Shown piece by piece: positions 1 through 38,825 of a stretch of 38,825 nucleotides of DNA. The position numbers and the translations under genes are program-made. The notes below the pieces were generated by a model. The model saw only the letters and a list, made by a program, of their open reading frames with translations, searched no databases and was not told where the DNA came from. The DNA is from a virus. Numbering within the stretch: position 1 is the stretch's first letter; each line of letters opens with the position of its first letter. Location: positions 1 to 38,825 of the IMG/VR virus record IMGVR_UViG_3300042346_001123. One strand, given 5' to 3'.

Positions 1-2
1 CG

Positions 3-1883
3 TTTAATGAATTTGGAGGTAATCAGAATTTAATTAACGAGGAAAATGTAAAAAACAACCTTAAGACCCTTGAGGCTGAATACAGTAACACGGTTAAAAA
101 ATTAAAGGAAACAAAATCTCAACCAGCGCTATCAGATCCCCGACTAGAGACTGACAGACAAACTAAAATCAGAAAGTTAAGACAAGAACAACTCCAACAA
201 TCTTTGGGGATGTTGAAAGTCGAGAAAGAAGCCTGGGATGCTCATACTCAAACCGTTTTAGGGAATATTGCCAAAGAAAACAACGCCCAATTATTAAGCA
301 TAGAAAAGCAGATTAATAGCGGTAACGTACTGAGGGAATTAGAGGGGGCTGCAAGTGCTACCGATAAAGTTCAGGAGTTGCAAGTTCTACTTAGTCGAGA
401 AAAAGACATTAATAAGCAAGCCGAGTTAAGGTTGTCCCTAGAGAAAGCTATCAGGGAAGAACGGGAAGCCTGGGGAGCATTGGGGATTGCCGAAATTGAA
501 GCAATTAACAATCTTGAGTTAATCGCCTTAAAAAATCTGCTAAACCAAGGGAAAATTCTCAAGGAAGAATACGATCTAAAAATAGCACAGCAAGCCATAG
601 AAACATTGCAAAAACGAATTAGTTTAGAGACGGATGTTGGCAAGAAAATCAAGCTCCAATTACAGCTAGTTGAAGAACAAGGGCGGTTGATTGATGCAAA
701 CGTAAGGAGATACGAAGCAGGGTTAAACAAGGAAGCACAAGCCTACGAGAACACCATTAAACGCCAGAATAATGAACTAGACAATCAGAGTCGGAAATTC
801 GATATTCTCAATAAAGCCCTTCAGATGCGTTCGGAATTACAGGACGCACAGAAGGGGGTGTTTGACGCGGCTAATAGCTTTTACTCAGGGGAATTAGATG
901 CTTTAGTCCAAGGGGAACGCTCCGAACGGAAGAAAAAACAACTTGCAGAATTAATCTCGGCTATTAAATTAAAATCAGCTATGCAACAAGCTGAGTTTGA
1001 TAGACAAAGTCTGATATCCCAACAATTAATGAAAACCATCGAGTTTGAACGGGAGAAAATAGCTGCTAGAAGGGCGCTGAATGATGCGAAAATTGAAAAA
1101 AGAAAAGCTGATAATGCTCTTAAAGTAGCAAAAAAAGATCCTAGAACAACTCCAGAACAATTAGAGGAGCTGCAAACAGCAGCAGATATAGCAGAAGAGA
1201 ACGTTGGCTACCAAGAGCAAAATTTAGGTTTATTACGGAAACAAGGCATTATCCAGTCAAAAGTTTTCAAACTCCAGAGAGAAGCGTTAGAATTCCGCAG
1301 TCAAGGGGCTATTCGTTCGGCACAGGTAGACTTAGCGAACAACACCAGTAACAGATCATTGAGACGACAGCGTTTTGCTGATATTACATCCAGTGTGCTT
1401 GATAGTTTTGGAGTAGACAGTATAAATGATCTAACGGGTCGAGCCGCGGCGACGGGAGAACAAGCCCTCAGAGAAAGTGGATTAAGGGGGGGTAGAAGAC
1501 TTCCAGGGGGATTATCAGCAGAAGAACAGATGCGAAGCCTTAGAGGGGATTCTGGGGAGTTTTCTGGTGCAACAGGTAGCGCACCTTCTGAAATCTACAA
1601 ACTAACTGGCGGACTCGGTGGGGGGTCGGCATCATCTCCTCAATTAACAGATCCTCTCAAACTTCCCTCTGCTTTGTCTCCCGTCCTATCCCCCATCGTC
1701 TCCCCAGACTTCTCACGGGCATTGCAGCAAGCTACAGGGAAAGGTCAAACGACAATTTCTCCAACAATAAATATCCCGATTACCGTAATCGGCGATCAAA
1801 AAGTGGGAGAATCAATTAAGAAACAGGTTGAACCGAGGTTAGAAAATGTTATTCAACAAATGGTTAATCTCTCCCGTAATTAG
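3..1883 (+). CDS. Phage tail tape-measure-like protein, N-terminus cut by window edge
   Basis: The frame is open from base 3, so the internal TTG/ATG codons near 204 are not the true start; 626 residues are visible. Most of the protein is charged, Glu/Lys/Gln-rich sequence predicted to form long coiled coils (roughly residues 10-460). A Gly/Ser/Pro-rich linker follows, and the C-terminus is short and beta-rich (TINIPITVIG) before a final helix ending QQMVNLSRN. This long-coil plus compact-tail layout is typical of tape-measure proteins, which set tail length and enter the cell with the DNA. No transmembrane or lysozyme domain is visible in the part present. It could be another coiled-coil virion protein. 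Confidence 0.6.
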   Translation, partial: FNEFGGNQNLINEENVKNNLKTLEAEYSNTVKKLKETKSQPALSDPRLETDRQTKIRKLRQEQLQQSLGMLKVEKEAWDAHTQTVLGNIAKENNAQLLSIEKQINSGNVLRELEGAASATDKVQELQVLLSREKDINKQAELRLSLEKAIREEREAWGALGIAEIEAINNLELIALKNLLNQGKILKEEYDLKIAQQAIETLQKRISLETDVGKKIKLQLQLVEEQGRLIDANVRRYEAGLNKEAQAYENTIKRQNNELDNQSRKFDILNKALQMRSELQDAQKGVFDAANSFYSGELDALVQGERSERKKKQLAELISAIKLKSAMQQAEFDRQSLISQQLMKTIEFEREKIAARRALNDAKIEKRKADNALKVAKKDPRTTPEQLEELQTAADIAEENVGYQEQNLGLLRKQGIIQSKVFKLQREALEFRSQGAIRSAQVDLANNTSNRSLRRQRFADITSSVLDSFGVDSINDLTGRAAATGEQALRESGLRGGRRLPGGLSAEEQMRSLRGDSGEFSGATGSAPSEIYKLTGGLGGGSASSPQLTDPLKLPSALSPVLSPIVSPDFSRALQQATGKGQTTISPTINIPITVIGDQKVGESIKKQVEPRLENVIQQMVNLSRN

Positions 1884-2043
1884 TAGAGCCAATGGCATTC
1901 CCCATGGTGTTGTTTTGCCCCGTGAGTCTGAAGCTGAATGTGATAGCAAAAAGGGTAAATTTTCAGCGTCTATTCATAATCAGCAACCCTGGGAAAAAGA
2001 GTATACATGGACTAAGATCAAGGGATGGTGGATTGATAATTAA
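1846..2043 (+). CDS. Small Trp-rich protein overlapping the tape-measure end
   Basis: 65 codons in the +1 frame relative to the tape-measure gene, overlapping its last 38 bases. The C-terminal half (PWEKEYTWTKIKGWWIDN) is Trp-rich and looks like real protein; the first 15 residues lie in the overlap, so translation may start later. No clear Shine-Dalgarno sequence is present. A frameshift extension of the tape measure is conceivable but no slippery site was recognised. A terminator follows within 50 bases, so this closes the tail transcript. Function unknown. Confidence 0.45.
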   Translation: MLFNKWLISPVISRANGIPHGVVLPRESEAECDSKKGKFSASIHNQQPWEKEYTWTKIKGWWIDN

Positions 2044-2087
2044 TTATGACTATTAAGATTAATTATAGACTGAAAATATATACAATA

Positions 2088-2125
2088 TTAAACCCCGTAA
2101 AACATTGTTATTTTACGGGGTTTAA
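2088..2125. terminator. Bidirectional intrinsic terminator
   Basis: A perfect 15-bp inverted repeat (TTAAACCCCGTAAAA with its complement) around an 8-base loop. It lies between the rightward tail transcript and the leftward BRO gene, and the A/T ends supply a U-run in both directions. Confidence 0.8.
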
Positions 2126-2150
2126 ATAGTCTGAAACTATTGATTTATGT

Positions 2151-2933
2151 TCACTTGACGCGATCGCCAATAGCTCGAATCAATTTAGTGGCGTACCATT
2201 TCAACTGAGGGATATTTTTACCCCCGTTAGTAGAGTTTAAAATCAACTTACCCAACCCCTCACTACTGGATGTGAGTTGATATTGAATACGCCCCTTCGC
2301 GTCACGGGTCAACACTTGCAAGCCCAACTCACACAGCATTTTATTGAGGTCGCGGGGTGTCATTTTAACGCCACTCGCTTCAAACATCGAACAAACCTCT
2401 GTGACCGTTGACAGGGTTTCAGGGAGTTCGATACTGGATACAATTAACTTCTGAGCATCCAGATAAATCTCACGGTTTGTGGTGTCAATTTTGGAGGCGA
2501 GTGTAACCAGCCCCCAAGACTCCACGACGGGAGATTCTAACCCGCATAATGAGAGGGCTTTTTTAGCGTATTCCAAAGCGTCAAACGATGACGGTGAGGT
2601 GATAGCTCTTTGATGGGTGTAACTGCCAGTTTCTCGGATGGAAGGTAAGACTTCCTCAAAAACCCAGTCCTGAAACTTTTCAGCAGCCGGGAGACTTGAC
2701 CGCATGATTAATTGATAAAGTCCAGGCTCACTGATAAAATTCGGGCTTTTACCCGGTTTACCTAAATCTAACTGCTGGTTATATTTACCTGAAACGTTAT
2801 CCTGCAATGCTTTTGATGGATTTGCGTACCCCAAAGCCTTAGCAACTTGTGAAGCATTGAACCAAGGTTGACCGTCAATGACTATGACATCAAGGGAGTT
2901 TTGCTCGAAAACAAAAACTGATATACTTTGCAT
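2151..2933 (-). CDS. BRO-N family phage antirepressor-like protein
   Basis: 260 residues. Residues about 4-105 are a BRO-N domain: VIDGQPWFNASQVAKALGY, then ISEPGLYQLIMRSSLPAAE, then FQDWVFEEVLPSIRETGSY, the signature of phage Ant/BRO DNA-binding proteins. The C-terminal part (about 175-260) resembles a winged-helix C-terminal antirepressor domain (MTPRDLNKMLCELGLQ). Such proteins regulate phage lysogeny or bind DNA. It is transcribed alone toward the terminator at 2088-2125, from a promoter about 70 bases upstream whose 5' leader folds. It is one of five antirepressor-type genes in the window. Confidence 0.85.
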   Translation of the reverse strand: MQSISVFVFEQNSLDVIVIDGQPWFNASQVAKALGYANPSKALQDNVSGKYNQQLDLGKPGKSPNFISEPGLYQLIMRSSLPAAEKFQDWVFEEVLPSIRETGSYTHQRAITSPSSFDALEYAKKALSLCGLESPVVESWGLVTLASKIDTTNREIYLDAQKLIVSSIELPETLSTVTEVCSMFEASGVKMTPRDLNKMLCELGLQVLTRDAKGRIQYQLTSSSEGLGKLILNSTNGGKNIPQLKWYATKLIRAIGDRVK

Positions 2934-3004
2934 TAGTTGACCTGTGTATTAGGTTGACTCATCCCCCGGACATTTACAGTGTTGCGGGGGTATTCCTTAT
3001 TATA
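2934..3004 (-). promoter_or_regulatory. BRO promoter and 5'-terminal hairpin leader
   Basis: On the minus strand a TATAAT -10 box (2999-3004) is followed after 8 bases by a stem CCCCCG/CGGGGG (2985-2990 with 2963-2968), so the transcript would begin with a hairpin. Nearer the start, ACCT and AGGT bracket a short loop and could hide the AGGT ribosome-binding sequence. The KilA-N gene at 17499 has a nearly matching leader. Confidence 0.6.
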
Positions 3005-3055
3005 TCGGATTTTAAAGCTGGTAATTGGAATTAAGCCCAACCCGAATCCAGTCAC

Positions 3056-3086
3056 AAAAAGAGGGAGTCGAAACCCCCTCTTTTTT
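3056..3086. terminator. Intrinsic terminator upstream of the CRISPR locus
   Basis: AAAAAGAGGG pairs with CCCTCTTTTT around an 10-base loop, with T-runs suitable for termination in either direction. It separates the BRO promoter from the CRISPR locus and insulates the RNA-like segment at 3087-3273. Confidence 0.65.
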
Positions 3087-3273
3087 GGTGATTACCTATT
3101 TTTAAAATTGCTAACCATATCTGGCTAGAGAATATTCCCTCTTCATCGCCTAATCGTTAATCCTTTCGGCTCCAAGGGCAGCTTTTGGCTTGCCGATCTA
3201 AACATCGGTGATTCCATTATATACAACTATAATTGGAAATGTCAACATATACGTTTCAATTTCTTAAATAGGT
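3087..3273 (+). ncRNA. Candidate CRISPR accessory RNA or autoregulatory region bounded by degenerate repeats
   Basis: No gene is seen in 2934-3273. Bases 3087-3115 resemble the 3' three-quarters of the array repeat on the + strand: GGTGATTACCT is identical to repeat 15, then a T/A-rich stretch and ATTG. Bases 3253-3273 resemble the same repeat on the - strand (GTTTCAAT...TTAAATAGG). The blocks 3094-3110 and 3257-3273 are inverted repeats of each other (14 of 17 positions). Between them are short stems such as CCGAT/ATCGG near 3192-3207 and CCAA/TTGG near 3172. A TATAAT at 3228-3233 may be the effector's own promoter. It could be a tracr-like RNA, a relic mini-array or an autoregulatory target; which one cannot be decided from sequence. 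Confidence 0.4.
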
Positions 3274-4947
3274 ATGTCTAATTTTAGCGATAATGTGCGA
3301 ACAAAGGAGTTTAAGCTCATTCTATCCTCGGAACAAGAGCGAACCCTAGAAGATTGGATGCTAGTCTGTAAGTGGGTTTGGAATCGTTCACTGGGATTGA
3401 TAGAGGAATTTAACGAGTGGAACCCCTACGATAGAATATCAAAGTCTAACGTCCCCGCTACTCCCCTGCAACGATATGATCGCAAGCTCAAGCAATGGGT
3501 ACGAATTGAGATCCCAGATTGGAAGATGGGGATTGAACGAGTTGAGAAGAAAAGGGGATTCATCCATCCCGTTGCTATTGATGAGAATAGTCCGGTTATT
3601 GACTCACTAGATTCTAAAAAATCAGTGCTATACGGATTTCTAAAAATGTTTGGACATCAACACCACAAAGATCGGATCGTGACTTATTTAATTAGAGGTG
3701 AGGAACGAAAAGTCAATTTCACCGACTGCCCTGCAAAATTTATCCAAGGGGTAGCGCATGAACTCTCGAAGGCTTGGGAGGGATTTCTGGCGGGTCGCCA
3801 TAGTCGTCCCCGATTCAAAACAGCCAAAGATAAGGTGATGACTTTGATCCACTATAACGCCAGGGATCTAGGGGTTAAGGATGGTAAAATTAATATTCCT
3901 AAGTTGGGTTATATTGAAGTAATTGGGCTTGATAAGCGGTGGTATGGTTGCGATTTTAACCCGATGAAAATTTGCAAAAAAGCGTCGGGGTGGTATATAC
4001 AATTAACTGCGTCCGTCCCTGTCAAACAAGCCAAGAAGACAGGGTTATGTTGTGGAATTGACCCCGGACATCAGTTTGTTATGGCATTGGATAATGGTCA
4101 CACTATTGAGGCTGCACAACCATTGAAACGTGGGTTAAAACGTTTAAGAAAAATGCAGCAACAATTATCTCGCAAGTATCGAATGAACGGGGGGAAGACT
4201 AAGAACTGGGAGAAACTTAACAATAAGATTGCTAAACTTCACGAAAAGATCGCCCGTCACCGTCGATCTTTTAACCATTGGCATTCGACTAATTTAATTA
4301 ATTGGTTTGATGTGATTTTTGTAGAAGATTATAAACCCGCCAATGTTTACCGAAAAGCTAAAGCTAAGGCAAAACTAGATACAGAGGGGGCTCCAATGGT
4401 AGCTGCAAATGGTACGGCTATCTATGAGAAGAACAATCAGAAACGCAAGCGGGGAAGTAATAGAACAGGAAATGATGTGGCTATCGGTCAGGCTATTGAT
4501 CTATTAGAAACCAAGGGAAAGGAACACGGAAAGTTAGTAATTCGGGTCGATAATTGGGGGACTACTTTATGTTGTGCAAAGTGTGGACACCAAGAGAAGA
4601 AAAAACTATCACAACGAACTCACAAATGCTCTAATTGTGGCTATACTGTGGCTCGTGATGTTAACTCAGGACAGAATATTAAACTGAAAGGTTTGGCTCA
4701 AATGGCAATCAATCAAGGTGTGGAGTTATCCGATAATTTCTGGTATAAATTCTTGATTGATAAAAATTCGGCAACCCCTAGCGGTTCTAAGAAGGCGACC
4801 AAGAAAAAGCCTAAAAAGTCAGACACCGTAATCATTCCAGATGATTTGTTTAAAAATGGGGTTCACGAATTTTTGATCGGTGAAACTGCCAAAACTCGTG
4901 CTATAATAAATGAAATGAGCTTAGGTAATTTCGATAGAAACGCCTGA
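3274..4947 (+). CDS. Compact Cas12 / TnpB-type RuvC nuclease (solitary type V-U-like CRISPR effector)
   Basis: 557 residues. An N-terminal TnpB-like helical region (about 1-185) ends in the family block WEGFLAGRHSRPRFK (168-182). The split RuvC domain has D263 (CCGIDPG), E351 (IFVEDY) and D462 (ARDVNSGQNI), so it looks catalytically intact. A zinc ribbon, C434-x2-C437 and C452-x2-C455, sits between RuvC II and III. A C-terminal extension of about 85 residues is Lys-rich (SKKATKKKPKKS). IS605-type TnpB is usually nearer 400 residues. No TnpA, Cas1, Cas2 or other cas gene is near, and a CRISPR array starts 20 bases after the stop. The start codon has no good ribosome-binding site and abuts a repeat-like sequence. 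Exact subtype (for example V-U2) is not assignable from sequence alone. Confidence 0.85.
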   Translation: MSNFSDNVRTKEFKLILSSEQERTLEDWMLVCKWVWNRSLGLIEEFNEWNPYDRISKSNVPATPLQRYDRKLKQWVRIEIPDWKMGIERVEKKRGFIHPVAIDENSPVIDSLDSKKSVLYGFLKMFGHQHHKDRIVTYLIRGEERKVNFTDCPAKFIQGVAHELSKAWEGFLAGRHSRPRFKTAKDKVMTLIHYNARDLGVKDGKINIPKLGYIEVIGLDKRWYGCDFNPMKICKKASGWYIQLTASVPVKQAKKTGLCCGIDPGHQFVMALDNGHTIEAAQPLKRGLKRLRKMQQQLSRKYRMNGGKTKNWEKLNNKIAKLHEKIARHRRSFNHWHSTNLINWFDVIFVEDYKPANVYRKAKAKAKLDTEGAPMVAANGTAIYEKNNQKRKRGSNRTGNDVAIGQAIDLLETKGKEHGKLVIRVDNWGTTLCCAKCGHQEKKKLSQRTHKCSNCGYTVARDVNSGQNIKLKGLAQMAINQGVELSDNFWYKFLIDKNSATPSGSKKATKKKPKKSDTVIIPDDLFKNGVHEFLIGETAKTRAIINEMSLGNFDRNA

Positions 4948-4950
4948 AAC
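4923..4950 (+). repeat. Possible degenerate CRISPR repeat overlapping the effector stop codon
   Basis: AGGTAATT... ...CCTGAAAC has the same outer sequence and nearly the same spacing as AGGTGATT...GGATTGAAAC in the array repeats. If real, the last effector codons run through an eroded repeat. The match in the middle is poor, so this is tentative. Confidence 0.25.
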
Positions 4951-4966
4951 ACTTGCGGATTAAGCT

Positions 4967-6137
4967 CTCGCAATAGGTGATTATCTGGTTTAAGGATTGA
5001 AACCTCCCTCCTGGGGTGTGTAGGATTGGTATTAATCCGACTCGCAATAGGTGATTATCTGGTTTAAGGATTGAAACTTATTGAATCCTGTGCGATCGCC
5101 ACACTTTCGGGCTTTGATCTCGCAATAGGTGATTATCTGGTTTAAGGATTGAAACAGAAGATAATTTGAGTCCCCCCTTTACTTTTGAATTGATCTCGCA
5201 ATAGGTGATTATCTGGTTTAAGGATTGAAACACAACGGCTCCCATATTGAGTTTCAAATACTTTTCCCTCGCAATAGGTGATTATCTGGTTTAAGGATTG
5301 AAACGCGACTGTTCAACACCGGAATTAAATATAATTCCCGCTCGCAATAGGTGATTATCTGGTTTAAGGATTGAAACTTTCCCATAACTTATCCGGCGGT
5401 TGCTGTTTAGAGAACTCGCAATAGGTGATTATCTGGTTTAAGGATTGAAACTCAAAACCCATACACAGAGGGAGTGCCGGGTAAGTCGCTCGCAATAGGT
5501 GATTGCCTGTTTTAAGGATTGAAACAACGGGTGGGAATCCATTTTTATTAATGATTTAATCAAGCTCGCAATAGGTGATTATCTGGTTTAAGGATTGAAA
5601 CCAGAAAATCAGATTGATTGTATCATAATTGACCCGTTAGATTTCTCGCAATAGGTGATTGCCTGTTTTAAGAATTGAAACATCCATGTTGAATAGTTGG
5701 ATTGCTTGACAACAATACTCGCAATAGGTGATTGCCTGTTTTAAGAATTGAAACTTTAACCCTTCTACAGCATCACTGGATGATATTAAGCCTCGCAATA
5801 GGTGATTGCCTGTTTTAAGAATTGAAACTATATCAGCGATATGGCCGGGCTTTATGGGTATTGCTTGGAGCACTCGCAATAGGTGATTGCCTGTTTTAAG
5901 GATTGAAACATATCGAGATTAATTCATTTGAAAATACTCCCATTGCTGCTCGCAATAGGTGATTGCCTGTTTTAAGGATTGAAACGATTGAATTTGAGCT
6001 ACCATGTCATTAAGTCCTTTAACTATTTCTCGCAATAGGTGATTACCTGTTTTAAGGATTGAAACGATTGGAGTCGGTTGGGAAGCCTTGCAAACGTTAC
6101 CTCGCAATAGGTGATTGCCTGTTTTAAGGATTGAAAC
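4967..6137 (+). CRISPR. CRISPR array, 16 repeats of 37 bp and 15 spacers of 35-44 bp
   Basis: Repeats start at 4967, 5041, 5119, 5195, 5268, 5341, 5415, 5489, 5565, 5645, 5718, 5792, 5873, 5949, 6029 and 6101. All begin CTCGCAATAGGTGATT and end in the common motif ATTGAAAC. The middle varies: ATTATCTGGTTTAAGG in repeats 1-7 and 9, ATTGCCTGTTTTAAGG in 8, 13, 14 and 16, the same with AAGAATTG in 10-12, and ATTACCTG in 15. Orientation by the GAAAC end is rightward, the same as the effector, leaving only 19 bases for a leader. Spacer 2 contains HIP1, pointing to cyanobacterial targets. Short open frames across the array are artefacts of the repeats. Confidence 0.97.
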
Positions 6138-6170
6138 AGGAGATAGGGGTATTTTTCAACCCCGTTGTTT

Positions 6171-6593
6171 TTACCGACCAAGGGACGCTCTAGCATCACT
6201 CAGTATCTTGTTCATCTGGGCTTCCGTAATATCAAAGTCGGGTGTGTTGGGTCTGATGCGCCCGTTGCTGAATGCTTTCCCTGCGTAGCTGCGAATTACG
6301 GGGATTGTAGCGGGTCGGGGTCGGGTTTGGGTTGTTACAGGTCGCAAGGTTTTGTATGCGTTCATCCACTTATTAGTCTTGACCGTTGCCCAATTCCCGT
6401 TAAGGACTACACCCTTCTCGGTACGGATGAAATGGACTGTTTGGCCGTTTTCCATTAATTCAGTCCAACCATAGCGGATTTCAATCGTCCCATCTGGGTG
6501 AACCATTTTGATTGTGTCGATTGTGATTCCGTCAAACGTTGAGGTGTAGCTTGAGATGATTTCGGTTGTGATTGTGGCGATTTGAGCTACCAT
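6171..6593 (-). CDS. Unknown phage protein related to a CRISPR-targeted gene
   Basis: 140 residues, starting MVAQIATITTEI; N-terminal half beta-rich (GTIEIRYGWTELMENGQTVHF), C-terminal half basic and Pro/Arg-rich (TTQTRPRPATIPVIRSYAGK) ending in a helix. No domain recognised. Its stop lies 34 bases from the last CRISPR repeat. Spacer 14 read on the minus strand contains the start of a homologous gene (ATGGTAGCTCAAAT, encoding MVAQI), and spacer 15 resembles sequence about 35-70 bases upstream of this start. The gene family therefore occurs in elements this array targets. A GGATCTAAATATC leader precedes the ATG, giving a weak ribosome-binding site. Confidence 0.7.
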   Translation of the reverse strand: MVAQIATITTEIISSYTSTFDGITIDTIKMVHPDGTIEIRYGWTELMENGQTVHFIRTEKGVVLNGNWATVKTNKWMNAYKTLRPVTTQTRPRPATIPVIRSYAGKAFSNGRIRPNTPDFDITEAQMNKILSDARASLGR

Positions 6594-6664
6594 GATATTT
6601 AGATCCTTAGTTGGGTTGGGTGGAGTCGGTTGGGTGTCCCTGGTAAGTTGCTCGACCGACTTTG

Positions 6665-6812
6665 TTTTACTTCTATGTTTTACATCTTAACCGATTTGTT
6701 TTACTTTGTCTAGTGGTTTTACTTTAGTATTACTTATAGGTTTATACTGTTTTACAGAATTACAATCAATTTTACTTATATGTCTTACTATTCGTTTTAC
6801 ATCGTGCTACAC
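6665..6812. promoter_or_regulatory. Repeated TTTTAC boxes: operator or centromere-like array
   Basis: TTTTAC occurs at 6665, 6678, 6699, 6717, 6750, 6770 and 6795, with one-base variants at 6728 (TATTAC) and 6783 (TCTTAC). Spacings cluster near 11-13 and 18-22 bases, close to one and two helical turns. All are on the + strand, upstream of a ribbon-helix-helix gene, and a likely -10 (TACACT, 6807-6812) ends the region. Ribbon-helix-helix proteins bind such short arrays as operators or partition sites; replication iterons are the alternative. Confidence 0.6.
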
Positions 6813-6842
6813 TTGAAGGTAAGACACAAAAGGAGTAAACCG

Positions 6843-7214
6843 ATGGCGGCTAACAAATTAATTAACTTTCGATGCCCTGATGACTTACTTGCTGCGATTG
6901 AAGTCTACGGCAGGGAACACTACCCTAACGGTCGGGGTAATACTGATTTTGACCAAAGCAAAGCACTCAGAGATATTCTAATTTCTGGTCTGGAGAGTTT
7001 AACTAACGGGGAAGTGAAACTTGAGAGGGAACCCGTAAAATACAAGTCAGACAATAGCTCCTATGTGGAGTTGTTGGATAGGATTGCCAAACTAGAGGCG
7101 CAGCAACCCACAGCTATTGATCCAACTATTATGGCGCGGCTAGATGCGATGGAGGCTGCAATCGCATTTGAGAAGGTGATGGGGATTTTGAAACAAATTG
7201 AAACCCCTAGTTGA
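6843..7214 (+). CDS. Ribbon-helix-helix DNA-binding protein with coiled-coil tail
   Basis: 123 residues from the ATG at 6843, preceded by AAAAGGAG at about 8 bases; an upstream in-frame ATG at 6780 lies inside the box array and has no site. The N-terminus KLINFRCPDDLLAAIEVYG (a beta strand followed by helix) and ALRDILISGLESL match the ribbon-helix-helix fold. The C-terminus has coiled-coil character (DRIAKLEAQQP, ARLDAMEAAIAFEKVMGIL) suitable for oligomerisation. The upstream TTTTAC array is a plausible binding site, so autoregulation or plasmid/prophage partition is likely. No ParA gene is visible in the window. Confidence 0.7.
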   Translation: MAANKLINFRCPDDLLAAIEVYGREHYPNGRGNTDFDQSKALRDILISGLESLTNGEVKLEREPVKYKSDNSSYVELLDRIAKLEAQQPTAIDPTIMARLDAMEAAIAFEKVMGILKQIETPS

Positions 7215-7247
7215 TTTTTAATCGGAATCAAGCAATTATCACTAATT

Positions 7248-7280
7248 AAAAAGGGTAGAGATTGAACCTCTACCCTTTTT
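7248..7280. terminator. Bidirectional terminator between convergent genes
   Basis: AAAAAGGGTAGAG and CTCTACCCTTTTT form a perfect 13-bp stem with a 7-base loop, placed between the rightward ribbon-helix-helix gene and the leftward DinD gene. Confidence 0.85.
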
Positions 7281-7311
7281 AATGTTTGGTTTTAACTAAG
7301 TATTCTGCTAA

Positions 7312-8139
7312 TTACTCACCGATAATCATTTGGCGATCGCCTTTTTGATTTGCCCATAATTCCCGAACCTCGTCAACCAACTCCGCAGGGATATAGTCGG
7401 TTTGGACTGGACGCATTGCTTTAGAAATCAGGTGATCTTTACCGCAGGATTCTAACCACTTCTGAAATTCCTTTCCAGTTTTAAACTTTAATTCTTTGCC
7501 AAATTGAGCCAATGACTTCCCACGAAATACAGCTAACTGTTTTCCGTCTTCATTCATGACAACCGATTCAAACTGGGTTTCAGTTTCTCTCACCACCGCT
7601 TCACGACGACCCTGGATGAGTGCCAAGGTTCCCGCCCCATGAAGTGAAACAATGGCAGAACCGGACTCCAAAACAAGTCGTTGATCTCTCATGCTGTTGG
7701 CTTGAGCTTCGGCAATTCTGACTTGTAACCGGAGAAATTCTAGCTCATCATTTTGTTGGGGGATGACGGTTTCAGCTTCACGGGTTTTGATAACGAAGTA
7801 GGCTTGAGCTTGTGCAATTTCCGGTTTGCGGGGGTCGCCGTTCATCGCAACTAAATAACAGGCATATCGGGATAGCTTACAATCCTCTTGAGGGCGACCC
7901 GAAGTTTTTGCCACCTCCGGCAAAAAGTCTTTACTGACTGAGTTTCCGGCATTTTGTTGGGATAGAATAGCTCGGTCAATTGCATCAGCAAATCGTCGGT
8001 ATTGCTTATATCCCAACAGTCCCATTAACTCCCGTGCCATCCAATACTCGCAGCCTTCACGGTCAACGCGCTTAATGGAGTCAAAAGGGGATTTGGATTG
8101 ATTGTGGTCTTGATTGCCAGACAATGCTAAACTAGACAT
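7312..8139 (-). CDS. DinD-like BRO-N domain protein
   Basis: 275 residues. Residues about 18-125 closely follow E. coli DinD: FDSIKRVDREGCEYWMAREL, YRRFADAIDRA, NAGNSVSKDF, then KLSRYACYLVAMNGDPRKPE and AYFVIKTREAE. A coiled-coil segment (FLRLQVRIAEAQANSMRDQR) follows, then a C-terminal domain (LAQFGKELKFKTGKEFQKWLES). DinD is an SOS-induced protein reported to inhibit RecA filaments; phage relatives act as antirepressors. Which role applies here is unknown. The start has a strong AAAGGAGGG site, which lies in the loop and arm of a small hairpin (AACCC/GGGTT). Confidence 0.85.
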   Translation of the reverse strand: MSSLALSGNQDHNQSKSPFDSIKRVDREGCEYWMARELMGLLGYKQYRRFADAIDRAILSQQNAGNSVSKDFLPEVAKTSGRPQEDCKLSRYACYLVAMNGDPRKPEIAQAQAYFVIKTREAETVIPQQNDELEFLRLQVRIAEAQANSMRDQRLVLESGSAIVSLHGAGTLALIQGRREAVVRETETQFESVVMNEDGKQLAVFRGKSLAQFGKELKFKTGKEFQKWLESCGKDHLISKAMRPVQTDYIPAELVDEVRELWANQKGDRQMIIGE

Positions 8140-8229
8140 AGGAAACCCTCCTTTGGGTTGTTATAAGTAATTTTTGAGAAAAGCTGGAGACTTACTACTT
8201 CCTCCGGCTTTTCTCATTCCTATATTATA
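8140..8229 (-). promoter_or_regulatory. DinD promoter with long 5'-terminal hairpin
   Basis: Minus-strand TATAAT at 8224-8229, then after 8 bases a 14-bp stem with one mismatch (8202-8215 pairing with 8176-8189, GAGAAAAGC on one arm). Immediately before the gene, AACCC-AAAGGA-GGGTT forms a second hairpin containing the Shine-Dalgarno sequence. The arrangement parallels the BRO and KilA-N leaders though the sequence differs. Confidence 0.6.
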
Positions 8230-8331
8230 CACCAAATTAACAGGAGCTTGAATAAAAAACGGGGTATTTAGCAAGTAAATAATATTAAAATTGTGCGGTG
8301 GTAAATTATATTAAATACCCTACAATAATCC

Positions 8332-8850
8332 CTAGATATCCCCATTATCTTCATCTTCTAAACTTTGGATATGGTCAAATACTACGCCCGTTTGATAGAT
8401 TTGTTCATGGAGTGTGGCAATGGCTTTAACCGTCTCTACTGCCATCCTTCCGTGAATATGCGTCCCTGATTTGGTTAACTTGCCACAGGCTTTCATTGGG
8501 TCATCGCTCTTGGATGCTTGACTATAAGCCTTTGCACTAACAGCAATAGAAGATGATGCGATTACGTCTAACCCACGCAAATAAACCTCCATCCTTTTGA
8601 TTCCATCCTCAAGATCCTTTTTATACTTCTCTCTATTTTCCTCAATCATTGATTTAATTGCCTCCATTTTTTCGTTAATAATCTCTCGTTTCCTTTCTTC
8701 CCAAATGGGTTGTTTTTTCCAGTGTCTTATTATCCCTTCTGAAACTCCAATCTGACTGGCAACCTCTCTGTTGGACAGGGATGGGTTGTCAAGAAATGCC
8801 TTAACAGCATCTTTGATCAGATGTGCCTTACCTCCCTTTATTTCGCAACC
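8332..8850 (-). pseudogene. HTH protein (terminase-small-subunit-like) truncated at its 5' end
   Basis: The frame stays open from the stop at 8332 up to 8850, where an in-frame TAA is formed by the first three bases of the 59-bp direct repeat (8851). The region above the first ATG (8667) encodes a convincing helix-turn-helix: LSNREVASQIGVSEGIIRHW, then WEERKREIINEK, as in terminase small subunits and phage HTH proteins. No ATG or GTG precedes the HTH, so the original start is lost at the repeat junction. A 111-residue protein without the HTH could still start at 8667; CTG at about 8815 after GGGAGGT is a remote alternative. The C-terminal half is helical with no recognised domain. Confidence 0.6.
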
Positions 8851-8909
8851 TTACGCAATAACAACACTTTAAAGTTAACATAGTTGAAAACATTGCTACA
8901 ACTTAAAAT
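8851..8909 (+). repeat. 59-bp direct repeat, copy 1, with ParB-gene promoter
   Basis: Identical over 59 bases to 12749-12807, both ending at the ATG of a ParB-domain gene. The copies are 3,898 bases apart. The segment is A/T-rich, contains TTGAAA and TAAAAT promoter-like words and no Shine-Dalgarno sequence. It marks the left end of the modification cassette. Confidence 0.9.
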
Positions 8910-9473
8910 ATGAGTAAACCTAAAATTACTGAGACTGATATCAGCAAATTGACTCCCGATCCGAATAACGCACGGAAAAGAACACCATTGTCGGCAAGCG
9001 TTATTAGGAAATCGTTAGAACAGTTTGGGGCAGCTCGAAGTATTGTTGTCGATGAAAATGACGTGATTCGGGCGGGTAATGGAACCTTTGAGGAGGCGGG
9101 TCAATTAGGGATTGAGAAGGTTGTCACCATTGAGGTAGATGGTAATACTATTGTTGCAGTCAAAAGGAGAGGATTGACTGAGGAACAATGGAAAAAGTAT
9201 GCGATCGCTGATAATACGGCTTCTGATTTTAGTACATGGGATTATGAAATATTGGAGGAGTTGGCTCAAGAGGTAGATTATTCTGAGTTTTTCCCTGATG
9301 ATAAATTGAATGAATTGTTAGAGTCATTGGGTAAAGGTGAAAGTTTTGGCAATACTGAACCCAAGGAAGATGGAAACCCAGAATCACCAGAAGATTTTAA
9401 GGAATATGGAGAAGATATCGAAACCGAACACTGTTGCCCTAAATGTGGTTACAAATGGTCTGGAGGTAAATAA
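8910..9473 (+). CDS. ParB/sulfiredoxin-domain protein heading the DNA-modification operon
   Basis: 187 residues. The first ~140 are a phage-type ParB N-terminal domain: ISKLTPDPNNARKR, SASVIRKSLEQFG, RAGNGTFEEAGQLGI and YAIADNTASDFSTWD. The C-terminus ends CCPKCGYKWSGGK, half of a zinc ribbon, and replaces the methyltransferase domain present in the paralogue at 12808. Such ParB domains are common partners of phage DNA methyltransferases and DNA-hypermodification enzymes. The stop codon is directly followed by the methyltransferase ATG, so the four genes 8910-12596 form one operon. There is no Shine-Dalgarno before the start. Confidence 0.85.
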   Translation: MSKPKITETDISKLTPDPNNARKRTPLSASVIRKSLEQFGAARSIVVDENDVIRAGNGTFEEAGQLGIEKVVTIEVDGNTIVAVKRRGLTEEQWKKYAIADNTASDFSTWDYEILEELAQEVDYSEFFPDDKLNELLESLGKGESFGNTEPKEDGNPESPEDFKEYGEDIETEHCCPKCGYKWSGGK

Positions 9474-10547
9474 ATGAATACCAAACCCATTTATCGTGTT
9501 CCTCTAATGAAAGAGATAGAAGAAATCCCCTGGAACGGGTTTAATGTTGTTTCTACCTTTAGTGGTACTGGTGGCTCATGTCTTGGCTATCGGATGGCTG
9601 GTTATCGGGTGTTGTGGGCTAATGAATTTATTCCTGCGGCTCAGGATTCTTATAAAGCAAATCACCCGAATTCCATCCTTGATAGGAGAGATATTCGGTT
9701 GGTACAGCCAGAAGACATTTTAAGAGCAACTGGCTTAGGTGTTGGCGAAATTGACATATTCGATGGTTCGCCCCCGTGTGCAGCTTTTTCTAAAGCAGGT
9801 AAACGTGATAAAGGATGGGGTGTCGTAAAGAAATATTCAGATACCACGCAACGGGTTGACGATTTGTTTTTTGAATACACCAGACTAATCCAAGGAACAA
9901 AGCCTAAAGTATTTGTTGCTGAAAATGTAGCAGGTTTAGTTACAGGTGTTGCTAAAGGTTATTTTTTAGAGATACTGAGAACTTTAAAAGCCTGTGGCTA
10001 CAAAGTTAAGTGTAAAGTTTTAGATGCTCAGTGGTTAGGTGTTCCACAGGCCAGGCAACGGACTATTTTTATAGGGATTAGAGACGATATTAACTTGGAT
10101 ATCGTCTACCCTATACCATGCAAAAAACAATACACTGTTAGGGATGCAATATCAAATCTAGGGATTGACAATAGTTTGTTTTATAAACTTCCTAAAGGTA
10201 AAATGTTAGATGTTTATATGAACACAAGAGATGACGAGAAAGGTAGATTTGAAGATGCACATTACAGATTGTACGGCAAGGAGTCTTATTTTAATTTTGC
10301 GAGAGCTTGTTGGGATTTACCGTCTAGGACTATTCTACAAAGTAGCCAGGGTATATGTCACCCAGAGATACCCAGAACATTTACTATTTCAGAATTAAAG
10401 CGTATCTGCGCTTTCCCAGATGACTTTATATTATTAGGTTCATTTGCTAAACAATGGGAACGACTGGGGCGTGCTGTTCCCCCTGTTATGATGTCACATA
10501 TAGCCAAAACAATTCAATTAGAAATACTAGAAAAATGTGTGGATTAG
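9474..10547 (+). CDS. DNA (cytosine-5) methyltransferase with altered motif X; predicted Cx-SAM-dependent carboxymethyltransferase
   Basis: 357 residues with the C5-methyltransferase motifs in order: motif I VSTFSGTGGSCLG (26-38), motif IV GSPPCAAFS with catalytic C102, motif VI AENV (149-152), motif VIII QARQRTIFIG, the TRD, motif IX region and motif X GRAVPPV (332-338). The motif X Asn of the normal GNxVPP is Arg (R333). That loop contacts the bound cofactor, and a basic residue there would suit the extra carboxylate of carboxy-SAM. The downstream CmoA homologue supports this. Catalysis otherwise looks intact, so ordinary 5-methylcytosine formation remains the alternative. The next gene overlaps its last 13 bases. 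Confidence 0.85.
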   Translation: MNTKPIYRVPLMKEIEEIPWNGFNVVSTFSGTGGSCLGYRMAGYRVLWANEFIPAAQDSYKANHPNSILDRRDIRLVQPEDILRATGLGVGEIDIFDGSPPCAAFSKAGKRDKGWGVVKKYSDTTQRVDDLFFEYTRLIQGTKPKVFVAENVAGLVTGVAKGYFLEILRTLKACGYKVKCKVLDAQWLGVPQARQRTIFIGIRDDINLDIVYPIPCKKQYTVRDAISNLGIDNSLFYKLPKGKMLDVYMNTRDDEKGRFEDAHYRLYGKESYFNFARACWDLPSRTILQSSQGICHPEIPRTFTISELKRICAFPDDFILLGSFAKQWERLGRAVPPVMMSHIAKTIQLEILEKCVD

Positions 10548-11890
10548 CGGGTACATATAAATCCAGTGTAGATGTAGAGTCTATGCTTCTTAAAATAATA
10601 CATAGGGGGCGAGATGACCAAGGCATTCACAAGCATGGCGATACTGTTCATGGTCACGTTAGGCTGTCTTTACTTGATTTAAGTTCGGCATCTAAACAGC
10701 CTTTTCTCTTGAATAATTCCACTCTTTCATTTAATGGTGAGATATGGAATTATAGAGATATAAAAAAGAAGTTACAAGACGATGGTTGTAGATTTAACAC
10801 AACAGGCGACACCGAAGTATTGAGTCAATTTTTAGATATTTATGGTGTTTCGCAGTTAAATCAACTAGAGGGAATGTTTGCTTTTGCGTGGAGTAAGGAG
10901 CAGGAACATTGGCTTGTGAGAGACCGTTTTGGTGAAATACCTTTGTATCTGGCAAAAACGAATAAAGGGTATATCTGGGCATCTGAAAGAAAAGCATTTC
11001 CTAGTGGTGTTATACCTGTTTCCGTTCCTCCGGGCTATGCTTTTAATCTAGTAAAAGGCGAGTGGTTTCAATGGTATAAACTACCAGGAACAACACCACA
11101 GCAAAATATATTAGATTGCTTGAGTAGGGGTGTAGAACAAAGATTAAATGCCGATGCTCCGGTCTGCTGTCTTATATCGGGCGGATTAGATAGCGTCTTA
11201 GTTCTGCAAATAGCAAAGTCTATAAATAAAAACATCGTAGCTTTCACGGCAAAAATGCGTAACGATTCAAATGATTTACTAGCAGCCAGAAGGGTATGCA
11301 GTGAGTACGAAATTCAATTAATAGAAGTGCCAGTATCTATTGATTTGGATTCCTTAACTAACGCAGCTAAAGTAATAGAAATTAACAGCAAAGCTCAAAT
11401 AGAGATAGCTTCACTGTGCCTACCACTGGCACAAAGGATAAGAGCAGAAGGTTTTAAGTCTTGCTTATCTGGTGAAGCTGCCGATGAGCTTTTTGGCGGT
11501 TATGGTAACTTCTGTATTCAGGCATCCAAAAGTACGAATACAGAAGTTATATCTCTTAGAAAAAGTCAATTAGCAAAAATGTCAAGGGGTAATTTTGTTA
11601 GGTGCAATAAAGCATTTATGTATGGTGGCGTTGAGTGTAGATTGCCATTTATGGATGTTAATTTAGTTGAATATGCCATAAACCTAAACCTCTCGCAATC
11701 ACCAGCAAATAAGAAACTACTGAAATCCGCCGCAGCTAAACTACTGCCTAAGTGGGTGATATCCAGAGTTAAGGATACCTTTCAAGGGGGTAGTGGAGTC
11801 TCTACCTGGACAGAGGAAAATATAGCATCTCCAATAAAATTTTACAACAATGAACTAAAGAAAACTTTTGGATACTTACCCAAGGACTAA
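10535..11890 (+). CDS. AsnB-type glutamine-dependent amidotransferase
   Basis: 451 residues from the ATG at 10535; this start puts the nucleophilic Cys at position 2 (MCGLAG), as the class II amidotransferase mechanism demands, and rules out the earlier in-frame start. The glutaminase half has HRGRDDQG, FNGEIWNY (66-73) and GDTEVL. The synthetase half has the ATP PP-loop SGGLDS (215-220) and LSGEAADELFGGY (311-323). Both active sites look intact. Bacterial AsnB is usually above 550 residues, so this is a compact relative. The family converts a carboxylate to an amide via AMP. In this operon a carboxymethylated base in DNA is the likely acceptor (inference); free aspartate is the conventional one. 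Confidence 0.85.
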   Translation: MCGLAGTYKSSVDVESMLLKIIHRGRDDQGIHKHGDTVHGHVRLSLLDLSSASKQPFLLNNSTLSFNGEIWNYRDIKKKLQDDGCRFNTTGDTEVLSQFLDIYGVSQLNQLEGMFAFAWSKEQEHWLVRDRFGEIPLYLAKTNKGYIWASERKAFPSGVIPVSVPPGYAFNLVKGEWFQWYKLPGTTPQQNILDCLSRGVEQRLNADAPVCCLISGGLDSVLVLQIAKSINKNIVAFTAKMRNDSNDLLAARRVCSEYEIQLIEVPVSIDLDSLTNAAKVIEINSKAQIEIASLCLPLAQRIRAEGFKSCLSGEAADELFGGYGNFCIQASKSTNTEVISLRKSQLAKMSRGNFVRCNKAFMYGGVECRLPFMDVNLVEYAINLNLSQSPANKKLLKSAAAKLLPKWVISRVKDTFQGGSGVSTWTEENIASPIKFYNNELKKTFGYLPKD

Positions 11891-11891
11891 T

Positions 11892-12596
11892 ATGAATAAT
11901 TATCACGTTCCATCTAAAGACAAATGGGAGTTTGACGAATCGGTAACAGATATTTTTGATGATATGTTAGCCCGTTCGATTCCCCAATACGAGGTAATGA
12001 GAAAAGCTGTTTCAAGTATTGCTTGTGAGTTTATGCAGTCTTCTGGTTGTGTAGTCGATATAGGCTGTTCAAGAGGTGAGCAAATAGCTCGTTTAATTCA
12101 ATCCTATGGCGCGGGTTGTCACTATCACGGAATAGAAATTAGTGAGCCGATGATTGGTGCAGCTAAAGACAAGTTCAAAAACCATCATTGTGTCAAATTA
12201 CATGAATTGGATTTGAGAAAAGATTGGTTAACCATTGAAAACATATCTGTCACTTTGTCTGTTTTAACCTTGCAATTTATTCCGATTGAATACAGGTTAG
12301 GACTACTTAAAAAAATCTATGATTCAACTCGAAAAGGCGGGTGTTTTATCTTGGTTGAAAAAGTTATTGGTGGGTCTGCTGATATTGACTCACTATTAAC
12401 AAATCAATACTACAATTTAAAACACCAGAATGGTTACTCTGTCTATGAGATAGAAAGAAAGCGTTTAAGTCTTGAGGGTGTTTTAGTTCCTGTAACAGCT
12501 AATTGGAATGAAGAAATGCTAAAACTATCTGGTTTCACTGAAGTTGATTGTTTTTGGCGATGGATGAATTTTGTTGGATGGGTTGCTATCAAATAA
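11892..12596 (+). CDS. cmoA: CmoA-like carboxy-SAM synthase
   Basis: 234 residues from the ATG at 11892, one base after the AsnB stop. It follows E. coli CmoA along its length: WEFDESVTDIFDDMLARSIP (12-31) against W.FDE.V...F.DM..RS.P, SAM motif VVDIGCSRGEQ (54-64), LTLQFIPIEYRLGLLKKIYD, GGCFILVEK, GYSVYEIERKR (181-191), and NFVGWVAIK at the end. R191 aligns with E. coli CmoA Arg199, the residue that contacts the carboxylate of Cx-SAM. CmoA uses prephenate and SAM. No CmoB is present, so tRNA wobble modification is not the obvious use. A Cx-SAM supply for the adjacent C5 enzyme is the favoured role. Confidence 0.85.
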   Translation: MNNYHVPSKDKWEFDESVTDIFDDMLARSIPQYEVMRKAVSSIACEFMQSSGCVVDIGCSRGEQIARLIQSYGAGCHYHGIEISEPMIGAAKDKFKNHHCVKLHELDLRKDWLTIENISVTLSVLTLQFIPIEYRLGLLKKIYDSTRKGGCFILVEKVIGGSADIDSLLTNQYYNLKHQNGYSVYEIERKRLSLEGVLVPVTANWNEEMLKLSGFTEVDCFWRWMNFVGWVAIK

Positions 12597-12616
12597 ACCT
12601 ATAGGAATTGAACCTA

Positions 12617-12644
12617 AATTAATCCGGCGGTTGCCGGATTAATT
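12617..12644. terminator. Hairpin after the modification operon
   Basis: AATTAATCCGG and CCGGATTAATT form an 11-bp perfect stem with a 6-base loop. It is stacked directly against the longer terminator at 12644-12683. Confidence 0.5.
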
Positions 12645-12683
12645 ATCAAAAAGCCTAGGGGTTGAATCCTAGGCTTTTTGATA
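12644..12683. terminator. Strong terminator of the modification operon
   Basis: A perfect 16-bp stem (TATCAAAAAGCCTAGG with its complement) and 8-base loop, giving a U-run in each direction. It closes the 8910-12596 operon before the second ParB promoter. Confidence 0.8.
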
Positions 12684-12748
12684 GTAATGAGTCTTAATTC
12701 TTTCGTATCATTTTAATCACAACACCCGCGCTGGCTAGATATGCGGGG

Positions 12749-12807
12749 TTACGCAATAACAACACTTTAAAGTTAACATAGTTGAAAACATTGCTACAAC
12801 TTAAAAT
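12749..12807 (+). repeat. 59-bp direct repeat, copy 2, with ParB-gene promoter
   Basis: Identical to 8851-8909. The identity drops just after the ATG, where the coding sequences differ by many synonymous changes. The upstream non-coding part is thus better conserved than the gene, which suggests selection on a control element or recent recombination. Confidence 0.9.
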
Positions 12808-14406
12808 ATGAGTAAGCCCAAAATTACTGAGACTGATATCTCTAAACTAACTCCCGATCCTAACAATGCCCGCAAAAGAACGCCCTTATCAGCAAGCGTT
12901 ATTAGGAAATCAATTGAACAATTCGGGATGACTCGGAGTATTGTCCTTGATGAGAATGGGGTGATTTTAGCGGGTAACGGGGCGTTTGAGGAGGCGGGTC
13001 AATTAGGTATTGAAAGGGTGATCGTCGTCGAGACAACAGGTAATGAGATAGTGGCGGTGAAACGGACTAATCTTACTGCTGAACAGAAAACTCAATATGC
13101 GATCGCTGATAATACGGCATCTGATTTCTCGACTTGGGACTTTGATATTTTGAGTGAGTTAACTCAGGAAGTTGATCTATCTGAGTTTTTCCCTGATGAT
13201 AAATTAAATGAATTATTGGAACAGTTGGGTAAAGGTGAAAGTTTTGGAGTTACTGAACAAGGGGAAGAAAACGAGGAAGAAATTGCTGAACTTCTGGATA
13301 AGGTAGATGAGATTGAGTCACGGGTTAAGTTGGGTGAAATATGGCAGTTAGGACGACATAAAATATGCGCGGGTGATTCTACTATCGAGAGGAATGTTAG
13401 GGCTTTGTTGGGGGATAGCAAGGCGGTATTAGTCCATGCAGATCCACCTTATGGAATGGGTAAGGAAAAAGATGGAGTTCTGAATGATAATCTCTACCGA
13501 GAAAAGTTAGATGATTTTCAGATGAAATGGATCAGGGCTTGTCGTGGGAATGTAGAAGATAATGGCAGTTTTTATATTTGGGGTAATGCTGAGGATTTGT
13601 GGCGGTTATGGTATTCGGGCGGGTTGAAAGATAGTGAGAGGTTGACTTTTAGGAATGAGATTGTTTGGGATAAAGCAAATGCGTCAGGATTGTATGATGG
13701 GAACGGCATAGGATCATCTATAGGAAGACAGTTTGCTAACATCTCAGAACGCTGTTTATTTTATATGGTTGGTGAGCAGGGATTTAATAATAATGCTGAT
13801 AATTATTGGGAAGGATGGGAACCAATCAGGCTATACCTTGATAATGAGCGCAAGAAATCAGGGTTAACAACGGCACAATGTAACAAGATTTGTGGCAAAC
13901 AGAATATGACTCAATCTGCTTTTACAAAAGGTGGTTTTAGACTGATTTTAGAGGAGGATTATACTGCTTTACGGAGCGCAGCAAAAGGCGAAGCCTTTAA
14001 ACGGGAATATGACGAACTTAAAAAGGAATATGACAAACTTAAAAAGGAATATGACAAACTTAAAAAGGAATATTATGCCACCCGTGCCTATTTCAATAAT
14101 ACCCACGAAAACATGACCGATGTATGGGAATATCCCAGAGTTCAGGGTGAGGAGCGATGGGGTCACGCCACACCCAAACCCGTTGATATGATTGCCAGAA
14201 TTTATAAAAGTAGTTCACCCGATGATGGGATTATTTATTCACCATTTTTAGGGTCTGGGACGGATATTATTGCTGGTGAGAAATCAGGAGGCGATCGCAC
14301 CGTCGCAGGATTCGAGTTATCACCCGCATATTGTGAAATTATCTGTCAAAGATTTTCCAAACTAACAGGAATTGAGCCTAAACTAATCGGAAAATTGCCA
14401 GATTAA
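12808..14406 (+). CDS. ParB-domain fused to DNA N6-adenine/N4-cytosine methyltransferase
   Basis: 532 residues. Residues 1-145 are a ParB domain paralogous to 8910-9473. LGRHKICAGDS (181-191) and the catalytic DPPY (212-215) come next, and the SAM motif FLGSGT (480-485) is near the C-terminus, so motif order IV before I places it in the beta class. The central target-recognition part contains a run of KKEYDKL heptads (about 400-422) encoded by tandem 21-bp repeats. The DPPY tetrad does not separate adenine from cytosine as target. No restriction enzyme is adjacent, so it is an orphan protective or regulatory methylase. No Shine-Dalgarno is seen; the promoter is in the 59-bp repeat. Confidence 0.9.
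   Translation: MSKPKITETDISKLTPDPNNARKRTPLSASVIRKSIEQFGMTRSIVLDENGVILAGNGAFEEAGQLGIERVIVVETTGNEIVAVKRTNLTAEQKTQYAIADNTASDFSTWDFDILSELTQEVDLSEFFPDDKLNELLEQLGKGESFGVTEQGEENEEEIAELLDKVDEIESRVKLGEIWQLGRHKICAGDSTIERNVRALLGDSKAVLVHADPPYGMGKEKDGVLNDNLYREKLDDFQMKWIRACRGNVEDNGSFYIWGNAEDLWRLWYSGGLKDSERLTFRNEIVWDKANASGLYDGNGIGSSIGRQFANISERCLFYMVGEQGFNNNADNYWEGWEPIRLYLDNERKKSGLTTAQCNKICGKQNMTQSAFTKGGFRLILEEDYTALRSAAKGEAFKREYDELKKEYDKLKKEYDKLKKEYYATRAYFNNTHENMTDVWEYPRVQGEERWGHATPKPVDMIARIYKSSSPDDGIIYSPFLGSGTDIIAGEKSGGDRTVAGFELSPAYCEIICQRFSKLTGIEPKLIGKLPD
14005..14073 (+). repeat. Tandem 21-bp coding repeats in the methyltransferase
   Basis: Three units of GAATATGACAAACTTAAAAA-type sequence (14005-14025, 14026-14046, 14047-14067) plus a partial fourth; unit 1 differs by one base. 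Each encodes one heptad EYDKLKK, so copy-number changes keep the frame and lengthen a coiled coil. Confidence 0.9.
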
Positions 14407-14497
14407 TTAATATTAATTGTGATATAATGTTAATAGAAGTTGCCCTTCGCGGTACGTCAAATACCCAAGGGCTGTAACACTGGCATACAATATCACC
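14407..14497 (+). promoter_or_regulatory. Antirepressor promoter and hairpin leader, copy 1
   Basis: TATAAT at 14423-14428, then 13 bases later GCCCTT (14442-14447) pairs with AAGGGC (14467-14472). The segment recurs at 14900-15017 with a few changes, showing tandem duplication. No other gene lies here. Confidence 0.6.
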
Positions 14498-14857
14498 ATG
14501 ACTAATTTTAACACTGAAACTGCGATCGCGCTACTTGACTCTGTAGATGATTTTCCAGTGAGCTTTGATGACGCTTGGAGATGGTTGGGATACGAGAGCA
14601 AAAGTGATTGTTCAGAAAAAATAAAAAACTATCACATGGTTTCTTCTGTCAAATACGCGGACGGTTATTCAGTTAAGAGATTTAAAAAACCAGAAGATAG
14701 TCGCTACAAGCATCATATATTTTTAACTGTTGATGCCTTTCGTTTCCTTGGTGGGATGACAAACACATCTCAAGCTAGTCGATGTGAAAGTATTATTTTG
14801 AGTGTCATTGATTTGCCAAGTAGAAGAAAGAAATACTCGCACGATTCAGATAGTTAA
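14498..14857 (+). CDS. AntA-like antirepressor fragment
   Basis: 119 residues: SFDDAWRWLGYESKSDCSEKIKN (20-42) and HHIFLTVDAFRFLGGM (about 71-86) are typical of phage AntA-type N-terminal domains. The sequence then diverges (IILSVIDLPSRRKKYSHDSDS) and lacks the C-terminal domain found in 15590-16207. It is paralogous to the next gene and follows a matching leader. It is likely a truncated copy that may still be expressed; binding to the same partner as the full-length version would make it a competitor. Confidence 0.65.
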   Translation: MTNFNTETAIALLDSVDDFPVSFDDAWRWLGYESKSDCSEKIKNYHMVSSVKYADGYSVKRFKKPEDSRYKHHIFLTVDAFRFLGGMTNTSQASRCESIILSVIDLPSRRKKYSHDSDS

Positions 14858-14899
14858 CTTAACACCCTTTAGCATCCAATCCAGGGGTGTAATCGCCAT

Positions 14900-15017
14900 A
14901 GCTTTAATCGGGAAATTGTTAGACTAATTAATATTAACTGTGATATAATATTAATAGTAAACGCCCTTCGCGATGCTGAAACATCCAAGGGCTGTAAACC
15001 TAACTAACAGGATCACA
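14900..15017 (+). promoter_or_regulatory. Antirepressor promoter and hairpin leader, copy 2, plus methyltransferase-end remnant
   Basis: TATAAT at 14944-14949 and stem GCCCTT (14963-14968) with AAGGGC (14987-14992). Homology to copy 1 begins further left: the bases around 14908-14925 resemble the last codons of the methyltransferase gene (14382-14406). The duplicated unit therefore included the 3' end of that gene. AACAGGAT gives the ribosome-binding site for the ATG at 15018. Confidence 0.6.
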
Positions 15018-15581
15018 ATGATTGATTTTAGCAAAGAACTAGCTCTAAGTTTACTCGGTTCCGGTAAAGAATACCCCGTTGATTTTGAAGACGCTTGGCA
15101 ATGGTTAGGATATTCTAGTAAGCAATCTGCCAAAAAGAAGCTAACTCGCAACTTTGAGGAAGGTGAAGACTACTTAATTGAATCTGTCACTGTTTCACAT
15201 GAAGGGAAGACAACTGCATCAAGAACCGAAATCATCAAACTTTCAGTTGAATGCTTTAATAAATTAAAAGCATCTAAACAGGATAAACGCTTTGGTGAGG
15301 AGAAACGAATACAAAAAACATTGCAAGAAAATTGGGGCGGAGATGTGGAAGTTATAACCCCTGTGGGGCGGATTGACCTTTTAACGCCTACCGCAATTGT
15401 TGAGATAAAAGATGTTCGACAGTGGAAGTCTGCATTGGGTCAGATACTTGTTTATCACAATTACTATCCTAGCCATGAAATGATTTTAGTTCTCTTTGGT
15501 GCGTCTCATTCTAGCTTCAAGGAAATTGTTGAACACCACTGCTCAAAATTTAATATAAAAACAATATGGCATAACAAATAA
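15018..15581 (+). CDS. AntA-like N-terminal domain fused to PD-(D/E)xK nuclease-like domain
   Basis: 187 residues from the ATG at 15018 (AGGAT 5-8 bases upstream; an earlier in-frame ATG at 14973 lies in the leader hairpin). The N-terminus ([21 protein letters not shown], then [21 protein letters not shown]) is antirepressor-like. The C-terminus has [21 protein letters not shown] in GRID, then E-x-K, spaced as in PD-(D/E)xK nucleases, followed by [13 protein letters not shown]. Endonuclease-like folds attached to BRO/KilA-type domains are known in phages and large viruses. The true substrate is unknown. Confidence 0.65.
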
Positions 15582-15589
15582 TCACCCGG

Positions 15590-16207
15590 ATGAGTGTCGC
15601 TCACAGTAACGGTTTGACCGCTTCTCGTACTGAGTCAATCTTCTTAACTGTTGATTGTTTCAAAGCGTTGGGGATGATGGCGGGTACAGAAAAGGGGCGG
15701 GAGACTCGACAATATTTCCTCCGGTGCGAAAAGGAATTAAAATATTCTAAGTCCACTGGTGGGATGAACCTATTAGACAAACCCTCACCTCAGTTGATTA
15801 GTGATGCGATTATGGCAGTCTTCCGACCTACCAATGTTGACCCAACACTTGTCTCAGGGATTATTGCCAACAATATCGCTAAAACTTATCCGGCGTTGGC
15901 TCCTGCGATGGAAGAAGCCAAAAAACATCTAACCGTCGAAGTTGAGGGAAAACTTCTCACGCCCACCGAACTCGGATTAATTTTAGAACAGCGCACTGGA
16001 CAAAAACACTCGGCGCAACGGGTCAACAAACTATTAGCCGAGAATGGATTGCAAACTCCTAACCCCACGGGGAAAGATCCGGCTTGGGTTCCAACTCCAG
16101 AGGGGAGTGCTTTTTCCAAACTATTACTTGCAGCGCAGAAGGGCGTTAAGGATGCGACTAGACAACATTTGCAGTGGTTTGAATCCGTTGTAGATGTTTT
16201 GGCTTAG
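15590..16207 (+). pseudogene. Antirepressor lacking its N-terminal domain
   Basis: 205 codons. The start ([29 protein letters not shown]) corresponds to the middle of the AntA-like domain in the upstream gene ([16 protein letters not shown]), and the rest is the C-terminal antirepressor part ([34 protein letters not shown]). An in-frame stop sits six codons above the ATG and no ribosome-binding site is present. Reinitiation after the stop of 15581, 8 bases away, could still express it. The pair 15018/15590 thus looks like a split and partly duplicated single ancestor. Confidence 0.6.
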
Positions 16208-16326
16208 GGTAGAAGGATGAAATAGTATGGTGTCCGCCAAGACAAATAGATCTCAAAAATAGCGAAAATCTATATGTGTTGTGGAAATATATATAGAAAA
16301 GTGGTATCTTCTATATATGTCAACTA

Positions 16327-16358
16327 AAAACCCCAGGGCTTGAATCCTGGGGTTTTTA
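16327..16358. terminator. Bidirectional terminator
   Basis: AAAAACCCCAGG and CCTGGGGTTTTT, 12-bp stem, 8-base loop, between the rightward antirepressor genes and the leftward AAA operon. An almost identical terminator is at 18088-18119. The 110 bases before it (16208-16326) hold no recognisable gene. Confidence 0.85.
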
Positions 16359-16381
16359 CTATTAAATCTCTTGTATTTTAC

Positions 16382-16948
16382 CTATTCGATACTGGGAGTT
16401 AACGATATTTTATTCCCAATATTGTACGGGGTGCGATAACCGGAAAACGACACATCCCCAGACAAGCAGAATGTAACGTGGTTCTCGCCTTCACTGGATC
16501 TTGACGATTCCCACATAGACCGTACCCACGTAACCAACAATTCTCTAGTTTCTTTGTCCAGATATTCTAAGTCATCTATCAAGATGATCGGGTTATGGCT
16601 CAAGAGATATTTTTCAATGAAGTCACTCATTTTTATGAGTGCGCCATAGTTGTTTTTTTCAAGAAAATTAATTACTTCATTCTCGGTAATGGTATCAGCT
16701 AAAAACGAATCTTGAAACAACTCATGGATTAGTTCATTTGCCCAATATTGAGAGTCAATACCAAGGCAACTAATAAATATCACCTCACGCCCGGTTTCTC
16801 GCAATCTTTCAGCAGTTCGGACAAGTAGACTTGACTTTCCTGAGCCATTGGATTCAAGAATATGGCAGTACCGACCATCTGAAAGGAGGTTGTATAACTC
16901 ATCGTCACAATGGCGTTTGATGTAGCGTGTATCTTCTAAACAAATCAT
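16382..16948 (-). CDS. Truncated AAA-like (AAA_35-type) ATPase domain
   Basis: 188 residues. It matches the cyanobacterial AAA-like domain that normally sits in large signalling or conflict proteins: YIKRHCDDELYNLLSDGRYC, then a Walker A LESNGSGKSSLL (31-42; first Gly replaced by Glu), and Walker B IILIDDLEYL (121-130). The family domain is usually over 300 residues, so the C-terminal lid is missing. It overlaps the preceding ribbon-helix-helix gene by ATGA, so the two are translationally coupled. ATP binding is plausible, hydrolysis uncertain. It may serve as a regulator or a decoy of host proteins (inference). Confidence 0.65.
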   Translation of the reverse strand: MICLEDTRYIKRHCDDELYNLLSDGRYCHILESNGSGKSSLLVRTAERLRETGREVIFISCLGIDSQYWANELIHELFQDSFLADTITENEVINFLEKNNYGALIKMSDFIEKYLLSHNPIILIDDLEYLDKETRELLVTWVRSMWESSRSSEGENHVTFCLSGDVSFSGYRTPYNIGNKISLTPSIE

Positions 16949-17148
16949 TTTTCTTGCTCCGTGTGATTGTGTATTAACCGATTAACAATATCGCTCCGGG
17001 TTCCCTCCCCCTGAGCTACCAAGGCATCTAGTTTGGTCAGTAGCTCAGGTTCTATGCCAAACGAGGTTTTGATTCGCTTGACTGCTCCTATTGGCTTTCT
17101 ACCAGCGTAGGGGTAGGAGCCACCCCGTCCGATGTATTTGGACTTCAT
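16945..17148 (-). CDS. Small ribbon-helix-helix protein
   Basis: 67 residues from the ATG at 17148, chosen because it overlaps the upstream stop as ATGA; the longer frame starting at 17223 is inside the upstream gene. The core VKRIKTSFGIEPELLTKLDALVAQGEGTRSDIVNRLIHNH is a CopG-type fold: a strand, then two helices with the conserved G-x-T/S-R-S-D turn. It lies in a three-gene operon with an unknown protein and the AAA fragment, both coupled by 4-base overlaps, and probably controls that operon. Confidence 0.7.
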   Translation of the reverse strand: MKSKYIGRGGSYPYAGRKPIGAVKRIKTSFGIEPELLTKLDALVAQGEGTRSDIVNRLIHNHTEQEK

Positions 17149-17336
17149 TTTCTTACTTTGTTTGCATCTTCTTCGGATGATGGTAGCCAACCGTGACCCC
17201 AAGGCTCGTATCCGCCTCGCCACACTTTTAGTGTTTCCCCGTTAGCTAATGTCGCAATACCTTCTTGACAACCATAGCTATGATTCCATGTGATTTTACT
17301 AATGATGTTTCCATTGGGAGTTGTTTGAGTATTCAT
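17145..17336 (-). CDS. Small unknown protein, first gene of AAA operon
   Basis: 63 residues, beta-rich with many aromatic residues (ITWNHSYGCQEGIATLANGETLKVWRGGYEPWGHGWLP). No domain recognised. AGAGGACA precedes the ATG and a TATGATATAAAT promoter-like sequence lies about 45 bases upstream. It ends in the ATGA overlap with the ribbon-helix-helix gene. Region 17337-17447 holds only this promoter. Confidence 0.6.
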   Translation of the reverse strand: MNTQTTPNGNIISKITWNHSYGCQEGIATLANGETLKVWRGGYEPWGHGWLPSSEEDANKVRK

Positions 17337-17445
17337 TGCGTCGTGTCCTCTGTGCGTTGTGTTTTTACCTTGATCTATTTATATCATAGGGGTTTTAGAT
17401 TTGTCAAGCATTAATCTAAAATTCCTTCTGGGACTGGGTTAGACA

Positions 17446-17480
17446 CCAAAAAACACGGGTTTTGACCCCGTGCCTTTTGG
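17446..17480. terminator. Terminator after the KilA-N gene
   Basis: CCAAAA..CACGGG and CCCGTG..TTTTGG form a stem with a small internal loop; downstream of the leftward KilA-N stop at 17499. Confidence 0.65.
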
Positions 17481-17498
17481 TTGTTATGTGGCGATCGC

Positions 17499-17987
17499 CT
17501 AATTCCCTGACTCAATAGACCAACTAGAATAAGCCTCGATATCGTAGAAGCGGTCGTCTATTAAGGTTTGATCCTCAATATCCCTATAGTTTTCTGCCAT
17601 GATTTCAAACATCCGAGCAAACGGGTCAATGTCTAGGGAAGTTTTGCCGTCCGTCATCAGAACGTAGGAATGGGCATCAAGCCAGTTGGCAAGTTCTGGA
17701 CTAATCCATCGGGCAACCTTAACCGCCAGTAATGGATGTCCCCATGTTCCCTGCTCCCTATTGTCTGAAAATTTCCCTTTCACAACCTCTAAGAGTGATT
17801 CCTCAGATGTGAGGGAATTAGACAGGGCATCCATTTCAGCCTTTGAGGATTTCAGTCGTAACCAGTTATCAAGTCTTGTGTTGTAGGCTTTGCACATTTG
17901 AGTCAGGTTCACATACCCATCTGACTCCCGAACAGAAATCTTAATCCCTTCAAACTGAAGTGGAACAATTTTGCTATTATGATTCAT
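17499..17987 (-). CDS. KilA-N domain protein
   Basis: 162 residues. Residues about 5-112 form a KilA-N domain: ISVRESDGYVNLTQMCKAYN, RLDNWLRLKSS, GTWGHPLLAVKVARWISPEL and WLDAHSYVLM. The rest is acidic with no recognised domain. KilA-N is a phage DNA-binding module related to APSES and BRO-N domains, frequent in antirepressors. It is expressed alone from a hairpin leader like the BRO gene's. Confidence 0.85.
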   Translation of the reverse strand: MNHNSKIVPLQFEGIKISVRESDGYVNLTQMCKAYNTRLDNWLRLKSSKAEMDALSNSLTSEESLLEVVKGKFSDNREQGTWGHPLLAVKVARWISPELANWLDAHSYVLMTDGKTSLDIDPFARMFEIMAENYRDIEDQTLIDDRFYDIEAYSSWSIESGN

Positions 17988-18057
17988 AGTTGACCTGCTG
18001 TATAGGTTGGCTCACGTCCCCGAATGTTTCCGCATTGCGGGGACACTTATTATTATA
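17988..18057 (-). promoter_or_regulatory. KilA-N promoter and 5'-terminal hairpin leader
   Basis: TATAAT on the minus strand (18052-18057), 7 bases, then a GTCCCCG/CGGGGAC stem (18038-18044 with 18016-18022). Sequence from the stem to the ATG matches the BRO leader at 2934-2990: a GC-rich hairpin, then CAACCTA, a short loop and AGGTCAAC before the start codon. Confidence 0.65.
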
Positions 18058-18087
18058 ACAATTTTATTAATAGAAATAGTCGATATT

Positions 18088-18119
18088 AAAAACCCCAGGG
18101 GTTGAATCCTGGGGTTTTT
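18088..18119. terminator. Terminator of the 18140-19716 operon
   Basis: AAAAACCCCAGG and CCTGGGGTTTTT, 12-bp stem; nearly the same sequence as 16327-16358, so terminators have been copied within this element. Confidence 0.85.
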
Positions 18120-18139
18120 GTCGTTGGGAGTGCGATCGC

Positions 18140-18370
18140 TTAATCTTTTTCCTTATCTTGCCTGTCTTTCTCCCGTCGCCTTTCGGCGCACAGGCGTTTT
18201 TGTTCGCGCCGATTTTCCTTTTGTTCTGGGGTTAAGTTGGCAAGGTAGCGTTTCCGCCGTTCCCTTGCCTTCTCCGTACCCTCGTATTTCAGATCCCGAT
18301 CCTTGCCCTTCTGGGTTGCCTTGTATCTTTGTTGGGCTTCCCAGATGGAGGGTTTCCAGTCTTCGGTCAT
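18140..18370 (-). CDS. Small highly charged unknown protein
   Basis: 76 residues, almost half Lys, Arg, Glu or Asp (ARERRKRYLANLTPEQKENRREQKRLCAERRREKDRQ). It is probably one long helix and could bind nucleic acid. It overlaps the gene before it by 4 bases (ATGA), so it is co-translated. A HIP1 site lies just after the stop. No family recognised. Confidence 0.65.
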   Translation of the reverse strand: MTEDWKPSIWEAQQRYKATQKGKDRDLKYEGTEKARERRKRYLANLTPEQKENRREQKRLCAERRREKDRQDKEKD

Positions 18371-18642
18371 GTGATAAACCAGTAATATTTCTTTAACCCT
18401 GTACTTCTCCCGTTATTGGGGCAATCCTCACCCATAACGAGGTTTCCGTCATTGGTGGGATAACCGTCTTCAGTTTCCCCGACTATTGAGAGCATGGCTC
18501 TATTTAGTGTGGAGACTGAGCAAATAACGTCCTTTTCTTCTTTCAGTTTTTGGGCTAATTCTTTGGTAGAAACCCCGTCAATCCATCCGGGGTCGCTGTC
18601 AATTATCCCCTTAATTGTTGTTTTTAATTGCTCTGCTTTCAT
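18367..18642 (-). CDS. Unknown protein with possible winged-helix fold
   Basis: 91 residues. TTIKGIIDSDPGWIDGVSTKELAQKLKEEKDVICSVSTLNRAML looks like a helix-turn-helix/winged-helix segment (STKELAQKLKE.. then VSTLNRAML as recognition helix); the C-terminus is Gly/Asn-rich and ends KKYYWFIT. AGAGGACAG precedes the ATG. It is followed by an ATGA overlap with 18140-18370 and preceded by the hairpin module at 18671-18697. Confidence 0.6.
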   Translation of the reverse strand: MKAEQLKTTIKGIIDSDPGWIDGVSTKELAQKLKEEKDVICSVSTLNRAMLSIVGETEDGYPTNDGNLVMGEDCPNNGRSTGLKKYYWFIT

Positions 18643-18670
18643 CTGTCCTCTGTTTGCGTGTTTACTGAAT

Positions 18671-18697
18671 CCCTAGCCGCTTGATGTTTGGCTAGGG
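18671..18697 (-). repeat. Intercistronic hairpin module, copy 1
   Basis: CCCTAGCC and GGCTAGGG, 8-bp stem with 11-base loop, followed on the minus strand by ATTCA, a run of A/C and a GGACA ribosome-binding site. The whole segment recurs at 19237-19263 before another gene. There is no U-run, so processing or mRNA stability is more likely than termination. Confidence 0.7.
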
Positions 18698-18708
18698 TGT
18701 GGGGATGG

Positions 18709-19203
18709 TTAATTGTTTACAAGACTCATAGCTTCTTTCATGCTAAAGAAATAAGTATCGCGGGGGGATTTCAACCCTTTGATCCAAAACCCGTGTCCTT
18801 TATTCCATCCATATAATACGTTGTAACCCGCTTTACGAAGTGCTAACAGTGCCTTGAGTGCGTGTTGATATCTTTTTTTGTCCTGGTTTTCTTCGAGTCG
18901 AATTAAATCTACATCGGGCGTGAAAACCTCAACTGTTTCTGTTTGCTCAACAACTTCTTTAGGTGCTTCGACAATGTATTGAATCGTCATTGTTTCACCG
19001 TCGTATAAATACTCGTCACCAACTTTTAGATCGGGAAGATGACCAATAAACTGAATGCCTACAAGGTATGTCCGTGATGACATTTTCCAGCTAACCACAG
19101 CAACCCTTTTTCCTGCTTCGGTGGAGAATTTTTTAGCTAGTTCGCCAGCTTCTTGTTTCCGTGTTTCAACCGCTTCTTGAATTTGACTTTTGTAGATTGC
19201 CAT
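18709..19203 (-). CDS. Unknown phage protein
   Basis: 164 residues. The N-terminus is a charged helix (QIQEAVETRKQEAGELAKKF), then a beta-rich core (KRVAVVSWKMSSRTYLVGIQF, VGDEYLYDGETMTIQYIV), then a C-terminal helical part with ALKALLALRKAGYNVLYGWNKG. No family recognised. It has the AAAGGACAAATCAA ribosome-binding leader shared by several genes in this element and sits between two copies of the intercistronic hairpin. Confidence 0.65.
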   Translation of the reverse strand: MAIYKSQIQEAVETRKQEAGELAKKFSTEAGKRVAVVSWKMSSRTYLVGIQFIGHLPDLKVGDEYLYDGETMTIQYIVEAPKEVVEQTETVEVFTPDVDLIRLEENQDKKRYQHALKALLALRKAGYNVLYGWNKGHGFWIKGLKSPRDTYFFSMKEAMSLVNN

Positions 19204-19236
19204 TTGATTTGTCCTTTGCTTGTGTGTTTATTGAAT

Positions 19237-19263
19237 CCCTAGCCGTTTGATGTTTGGCTAGGG
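19237..19263 (-). repeat. Intercistronic hairpin module, copy 2
   Basis: Same stem as 18671-18697 (CCCTAGCC/GGCTAGGG), one loop change, and the same downstream ATTCA...GGACA segment leading into the next gene. Confidence 0.7.
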
Positions 19264-19275
19264 TGCGGGGTTTAA

Positions 19276-19716
19276 TTAATCGTCATCTTCATCTATAAAT
19301 ACAGGAGTTGGGATTAATCCCCGTTGTGCATCCATCATCACTTTTTCTGCTTTTTCAATTGAATCAAAGCGTTGTTTGCCTTCAATGTTTTTGATTAAAA
19401 ATCCGGTAGCTCTTTGAACGACGTTATACCAAATAGCATATCCATCCTGGTATTCGTCCTCACAAACCTTGTAATCATCGGTTCGGGGTAGTGTTAACTC
19501 AGGGTAAGACTCTATTTTTCCAATGTGACGTTCAATCTCTTGATCAATATTGCCGTGTAGATAAGAAACAAAGCCTTCAAGTGTAAATTCTTTTAATGTA
19601 TTCCATGCTCCGTACCGCCAAACTGTAGCCCACTTACTTACAAAATCTTCGCTCATAGCTCCATAGATTTCTGTGTATTTTTGTGTGGATTCTTTCTTGT
19701 CAAAGATCGTGGTCAT
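19276..19716 (-). CDS. Unknown acidic protein
   Basis: 146 residues, many aromatic and acidic residues (FVSKWATVWRYGAWNTLKEF, DDYKVCEDEYQDGYAIWYNV) and a C-terminal acidic tail (FIDEDDD). No domain recognised. It is the first gene of the leftward operon down to 18140; the AAAGGACAAATCAA leader precedes the ATG. The promoter is probably in 19717-19800, an A/T-rich stretch. Confidence 0.65.
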   Translation of the reverse strand: MTTIFDKKESTQKYTEIYGAMSEDFVSKWATVWRYGAWNTLKEFTLEGFVSYLHGNIDQEIERHIGKIESYPELTLPRTDDYKVCEDEYQDGYAIWYNVVQRATGFLIKNIEGKQRFDSIEKAEKVMMDAQRGLIPTPVFIDEDDD

Positions 19717-19810
19717 TTGATTTGTCCTTTGCTTTTGCGTGTTTCAATAATCTAAATATAGTAGACTTACGGCTATATGTCAAGCGTTTTTATAAAATAT
19801 TTTTTAGATT

Positions 19811-19843
19811 GACTGAACCCCTTGCTATGTAAGGAGTTCAGTC
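19811..19843. terminator. Hairpin with T-run on the + strand
   Basis: GACTGAAC and GTTCAGTC bracket CCTT/AAGG, with TTTT following only in the rightward direction. The flanking genes run leftward, so its role as a terminator for them is uncertain. Confidence 0.4.
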
Positions 19844-19849
19844 TTTTGG

Positions 19850-20146
19850 TTAATCCTCAAATTTTGCCTTGAGAGCCAGCATAGCCTTTTTCTTCTTATG
19901 CCTTAAATAAGATTCGGCATCGGTCAATTTCCTGCCTGGAAAAATAGACGGTCTCCCTATAGGCTTAGGATCAGTTTTGGGATGAATTCTCGGTCTTCCC
20001 ACGGGCTTAGGATCGGAGGTTTGGGACGCTCCGCAGGGGGTACAGCGCCACTTTTGCCGACCAGTATGCACCCCATTTTTTTTCATCCTATGCCCACACT
20101 TCGGACATGGCGGGTTTTCTTTATCGCTCATTGATTGATCCTTCAT
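19850..20146 (-). CDS. Zinc-ribbon protein with AT-hook-like repeats
   Basis: 98 residues (93 if the second ATG at 20131 is used). The N-terminal zinc ribbon CPKCGHRMKKNGVHTGRQKW and CTPCGAS is like that of IS1-type InsA proteins. Two copies of DPKPxGRPxI follow, with the GRP core of AT hooks that bind the minor groove of A/T-rich DNA. The C-terminal helix is basic. A 15-bp tandem duplication gives two Shine-Dalgarno/ATG pairs at the start. No transposase is nearby, so it is more likely a DNA- or RNA-binding regulator. Confidence 0.65.
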   Translation of the reverse strand: MKDQSMSDKENPPCPKCGHRMKKNGVHTGRQKWRCTPCGASQTSDPKPVGRPRIHPKTDPKPIGRPSIFPGRKLTDAESYLRHKKKKAMLALKAKFED

Positions 20147-20393
20147 TGATTGATCCTTGATGTTTACCTAATACAATTGCAGCCGGATAAATTGCCATGT
20201 AGTCCAATCCTGAAACATTTATTTTTTGCTGTTCAATTAAAGTAAAGATTGCAAACCAGAAGATTTTTTCAGTTAGCCCTAAATCTTCTTGAGCTTTTGA
20301 CGGATTAATAAAAAATACCCTTTTCCCAACACATTGAGGGATTAGCCAATTTTCCACAATAGCAATCGCATTCTCTAATTCCTGATTGATCAT
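20121..20393 (-). CDS. Unknown small protein
   Basis: 90 residues, mostly helical in the first half (LENAIAIVENWLIPQCVGKRVFFINPSKAQEDLGLTEKIFWFAI). No domain recognised. The C-terminus NEGSINER comes from the tandem repeat that forms the next gene's start. It reads divergently from the tail gene at 20456; the 62-base A/T-rich gap carries both promoters. Confidence 0.55.
   Translation of the reverse strand: MINQELENAIAIVENWLIPQCVGKRVFFINPSKAQEDLGLTEKIFWFAIFTLIEQQKINVSGLDYMAIYPAAIVLGKHQGSINEGSINER
20129..20158 (-). repeat. 15-bp tandem duplication of ribosome-binding site and start codon
   Basis: Two perfect copies, 20129-20143 and 20144-20158; on the minus strand each reads AAGGATCAATCAATG, so each carries a Shine-Dalgarno and a start codon. 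It also encodes the repeated GSINE end of the upstream gene. Confidence 0.85.
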
Positions 20394-20455
20394 AATTAAT
20401 CAACTTAAAACTATTGTTTTATTATATAATATAAGTAGTTTTTAAACCGTATATT

Positions 20456-20821
20456 ATGGCACTAGCTGAATCAATAAATATTAGGGTTGAAAATAATTTA
20501 ACCACACTTTTGAATCCGACTCAGGATTATATGCTTATTGGGGGTGTGGCTTCTAATCTTCTATCAACGGACGGCTATCTAACTATTAGACCGTTTCTGT
20601 TTAATGCAAAGATTGAACGGGGTAATCCGTGGCAATTACAAACCAAAGTTTTCTTGTCTAGCGGGTCTAAGCTAGATTGCTTGGTTTCAGATGTTCCTAT
20701 TAATCTGATCTGGGATTCTGACGGGATTAATAATTGGGATTCTGACAATGTTGAGGGATGGAACTCCCCATCTCCTGGATATGGTTCGACTTTGCTAAAC
20801 TTAACTGTAGCTGCTATTTAA
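20456..20821 (+). CDS. Probable tail/virion protein
   Basis: 121 residues, beta-rich (SINIRVENNLTTLLNPTQDY, YLTIRPFLFNAKIERGN) with repeated IWDSDGINNWDSDNVEGWNS. No family recognised. It begins a rightward trio (20456, 20833, 21312) with tight spacing and looks like small distal-tail proteins that precede fibre or baseplate genes. Virion role is inferred from context only. No clear ribosome-binding site is visible before the ATG. Confidence 0.6.
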   Translation: MALAESINIRVENNLTTLLNPTQDYMLIGGVASNLLSTDGYLTIRPFLFNAKIERGNPWQLQTKVFLSSGSKLDCLVSDVPINLIWDSDGINNWDSDNVEGWNSPSPGYGSTLLNLTVAAI

Positions 20822-20832
20822 GGAATTTAATT

Positions 20833-21312
20833 ATGCACATGGCGACGCAAACTAATATCGCTGCAATCGTGGCATTAAACATCACGACTTTAGAGGATGG
20901 GATTATCTTTTGGGCGCGAGCCGAAAAGACGTGGCTCGGACTAGATAAAACATCCACCGCAACTGCTAATAGTAAATCGTGCTACACAGCAACGGGTGGG
21001 ACTGGTCGCTGGTTTGTTTCTAGTGATACTGAAGTTTCTGCTAACACTTTGCCGACGGGTGCGGCTGCCACCGGAACCCGTTGGCGGTATCAGGAGAATA
21101 ACGCCGTCAATAGTTATGATTCAGTTATTAGTTACATCTACAACGGCACAACATGGGTAGAAGTAGACACAAGAATGAGACTCCACACCGGAACCCCCGA
21201 CAGCTTGAGTAAAACTCCTAACTCGAATCGGGAGTCTTGGAAGGATACGTCAACGGGAATAGTTTATACCGCTTTCAATGGCGGTTGGGTGGCAGGAGGT
21301 GGCTCTAGTTGA
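20833..21312 (+). CDS. Tail fibre-like protein
   Basis: 159 residues from the ATG at 20833, with AAGGAA 8 bases upstream; an earlier in-frame ATG at 20758 lies in the previous gene. The N-terminus (TNIAAIVALNITTLEDGIIFWARAE) and the run YTATGGTGRWF, followed by the small-residue linker LPTGAAATGTRWRYQE, and a Gly/Trp-rich end are typical of phage fibre or collar proteins. Its stop overlaps the GH10 gene start (TGATG), so the two are coupled. Confidence 0.6.
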   Translation: MHMATQTNIAAIVALNITTLEDGIIFWARAEKTWLGLDKTSTATANSKSCYTATGGTGRWFVSSDTEVSANTLPTGAAATGTRWRYQENNAVNSYDSVISYIYNGTTWVEVDTRMRLHTGTPDSLSKTPNSNRESWKDTSTGIVYTAFNGGWVAGGGSS

Positions 21313-22070
21313 TGCTTCAATTCACCTGTGGAAGTTCTTTGGCTTTGGATTTGACCCCGTTTGACGGGGTTGTGATCGGCTATCACTGGCAACCTTTTAA
21401 TCAAGATGGCACGAAGAACTCTCTGAATTTCCCTAATAAAATCATCCGAGCGCAGTTTTTATATGGCAACAAACATCACAAACCCTGCCCATTTTCCGGT
21501 TGTGATTCAATTATTGAATGGGTGCATAGAAGGGTTGAGAGATTTCCACAGATCACTGAGTGGGTGTTAGTAAATGAGTGGAGCGATGACCTTGGGGTTC
21601 CGTATCCCAACTATTCCCTCGATAGTTTAAAGCGTTATTGTGAAGCTGCCTATACTGCTAATCCTAGCGCGCGAATAATTTTAGGAGATTTCAGACCACA
21701 TCTTCTGAATAAATGGCGTGCGATCGCTAATATCTGCCACGAACTAGCTAAGGATTTTCCGGTAGAAGTTGGGATTCAAACTCACATCAAAAGCTATAAC
21801 GCTCCCGTTATTTTGGCTCGTCTCCCTGAAATAATTGGGATGTTTGGCGATATTCCGGTACATTTTATTGAGGCGAGTTTGTGGTATAAGTCGGATCTTG
21901 ATAAACTCGCCTGTGATTTCTTATGGAGGGAGTTGGAAGCGATCGCAAATAATCACCAAATCAAATCATTTTGTAATTGGTGGCTGTGTTCTGAGGATGC
22001 GGAGGTTGGGCGGCGGATGCCTACTTTTGAAAACTTGCAGTTATATTCAAGCACTTGGTTGATCAATTAA
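21312..22070 (+). CDS. GH10 (endoxylanase-like) glycoside hydrolase, probable tail depolymerase
   Basis: 252 residues from the ATG at 21312, with AGGAGG about 12 bases upstream. Family 10 features in order: YHWQPFNQDG (25-34), WVLVNEW with probable acid/base Glu near 89, VGIQTHIKS with His near 158, HFIEASLW with probable nucleophile Glu near 187, and FCNWWLCSED. Family enzymes are nearer 300-350 residues, so the first strand and helix are reduced. It likely cuts beta-linked glycans in the host sheath or capsule (inference from position after tail genes). No signal peptide, which fits a virion protein. Its last 24 bases overlap the opposing gene. Confidence 0.7.
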   Translation: MLQFTCGSSLALDLTPFDGVVIGYHWQPFNQDGTKNSLNFPNKIIRAQFLYGNKHHKPCPFSGCDSIIEWVHRRVERFPQITEWVLVNEWSDDLGVPYPNYSLDSLKRYCEAAYTANPSARIILGDFRPHLLNKWRAIANICHELAKDFPVEVGIQTHIKSYNAPVILARLPEIIGMFGDIPVHFIEASLWYKSDLDKLACDFLWRELEAIANNHQIKSFCNWWLCSEDAEVGRRMPTFENLQLYSSTWLIN

Positions 22071-23498
22071 ACACATACCATGGGTAGCGTAATATTCTGG
22101 TAATTCAGGCTCAATACTATAGTCCGACAATTCAATAACCCCATTATTACAAGCTATTATTTTATCTACGCTTGGATATTCTCCTTCTGTCTTATTACCT
22201 AGTATTAATACACTGTTTTTTTGTCCCATTTTAACAATTGAATGTCTCTGTACAATATAATTGTCCATAAAAACACTGTCTAATATATTCATTGATTCAA
22301 TATCTACCAAGTAAATTCTAGCGATATTATAATAATCTCCGGTCACTCCATCTATAAATGGTGCATCTCCACCGTTTGCAAGAATAAGTAACTGAGTATC
22401 ATCTTCTATTAAAAAGGTTTGAATATTTTTTGACGTGTTACCAGTAGACGAAGGAAATGTGTCAACAAAGTCCCCTGAAATTATATTGGCATTTTCATCA
22501 ATTACTTGAATAAATAGTGTGGAAGTAGTACCACCATCTTGTGGCATGGTTTCTGTTAGCCGAGAAAAGTTATATATTAAAATAATTTGACCAGGTTTTT
22601 TCTGTATATTAAAATCCATCAAGCCAACGGCGAAAGCATCGCCAGGAAATTCAGGAAACCCTATTTGAAAACTTCTTAATAATATGGAGTCACTATAAAA
22701 AGAATCTTCTGTTTCAATGGTTGAAATATTGTATATATTTGCTAACACATTTACGATCATATACTTTTTAGTGATATTATCTTCAGGTATCCATTCCCAT
22801 ACAAGATAAATTTCTGTTCTGATAGCAAGGATATTACCATCATCCAACAATACCTCAAGATGTTTATTGTAAATACCACCATCAACATTTTCGGGAACAA
22901 AGCTGCGTGTTGAGTTAAAATCTATATCACGGCTTGTAGTAAATTGATAATTGGAATCAAAATATATCAATTTACCTCTTAATGTTTGATATGATTCACC
23001 ATTTTTTGTATATCTGTTAAAACCTGAGTTTGGCAACATCAAAAACAATATTGAATTTTGGGAAACAAGATGTGATGTACTCGTTCTATAGGCATAAGAA
23101 GTTTGACCATTATCTTCCAATCGGACGGGCATAGTAAAACTATCTCCCACTTTTTCAATATTTAATTTTTTTATTTTTAGAAAAATTCCACGCCAAGTAA
23201 ATTGTTTCACTACACCATTTTCATCAACTAAGGGTGAATCGTAACATAAAAAGAAATATTCTTTAGACAATTTTATAAAATTTATAGGGTAAAAAAGTTC
23301 AGTATAGCCAAACGTATCGTGCAACCTAGCATCAGGTAAAGGTATTTTTGATTCTATCTTTATTTTTTTGTCACTTGATTGATTTATTATCCTTGTTTCT
23401 AAAAAAGTATCTTGCTGCATATAGTTATCAAAAAACAATATGATCCTGTGATACCTTAAAGCTGATGTCTTGAATTTAAAAGCACCATTAATTTTCAT
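22047..23498 (-). CDS. Large beta-rich protein, possible receptor-binding/propeller protein
   Basis: 483 residues with repeated short strand-turn segments (NSILFLMLPNSG, KLIYFDSNYQFTTS, QTFLIEDDTQLLILANGGDAP, RIYLVDIESMNILDS, NSVLILGNKT), as in beta-propellers. Composition is richer in A/T and in Asn, Ile and Tyr than the neighbours. It is in the opposite orientation to the tail genes it abuts and overlaps the GH10 stop tail to tail. It is coupled to 23495-24340 by ATGA. A virion or secreted adhesin role is guessed from context; no family is recognised and there is no signal peptide. Confidence 0.6.
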   Translation of the reverse strand: MKINGAFKFKTSALRYHRIILFFDNYMQQDTFLETRIINQSSDKKIKIESKIPLPDARLHDTFGYTELFYPINFIKLSKEYFFLCYDSPLVDENGVVKQFTWRGIFLKIKKLNIEKVGDSFTMPVRLEDNGQTSYAYRTSTSHLVSQNSILFLMLPNSGFNRYTKNGESYQTLRGKLIYFDSNYQFTTSRDIDFNSTRSFVPENVDGGIYNKHLEVLLDDGNILAIRTEIYLVWEWIPEDNITKKYMIVNVLANIYNISTIETEDSFYSDSILLRSFQIGFPEFPGDAFAVGLMDFNIQKKPGQIILIYNFSRLTETMPQDGGTTSTLFIQVIDENANIISGDFVDTFPSSTGNTSKNIQTFLIEDDTQLLILANGGDAPFIDGVTGDYYNIARIYLVDIESMNILDSVFMDNYIVQRHSIVKMGQKNSVLILGNKTEGEYPSVDKIIACNNGVIELSDYSIEPELPEYYATHGMCLIDQPSA

Positions 23499-24340
23499 AC
23501 TACTATTATCTCACTACTGTCAAAATAGATATATGTTTCTATTGTATCATAAGCTGGAGACAAAAAGATTGGGGCTGTATATCCATGAGCAAAAGCCACT
23601 AATGAATCATTGTCTTTGTCAACAGAAAACAAAAATAATATATTAGCTTTATTGTCATCTCCCCCTACATACTGAACCCCCGTAGATAACTGCATAGACA
23701 CCCAAGGAGTAAAAGTGGAGACTGTGTTAACAACCTGGATATTTGTATAGTCAACCGTAGTAACGGATTTAGTTATAAGTCCAGATAAAAGGTCGCTAGA
23801 CTTGGTTAATATAATCCCGTTATCATCTACCACAAACGAAGCTAAAGATTGAGAGGTGACACCAAACCCCGTAAACCAATCAACATCCGAACTAAACCAT
23901 GTCATGCACTCCCTAGAGAAGCAGTCCAAAGGGGGAGCCGTGGTAACATTCCGATCTGTTTTATCGTAATTAGAAACGGTTATAATCTCGTTTTGCTCAT
24001 CTCCAATTCTGAACAAAAACAATGACTTTGCTTTATTAATCTTGTTTTTATCTATCTTAACCGAATCATTATAGCCAACATAAACGGGGGATGATTCCGG
24101 TCGGGTGTAGGCAAAGGGGTTCTTAATTGATATTGTCCCTATAGGTGCTTCTAAAAATTCGGCTTCAGTGTTGAGGCATAACCATTCTGAGTTAGTTGTT
24201 GAATGAAACATGGGGACAATCGTTGATATTCCCAACCCATAACTAGCACTTGAATCCCATTGTTTCTTGGCAACTAACTCCAAAAATTCAATCGTTGGCA
24301 GTAGAGAAACCGAGCTAACATAATCAGTTGTTGTTGACAT
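23495..24340 (-). CDS. Unknown protein coupled to the propeller-like gene
   Basis: 281 residues. The start (MSTTTDYVSSVSLLPTIEFLELVAKKQWDSS) is followed by many short beta stretches; SPVYVGYNDSVKIDKNK and SLFLFRIGDEQNEIITVSNYDK resemble virion proteins. A HIP1 site lies between the GAGGG ribosome-binding sequence and the ATG. The stop overlaps the next start as ATGA, so the two proteins are probably made in equal amounts. Confidence 0.55.
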   Translation of the reverse strand: MSTTTDYVSSVSLLPTIEFLELVAKKQWDSSASYGLGISTIVPMFHSTTNSEWLCLNTEAEFLEAPIGTISIKNPFAYTRPESSPVYVGYNDSVKIDKNKINKAKSLFLFRIGDEQNEIITVSNYDKTDRNVTTAPPLDCFSRECMTWFSSDVDWFTGFGVTSQSLASFVVDDNGIILTKSSDLLSGLITKSVTTVDYTNIQVVNTVSTFTPWVSMQLSTGVQYVGGDDNKANILFLFSVDKDNDSLVAFAHGYTAPIFLSPAYDTIETYIYFDSSEIIVV

Positions 24341-24355
24341 TGCGATCGCCCTCCC

Positions 24356-24631
24356 CTAATTTCTTTTCCACGCTTTCCTGCAATCTTCAGAAGTGAACTT
24401 ATATAGCGTTCCGTTGTCACGAGATGCCTCCCCTCCTTTCTGACCTATTTCAGTTATATGGTCTTTGTTCTGAGATGTTTTTGTTCCGCCTTCACTGCAA
24501 TCCTCAGAAGTGAACTTATATAGCGTCCCGTTGTCACGAGATGCCTTCCCGCCTTTGCTAGAAATCTCTCGACGTTTTTCTGGACTCATAGCAGCAAATC
24601 CATATTTCTTTTTCTTATTTTCTGGTTCCAT
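24356..24631 (-). CDS. KGG-motif (Con-10/GsiB-like) small protein with internal repeat
   Basis: 91 residues. SPEKRREISSKGGKASRDNG and IGQKGGEASRDNG carry the KGG motif of the Con-10 / general-stress family, hydrophilic proteins induced by stress. Two copies of GTLYKFTSEDC come from a near-perfect 51-bp DNA duplication. The C-terminus RKAWKRN is basic. Possibly a stress or virion-packaged protein; function not established. Confidence 0.7.
   Translation of the reverse strand: MEPENKKKKYGFAAMSPEKRREISSKGGKASRDNGTLYKFTSEDCSEGGTKTSQNKDHITEIGQKGGEASRDNGTLYKFTSEDCRKAWKRN
24379..24546 (-). repeat. Two 51-bp direct repeats inside the KGG gene
   Basis: 24379-24429 and 24496-24546 differ at about 2 positions, far less than expected for old repeats, so the internal duplication is recent or maintained by gene conversion. 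Confidence 0.85.
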
Positions 24632-24683
24632 AATTAATAAATTTAAGTTAATATTATTTTAACACAAATATTTTATTATAAAA

Positions 24684-24721
24684 AAAAGTATCTGAGTTTG
24701 TAGAGCATCTCAGATACTTTT
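24684..24721. terminator. Hairpin between divergent genes
   Basis: AAAAGTATCTGAG and CTCAGATACTTTT, perfect 13-bp stem, 12-base loop with A/T runs on both sides. It lies in front of the Dam gene and behind the start of the KGG gene, so it may be an attenuator or an insulator. Confidence 0.6.
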
Positions 24722-24752
24722 AAACAACCACACGCACTAGGAGTAAACAACA

Positions 24753-25304
24753 ATGATTATACAACAACTTTGTCTGTTTGAAACACAACCATCACTAATT
24801 GATTCAAACGAAAATTATACCCCATCTGATTTGATTGATTTAGTCCATAAGTTTTATGGATTTCCTGAATTAGACCCTTTTAGCTGTGAACAAGCTAATC
24901 AAATTATTAAAGCTCAAAAGATATTTACAATTCAAGATGATGGATTTAAACAGAACTGGAGACGGGCTAAAACACTCTGGTTGAACCCTCCCTACAGCGC
25001 GGGATTTATTGAGAAGGTTGTCGATAAATTGATTGCAACATTGAACGAGACTGAAGCGGAAGCATTCTTGTTAACCAATACCGACAACAGTACGGTTTGG
25101 TACAAAAAGGCTTTGAATCGGTGCGATCGCTTCTGCCTACCGTCAACTCGGTTAACTTTTTATTCCCCAAAACGGGCGCAGGATGGGAAGAAACAAAACC
25201 AAAACCGATTCTCCCAAACTCTATTTTATTTTGGATTGCAACCTCAAAGATTTGAGGAAATTTTTGAGGGTTGGGGAACTGTTTGCCAGACTTCCAAATG
25301 GTAA
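24753..25304 (+). CDS. Phage-type DNA N6-adenine methyltransferase
   Basis: 183 residues. NYTPSDLIDLVHKFYGFPELDPF (21-43) and the catalytic LWLNPPYS (75-82; NPPY 78-81) with the C-terminal RFSQTLFYFG are typical of the phage Dam family (DNA N-6-adenine-methyltransferase). The SAM-binding part is reduced as usual. The N-terminus MIIQQLCLFETQ includes QLCLF, close to the QLxLF clamp-binding consensus. TAGGAGTAAACAACA before the ATG gives a good ribosome-binding site. Third DNA methyltransferase of the window; no partner nuclease seen. Confidence 0.85.
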   Translation: MIIQQLCLFETQPSLIDSNENYTPSDLIDLVHKFYGFPELDPFSCEQANQIIKAQKIFTIQDDGFKQNWRRAKTLWLNPPYSAGFIEKVVDKLIATLNETEAEAFLLTNTDNSTVWYKKALNRCDRFCLPSTRLTFYSPKRAQDGKKQNQNRFSQTLFYFGLQPQRFEEIFEGWGTVCQTSKW

Positions 25305-25309
25305 AAAAT

Positions 25310-25338
25310 AACCCCTGTAAATTAATTTACAGGGGTTT
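25310..25338. terminator. Terminator of the Dam gene
   Basis: AACCCCTGTAAA and TTTACAGGGGTT, 12-bp stem and 4-base loop, just after the stop at 25304, and facing the leftward gene ending at 25363. Confidence 0.85.
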
Positions 25339-25362
25339 AAAGTTTTAGCTATTAATCACTGG

Positions 25363-25575
25363 TTATATATCGCCACGACTGACCTCGCGCCGAAGATCCA
25401 GGTCTTTATTTAAAACAAATACTCCATCTTGGAGTTCAATCAAATAGCCTGGTTTCAGTGCTTCAAAGATAGATCCTTGACACCGATCTGCTTTTTTATA
25501 ATCCCCTGTAGACGCTAACTTGCCTTCCACGAAATTCAGAAAACCATCTTTGTTAAAGATTTTAATATCTCTCAT
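25363..25575 (-). CDS. Unknown small protein
   Basis: 70 residues: MRDIKIFNKDGFLNFVEGKL, KKADRCQGSIFEALKPGYLIELQDGVFVLNKDL, ending EVSRGDI. A small mixed alpha/beta protein; no family recognised. It has the AAAGGACAAAGCAA leader shared with the 18709 and 19276 genes. Confidence 0.6.
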   Translation of the reverse strand: MRDIKIFNKDGFLNFVEGKLASTGDYKKADRCQGSIFEALKPGYLIELQDGVFVLNKDLDLRREVSRGDI

Positions 25576-25633
25576 TTGCTTTGTCCTTTATCAATCATTA
25601 ATTTAGGGTGCTTTTTATTTGTTGAAACTTAAC

Positions 25634-25831
25634 CTATAAAGTAATCGTTTTTCCTGTTAAAAGATTTTCGAGAGCAACTCGATTTTCCATTAGGTGAATG
25701 GACTCTCCATCAAGACACTGAGATCCTATCTCGCCCTTTCTAATTTTCAAACAGTGGCTTGTTTTATTTGTCATTACCACCACAGGAATAGGGGGATAAG
25801 GTGGGGCTACTATGTATGCCGATAATTTCAT
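25634..25831 (-). CDS. Unknown small protein
   Basis: 65 residues, starting MKLSAYIVAPPYPPIPVVVM and continuing in beta-rich sequence with a KIRKGEIGSQCLDGESIHLMENRVALENLL core. No domain and no certain membrane segment. About 50 bases separate it from the RuvC-like gene upstream. Confidence 0.55.
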   Translation of the reverse strand: MKLSAYIVAPPYPPIPVVVMTNKTSHCLKIRKGEIGSQCLDGESIHLMENRVALENLLTGKTITL

Positions 25832-25884
25832 AATTATTGATTTAGTCCTCTGCGCTAACTCCTATTATAGTACAAATCAAACCC

Positions 25885-26352
25885 TCAATATCTCCGCCTT
25901 AAATATTCTGCCAATAATAACGCCTCTGCCCTCCCGTGATGTTTTTCGAGTTTAAGATTGTTAGTTTCACCTGGAAACATCTGCAACGCCATCACCCTTG
26001 ACGCTTTCTTATCTTTTCCTATTAGGCTGTAGTGCTTTTTCCATGCCTGGGGAGTAACAAACTCCATCGGGATTCCTAGCGTTGCAATAATCCCAAGCCA
26101 AATCCCAAAACCCATCCCAAAGTTAAAAGTAGAAGATACCCCTTGCTTGGGCATTGCATGAACATTCTCAATAATTAGGTGAGTATTGATGGTGATCATT
26201 TCCTTCAGTCCAGATGCCATTAATGTCGGGTTGGGGCGTATCTTTCCACTAATCTTAATCACTGGACAGTCGAGAAATTTAACCTCACCATTAGAAATCC
26301 TACACACTGCCCCCGTCGCTCCGGGGTCAATTCCGATAAATGTTTTAGTCAT
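25885..26352 (-). CDS. RuvC-like Holliday junction resolvase
   Basis: 155 residues with the RNase H-fold sites of phage RuvC: IGIDPGATGAV (D9), LIIENVHAMP (E62), and HHGRAEALLLAEY with H139 and E143 near the C-terminus. VTPQAWKKHY is the usual substrate-handling segment. Full length for the family. Cleaves four-way or branched DNA before packaging. It overlaps the preceding gene by 8 bases and is in a leftward operon of small genes. Confidence 0.8.
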   Translation of the reverse strand: MTKTFIGIDPGATGAVCRISNGEVKFLDCPVIKISGKIRPNPTLMASGLKEMITINTHLIIENVHAMPKQGVSSTFNFGMGFGIWLGIIATLGIPMEFVTPQAWKKHYSLIGKDKKASRVMALQMFPGETNNLKLEKHHGRAEALLLAEYLRRRY

Positions 26353-26665
26353 TATCCGTTGTTGTTTGTAAATAGTTGATAACAGATGGGCTATAGTCAG
26401 ATATTAAAATTCTTTCAATTGCCCAAGAGAAGTTGTATTTATCAATTTTTTCACCAAGTCTTCTGCTTAGAATTTTAAATATTATTCTGATTTTATCGCC
26501 AATATAAGCAGATCCATAATTTAGATTTTTGGCAATCTCAGGATAAGTATTGTCGTTTAATATTCCCTCGAGAATCTTTCTAGTCAAGCTATCAAGATGT
26601 TTTCCGGTCTCGGAAAATACCAAACTATCAACCAACCAGATATATTCTAACTGTTCCCTAGTCAC
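26345..26665 (-). CDS. Free-standing vMAP N-terminal-type helix-turn-helix domain
   Basis: 106 residues. LDSLTRKILEGILNDNTYPEIAKNLNYGSAYIGDKIRIIFKILSRRLGEKIDKYNF matches the cyanobacterial domain at the start of vWA-MoxR-associated proteins: L-x(4)-IL-x-G-x(3)-TY-x-EIA-x(2)-L-x-YG-x(3)-IGDK...LSRRLG-EK. It is normally joined to AAA-like or NACHT ATPases and other effectors, but here nothing follows it. It overlaps both neighbours by 8 bases. It may be a regulator or a decoy of host conflict proteins (inference). Confidence 0.65.
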   Translation of the reverse strand: MTREQLEYIWLVDSLVFSETGKHLDSLTRKILEGILNDNTYPEIAKNLNYGSAYIGDKIRIIFKILSRRLGEKIDKYNFSWAIERILISDYSPSVINYLQTTTDND

Positions 26666-26948
26666 CTATAAAATCTCCCTCCGCATGGTAGATCCCATTA
26701 TGAATTTTAAAACCTTCAATATTCTCGGTTTCAATATCCGAAAAACTTACCCGTTCACTAACCATCCAGATTAGTAATTTTTCTAAAGTGTCAAAAGCTG
26801 GAAGGTGTGGCAGTTCAAGCCTTAATCTATCGGGTGTTCCAAAAGCACCTTTAAAGTGAGTGCTGAATTTAAAGATAGAATAATGGCGATCGCTTACCCC
26901 TCTTGATATTTTTTCCACTTCATCGAGTAGGCATCCTAAGTTTTCCAT
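26658..26948 (-). CDS. Unknown protein
   Basis: 96 residues using the ATG at 26948 (MENLGCLLDEVEKISRG), which lies 1 base after the upstream stop; the track of open sequence extends to 26990 but would overlap the previous gene. LRLELPHLPAFDTLEKLLIWMV and the acidic ERVSFSDIETENIEGF are visible. No family recognised. The start region is inside a 14-bp tandem repeat that carries GGATGGAAAACTTA. Confidence 0.55.
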   Translation of the reverse strand: MENLGCLLDEVEKISRGVSDRHYSIFKFSTHFKGAFGTPDRLRLELPHLPAFDTLEKLLIWMVSERVSFSDIETENIEGFKIHNGIYHAEGDFIGD

Positions 26949-26966
26949 CCTAAGTTTTCCATCCTT
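26932..26966 (-). repeat. 14-bp tandem repeat at the gene start
   Basis: CATCCTAAGTTTTC occurs twice with a further partial copy; in mRNA sense it repeats GGATG and GAAAACTTA, so start-like words are duplicated as at 20129-20158. Confidence 0.75.
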
Positions 26967-27225
26967 TCTTAGCACTGTTGGCATCCGCAAAAGCTATATG
27001 ATCTCGCGTTACCTGCCACTTGTAACGAGGTCTTAGTCCCTCTCCAATCCTAACACAATCCGAGTCTGTATCAGTCAAAGGAATCGCGCCGTTCTGATAT
27101 TTAAACAGGGCTTTTGTTACCCAGTTAATATCAGTTAATTGTTGATTTCCCCCGCGCTTTTTTGCTGTCTCAACAACTAATTCCGCGATCTCTGGATAAT
27201 CTAATTTTAATTTTGCTTTTGCCAT
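26950..27225 (-). CDS. Unknown basic small protein
   Basis: 91 residues, Lys-rich ends (MAKAKLKLDYPEIAELVVET; NSAKKGWKT) with RGGNQQLTDINWVTKALFKYQNG and RPRYKWQVTRDHIAFADA. No domain recognised. The start is preceded by GGAGTCTTA, and its ATG overlaps the TAA of an upstream fragment (TAATG). Confidence 0.6.
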   Translation of the reverse strand: MAKAKLKLDYPEIAELVVETAKKRGGNQQLTDINWVTKALFKYQNGAIPLTDTDSDCVRIGEGLRPRYKWQVTRDHIAFADANSAKKGWKT

Positions 27226-27377
27226 TAAGACTCCTGTTCGTTATCTATGGTTTTCTTCATTCCTGAGTTAACAGGTGTTAGTCCCTCTCGCCACGCCAAC
27301 CATCGGGTTTGCTGGTTTAGTTTGGAGGCGTTATAGTCTTCTAGGGTGATGTTCCAATCCTCAATAGGGGAATAGTT
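27225..27377 (-). pseudogene. Remnant of a 5'-truncated gene
   Basis: The frame is open for 50 codons between an in-frame stop at 27378 and TAA at 27225. The translation (IEDWNITLEDYNASKLNQQTRWLAWREGLTPVNSG) looks like real protein but has no ATG or GTG before its last codons. Likely the tail of a lost gene; its stop still overlaps the start of the following gene. Confidence 0.5.
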
Positions 27378-27388
27378 TTAATTTTTTA

Positions 27389-27757
27389 TTATTTTAGATT
27401 GGAAAAAGAAATAGCTAATGTATTTTTTATCCCACCATATAAATCATAAAATTCGACAATTATTGATTCATTTGGTTTCATCACTCGATAACTTCTATCA
27501 AAATATCCTGAACAATAGTCTGTACCGTAATCTTTTTTACAAATAACACGAAAAGGGATATCTGAAGTGATGTTTAATTGTTGAGGTATATCTAAAGGAT
27601 TTTTTATTATGTATTGTGTTTTTTTGTTTTTTGATATAAAAACTAGATAATTTCCTGAACGATTAAATATCGTTCTATTTTCATTAGCTAAACATAAATT
27701 AGCAAAAGATATGCTCAATAATGTAACAGTCAATAGTGATAAAAACAGTTTTTTCAT
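27389..27757 (-). CDS. Small secreted protein
   Basis: 122 residues with a signal peptide: MKKLFLSLLTVTLLSISFA, then NLCLAN with a likely cleavage after ALA-like LCLA. The mature part has two Cys in close spacing (CKKDYGTDYC) and beta-rich sequence ending GGIKNTLAISFSNLK. No family recognised. Possibly periplasmic; A/T-rich. It sits just downstream of the ATPase/GIY-YIG gene in the same direction. Confidence 0.6.
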   Translation of the reverse strand: MKKLFLSLLTVTLLSISFANLCLANENRTIFNRSGNYLVFISKNKKTQYIIKNPLDIPQQLNITSDIPFRVICKKDYGTDYCSGYFDRSYRVMKPNESIIVEFYDLYGGIKNTLAISFSNLK

Positions 27758-27801
27758 TATTTTTTCTTGTTTTGTTTTATTGTAATTTTACCATTATTTT
27801 A

Positions 27802-29694
27802 CTACATATCAGGTAAAAAGTTTACACTTCTGAAACCATTAATTTCCTTGATTAGTTTTTGACCTAAACCAAAATTTTGCAATTCATCAAATATTAACTC
27901 AGTATTTTCAGCATTCAAACCGAATTGAGTTCTGAGTGATGACTTGCGGTAACAGTCACGGGCGGGTATAGGTTCACCCTTAAATATTTCTTTGATAAAA
28001 TTAAACACCGCTTGAGCTGATGGTGAAAGTGTTTTATCCGGCAATACTTTATTGGCTGTACCATTCCACGAAGGTTTATATTTGGCTTGTAATTCAGATT
28101 CAAGGCTTAAACGCTTTTGCTCGTCCCAACCTTTTGTAATATAAAAAGCAACCTTCACAGATAGATTACCAACAGATTCAAGATGTTTCTTGACGTGATG
28201 TTCCCAATCACCTCGATTATTCCAACGCCTCCAAAGGTCTTTAGATTGACCTATATAGAGGGGATTTTGATAGCCGTCAACAAATACACAGTATACCCCT
28301 GCTTCGTGTTGTGGTAGCCACTGTAAACCACTGGGATAATCAATAGATTGCCATGTGTTGCAATCTAATGGGTTTATTGATTGCAGTACACTAGGAACAT
28401 CTTTTTCAATCTTAGGGAGTGAAACCGTCTTAACGTCTATGGGTTTGTTTAAAAAATTAGGATTCAATAAACCTTCGGGGGCATTGCCTTTTTTCCTATA
28501 CTCAACATGATGTTTGTGGGTTGGATGTTCGGCGATTTGATGTTGATTTGATCCACAAACAACAACAGGATAGGGAGCATTTTGGATATATTGAAATTCA
28601 TGGGTGTCGTGCTTCCATAGATTTTGAATTTCATTCCTAGCACTAGCGCCACAGAGGATTAAAAGGAAATTATTTCTAAACTTACCATCAATCCCTATGG
28701 CTTCAGTATTATGAGATTGCATAAAACCGATTAAACAAATATCAAATTTCCTGGCGTTAGAAAGTTTCCGAATCGCATAAGTAAAGGTCTTAACTCTTTT
28801 TTCTTTGCTTTGTAATGGTTTGATAATATCTAATTGTGCTAACTCGGACATCGTGTCGTTAATCTCATCTAAACAAATTATTATAGAATGCCCGTCTTTT
28901 TCTTTCCGGTTTTCAACTTCTTCAATCAACCAGCACAAAATCTGATAAATTGTTTCAACATCTGATTCAATTCTGGGAAATCCCATCTGTTCCCAAATGG
29001 GATTCTTAGAAGCATGAATATCCAAAACAATCACTTCGGCGGGTCTATGTTGAGTCAATTTACCAATCACGAAACCAGCGCCTAGAGATGTTTTTGCGCT
29101 CCCAGAATTTCCCCCGATCAATATTCCCGAAGATTCATCTGCTAATTTATCCCAATTATAAAAGTTTAAGGTATTATCAGAGGGAATTTCACAGGGGACG
29201 AACGACAATCCATCAGAAGGAATATTATAATTATCTTGATTATATTCTGTAGAAATCTCTCGGTCTAAAACCATTAATTGATTCCGGCGAAGATTCCTTT
29301 CATTATCTTCTGGTTGGTTTTGTGGCGATGGTGGTGATGGTGGCAATATTTGATTATGGTTTTTGATTGGCGCGATCGCCTGTTGGCTTTCGTCTAAATA
29401 TTTAATATCTCTAATTTTTTCTAATTCATATTCCATACCTAAACGTCGCAAAAATATAGCCTCGGTTTGTTCCTCTAATTTGGCTTGCAACTTAGATGAT
29501 TTTTCTGCCTGACACCCCATCACCCAACCCGCAACAGATAACACCGCACCAGCAGATGTTCCAACTATCCCTAATTGTGGGTTTTTGTTGATTGCCAAAG
29601 GTGAGAGAATTGCCAGACTACAGCCAGCAATAGTTAGACCTATTGACCATGTTGACAGGTGAGGATTTTTTAAATGTTCAGGGGTGTTATTCAT
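27802..29694 (-). CDS. Membrane-anchored FtsK/VirD4-like ATPase fused to a GIY-YIG nuclease domain
   Basis: 630 residues. Two N-terminal membrane segments (about 15-35 and 41-60), a coiled linker with a Pro-rich stretch (PPSPPSPQ), then a P-loop ATPase: Walker A GGNSGSAKTS (194-203; Ala replaces the last Gly) and Walker B IIICLDEIND (271-280). After it a GIY-YIG domain: GVYCVF (466-471), LYIGQSKDLWRRW (479-491), probable catalytic Glu near 532-534. The C-terminal 80 residues look like a winged helix (LRTQFGLNAENTELIFDEL). Such a layout suggests a DNA pump or coupling protein that can cut DNA. It overlaps the next gene upstream by 8 bases. Confidence 0.7.
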   Translation of the reverse strand: MNNTPEHLKNPHLSTWSIGLTIAGCSLAILSPLAINKNPQLGIVGTSAGAVLSVAGWVMGCQAEKSSKLQAKLEEQTEAIFLRRLGMEYELEKIRDIKYLDESQQAIAPIKNHNQILPPSPPSPQNQPEDNERNLRRNQLMVLDREISTEYNQDNYNIPSDGLSFVPCEIPSDNTLNFYNWDKLADESSGILIGGNSGSAKTSLGAGFVIGKLTQHRPAEVIVLDIHASKNPIWEQMGFPRIESDVETIYQILCWLIEEVENRKEKDGHSIIICLDEINDTMSELAQLDIIKPLQSKEKRVKTFTYAIRKLSNARKFDICLIGFMQSHNTEAIGIDGKFRNNFLLILCGASARNEIQNLWKHDTHEFQYIQNAPYPVVVCGSNQHQIAEHPTHKHHVEYRKKGNAPEGLLNPNFLNKPIDVKTVSLPKIEKDVPSVLQSINPLDCNTWQSIDYPSGLQWLPQHEAGVYCVFVDGYQNPLYIGQSKDLWRRWNNRGDWEHHVKKHLESVGNLSVKVAFYITKGWDEQKRLSLESELQAKYKPSWNGTANKVLPDKTLSPSAQAVFNFIKEIFKGEPIPARDCYRKSSLRTQFGLNAENTELIFDELQNFGLGQKLIKEINGFRSVNFLPDM

Positions 29695-30037
29695 TGTTTC
29701 CTTGAGGTAAAGAGAAAAATATCCAACATGAAACCGTTATTGTTAATAATAAAATCCACAATAATAATCTTAAGACTATCCAAGATTGTCCTATTCCTAA
29801 AGCGTAAAATATGCCAATCAATAAAGATATTGCACCGAATATCAACTCATCAGAATCGGTTGATTGTTGATTCTCTGATAACAAATAAACTGCCACGCCA
29901 CCAACAATTGAACCCAGATAAAGACAAATTGATAATACTCTAACCTCTGGATAAGTTAGTGCGAAATGTGACAGTAAAAAGGAACAAGATAAACCTGTTC
30001 CAAAGATTGAAAACTTTTTGACTTTCCATAGTTTCAT
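29687..30037 (-). CDS. Small multi-pass membrane protein
   Basis: 116 residues with about four hydrophobic segments (IFGTGLSCSFLLSHFALTY, LSICLYLGSIVGGVAVYLL, LIFGAISLLIGIFYALGI, LRLLLWILLLTITVSCWIFF). No motif recognised. Overlaps the ATPase start by 8 bases, so co-translated with it and perhaps a partner subunit. Confidence 0.65.
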   Translation of the reverse strand: MKLWKVKKFSIFGTGLSCSFLLSHFALTYPEVRVLSICLYLGSIVGGVAVYLLSENQQSTDSDELIFGAISLLIGIFYALGIGQSWIVLRLLLWILLLTITVSCWIFFSLPQGNNE

Positions 30038-30044
30038 GTTCTGA

Positions 30045-30066
30045 TTGGGGGATGTTTCACCCCCAA
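30045..30066 (-). terminator. GGGGG/CCCCC intergenic hairpin
   Basis: TTGGGGG and CCCCCAA enclose a TGAAACAT-type loop. Two relatives lie at 38348-38364 and 38710-38726. A U-run is absent after the stem in the leftward direction, so it may be a weak terminator or an mRNA end. Confidence 0.5.
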
Positions 30067-30072
30067 ATAAAT

Positions 30073-30588
30073 TTACAGTTTCATTGAGTTTTCAATTTTG
30101 TCCAACTGCTTCATCATCGCAACAGCCCCCGCATTTTCGTTAGCATAGTTACCAACAGCTTGCATTAAATATACAGCTTGAGTGTCAAGTTGTTTCTGAG
30201 TATTCAACTTTTCAGTAAAGCGTTTTAGAGAACCTTCAGCCACACCTTTAACATATTGTTGGTCAGCTTCGTACCATTCAGTCCGTGCTTTATCAACCTT
30301 CAATTGAGCTTCAACAATTATCTTTTTATTGGATGCTGCTTTAATCGCATTCTCGGCGATAATCTTAGCTCCCTTAGCCTCATTCTCGGAGGGGTTGACT
30401 CGGTCGGGAATGTTGAATTGTTGGTCAAAATCATCGGTTCCTGCATAGCTGCGTTCACGGGTATAGGGGGTGATATCACCTTTTCCGGTAGGGGTCATCA
30501 CTTTAGAGAAATTAGCACCCGTGCCAGCTTCTTTGATAATGTTTCCGGTTGAAAATCGACTGCGTAACCCGTCTAGTTTAGTTGCCAT
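30073..30588 (-). CDS. Unknown helical protein
   Basis: 171 residues from the ATG at 30588 (GGAGTAAAATCA 5-10 bases upstream); earlier in-frame ATGs lack a site. Disordered start with SFSTGNIIKEAGTGANF and the PTGKGDITPYTRERSYAG stretch, then long charged helix (AKIIAENAIKAASNKKIIVEAQLKVDKARTEWYEAD) and coiled C-terminus. No family recognised. Lies in the membrane-protein operon; soluble coiled-coil subunit is plausible. Confidence 0.6.
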   Translation of the reverse strand: MATKLDGLRSRFSTGNIIKEAGTGANFSKVMTPTGKGDITPYTRERSYAGTDDFDQQFNIPDRVNPSENEAKGAKIIAENAIKAASNKKIIVEAQLKVDKARTEWYEADQQYVKGVAEGSLKRFTEKLNTQKQLDTQAVYLMQAVGNYANENAGAVAMMKQLDKIENSMKL

Positions 30589-30844
30589 TGATTTTACTCC
30601 ACTCATTAAGTAATTGTTTTTTACAACCTTCACCACCTTTAGCTTTTAGGCATTTTTCATACCCTGAAAGATTGGCTACAGCTACAAACTTCTGAAATTC
30701 CTCTGTTGGTTTATTTGTTAATCTGACAACTTCAGAAGTTATCAAGCCAACTAACAATAAACTCAACAGAGCCATTGACCAATTGAAAACGTGAAACCCT
30801 GTTATCTGGGGGGAGGTCTGGGTTTCAGATTGTTGTAAATACAT
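30578..30844 (-). CDS. Single-pass membrane protein
   Basis: 88 residues, one hydrophobic segment (FNWSMALLSLLLVGLITSEVV, about 19-39), then a charged domain with two Cys (YEKCLKAKGGEGCKKQLL). Its end overlaps the next start by 11 bases. It directly follows the rhomboid gene with no gap. It is the kind of type I/II membrane protein that a rhomboid can cut, but this is a guess. Confidence 0.6.
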   Translation of the reverse strand: MYLQQSETQTSPQITGFHVFNWSMALLSLLLVGLITSEVVRLTNKPTEEFQKFVAVANLSGYEKCLKAKGGEGCKKQLLNEWSKINGN

Positions 30845-31393
30845 TTAGTTTGTCTCCAATTTCTGACTGTTTGCATCTAAATACCCCGCTATCGCACCAC
30901 CAATAAACCCTGCCAGATGACCTTCCCAACTAATCCCTTGCGCAACCGATGGCAGCATTCCGCCGATTAAACCTTGAAATATTACCCAAGTGATTGTTGC
31001 ACATACCAAATTAGGGAAATCCAACCGGAATATAGCTGACAAAAGGCAAAATCCAAAAAATCCATATATCACCCCGCTTGCTCCTATATGATTTGAACCA
31101 GGTTGACCAAAGAACCAAACACCAAAGCCTTCAATTATTGAAATCAGCCAAAAGTTGTAATTAAATTTTCCAGGGGCTTTGAAAATTGTCAAAGTTGCCA
31201 ATGGCAAATATCCGACTGTGTTCCCTATCAAGTGTTGGGGATCTCCGTGTAGGAATGGCGAGGTTATAATTCCCAACATTCCTATACCTTCCACTCCTGG
31301 TCTGATTCCAAAATAATCAAATCCGGGGAAAAACATCTCTAAAGCCCACATTATTCCCAGATAGGTAGCTGCACACTTAAAATCTTTCAACAT
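30845..31393 (-). CDS. Rhomboid family intramembrane serine protease
   Basis: 182 residues with six or so hydrophobic segments. The rhomboid signatures are HGDPQHLIGNT (49-59), catalytic GASG with Ser106, and WEGHLAGFIGG with catalytic His159. Both members of the Ser/His dyad are present. Rhomboids cut within or near membrane segments of substrates. Phage copies are uncommon; neighbours are small membrane proteins that could be substrates. The stop abuts the start of 30844 (no gap), so they are coupled. Confidence 0.85.
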   Translation of the reverse strand: MLKDFKCAATYLGIMWALEMFFPGFDYFGIRPGVEGIGMLGIITSPFLHGDPQHLIGNTVGYLPLATLTIFKAPGKFNYNFWLISIIEGFGVWFFGQPGSNHIGASGVIYGFFGFCLLSAIFRLDFPNLVCATITWVIFQGLIGGMLPSVAQGISWEGHLAGFIGGAIAGYLDANSQKLETN

Positions 31394-31397
31394 GGAT

Positions 31398-31550
31398 TTA
31401 CCAGTCTAAAATTATCGAACCCGGTGTTTGATTTTGTGGTGATTGTGTTTGGCGTTGGTTTGGTAAACTTAGTTTTCCAGAATAGAGGAAAAAAGCCAAG
31501 GCAACTAACGCAATACCACCCCAAATTAAATTCTGTTTGTTTTTTTCCAT
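31398..31550 (-). CDS. 50-residue single-pass membrane protein
   Basis: Starts MEKNKQNLIWGGIALVALAF, one hydrophobic segment, then a Gln/Asn/Pro tail ending GSIILDW. GGAAAAT precedes the ATG. Its stop is 4 bases before the rhomboid ATG. Too short for automatic callers but composition and spacing suggest it is real. Confidence 0.55.
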   Translation of the reverse strand: MEKNKQNLIWGGIALVALAFFLYSGKLSLPNQRQTQSPQNQTPGSIILDW

Positions 31551-31565
31551 ATTTTCCTTTGTTGT

Positions 31566-31706
31566 TTATCTGTTCGTTTTGAATTGTTCATAATATCGGT
31601 TACAAACAATGTTGTTATGGATTGCAACTAACGGGGGAATTGTTAGGTAAATAAAAATTCCAAAAATCATCCATTGGATAATAAATCTATGGTTTATCGT
31701 TATCAC
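31566..31706 (-). CDS. 46-residue membrane protein with GTG start
   Basis: GTG at 31706 overlaps the upstream stop (GTGA) and is preceded by AGAGGGGGA. Sequence has one hydrophobic segment (QWMIFGIFIYLTIPPLVAI) and a charged tail ending YYEQFKTNR. Translational coupling to the preceding gene supports reality. Confidence 0.55.
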   Translation of the reverse strand: MITINHRFIIQWMIFGIFIYLTIPPLVAIHNNIVCNRYYEQFKTNR

Positions 31707-31864
31707 AAATCCCCCTCTATATAAGCTCGACAAAAGGCTCCGGTATTGTCTGGGGTGCGATTATCGGTAATATCTGCACCCCCTCTCTTTAGGCAAATAA
31801 AATAAGTTAAGAACCAAACTACTATCCAAAACATCATTTCTTTGCGTGTGTAAAAATTCCACAT
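31703..31864 (-). CDS. 53-residue membrane protein
   Basis: ATG at 31864 (or in-frame ATG at 31837) gives MWNFYTRKEMMFWIVVWFLT, a single hydrophobic segment, then a polar tail with two Cys (CLKRGGAD.. and FCRAYIEGDL). The stop overlaps the GTG of the next gene. Ribosome-binding site weak. Confidence 0.5.
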   Translation of the reverse strand: MWNFYTRKEMMFWIVVWFLTYFICLKRGGADITDNRTPDNTGAFCRAYIEGDL

Positions 31865-31912
31865 TGGTTTCTGTGATGTTTCAATTCTTGTTTAAATCAA
31901 TAATAAAAACCA

Positions 31913-32164
31913 TCAGTTTCGATTATTGATAATCACAGGTGGGGATGGTTGACTAGGACGTTCAACATACCTTGCACCCCCCATAACAATCGGAGATATA
32001 AAAATCAAAAATATAAATCCTAGTGGTATCCACAAGATATCTGAAGACCAACCCCCAGATTTAATGTTTTGATTGGGTTGTTGTTGGCAATTATTAAAAG
32101 GTTGTTGCTGGTAGTTTTGACCAGGAGCTTCATAATAGTTGACTTCGATTTTTGGCTTACTCAT
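31913..32164 (-). CDS. Gln/Asn/Pro-rich single-pass membrane protein
   Basis: 83 residues: polar Gln-rich N-terminus (APGQNYQQQPFNNCQQQPNQ), one membrane segment (SDILWIPLGFIFLIFISPIVM) and a Pro-rich end (RPSQPSPPVIINNRN). GGAGAAAATC precedes the ATG. No family recognised. Confidence 0.6.
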   Translation of the reverse strand: MSKPKIEVNYYEAPGQNYQQQPFNNCQQQPNQNIKSGGWSSDILWIPLGFIFLIFISPIVMGGARYVERPSQPSPPVIINNRN

Positions 32165-32191
32165 GATTTTCTCCTTTTAATTATTAAAAAA

Positions 32192-32467
32192 TTAATCGTT
32201 TCTGATGTTGTAAACAGTCGGTGCATTTCCTTGAGGAACAGAATAAGCACCTGAAGGCATTGCAGTAGGATTTATTTGTGGTCTTGCTAAAAAGTTTTGC
32301 AAAACTAAGCCTCCAACAATTCCTAAAACTAACCACTGCCAACCTTTTAATTTGTCAAAGATATTGTCTTTCATTGTTTCATCCTCTCCTAATAGTTCGT
32401 TGATTAATGCTAATTTTTCATAATCTTTATCAGAACAAACTTTCTGAGATAAGATTCTTTTTTTCAT
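32192..32467 (-). CDS. Single-pass membrane protein
   Basis: 91 residues from the ATG at 32467 (MKKRILSQKVCSDKDYEKLA), which follows the previous stop by 10 bases; the longer frame back to 32599 would overlap that gene by 122 bases. Soluble part ALINELLGEDETMKDNIFDKLKG, membrane segment WQWLVLGIVGGLVLQNFL, then a Pro/Gly-rich tail ending YNIRND. No family recognised. Confidence 0.55.
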   Translation of the reverse strand: MKKRILSQKVCSDKDYEKLALINELLGEDETMKDNIFDKLKGWQWLVLGIVGGLVLQNFLARPQINPTAMPSGAYSVPQGNAPTVYNIRND

Positions 32468-32477
32468 CTGTTTAAGC

Positions 32478-32870
32478 TCAGAAGAACTTAAAGATGATTG
32501 TGTTTTGACTCCCGATGTTGAATCTGTAACCTGGTAATCCTGAATCACCGTATCCGCGTTCTGCAATCTCTGGATTCTGTTGATACTGATGTGGTTCATA
32601 TTCTTGAGTTTCTTGAGGTAATGTGTACTCGTATTCTTGGGTTACAGTTCTGCGGTTTCGGCATGGACTTTGTGGCATGGTTTCTGTTTGCAAATAAGCA
32701 TCTTGGTAGGTATACCCTTGGGGTAATTCAGATGCCATAGCTTGACCTGTCACGGATGTGACCAAGCACAAGACAAGGCTTGTGCCAAGTTGTGCCATGT
32801 TTTTTACCGGAATCACCGTACCACATGACAGGTTGTCGTGAACCAACGGGAGAAGAATTGTATCCATCAT
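32478..32870 (-). CDS. Secreted or membrane-attached Gln/Tyr-rich protein
   Basis: 130 residues from the ATG at 32870, which overlaps the upstream stop (ATGA) and follows AAAGGAC. The in-frame ATG at 32798 (MAQLGTSLVLCLVTSVTGQAM) looks like a signal peptide with cleavage after AMA, so the shorter form of 106 residues is possible. The mature part is rich in Gln, Tyr and Glu (YTYQDAYLQTETMPQ; QEYEYTLPQETQEYEPHQYQ). Function unknown. Confidence 0.55.
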   Translation of the reverse strand: MMDTILLPLVHDNLSCGTVIPVKNMAQLGTSLVLCLVTSVTGQAMASELPQGYTYQDAYLQTETMPQSPCRNRRTVTQEYEYTLPQETQEYEPHQYQQNPEIAERGYGDSGLPGYRFNIGSQNTIIFKFF

Positions 32871-33061
32871 TTTGAGTCCTTTTCAATGAGATTAATAAAC
32901 TGGTTTCTTGCAGAGAGTAGACTGCAAATCCCGTTAGCATTTGCTTGAATCATCCAGAGGGCTAACCCGCCACCAATACCTGTTCCAATTATCAAGAGTA
33001 TGATTGTATTTATCATTGATTTCTTGATGTTGTTTGCTGTTTTTACGATAGATGACACCAT
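32867..33061 (-). CDS. Small membrane protein at the head of the membrane-protein run
   Basis: 64 residues, one hydrophobic segment (MINTIILLIIGTGIGGGLAL, 16-35), Lys at both sides and a charged C-terminus (INLIEKDSK). Overlaps the following gene by ATGA. The 79-base gap upstream (33062-33140) holds no gene. Confidence 0.6.
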   Translation of the reverse strand: MVSSIVKTANNIKKSMINTIILLIIGTGIGGGLALWMIQANANGICSLLSARNQFINLIEKDSK

Positions 33062-33140
33062 GATTAAACCCTGATTATTGAACTAACAAATCCCTCCGTG
33101 CATAAGAAAAACTACTTCGGGATATTGTTTTTTAATTGGT

Positions 33141-33686
33141 TTATTTGCCCTCCGGCAATGCAAAGTAACCGAGTACGTTTTCACTTCCGGTAAGTTGAAA
33201 TCGATCTGCTCTTTCGACCTCTCGAATCTCGGCATCAATAATCATTCCCACCTGATTGAAACAGGTTGTTACTTTTGCAAATTCAAAGCCTTGGGCAAAA
33301 TGTTCTAAGACTTTATCCTGTAGTTTTTCCGCAGCCAGTTCAACAACCTTGGGGGCTATTTGTTCGGCTAGATTGTCAGCCATTTTGTCGATTGTTTCAG
33401 CCATTGATCCAGCCGCGTGTTCGGCTTTTCCGCCCGTTTTCTTTTGCTGTGATTGCAGGTCTTTAACGTACTTTTCAACAGCTTGGGAGACAGATAACGA
33501 GTGAGTTTGTTGTATCGCGATGATTGAGGAAAGAATCGCTACCATCCCATTTTGAGGAACATTTGTTGCGTCAAAATGGAAATTTTCTACCAGAGAGGAA
33601 ATGATTAATCTAGCTCTTTCTGGTTTGACTTTAACCGCAGAGGCGATCGCGTCAAGGTCGTAGTTTTGTTGAGTTTGTGCTGTCAT
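33141..33686 (-). CDS. Unknown helical protein
   Basis: 181 residues. NYDLDAIASAVKVKPERARLIISSLVENF and SIIAIQQTHSLSVSQAVEKYV, then an extended helix (AETIDKMADNLAEQIAPKVVELAAEKLQDKVLEHFAQGF) and a beta-rich end (GSENVLGYFALPEGK). No family recognised. Starts in an ATGA overlap with the HTH gene upstream, so regulated together. Confidence 0.6.
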   Translation of the reverse strand: MTAQTQQNYDLDAIASAVKVKPERARLIISSLVENFHFDATNVPQNGMVAILSSIIAIQQTHSLSVSQAVEKYVKDLQSQQKKTGGKAEHAAGSMAETIDKMADNLAEQIAPKVVELAAEKLQDKVLEHFAQGFEFAKVTTCFNQVGMIIDAEIREVERADRFQLTGSENVLGYFALPEGK

Positions 33687-33940
33687 AGTCCTCTTAATTT
33701 AATGTCGTTTAAAATCCGTTCACGGGTTCGAGTTCTTGCCCTGTTTTTGTACTCGATTAACTTGCTTGCAGCATCAGCCGAAATCATGCCGTCATTGGGT
33801 TGAAAATCAAATTCCTCTGGGCTTAAAACGCCTCGGAGGTCTTGACATAGGGTTCGGAGATAATTAACCGAAACTCCTAAACTCTCGGCTACCTGCTCAC
33901 GGGTAAAATGGGTAATTTCCTCAATACTTGCGCTCCGCAT
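33683..33940 (-). CDS. HTH DNA-binding protein
   Basis: 85 residues. FTREQVAESLGVSVNYLRTLCQDL is a helix-turn-helix of the MerR/excisionase kind, followed by a loop and the helix ISADAASKLIEYKNRARTRTRERI. First gene of the coupled pair 33940-33141; likely regulates it. No strong Shine-Dalgarno is visible. Confidence 0.65.
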   Translation of the reverse strand: MRSASIEEITHFTREQVAESLGVSVNYLRTLCQDLRGVLSPEEFDFQPNDGMISADAASKLIEYKNRARTRTRERILNDIKLRGL

Positions 33941-34009
33941 AAATGATTACAAATCGTTTGGTTTCTGTTTGTTAAGCGAAATGAAACGCTTGACTAACAA
34001 CAACAATAA

Positions 34010-34029
34010 ACCCCCTACAGAGAGGGGGT
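34010..34029. terminator. Short GC hairpin
   Basis: ACCCCCT and AGGGGGT with 6-base loop, downstream of the leftward gene ending at 34064; TTTATTG follows on the minus strand. Confidence 0.6.
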
Positions 34030-34032
34030 CAA

Positions 34033-34065
34033 TGTCATTTCGTCACTGGATGTCATTCTGTCACT
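34033..34065. repeat. Two 15-bp direct repeats
   Basis: TGTCATTTCGTCACT and TGTCATTCTGTCACT, 18 bases apart start to start, at the 3' end of the 34064-34264 gene. Could be a binding site; two base differences. Confidence 0.45.
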
Positions 34066-34264
34066 AATTACTCATTGTTTGAGCTAACAAAGATAGGTGA
34101 CGACGGAAAACAACGTATTTAGGAGCGTTGTTATTGGAGTTGTTTTGATGTCTAAAAACCGTTCTCCGGTCGGCTCCTGTCTGAATGCAAATCCAATCAA
34201 TAGATTTATTGTATTTGCTTACAAATTCCTGAACCGATAGTTCGGTTGATGTTTGATATACCAT
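34064..34264 (-). CDS. Unknown small DNA-binding-like protein
   Basis: 66 residues from the ATG at 34264 (GGAGG 8 bases upstream); an earlier ATG at 34279 lacks a site. VQEFVSKYNKSIDWICIQTGADRRTVFRHQN reads as a helix-turn-helix, and the rest is basic (APKYVVFRRHLSLLAQ). Likely a phage regulator; family not certain. Confidence 0.55.
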   Translation of the reverse strand: MVYQTSTELSVQEFVSKYNKSIDWICIQTGADRRTVFRHQNNSNNNAPKYVVFRRHLSLLAQTMSN

Positions 34265-34345
34265 TGTAATAGCCTCCAAGTTGTGCTTAGTCGTGAACTT
34301 GTGGGTGGGATTGATCGGCTGTTATCCGATCAATCCCCTTTAAGT

Positions 34346-34615
34346 TTAAATTCGTGAATTTCGCCACGCTTCTATGCTTTCCCAACCGATAGGGATCAAT
34401 GGGATTAAGTTGCTTGGTTTATAGCATTTCTCATGAATCCGTCCAGCCTCTATACTGAATGACCTGGTACTCGGCGGGATCTCTTTTCCACACTCTACAC
34501 AAACAACAGACTCGGGTTTGTAAGCAGTGGGATTCATTAGGTCTTTAAGCTCCTCTGGAGATGGGGTATATTCGTCGATATCCCATTCATCATCGCTATA
34601 GTTATCCATGTTCAT
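34346..34615 (-). CDS. Zinc-binding small protein
   Basis: 89 residues from the ATG at 34615 or 34609; the longer frame up to 34939 would run through the opposing gene and is rejected. Acidic N-terminus (DNYSDDEWDIDEYTPSPEEL), then VCVECGKEIPP and a later HEKC, a C-x2-C...H-x2-C zinc site. The C-terminus has LIPIGWESIEAWRNSRI. Divergent from 34728-34958, sharing a 110-base promoter region. Confidence 0.6.
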   Translation of the reverse strand: MNMDNYSDDEWDIDEYTPSPEELKDLMNPTAYKPESVVCVECGKEIPPSTRSFSIEAGRIHEKCYKPSNLIPLIPIGWESIEAWRNSRI

Positions 34616-34727
34616 TTGACTTGTTTTAAGGTGGGGTTGGGATTGAGGTGAGAGGGGTTGGAGCCTTCTCGCCTCTTTTAGCGTGATTAAAATATTGTAC
34701 ACTGAACAGTAACAATAATGGAACAAT

Positions 34728-34958
34728 ATGGCAAGCGACAAGAAAAACAGAATTAACTCAACGCTCCCGGAATTCCATCGGAAATGGTTAAAGGTATGGG
34801 CTTTCCTGAAGTGCACCACGCCGACCGCATTGGCTGGCAATATTCTCCAGGCTAGGATCGAAGCTAACCTAGACTTGATTAGTCGGATGTTAGCAGAAAG
34901 GTCTGAAGATTTGGGGATATCTTCAGACGAGTTAATCAATCGGATTTTGGATGAATAG
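34728..34958 (+). CDS. Small protein, possibly ribbon-helix-helix-like
   Basis: 76 residues. KNRINSTLPEFHRKWLKVWAFL (strand then helix) and helical ARIEANLDLISRMLAERSEDLG, ISSDELINRIL. One of few rightward genes in the right half. ATGGAACAAT precedes the ATG. Divergent from the zinc-binding gene, probably its regulator. Ends one base before the opposing gene's stop. Confidence 0.55.
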   Translation: MASDKKNRINSTLPEFHRKWLKVWAFLKCTTPTALAGNILQARIEANLDLISRMLAERSEDLGISSDELINRILDE

Positions 34959-35291
34959 CTAAAACAAACTTAATTGACCCTCATTAGCAACCGCTTTACG
35001 TTTTGGATTGTTCCACGATTCCCCACGACTGTTGACACAGTTTCGCCAGTCGGGATAGGTTCTGAATGGTTGTTTCAGAGCCACAAATTTCGGAACGAGT
35101 TTCAATTCCTCAAGCCAGATTTTATAAGGGGAATATTCTCTGGCTCCGAATGGATACCGCGCATTGACATATTCCCGTGCGTCTTGTGGGTTAATTTCTT
35201 GACCGAGGCAAGCGCATTGTGCTTCATATTCAAGGAGGGAGTTTGCAATCTTTGATATTGAACAATCGCGCCAAGACATTGATTTTTTCAT
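34959..35291 (-). CDS. Unknown protein with C-terminal sliding-clamp motif
   Basis: 110 residues with ISKIANSLLEYEAQCACLGQE, INPQDAREYVNARYPFGAREY and LKQPFRTYPDWRNCVNSRG. The last residues are GQLSLF, the consensus QL[SD]LF bacterial beta-clamp binding motif, at the very C-terminus. That suggests recruitment to the host replication clamp. No catalytic domain recognised. Start overlaps the stop of the upstream gene by one base (TAATG). Confidence 0.65.
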   Translation of the reverse strand: MKKSMSWRDCSISKIANSLLEYEAQCACLGQEINPQDAREYVNARYPFGAREYSPYKIWLEELKLVPKFVALKQPFRTYPDWRNCVNSRGESWNNPKRKAVANEGQLSLF

Positions 35292-35584
35292 TACTTAACA
35301 AGTGTGGGACTAAAATCAACCTCACAATCCAAGTCCCAAAATAGATTGGCAGAGGTTCTATATAGGCAAAAAACACGGTCACTCTCAAGATCAATTAAGT
35401 AACATTCTTGCCTTTTGTCTTCCTGGTTCCAATGTTCGCCCGTTGATTGGCAGTCATTGGGGTCAATTAATTGACTTTCTAATTTGCGACGATCCTCTAT
35501 TCTTAACATCCGAGAATCAAACCCTCGTTTTTCAACAGATGACAGCCAATTGTATAATCGTCGAGACCCAGTAACTTTAATCAT
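35291..35584 (-). CDS. Unknown protein
   Basis: 97 residues: VTGSRRLYNWLSSVEKRGFDSR, then charged, then CYLIDLESDRVFCLYRTSANLF with three Cys, and acidic end. No domain recognised. Start directly follows the stop of the upstream 50-codon gene, with no gap. Confidence 0.55.
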   Translation of the reverse strand: MIKVTGSRRLYNWLSSVEKRGFDSRMLRIEDRRKLESQLIDPNDCQSTGEHWNQEDKRQECYLIDLESDRVFCLYRTSANLFWDLDCEVDFSPTLVK

Positions 35585-35737
35585 TTAATTACCCTCCGAA
35601 CTAGGATAGTTAAGCCAATACCAAAACGTGATTAATTGATAGTTGGCTGGGTTTCTGTGGCGGATAATATTACGCCATAGTCTGAAGTTAGTCTTGTAGT
35701 CATGTGACCCGTCGCGCCATAAGTTAATTAGATTCAT
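35585..35737 (-). CDS. 50-residue aromatic-rich protein
   Basis: ATG at 35737; sequence MNLINLWRDGSHDYKTNFRL and later NYQLITFWYWLNYPSSEGN. Rich in Trp, Tyr and Asn; no family. AGGACAG 3-9 bases upstream and a stop abutting the next ATG make it likely real though short. Confidence 0.55.
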   Translation of the reverse strand: MNLINLWRDGSHDYKTNFRLWRNIIRHRNPANYQLITFWYWLNYPSSEGN

Positions 35738-35745
35738 GCTGTCCT

Positions 35746-36006
35746 TTACTTTCTAGGGTTTAGCGATCGCCTATAAATTGCCATCGCTCTAATGTGGTTT
35801 GGATCATTGATATTTTCATGACACTGAATCCAATTTCTTATCAGCGTCAAATTGTACAAATATCCCGCCCGATTCCCGCCAGGGCGTTTGTAATAATGAA
35901 TTTTGTCAATCCATTTTTTACGATAATGTTTGACGGAATCGGCACTCCTCAGTCCCAAGAGTTGGGCGGCTTCCGTCTTGGAGCCAAATTCGTAGGCTGC
36001 AATCAT
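35746..36006 (-). CDS. Small HTH protein
   Basis: 86 residues. FGSKTEAAQLLGLRSADSVKHYRKKWI fits a helix-turn-helix (EAAQLLGLRSADSVKHY), then the basic KRPGGNRAGYLYNLTLIRNWI as in excisionase or MerR-like winged domains. The start overlaps the upstream stop by 4 bases (ATGA). HIP1 site at the C-terminal coding end. Likely regulator. Confidence 0.6.
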   Translation of the reverse strand: MIAAYEFGSKTEAAQLLGLRSADSVKHYRKKWIDKIHYYKRPGGNRAGYLYNLTLIRNWIQCHENINDPNHIRAMAIYRRSLNPRK

Positions 36007-36398
36007 AAACCTTGAATCCTTAACTGAATAGGAACCTCGTTAATCTCCAACAATCCTTTTTTAGAAAGTTTTGCCAATTCAACCTGAACATCTTGCACGT
36101 CGAATTTAATTTCTTTCTCCTTCCCCAATGGAGTTACGCCAGAACAGTCAAGTATTGTGATCAGATTTTCTGGTGTAACTTCTAAATCTTTATTGCAGCC
36201 ATAAAGAAGACGAAGCATATAGAGAATGTAGACAGATTTGTTTATTCCCCCTGCTATTAAATCCGATTGCAAATTATAAACAGATTGGACTAATTTACCC
36301 TGTTCATTCATCACTGTCCCCATATTTTTCTCTGGGAATTGGACAATATTTTCTTCCGTCGCCTCTGCATTTCCTAGCGAATACTCTCCCACAAACAT
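36003..36398 (-). CDS. Unknown phage regulatory-like protein
   Basis: 131 residues from the ATG at 36398, preceded by AGGAGGAAAACC; a start at 36434 lies in the previous gene. LVQSVYNLQSDLIAGGINKSVYILYMLRLLYGC and PENLITILDCSGVTPLGKEKEIKFDVQDVQVELAKLSKKGLLEI suggest a helix-turn-helix-like replication or transcription protein. Coupled to 35746-36006. Confidence 0.6.
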   Translation of the reverse strand: MFVGEYSLGNAEATEENIVQFPEKNMGTVMNEQGKLVQSVYNLQSDLIAGGINKSVYILYMLRLLYGCNKDLEVTPENLITILDCSGVTPLGKEKEIKFDVQDVQVELAKLSKKGLLEINEVPIQLRIQGL

Positions 36399-36408
36399 GG
36401 TTTTCCTC

Positions 36409-36699
36409 CTATTTAGTAAATGCAATCTTGGCATCCCAGAGGGTTTGAAGCCACTGGTTTTGAGTTGGCATTAAGTGTTCGTTATTTTTGAATGGATAGG
36501 GGAATATTCTCCTTGCTATTTTAGACGCTAGGATCGCGTCTTTTTTAGAGTGAAAATACCCTGGGAAACATCGCCCCGATGCCAAGTGAGTGACACCCCA
36601 ATAATCGTCATCAAGTCGGTTAACGGCTAACCATTTACGGACTGTTGCCTTTATTTTCCAGCGCCCATAAATAGTATGGGTTACAATCGTTTTTCTCAT
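36409..36699 (-). CDS. Unknown small protein
   Basis: 96 residues: TIYGRWKIKATVRKWLAVNRL, DDYWGVTHLASGRCFPGYFHSKKDAILASKIARRIFP, and WLQTLWDAKIAFTK. Composition typical of phage orphan genes. Starts in an ATGA overlap with the gene before it. Confidence 0.55.
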   Translation of the reverse strand: MRKTIVTHTIYGRWKIKATVRKWLAVNRLDDDYWGVTHLASGRCFPGYFHSKKDAILASKIARRIFPYPFKNNEHLMPTQNQWLQTLWDAKIAFTK

Positions 36700-36887
36700 G
36701 ACTCAACCCTTGTTCTTGTGATAACTGAAACGGGAACTCCGTCCCAATCTTCCTGGATATAGTATCTACCAGTGCCAGATTTGTTCATTTCCTCGCACTT
36801 TTTCCGAGCTTGATTAAATCTCGGATAAGACGCGATAATAACGCCTTTTCCTAGTTCCCAAATCGCGTAGCCCTTCTGTTTACTCAT
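36696..36887 (-). CDS. Unknown small protein
   Basis: 63 residues: KGYAIWELGKGVIIASYPRFNQARKKCEEMNKSGTGRYYIQEDWDGVPVSVITRTRVES, a compact beta/alpha pattern. No family recognised. Overlaps both neighbours (8 bases and ATGA), so part of the 37233-36409 run. Confidence 0.55.
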   Translation of the reverse strand: MSKQKGYAIWELGKGVIIASYPRFNQARKKCEEMNKSGTGRYYIQEDWDGVPVSVITRTRVES

Positions 36888-37233
36888 TACCTTTCTGTAT
36901 TCGTCTTAGTGTTAATTTGGCATATTCAATGGCAAAAAATATGCCCCCCTCATACTGTTCTATGAGGTGTTCTGCAAACTCCTGATTTAGAGTTGGCAAT
37001 TTGCAAAACAATTGTTGATAAATTTCCTCCGGTTGTGAGGTTTTTTTTGCTGACCGGAATGATGGGGCGACCCTACCGTAATCGGCAGGGAGTTCCCCGA
37101 CTCGCTTCCACTGGAAAAGCGTGGCTCTCCCTATCCCAAGATTTCGAGATATCTCCGTCAGGCTTTTGCCCGACTTAATAGCTTCGTAAGCTATTTTCCT
37201 AATTTCTGGAGAATAACGCTTCGTACTTGACAT
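36880..37233 (-). CDS. Helix-turn-helix protein (InsE/transposase-like domain)
   Basis: 117 residues. TKRYSPEIRKIAYEAIKSGKSLTEISRNLGIGRATLFQWKRVG (4-46) is the HTH of IS3/IS630-type transposases and phage HTH proteins (SLTEISRNLGIGRATLFQW). The rest is helical (EEIYQQLFCKLPTLNQEFAEHLIEQYEGGIF) without transposase catalytic residues. It starts an operon to 35746 and is likely a regulator or packaging-type protein. No Shine-Dalgarno seen. Confidence 0.65.
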   Translation of the reverse strand: MSSTKRYSPEIRKIAYEAIKSGKSLTEISRNLGIGRATLFQWKRVGELPADYGRVAPSFRSAKKTSQPEEIYQQLFCKLPTLNQEFAEHLIEQYEGGIFFAIEYAKLTLRRIQKGNE

Positions 37234-37368
37234 CTGGTTTCTGGTTAATGGTTATTGGGTTAAAAAAAGGGTGTAACTAGAGGGCTTTCCACCCCAGGAG
37301 ATTCTTACTTACAAACACAATTAAATGATCTTTGTCTGGACATCACCTCCTTTCTGTCTTAAATTTAT
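37234..37368 (-). other. Intergenic region with perfect anti-rRNA Shine-Dalgarno
   Basis: AAAGGAGGTGATG on the minus strand (37343-37354) is fully complementary to the standard 16S rRNA 3' tail. The downstream ATG opens a 12-codon frame (MSRQRSFNCVCK), with spacing of only 2 bases from the core. It could be a leader peptide, but no regulated target is evident. A GGAG-like stem (CTCCTGGGG with CCCCAGGAG) is near 37290. Confidence 0.35.
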
Positions 37369-37803
37369 TCAACACTCTGAAATATAGGTATAAGCATCAT
37401 TTTGAAACTGCTCATTTTCCCGCAAAGATTGATGGTACTCTCCCATCTTTTTCAATGCGTGACCAAAATGTTTTAATGTCCCTCCCTCAAGTTTTATTAA
37501 ATAAGATCCATTGTTGTTGAAATAATTAGGAAATCTCGATGAAATTGGACTATACCAATACAAATACATTTCATCATCTCCAATGAGCAGACCGATGTCA
37601 CCTTGAAACATTTTTTCATCTTCATCAGAAAAGTCTTCAACCTTTTCTAATGTTTCGGATTTGATCGTGTGACACAAAAACGTAACGTCCGATACTATAC
37701 TTGTGTCAATCTCTATGTCTAAAATGCCTGTTGTGGCTTCTAATGTCAGGTTGCTTCCCTGACTTAATAAATTTATTAAAACCTGTAATTGTGGTGTTAG
37801 CAT
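37369..37803 (-). CDS. Unknown protein, possibly SMI1/KNR4-like or immunity-like
   Basis: 144 residues with GDIGLLIGDDEMYLYWYSP, acidic stretch (KVEDFSDEDEKMFQ) and LEGGTLKHFGHALKKM. The pattern is loosely like SMI1/KNR4 immunity proteins, but no signature is clear. Its ATG overlaps the end of the ASCH gene by 7 bases. Confidence 0.5.
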   Translation of the reverse strand: MLTPQLQVLINLLSQGSNLTLEATTGILDIEIDTSIVSDVTFLCHTIKSETLEKVEDFSDEDEKMFQGDIGLLIGDDEMYLYWYSPISSRFPNYFNNNGSYLIKLEGGTLKHFGHALKKMGEYHQSLRENEQFQNDAYTYISEC

Positions 37804-38075
37804 ACATCTCCAAGTGATAAAACATAAACTTCTGTCCCTTGTTCAATTGTTCCTTCGCTCCATTCAGGCTTGGGGATTCCCTTAGAGATTCCCAACAATT
37901 CAACAGTTATCGAGGGGACGCTGTTGCCGTATCCGTTGGTAAATCGGATATGGGTTAGTGGCTTATTGAATCGGGATTGATAGTAAGGTTTAATCTCCCG
38001 ATATTCCTCTAGCTTCACGCCGGAGGCTATCATGTCAAACCACTTTTTCTTGATGGCTAGAGTTAAGGTTTTCAT
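37797..38075 (-). CDS. ASCH/PUA-like domain protein
   Basis: 92 residues. MKTLTLAIKKKWFDMIASGVKLEEYREIKPYYQSRF matches the ASCH start (L..KKKW.D.I..G.K..E.R), and VPSITVELLGISKGIPKPEWSEG fits the beta barrel. ASCH proteins bind RNA or modified nucleotides in phages and hosts. Single-domain length fits. It overlaps the next gene upstream by 4 bases. Confidence 0.7.
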   Translation of the reverse strand: MKTLTLAIKKKWFDMIASGVKLEEYREIKPYYQSRFNKPLTHIRFTNGYGNSVPSITVELLGISKGIPKPEWSEGTIEQGTEVYVLSLGDVC

Positions 38076-38317
38076 AACCCTTTTCCTGCTCTCATAAGTT
38101 CATTGATCCAGCGAGTGCGATCGCGCCCCGCTTGTTGACCATCTTCATAACACCCTTGATCAAGGTGTGCTATTACTTCATCCCCTTTCAGGAGCCACCA
38201 TTTCCGGTGATAAGGGACAGAACCCGTAGCGGTTCCCCAGAGTTCAACGCCTTCGGGCATCGCGTAATAATCTTTGTCGTAATTTGAAGCCACCCGTCTA
38301 ATTTCTGATGCGTTCAT
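38072..38317 (-). CDS. Unknown small protein
   Basis: 81 residues: MNASEIRRVASNYDKDYYAMPEGVELWGTATGSVPYHRKWWLLKGDEVIAHLDQGCYEDGQQAGRDRTRWINELMRAGKGL. Aromatic and charged with a helical end; no family. Starts after GAGAATT and overlaps the ASCH gene. Confidence 0.55.
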   Translation of the reverse strand: MNASEIRRVASNYDKDYYAMPEGVELWGTATGSVPYHRKWWLLKGDEVIAHLDQGCYEDGQQAGRDRTRWINELMRAGKGL

Positions 38318-38347
38318 AATTCTCTTATTTATGCTGGGTTTTGAATT

Positions 38348-38364
38348 GGGGGAATTTCACCCCC
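38348..38364 (-). terminator. GGGGG/CCCCC hairpin, copy 2
   Basis: GGGGGAATTTCACCCCC, loop reads TGAAATT on the minus strand; same as 38710-38726. It is downstream of the 38408-38671 gene, so may end or process that transcript. Confidence 0.5.
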
Positions 38365-38407
38365 TGAGTTAATCAGTCAAGAACCAAGGCAATTGTTAAC
38401 CTGAGTT

Positions 38408-38671
38408 TTAGTCTTCGATAATTTTGATGCCGAAGTATTTCTCAAAATTTTCGTAGTCGTCAGATTCGCGGATATAAATATCTAATCCGTTACCGTTTTG
38501 GACAAAACCTCGGATATCCTTTGTTCCTTCTGGTAGATCATCCTCACCACCCAATAGGCAGGAATATCGGATTTCCTCTATATATTCGTCTTCGGTTAAT
38601 TCAGCACCTTTACTTGATTGATATTCCCCATCTGTTGATGTAGGAGTAATTGAGTAGAAATATTTCGGCAT
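38408..38671 (-). CDS. Unknown acidic protein
   Basis: 87 residues from the ATG at 38671 (MPKYFYSITPTSTDGEYQSS), with AGGAAAG at about 5-10 bases; the longer frame to 38746 contains the intergenic hairpin. Acidic with ELTEDEYIEEIRYSCLLG and IYIRESDDYENFEKYFGIKII. No family recognised. Single gene between two copies of the GGGGG hairpin. Confidence 0.6.
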   Translation of the reverse strand: MPKYFYSITPTSTDGEYQSSKGAELTEDEYIEEIRYSCLLGGEDDLPEGTKDIRGFVQNGNGLDIYIRESDDYENFEKYFGIKIIED

Positions 38672-38709
38672 AACTTTCCTGGTTTCTTTTGTGTAGAGTG
38701 GTTTGAATT

Positions 38710-38726
38710 GGGGGAATTTCACCCCC
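38710..38726 (-). terminator. GGGGG/CCCCC hairpin, copy 3
   Basis: GGGGGAATTTCACCCCC; identical in sequence to 38348-38364. It is just downstream of the partial gene ending at 38736. Confidence 0.5.
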
Positions 38727-38735
38727 AGGAGTTGT

Positions 38736-38825
38736 TTAGAAATCAATACCCGCAGCCGCCAATGCCTCTAAGTCACTAACAGGGGGTAATGCTGCCATAA
38801 TTTGATCGGGTTGGATCAATGGGCG
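38736..38825 (-). CDS. C-terminal end of a protein cut by the window edge
   Basis: 29 codons and a TAA: RPLIQPDQIMAALPPVSDLEALAAAGIDF. The frame stays open to the window edge, with no way to tell the family. An internal ATG is probably not the start. Confidence 0.55.
   Translation of the reverse strand, partial: RPLIQPDQIMAALPPVSDLEALAAAGIDF

Follow-up and report, generated by a model that had tools for sequence, protein, structure and literature searches.

What does a phage do with a CmoA homologue, a DNA cytosine C5 enzyme and an asparagine synthetase-like amidotransferase placed behind a ParB-fold gene? The genes lie on a viral stretch of 38,825 nucleotides (IMG/VR record IMGVR_UViG_3300042346_001123, positions 1 to 38,825), the whole of which is called the window here. 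A pathway of this kind has been described for Synechococcus phage S-B43, where CmoA, CmoX and CmoY act in turn to give Cx-SAM, 5-carboxymethylcytosine (5cxmC) and a glycine amide (Nat Commun Dec 2025, PMC12783734). With a probability of about three in four, we assign the operon to the glutaminase branch of phage CmoA-CmoX-CmoY modules for DNA hypermodification and predict that it carboxymethylates cytosine and then amidates it, with a likely role in antirestriction.

The operon and its surroundings

The first-pass annotation had described coupled genes for a ParB domain, a C5-methyltransferase (C5-MTase), an AsnB-type amidotransferase and a CmoA homologue, and this description is confirmed by intact co-directional open reading frames, tight spacing and family matches. 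The features of the locus are as follows.

8851..9360, + strand: direct repeat of ~510 bp, left copy, holding the ParB head and upstream sequence (self-comparison)
8910..9473, + strand: stand-alone ParB/Srx-fold protein, 187 aa, first operon gene (PHROG 620, AlphaFold2 model)
9387..9470, + strand: conserved C-terminal tail of ParB, P..F...DE.IETEH.CPKCGY.WSG, with a CxxC pair (28 ParB proteins)
9474..10547, + strand: CmoX, predicted DNA cytosine C5-carboxymethyltransferase (8yf3 match, PF00145)
10535..11890, + strand: CmoY, AsnB-like amidotransferase of the glutaminase type, 451 aa, with the codon for the catalytic Cys2 at 10538-10540 (families, model, residues)
11892..12596, + strand: CmoA, predicted carboxy-SAM synthase, 234 aa (TIGR00740, PDB matches)
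12620..12680, no strand assigned: two inverted repeats directly 3' of CmoA, TAATCCGGC/GCCGGATTA and CAAAAAGCCTAGG/CCTAGGCTTTTTG (coordinates by eye)
12749..13258, + strand: direct repeat, right copy, holding the start of the ParB-MTase fusion and upstream sequence (self-comparison)
12808..14406, + strand: ParB-(N6/N4) DNA methyltransferase fusion, an alternative allele, here in tandem (PF01555, PHROG 498)

The four genes, all on the + strand, form one tight operon. The TAA stop of ParB abuts the CmoX ATG at 9474 (gap 0), the CmoY ATG at 10535, which yields the catalytic N-terminal Met-Cys, overlaps the end of CmoX at 10547 by 13 nt, and a gap of 1 nt separates the end of CmoY at 11890 from the CmoA ATG at 11892. 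An alternative CmoA start, TTG 11868, is present in the ORF list. The inverted repeats after CmoA are a possible operon terminator; promoter and terminator scans gave hits at shuffle level, and these repeats were absent from the pattern scan list. Conservation of the neighbourhood, which had been named beforehand as a check on the proposal, was found: CmoX, CmoY and CmoA occur together in 76 of 82 fetched viral contigs, and 62 of the 82 keep the full ParB-CmoX-CmoY-CmoA order, which places the operon far beyond chance.

The first gene is identified as ParB by its match to PHROG 620 (E 4.4e-33) and its ParB/sulfiredoxin fold, a Pfam search of 8910-9473 having returned no match. Its AlphaFold2 model (pLDDT 82) aligns with ParB-N/sulfiredoxin folds at a middling Z of up to 8.0 over 75 residues, and no match outside the ParB-N and sulfiredoxin-like folds rose above noise. 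The Arg-bearing nucleotide motif of ParB CTPases (GERR/GHGR box) is replaced by GNGT in the window, whereas most relatives have GHGR. Residues P160, F163, C176, P177, C179 and S184 of the C-terminal tail are invariant among the 28 ParB proteins, and the tail is absent from the fused ParB-MTase paralogue.

By sequence, the window is related to Planktothrix phage PaV-LD: in the main blocks, the DNA of the record is 85-96% identical to that of this phage. Virion genes were not seen in the window, including by terminase and portal family searches; among the ten records searched, a terminase family was found in three others (two over the cut-off, one being the close relative behind locus L018) and a portal in one other. 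The phage nature of the window is judged from its PaV-LD homology and its relatives. The window also encodes a CRISPR effector and array.

Proposed carboxymethylation by CmoA and CmoX

CmoA is best matched by TIGR00740 (159 bits, E 1.1e-46). This score, like the 116 bits of the proven SpCmoA, lies below the 193-bit cut-off. The PDB matches of the window protein are the YecO/CmoA structures 1im8, 4gek and 4iwn. Arg191 corresponds to the carboxylate contact Arg199 of E. coli; as the proven SpCmoA has Glu there, this contact does not discriminate.

CmoX matches PF00145 (E 1.1e-55) and dcm, and its best PDB match is SpCmoX (8yf3), at 232 bits compared with 106 for M.HaeIII. Two sites bear on its donor.

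9777..9779, + strand: CmoX catalytic Cys102, SPPC-A, residues 99-102 being SPPC (sequence comparison)
10470..10472, + strand: CmoX Arg333, equivalent to SpCmoX Arg350 (alignment to 8yf3)

The SPPC catalytic motif is thus present in the window enzyme, whereas ordinary C5-MTases mostly have PPC-Q. In SpCmoX, Arg350 binds the Cx-SAM carboxylate, and ordinary C5-MTases have Asn at this position. Of 174 distinct C5-MTase homologues with Arg at the 350 position, 169 have CmoA on the stretch that was fetched and 5 do not, whereas CmoA lies beside 0 of 12 homologues with Asn (Fisher p 2.5e-15, a value overstated since the sequences are related). The window follows the rule, with CmoA nearby at 11892-12596. 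With 8YF3 as the closest structure, the Arg present and Arg tracking CmoA neighbours, the predicted Cx-SAM-dependent C5-carboxymethylation proposed in the first-pass annotation is strongly supported.

It is scarcely credible that the C5 enzyme is instead an ordinary 5-methylcytosine MTase, with the AsnB and CmoA genes serving host metabolism or tRNA. The PF00145/dcm family match would suit such an enzyme, but the replacements of Asn by Arg at the Cx-SAM site and of PPC-Q by SPPC-A/S both go with the presence of CmoA, the operon is conserved, and wild-type SpCmoX accepts Cx-SAM as its sole donor (PMC12783734).

Proposed amidation by CmoY and the probable role of the module

CmoY has GATase_6/7 and Asn_synthase domain matches, that is, a complete class II glutaminase with an N-terminal Cys joined to an SGG.DS synthetase, and is linked to CmoX and CmoA. 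Among solved structures, E. coli AsnB (1ct9) is the best match to its model (pLDDT 93), and the alignment spans the two domains (Z 44.8, 2.1 A, 439 residues). Cys2, R43, G68, D92, SGG.DS, D317 and K413 are identical in 79/79 full-length relatives, while N67 (76/79), E69 (72/79) and E314 (78/79) are near-invariant; in a few relatives the glutamine pocket is altered, by E69 to T or N67 to V. The intact, nearly invariant glutaminase and synthetase support the proposed amidation by glutamine-derived ammonia, as judged from sequence and model. Amidation may not be universal, as 66 CmoX + CmoA loci carry neither ligase type on the fetched stretch.

Two other readings of CmoY were considered. A free asparagine synthetase is unlikely from the operon context, the score against asn_synth_AEB being marginal (259.9 bits, cut-off 267.1, for a query without the first two residues). 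A cellular origin was rejected, since a genome-contig search with CmoY gave only 25-31% AsnB-like matches (Ktedonobacteria, archaea), without a CmoX or convincing CmoA neighbour.

In the proposed pathway, CmoA would convert SAM and prephenate to Cx-SAM. CmoX would flip cytosine from its recognition site, attack C6 with Cys102 and place the carboxymethyl group on C5, Arg333 holding the Cx-SAM carboxylate, to give 5-carboxymethylcytosine. CmoY would then use ATP to activate this carboxylate as an acyl-AMP, which ammonia released from glutamine by the Cys2 glutaminase domain would aminate, so that the product would be 5-carbamoylmethylcytosine. The ParB-fold protein may be an accessory head of phage DNA modification enzymes, acting in trans here and fused at 12808-14406. 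The most likely benefit of the modified cytosines would be protection of phage DNA against the numerous restriction systems of the host. For homologues, Cx-SAM synthesis, 5cxmC formation, glycine amide ligation and HhaI resistance have been shown, the last for 5cxmC only (PMC12783734); we infer the activities of the window's own proteins, ammonia as the amine, the ParB role and protection from restriction.

An amine other than ammonia, such as glycine, a different amino acid or a polyamine, might be joined to 5-carboxymethylcytosine. AsnB-fold enzymes such as beta-lactam synthetase, which are structural neighbours of CmoY, do form other amide bonds. The only characterised CmoY, SpCmoY, joins glycine (PMC12783734). 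However, glycine-type CmoY is a synthetase alone, whereas the window type keeps the glutaminase domain with its invariant Cys2, a domain that beta-lactam synthetases have lost, and the two types are mutually exclusive (112 glutaminase-type, 39 short glycine-type, 0 with both), which makes another amine unlikely.

It is also quite improbable that an active module serves mainly in packaging, transcription regulation or conflict with competing elements. The ParB head and the exchangeable nature of the cassette would suit such roles, effects of the modification on RNA polymerase have been raised as a possibility (PMC12783734), and the CRISPR effector and array make inter-element conflict plausible. 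Against this, few cyanobacteria are as rich in restriction systems as Planktothrix (PMC8262939), 5cxmC blocks HhaI, and one domain of CmoX is exchanged between alleles in a way that fits restriction escape.

10149..10406, + strand: CmoX target-recognition domain (TRD), swapped for unrelated sequence in near-identical relatives (DNA comparison)

TRD DNA identity is 0.36-0.50 between most alleles, whereas the flanks on both sides are at 0.78-1.00, and the swap lies within stretches otherwise ~99% identical. Such exchange would change the target sequences, consistent with escape from restriction as the role of the module.

Cassette exchange and comparison with known systems

In PaV-LD-like phages, ParB-CmoXYA is exchanged at the locus for the ParB-N-MTase fusion (PF01555, E 1.4e-28; PHROG 498), which is the sole occupant in PaV-LD and in loci L196-L203 and L217; the window has both in tandem, and its direct-repeat copies share 79% identity over 513 columns. 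PaV-LD ORF098, a ParB-methyltransferase, has the locus and ParB head in common with the window but carries an N6/N4-MTase tail, unlike the stand-alone ParB, and a search of the PaV-LD genome gave no CmoA and no close CmoX. The comparison suggests that modification may be re-tooled by whole-cassette exchange behind a common ParB head and by CmoX TRD replacement. The TRD alleles, on a near-constant catalytic body, are ready material for the search for carboxymethyltransferases with other target sites.

The module resembles S-B43 CmoA-CmoX-CmoY (8YF3) in having a Cx-SAM synthase, an Arg-type SPPC C5-carboxymethyltransferase and an AsnB-fold ligase in one cluster. It differs in the N-terminal class II glutaminase of CmoY (451 versus 271 aa), the ParB-X-Y-A order, the presence of a ParB gene and the TRD. 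E. coli asparagine synthetase B (1CT9) has its whole-chain fold and glutaminase/ATP catalytic residues in common with CmoY, which is ~100 residues shorter at 28% identity and whose presumed acceptor is a DNA carboxylate, not aspartate.

Ligases of a second cluster (representative A0A7T0Q3R0) carry a glutaminase domain beside the AsnB synthetase and are linked to CmoX/CmoA, as in the window; ammonia use has been predicted for them, and soluble enzyme was not obtained (PMC12783734). By sequence, the window is a member of this branch. The proposed chemistry is thus no longer new, both pathway and ammonia prediction being in that paper, and no functional difference from the cluster was found from sequence. 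The window adds a copy from a cyanophage, together with the exchange of alleles and of the TRD, both beyond the text of that paper, and it brings the predicted ammonia branch into a lineage of phages of toxic bloom-forming cyanobacteria. The literature searched, which excluded bioRxiv and most subscription papers, held no report of carbamoylmethylcytosine in DNA. On balance we favour the proposal that freshwater cyanophages, and at least one phage of Streptomyces, naturally carry 5-carbamoylmethylcytosine as a base in their DNA, and that in PaV-LD-like phages this base is made by an exchangeable ParB-headed cassette, its specificity re-set by CmoX TRD swap. That Streptomyces phage, the cultured TurkishDelight (NC_073473; host Streptomyces scabiei), carries these four genes in the order seen in the window (gp122-gp125), where the annotation goes no further than ParB-like, methyltransferase and amidotransferase, with 49% identity to the window in CmoX, 33% in the glutaminase-type CmoY and 24% in the CmoA-like protein, and in it the amide product could be sought directly.

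Layout and conservation of the operon

The first-pass annotation had proposed a four-gene operon for DNA cytosine hypermodification, and the gene layout is borne out: the four genes are contiguous, co-directional and intact, each with a match to its own family. The operon stood as drawn, with small corrections to start codons.

Genes of the operon, all in the same direction
8910-9473, ParB; ParB-like PHROG 620, E 4.4e-33
9474-10547, C5-methyltransferase (CmoX), gap of 0 after ParB; DNA_methylase, E 1.1e-55
10535-11890, AsnB-type amidotransferase (CmoY), 13-nt overlap with CmoX, ATG start giving Met-Cys; GATase_6/7 and Asn_synthase
11892-12596, CmoA homologue, gap of 1 after CmoY; TIGR00740, E 1.1e-46

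Conservation of the neighbourhood, proposed as a check, is found as well. CmoX and CmoA accompany glutaminase-type CmoY in 76 of 82 distinct contigs, and the order ParB-X-Y-A is kept in 62 of the 82. The cultured Streptomyces phage TurkishDelight shares this order in gp122-125. No close cellular copy was found among cellular genome contigs scanned with CmoY.

Predicted chemistry

The best solved-structure match of the window methyltransferase is 8YF3 (E 6e-68; M.HaeIII, E 2.5e-29), the CmoX of Synechococcus phage S-B43. In that phage, CmoA makes Cx-SAM, and CmoX, a C5-methyltransferase homologue with Arg350 replacing the usual Asn, accepts only Cx-SAM as donor and yields 5-carboxymethylcytosine (PMC12783734). 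The window CmoX has an SPPC motif with Cys102, and its Arg333 aligns to the Arg350 position. Our survey of this position took in 188 distinct homologues, drawn from reference phages and IMG/VR at loci gathered partly via CmoY and partly via CmoX alone. Of the 174 with Arg, 169 have CmoA encoded on the stretch that was fetched; no CmoA accompanies the 12 with Asn (Fisher p 2.5e-15, overstated because the sequences are related). Contig ends are close by for most of the five Arg-type genes that have no CmoA. The residue after the catalytic Cys is Ala or Ser in nearly all Arg-type enzymes and Gln or another in Asn-type enzymes. Aphanizomenon phage CL131, whose enzyme is Asn-type and whose neighbourhood shows no CmoA, serves as a natural negative control. 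By homology, carboxymethylation of cytosine by the window operon is near-certain.

The window CmoA shares 84-85% identity with close relatives and 21-52% with others, and residues common to 13 phage CmoAs mostly coincide with E. coli CmoA. In CmoA, the Cx-SAM carboxylate is contacted by Arg199 alone (PMC4482062); its window equivalent, Arg191, was dropped as proof of activity, as active SpCmoA of S-B43 has Glu there. A shorter, divergent CmoA-like class (contigs L019 and L020, Moraxella phage Mcat8), also best matched among NCBIfam models by TIGR00740, occupies the same position in many operons. Its members replacing CmoA (L019:3174-3827, L020:6577-7245, L005:5067-5714) are about 220 aa and lack the C-terminal part of CmoA.

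The AlphaFold2 model of CmoY (pLDDT 93) superposes on both domains of E. coli AsnB 1CT9 (Z 44.8, 2.1 A over 439 residues). Across 79 distinct full-length relatives there is no variation at Cys2, R43, G68, D92, the SGG.DS loop, D317 or K413, and almost none at N67, E69 and E314; we take these to equate with numbered AsnB residues from alignment and general knowledge of AsnB. Retention of the catalytic residues argues for a CmoY capable of glutamine hydrolysis and carboxylate adenylation, and amide formation is probable. Among loci with CmoX and CmoA (some contigs being fetched more than once), 112 have glutaminase-type CmoY, 39 the short S-B43 type and 0 both; 66 have neither within the stretch fetched. 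The two types behave as alternatives, as expected if the same carboxylate is finished with different amines.

Proposed exchange of alleles, and ParB

The record and Planktothrix phage PaV-LD (NC_016564) match in blocks that are syntenic, and DNA identity in the main blocks is about 85-96%. PaV-LD has a ParB-N-MTase gene alone at this locus; nowhere in its record is there a CmoA, and its only C5-methyltransferase is distant and lies elsewhere. Related contigs with similar flanks fall into two allele classes, ParB-MTase (L196-L203, L217) or ParB-CmoX-CmoY-CmoA (L008-L018). In the window the two stand in tandem; each has a ParB head and upstream sequence of its own, and these make up direct repeats of 510 bp that are 79% identical. 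Most simply, cassettes would have been exchanged through recombination at the ParB head, the window representing a double state. Within the N-MTase domain of the fusion, a 21-bp tandem repeat (13997-14073, 3.7 copies) encodes a charged coiled-coil-like linker.

A second exchange affects CmoX itself. Contigs L018 and L009 share 98.9% identity along 3,827 bp up to a point within CmoX, whose first 675 nt differ at 3 positions, and 97.9% identity resumes further inside the gene and onward (2,329 bp). Between them, the YTVRDA-to-FPDDF segment, which corresponds to the target-recognition domain (TRD) of C5-methyltransferases, is only 40% identical (255 versus 186 nt). Four TRD alleles occur: window/L016; L010/L013/L017/L018; L014, a longer relative (73%) of the L018 allele; and L008/L009/L011/L012/L015. 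Recognition parts vary on a constant catalytic body, a pattern to be expected if there are shifts in which sequences need protection.

In its model, ParB folds like ParB-N/sulfiredoxin proteins (Z up to 8.0, a middling score). The nucleotide-motif Arg is lost in the window (GNGT in place of GHGR), so CTP-switch behaviour is doubtful. A conserved C-terminal tail with a CPKCGY-like CxxC occurs in nearly all stand-alone ParBs aligned and is absent from the fused paralogue. Through this tail, ParB may dock to or dimerise with the modification enzyme in trans.

Surroundings and known systems

A C2c8/Cas12u2-like type V effector (3274-4947; NF038192 296 bits, below the cut-off of 350; PADLOC Cas12u2 E 1.8e-106) is directly followed by a 16-repeat CRISPR array (4967-6137) with a 37-nt repeat ending in GATTGAAAC; PaV-LD has only two repeats at this place. 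Spacer 5526-5564 matches Planktothrix agardhii plasmids (97.4% over 39 nt), in one just upstream of a CyRepA1 replication gene, and this phage-borne CRISPR may be aimed at host plasmids. Bro-N/anti-repressor-like genes (2151-2933, 7312-8139, 15590-16207) surround the operon. Elsewhere are a further DNA modification gene, a Dam-type N6-adenine methyltransferase (24753-25304, PF05869) in a block 96% DNA-identical to PaV-LD, and a Rhomboid-family intramembrane protease gene on this phage record (30845-31393, PF01694, E 4e-17). PaV-LD also has, at 9745-10001 and a few kb from its ParB-MTase locus, a gene whose annotation reads Lar-like restriction alleviation protein; the block around it is conserved at about 19.8-20.1 kb of the window.

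Among genera of cyanobacteria, Planktothrix ranks with those that have the most restriction systems (PMC8262939), and HhaI is blocked by 5cxmC (PMC12783734); restriction shielding would be the operon's most likely role.

The S-B43 system was described in Nat Commun on 7 Dec 2025 (PMC12783734). Its CmoY ligates glycine; ammonia was predicted for a second, glutaminase-bearing ligase cluster, of which the authors obtained no soluble enzyme, and ParBc was noted as a frequent neighbour and assigned no function. Neither "TRD" nor "recognition domain" is present in the main text. The pathway first proposed for the window corresponds to this system combined with that ammonia prediction. The operon is genuine and adds a new member to the CmoA/CmoX/CmoY kind, in the glutaminase branch; novelty is low for the system and moderate for the predicted product and for the exchange of alleles and of TRDs.

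Follow-up and report, generated by a model that had tools for sequence, protein, structure and literature searches.

Motif X arginine of a predicted cytosine carboxymethyltransferase and its candidate hypermodification cassette in a PaV-LD-type cyanophage

The window, i.e. the whole stretch of 38,825 nucleotides analysed here (IMG/VR record IMGVR_UViG_3300042346_001123), belongs to a PaV-LD-type cyanophage and with a probability of roughly 0.87 encodes a three-enzyme cassette for likely protective DNA hypermodification, in which CmoA would provide Cx-SAM, CmoX would form 5cxmC and CmoY would convert it into 5-carbamoylmethylcytosine. The genes concerned follow one another in this order:

8910..9473, + strand: ParB-like protein of only 187 aa, its gene immediately preceding that of CmoX; nearly repeats the N-terminal part encoded at 12808-14406
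9474..10547, + strand: CmoX, predicted DNA cytosine C5-carboxymethyltransferase, 357 aa (PF00145; best solved match 8YF3)
10535..11890, + strand: CmoY, glutamine-amidotransferase/asparagine-synthetase type, 451 aa, starting MCGLAG (PF00733, PF13522, PF13537)
11892..12596, + strand: CmoA, predicted Cx-SAM synthase, 234 aa from the ATG at 11892, open frame from 11868 (TIGR00740, YecO 1IM8, E. coli CmoA 4GEK)
12808..14406, + strand: ParB-like protein fused to an N6/N4 DNA methyltransferase, 532 aa (PF01555, PaV-LD comparison)

In the proposed pathway, SAM and prephenate would be turned into Cx-SAM by CmoA. With Arg333 probably held by Glu329, CmoX would take Cx-SAM and transfer its carboxymethyl group to cytosine C5 at the target sequence of the enzyme. 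CmoY would then activate the carboxylate with ATP and amidate it with glutamine-derived ammonia, and the likely benefit would be shielding of phage DNA from host restriction. The sequence itself shows the genes, the arginine, its alignment to the cofactor pocket and its association with CmoA. Cx-SAM use and 5cxmC formation are proposed by analogy with a characterised relative of CmoX; amidation and protection of the DNA are suggested by domain content.

Motif X arginine of CmoX

Profile searches assign the product of the cmoX frame to C5 cytosine methyltransferases (PF00145, E 1.1e-55; TIGR00675, E 5.3e-51), and its SPPC (C102), ENV and QARQR motifs are all intact. Following parts of the protein are referred to below:

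9768..9779, + strand: motif IV SPPC with catalytic Cys102, aligned to S95-C98 of SpCmoX (Cys98)
10101..10373, + strand: target-recognition region, residues about 210-300, swapped among close relatives according to identity comparison
10458..10460, + strand: Glu329, four residues N-terminal of R333
10467..10484, + strand: motif X G-R-A-V-P-P, residues 332-337, with Arg333 (10470-10472) replacing Asn

Motif X was read correctly in the original prediction: codons ggg cgt gct gtt ccc cct encode G332-R333-A334-V335-P336-P337. In an alignment of relatives, the R333 column holds Arg in 150 of 154 rows, the remaining four being two gapped rows, one Ala (at a frame break) and one Asn. R333 is thus neither a chance substitution nor a sequencing slip.

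The closest solved structure is 8YF3 (E 6.3e-68), that of SpCmoX from Synechococcus phage S-B43, which is 41-42% identical to CmoX of the window. Compared residue by residue, R333 corresponds to R350 of 8YF3, and the M.HaeIII residue aligned with R333 is the motif X Asn. The HMMER match of HhaI to the window protein stops at residue 226, before motif X; for this enzyme, Asn-304 is given as the counterpart of Arg-350 of SpCmoX (PMC12783734). Owing to the alignment with 8YF3, the position of R333 in the cofactor pocket, as claimed by the original prediction, is settled. By equivalence with R350 of SpCmoX, Arg333 would be the contact for the Cx-SAM carboxylate.

In their paper of 7 December 2025 (Nat Commun; PMC12783734), Yang et al. 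describe SpCmoX as an enzyme that carboxymethylates DNA cytosine at C5, with Cx-SAM made by phage CmoA as donor. Arg-350 contacts the carboxymethyl group of Cx-SAM in the crystal structure; the wild type uses Cx-SAM only, and R350N accepts neither SAM nor Cx-SAM. Arg-350 is likened there to the engineered M.MpeI N374K, which is the Asn-to-Lys mutant that the original prediction named as a motif X change. As in the window protein, a basic residue stands in the place of the motif X Asn; in the mutant it makes the C5 enzyme use Cx-SAM. In contrast, M.MpeI N374K is a laboratory mutant with Lys and a CG target, whereas the window carries natural Arg with Glu329 as partner. The Cx-SAM specificity switch proposed from the window sequence is therefore supported by the biochemistry and structure of SpCmoX; the hypothesis is right but already in print. 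As IMG/VR was screened in that work for SPPC together with R350, giving 5,615 candidates (PMC12783734), the window protein may already be among them.

In the literature found on carboxymethylcytosine, CmoX and phage CmoA, there was no second paper on this pathway, nor was 5-carbamoylmethylcytosine reported as a DNA base. The pathway has been known since December 2025; what the window locus contributes is an end product that is likely to differ, and signs of repeated evolution. New here are the tracking of CmoA by Arg, the separate origin of Arg in GFPC-type enzymes, the return to Asn in two phages and the Glu329 partner.

Arginine, CmoA and the history of the change

Association of Arg with CmoA was followed in several sets of loci. 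A score of >60 bits with at least one of five phage CmoA queries was counted as presence of CmoA, and motif X was read from alignment columns; pattern matching missed or misread ARAVPP, CRAVPP and GRTVTI rows. Among the best 80 of 189 closest viral relatives, 79 have Arg, all of them with CmoA, and one is cut off before motif X. Since these are close relatives, the other sets weigh more.

A scan of bacterial genomes, of which the best 80 of 560 loci were considered, relied on patterns outside motif X (D[IV][LF][DE]GSPPC and [KQR]PKVF[VI]xEN) and was built on a narrower alignment, the mixed one having been too diverse. These 80 loci comprise 17 Arg, 18 Asn, 44 Met and one unreadable motif X. 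Of the 17 Arg-type genes, 16 have CmoA nearby, as against none of the 62 Asn- or Met-type genes; L216 was read across a split frame, and in L207 CmoA is about 5 kb away. The sole Arg-type locus without CmoA among these best 80 of 560 is a 6 kb contig (L205).

The search from an Asn-type relative gave 19 tallied loci (the query L169 and 18 fetched; L047, Arg with CmoA, was left out as it was already in the viral set). Asn without CmoA was found in 16 of them, Arg with CmoA in one (L184), Arg without CmoA in one (L186) and an unreadable motif in one. L186 is a 27 kb record that starts inside the cmoX gene, so that Arg without CmoA was seen only in two cut-off records, L186 and L205. When 30 whole records were searched, none of the 17 with an Asn-type enzyme gave a CmoA, whereas eight of the nine with an Arg-type enzyme did; among the other four, L163 (Ser) has CmoA and L185, L192 and L195, with unreadable motif X, are without it. 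Searching for CmoA first yielded 80 loci, 62 with Arg, one with Ser (L163) and 17 in which no C5 enzyme lies within the stretch, many of the latter being short contigs and some not; this set is biased, as its loci were found through CmoA. Both L163 and these 17 loci count against the proposed pathway. Judged from sequence and neighbourhood, Arg is linked with CmoA across loci, and the co-occurrence with CmoA in other genomes, which the original prediction proposed to check, is borne out.

These counts also bear on the view that CmoX is an ordinary 5-methylcytosine methyltransferase with a neutral Arg, CmoA serving host tRNA modification. Although CmoX shares its fold and catalytic motifs with enzymes that use SAM, CmoA accompanies Arg-type and not Asn- or Met-type enzymes, and SpCmoX with the same Arg uses Cx-SAM only (PMC12783734). 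We regard this view as very improbable and retain the carboxymethylation pathway.

Besides Arg333, a second residue distinguishes the groups. In a comparison of 70 SPPC Arg with 24 SPPC Asn representatives (L187 and L188 set aside), position 329 separates the two groups as well as 333 does: Glu is found in 70/70 of the former and 0/24 of the latter, 19/24 of which have Ala. Taking all representatives, Glu329 occurs in 76/76 Arg rows, including four GFPC and one SYPC, in 0/34 Met rows and in 1/29 Asn rows, the exception being the revertant L188. We infer from these alignments that Glu329 would orient Arg333. Position 75 is Arg in 69/70 SPPC Arg rows, but it is no mark of Cx-SAM, because 21/34 Met rows share it. 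Present in separate C5 lineages, the Glu-Arg pair offers a two-residue mark for carboxymethyltransferases beyond the published SPPC filter.

To follow the history of the change, 142 of 256 loci were kept as representatives at 80% identity. The 120-row tree drops rows with unreadable motif X, rows of <=200 aa and all but 14 Met-type rows. With motif X columns removed, the division into Arg and the rest needs four changes on this tree and the starred branches force four; a 42-row tree agrees, a single clade of all Arg rows being rejected by the AU test (p-AU 5.6e-65). Motif X changed at least four times on the tree. In independent pairs, CmoA goes in the same direction as Arg in 3 or 4 of 4 and never in the opposite one (mean 3.8 over 200 random pairings), a number of pairs that cannot reach significance.

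All SPPC Arg rows fall into a single group (98/94), and two Asn rows from phages, L187 and L188, are nested inside a 100/100 subgroup of this clade. Neither CmoA nor Asn-synthase was found in their records, which measure 72 and 70 kb and may be incomplete, and the two are best read as a return from Arg to Asn. Such natural reversals make a ready comparison of cofactor choice; they are useful because R350N, the one change made in the laboratory, merely abolished activity (PMC12783734).

Another group of Arg enzymes is of the GFPC type with motif X GRTVTI or GRTVSI (L106, L107, L108, L189, L190, L191, L193, L153 and L127). CmoA lies directly downstream of its members, and a search of six of the records (L106, L127, L153, L190, L191 and L193) detected no Asn-synthase. 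On the tree, the group adjoins the Asn enzyme L194, in whose record no CmoA was found. Based on sequence, neighbourhood and tree, GFPC-type Arg is taken to have arisen separately, and these enzymes fall outside the published SPPC filter. L149 (SYPC, GRGIVV), on a long branch, may be a third separate case. We give an even chance to the wider reading that Cx-SAM use by DNA cytosine enzymes was gained at least twice (in SPPC and in GFPC, perhaps also SYPC, with the same Arg and Glu four residues earlier) and lost at least once (in the two SPPC-clade phages back to Asn, without CmoA or ligase), and that 5-carbamoylmethylcytosine is the end product of the window.

Several loci deserve separate mention. 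At L163:5140-6865, CmoA overlaps a TPVC-type C5 enzyme with Ser in motif X (CSGVPS), the pair being flanked by DNA polymerase A on one side and a gene resembling pol III beta on the other; a C5 gene can therefore adjoin CmoA without Arg. CmoA-only loci were examined for other acceptor enzymes with no clear candidate emerging. One of these loci, L139, has CmoA at 8010-8720 and an N6/N4 DNA methyltransferase at 4948-6669, about 1.3 kb upstream, no C5 enzyme being found within 8 kb; the N6/N4 enzyme is a possible non-C5 carboxymethyltransferase. The Met-type clade consists of SPPC C5 enzymes with GMSVPP (44 of the best 80 of 560; L224, L227-L238 and others), often with a ParB-like neighbour and, among these best 80, never with CmoA. 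Two Verrucomicrobia carry multiple CmoX + CmoA loci, FR_27 three (L200, L201 and L202) and H5_VER1 two (L199 and L203), whose best segments share 69-70% identity with the query. Finally, CmoX at L186:1-2064 contains an apparent intein exactly at the catalytic SPPC cysteine.

CmoY, CmoA and the predicted end product

The start of cmoY (10535) overlaps the end of cmoX (10547). Its product possesses a glutamine amidotransferase domain with N-terminal Cys and an Asn-synthase domain, and the SGGLDS ATP site is kept. Across 37 aligned rows, 36 carry Cys2 and one is gapped there, and Lys286, Gln288 and Glu290 are found in 37/37. The last three residues belong to the following stretch:

11375..11404, + strand: putative acceptor-site stretch I-E-I-N-S-K-A-Q-I-E of CmoY (alignment of 37 rows, comparison with E. 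coli AsnB)

Here, at residues 281-290, the E. coli AsnB stretch, which we take to be the aspartate-binding site, is replaced by an invariant K-x-Q-x-E. With this replacement and a score below the TIGR01536 asparagine synthase cut-off (259.9 of 267.1 bits), CmoY does not match asparagine synthetase B on either count. The asparagine-synthetase-like gene adjoining cmoX probably acts on the new base, a point missing from the original prediction. As CmoY of the window is of the glutamine-amidotransferase type, 5-carbamoylmethylcytosine is the predicted product.

Two kinds of CmoY are known from the published system. SpCmoY of S-B43 attaches glycine, and a second, amidotransferase-type cluster (A0A7T0Q3R0) is suggested by the authors to use glutamine-derived ammonia; no soluble enzyme of this type was obtained by them (PMC12783734). 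S-B43 resembles the window in having the three enzyme kinds adjoining and Arg in motif X, but its gene order differs and its CmoY, of 271 aa, has no amidotransferase domain. The amidotransferase-type cluster shares with the window glutamine amidotransferase and Asn-synthase domains beside CmoX and CmoA. Its representative A0A7T0Q3R0 presumably resembles gp124 of Streptomyces phage TurkishDelight. The TurkishDelight order ParB-CmoX-amidotransferase-CmoA is that of the window, and its amidotransferase protein is 32% identical to CmoY of the window. Among the 79 Arg-type loci of the best 80 of 189 viral relatives, amidotransferase CmoY occurs in 29 and CmoY of the S-B43 type in 25, the other 25 having none in the stretch compared. 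The window locus belongs to the amidotransferase branch, and PaV-LD, a close relative of its phage, is free of the cassette.

Alternatively, with CmoX and CmoA acting as proposed, CmoY might ligate another amine (glycine or a different one) or be an asparagine synthetase, leaving 5cxmC or an amino-acid amide as product. Glycine ligation by SpCmoY, a relative without the amidotransferase domain (PMC12783734), speaks for the former, and the TIGR01536 score just below cut-off for the latter. However, the N-terminal Cys and amidotransferase domain, needless for glycine ligation, are kept; the invariant K-x-Q-x-E in place of the AsnB stretch and the overlap with cmoX also speak against these alternatives. 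We consider these alternatives rather unlikely and prefer the amide, 5-carbamoylmethylcytosine.

At 159.4 bits, CmoA of the window stays short of the curated cut-off of TIGR00740 (193.3 bits), which is nevertheless by far its best family, and all nine CmoA-matching records of the whole-record search are likewise under the cut-off. The column of E. coli CmoA Arg199, which we had assumed to mark Cx-SAM synthases, holds Arg in the window protein. It was rejected as a discriminator because the active SpCmoA carries Glu there.

In close relatives (L011/L097 and L012), CmoA is broken into two frames, the cassettes being otherwise intact. Such splitting would fit a decaying, inactive remnant. On the contrary, all three frames of the window are open with active-site residues intact, and a protein-identical CmoX occurs in a second record (L002), so we hold decay to be highly unlikely and a working cassette to be the better reading.

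The 187-aa ParB-like protein alone is without a Pfam match. Its gene is present in 73 of the 79 Arg-type loci (best 80 of 189 viral relatives), and 1,660 ParBc genes are given for CmoX contigs in PMC12783734. The ParB-methyltransferase fusion at 12808-14406 is probably outside the carboxymethyl pathway.

The cassette in PaV-LD-type phages

Planktothrix phage PaV-LD (NC_016564) shares many blocks with the window, at 72-99% DNA identity. The window is a cyanophage related to PaV-LD with an inserted ParB-CmoX-CmoY-CmoA cassette, which is flanked by two repeat copies:

8851..9360, + strand: left ParB repeat copy, 79% identical to 12749-13258
12749..13258, + strand: right ParB repeat copy; PaV-LD has a single copy

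Whereas the cassette lies between two ParB copies in the window, PaV-LD has a lone ParB-methyltransferase gene and no CmoX cassette at this site. Window positions 9371-12748 have no counterpart in the PaV-LD stretch compared, and no CmoA was found in PaV-LD. Its own C5 enzyme has Asn in motif X (IGNAVPP). PaV-LD ORF080R, suspected of being a methyltransferase, proved on examination not to be one.

The cassette is present in seven related contigs compared, with CmoY missing in L008. The right ParB copy of the window matches the ParB upstream of CmoX in the seven contigs and not a second downstream copy; L011 has an additional ParB copy upstream. Residues 1-60 of CmoX are 97-100% identical to those of the window in the six relatives compared, and CmoY is 94-95% identical within this close-relative group. 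On the other hand, in five of the six relatives identity drops to 13-47% per 30-residue block at residues about 210-300. The target-recognition region has thus been exchanged among close CmoX relatives. CmoX of L002 is identical to that of the window throughout.

Elsewhere in the window, a piece of ~115 bases is repeated several times within positions 5340-6137, whereas the PaV-LD stretch compared has it once. Positions 3274-4947 encode a TnpB-family protein near the C2c8 (type V) model, with 296.4 of 350 bits.
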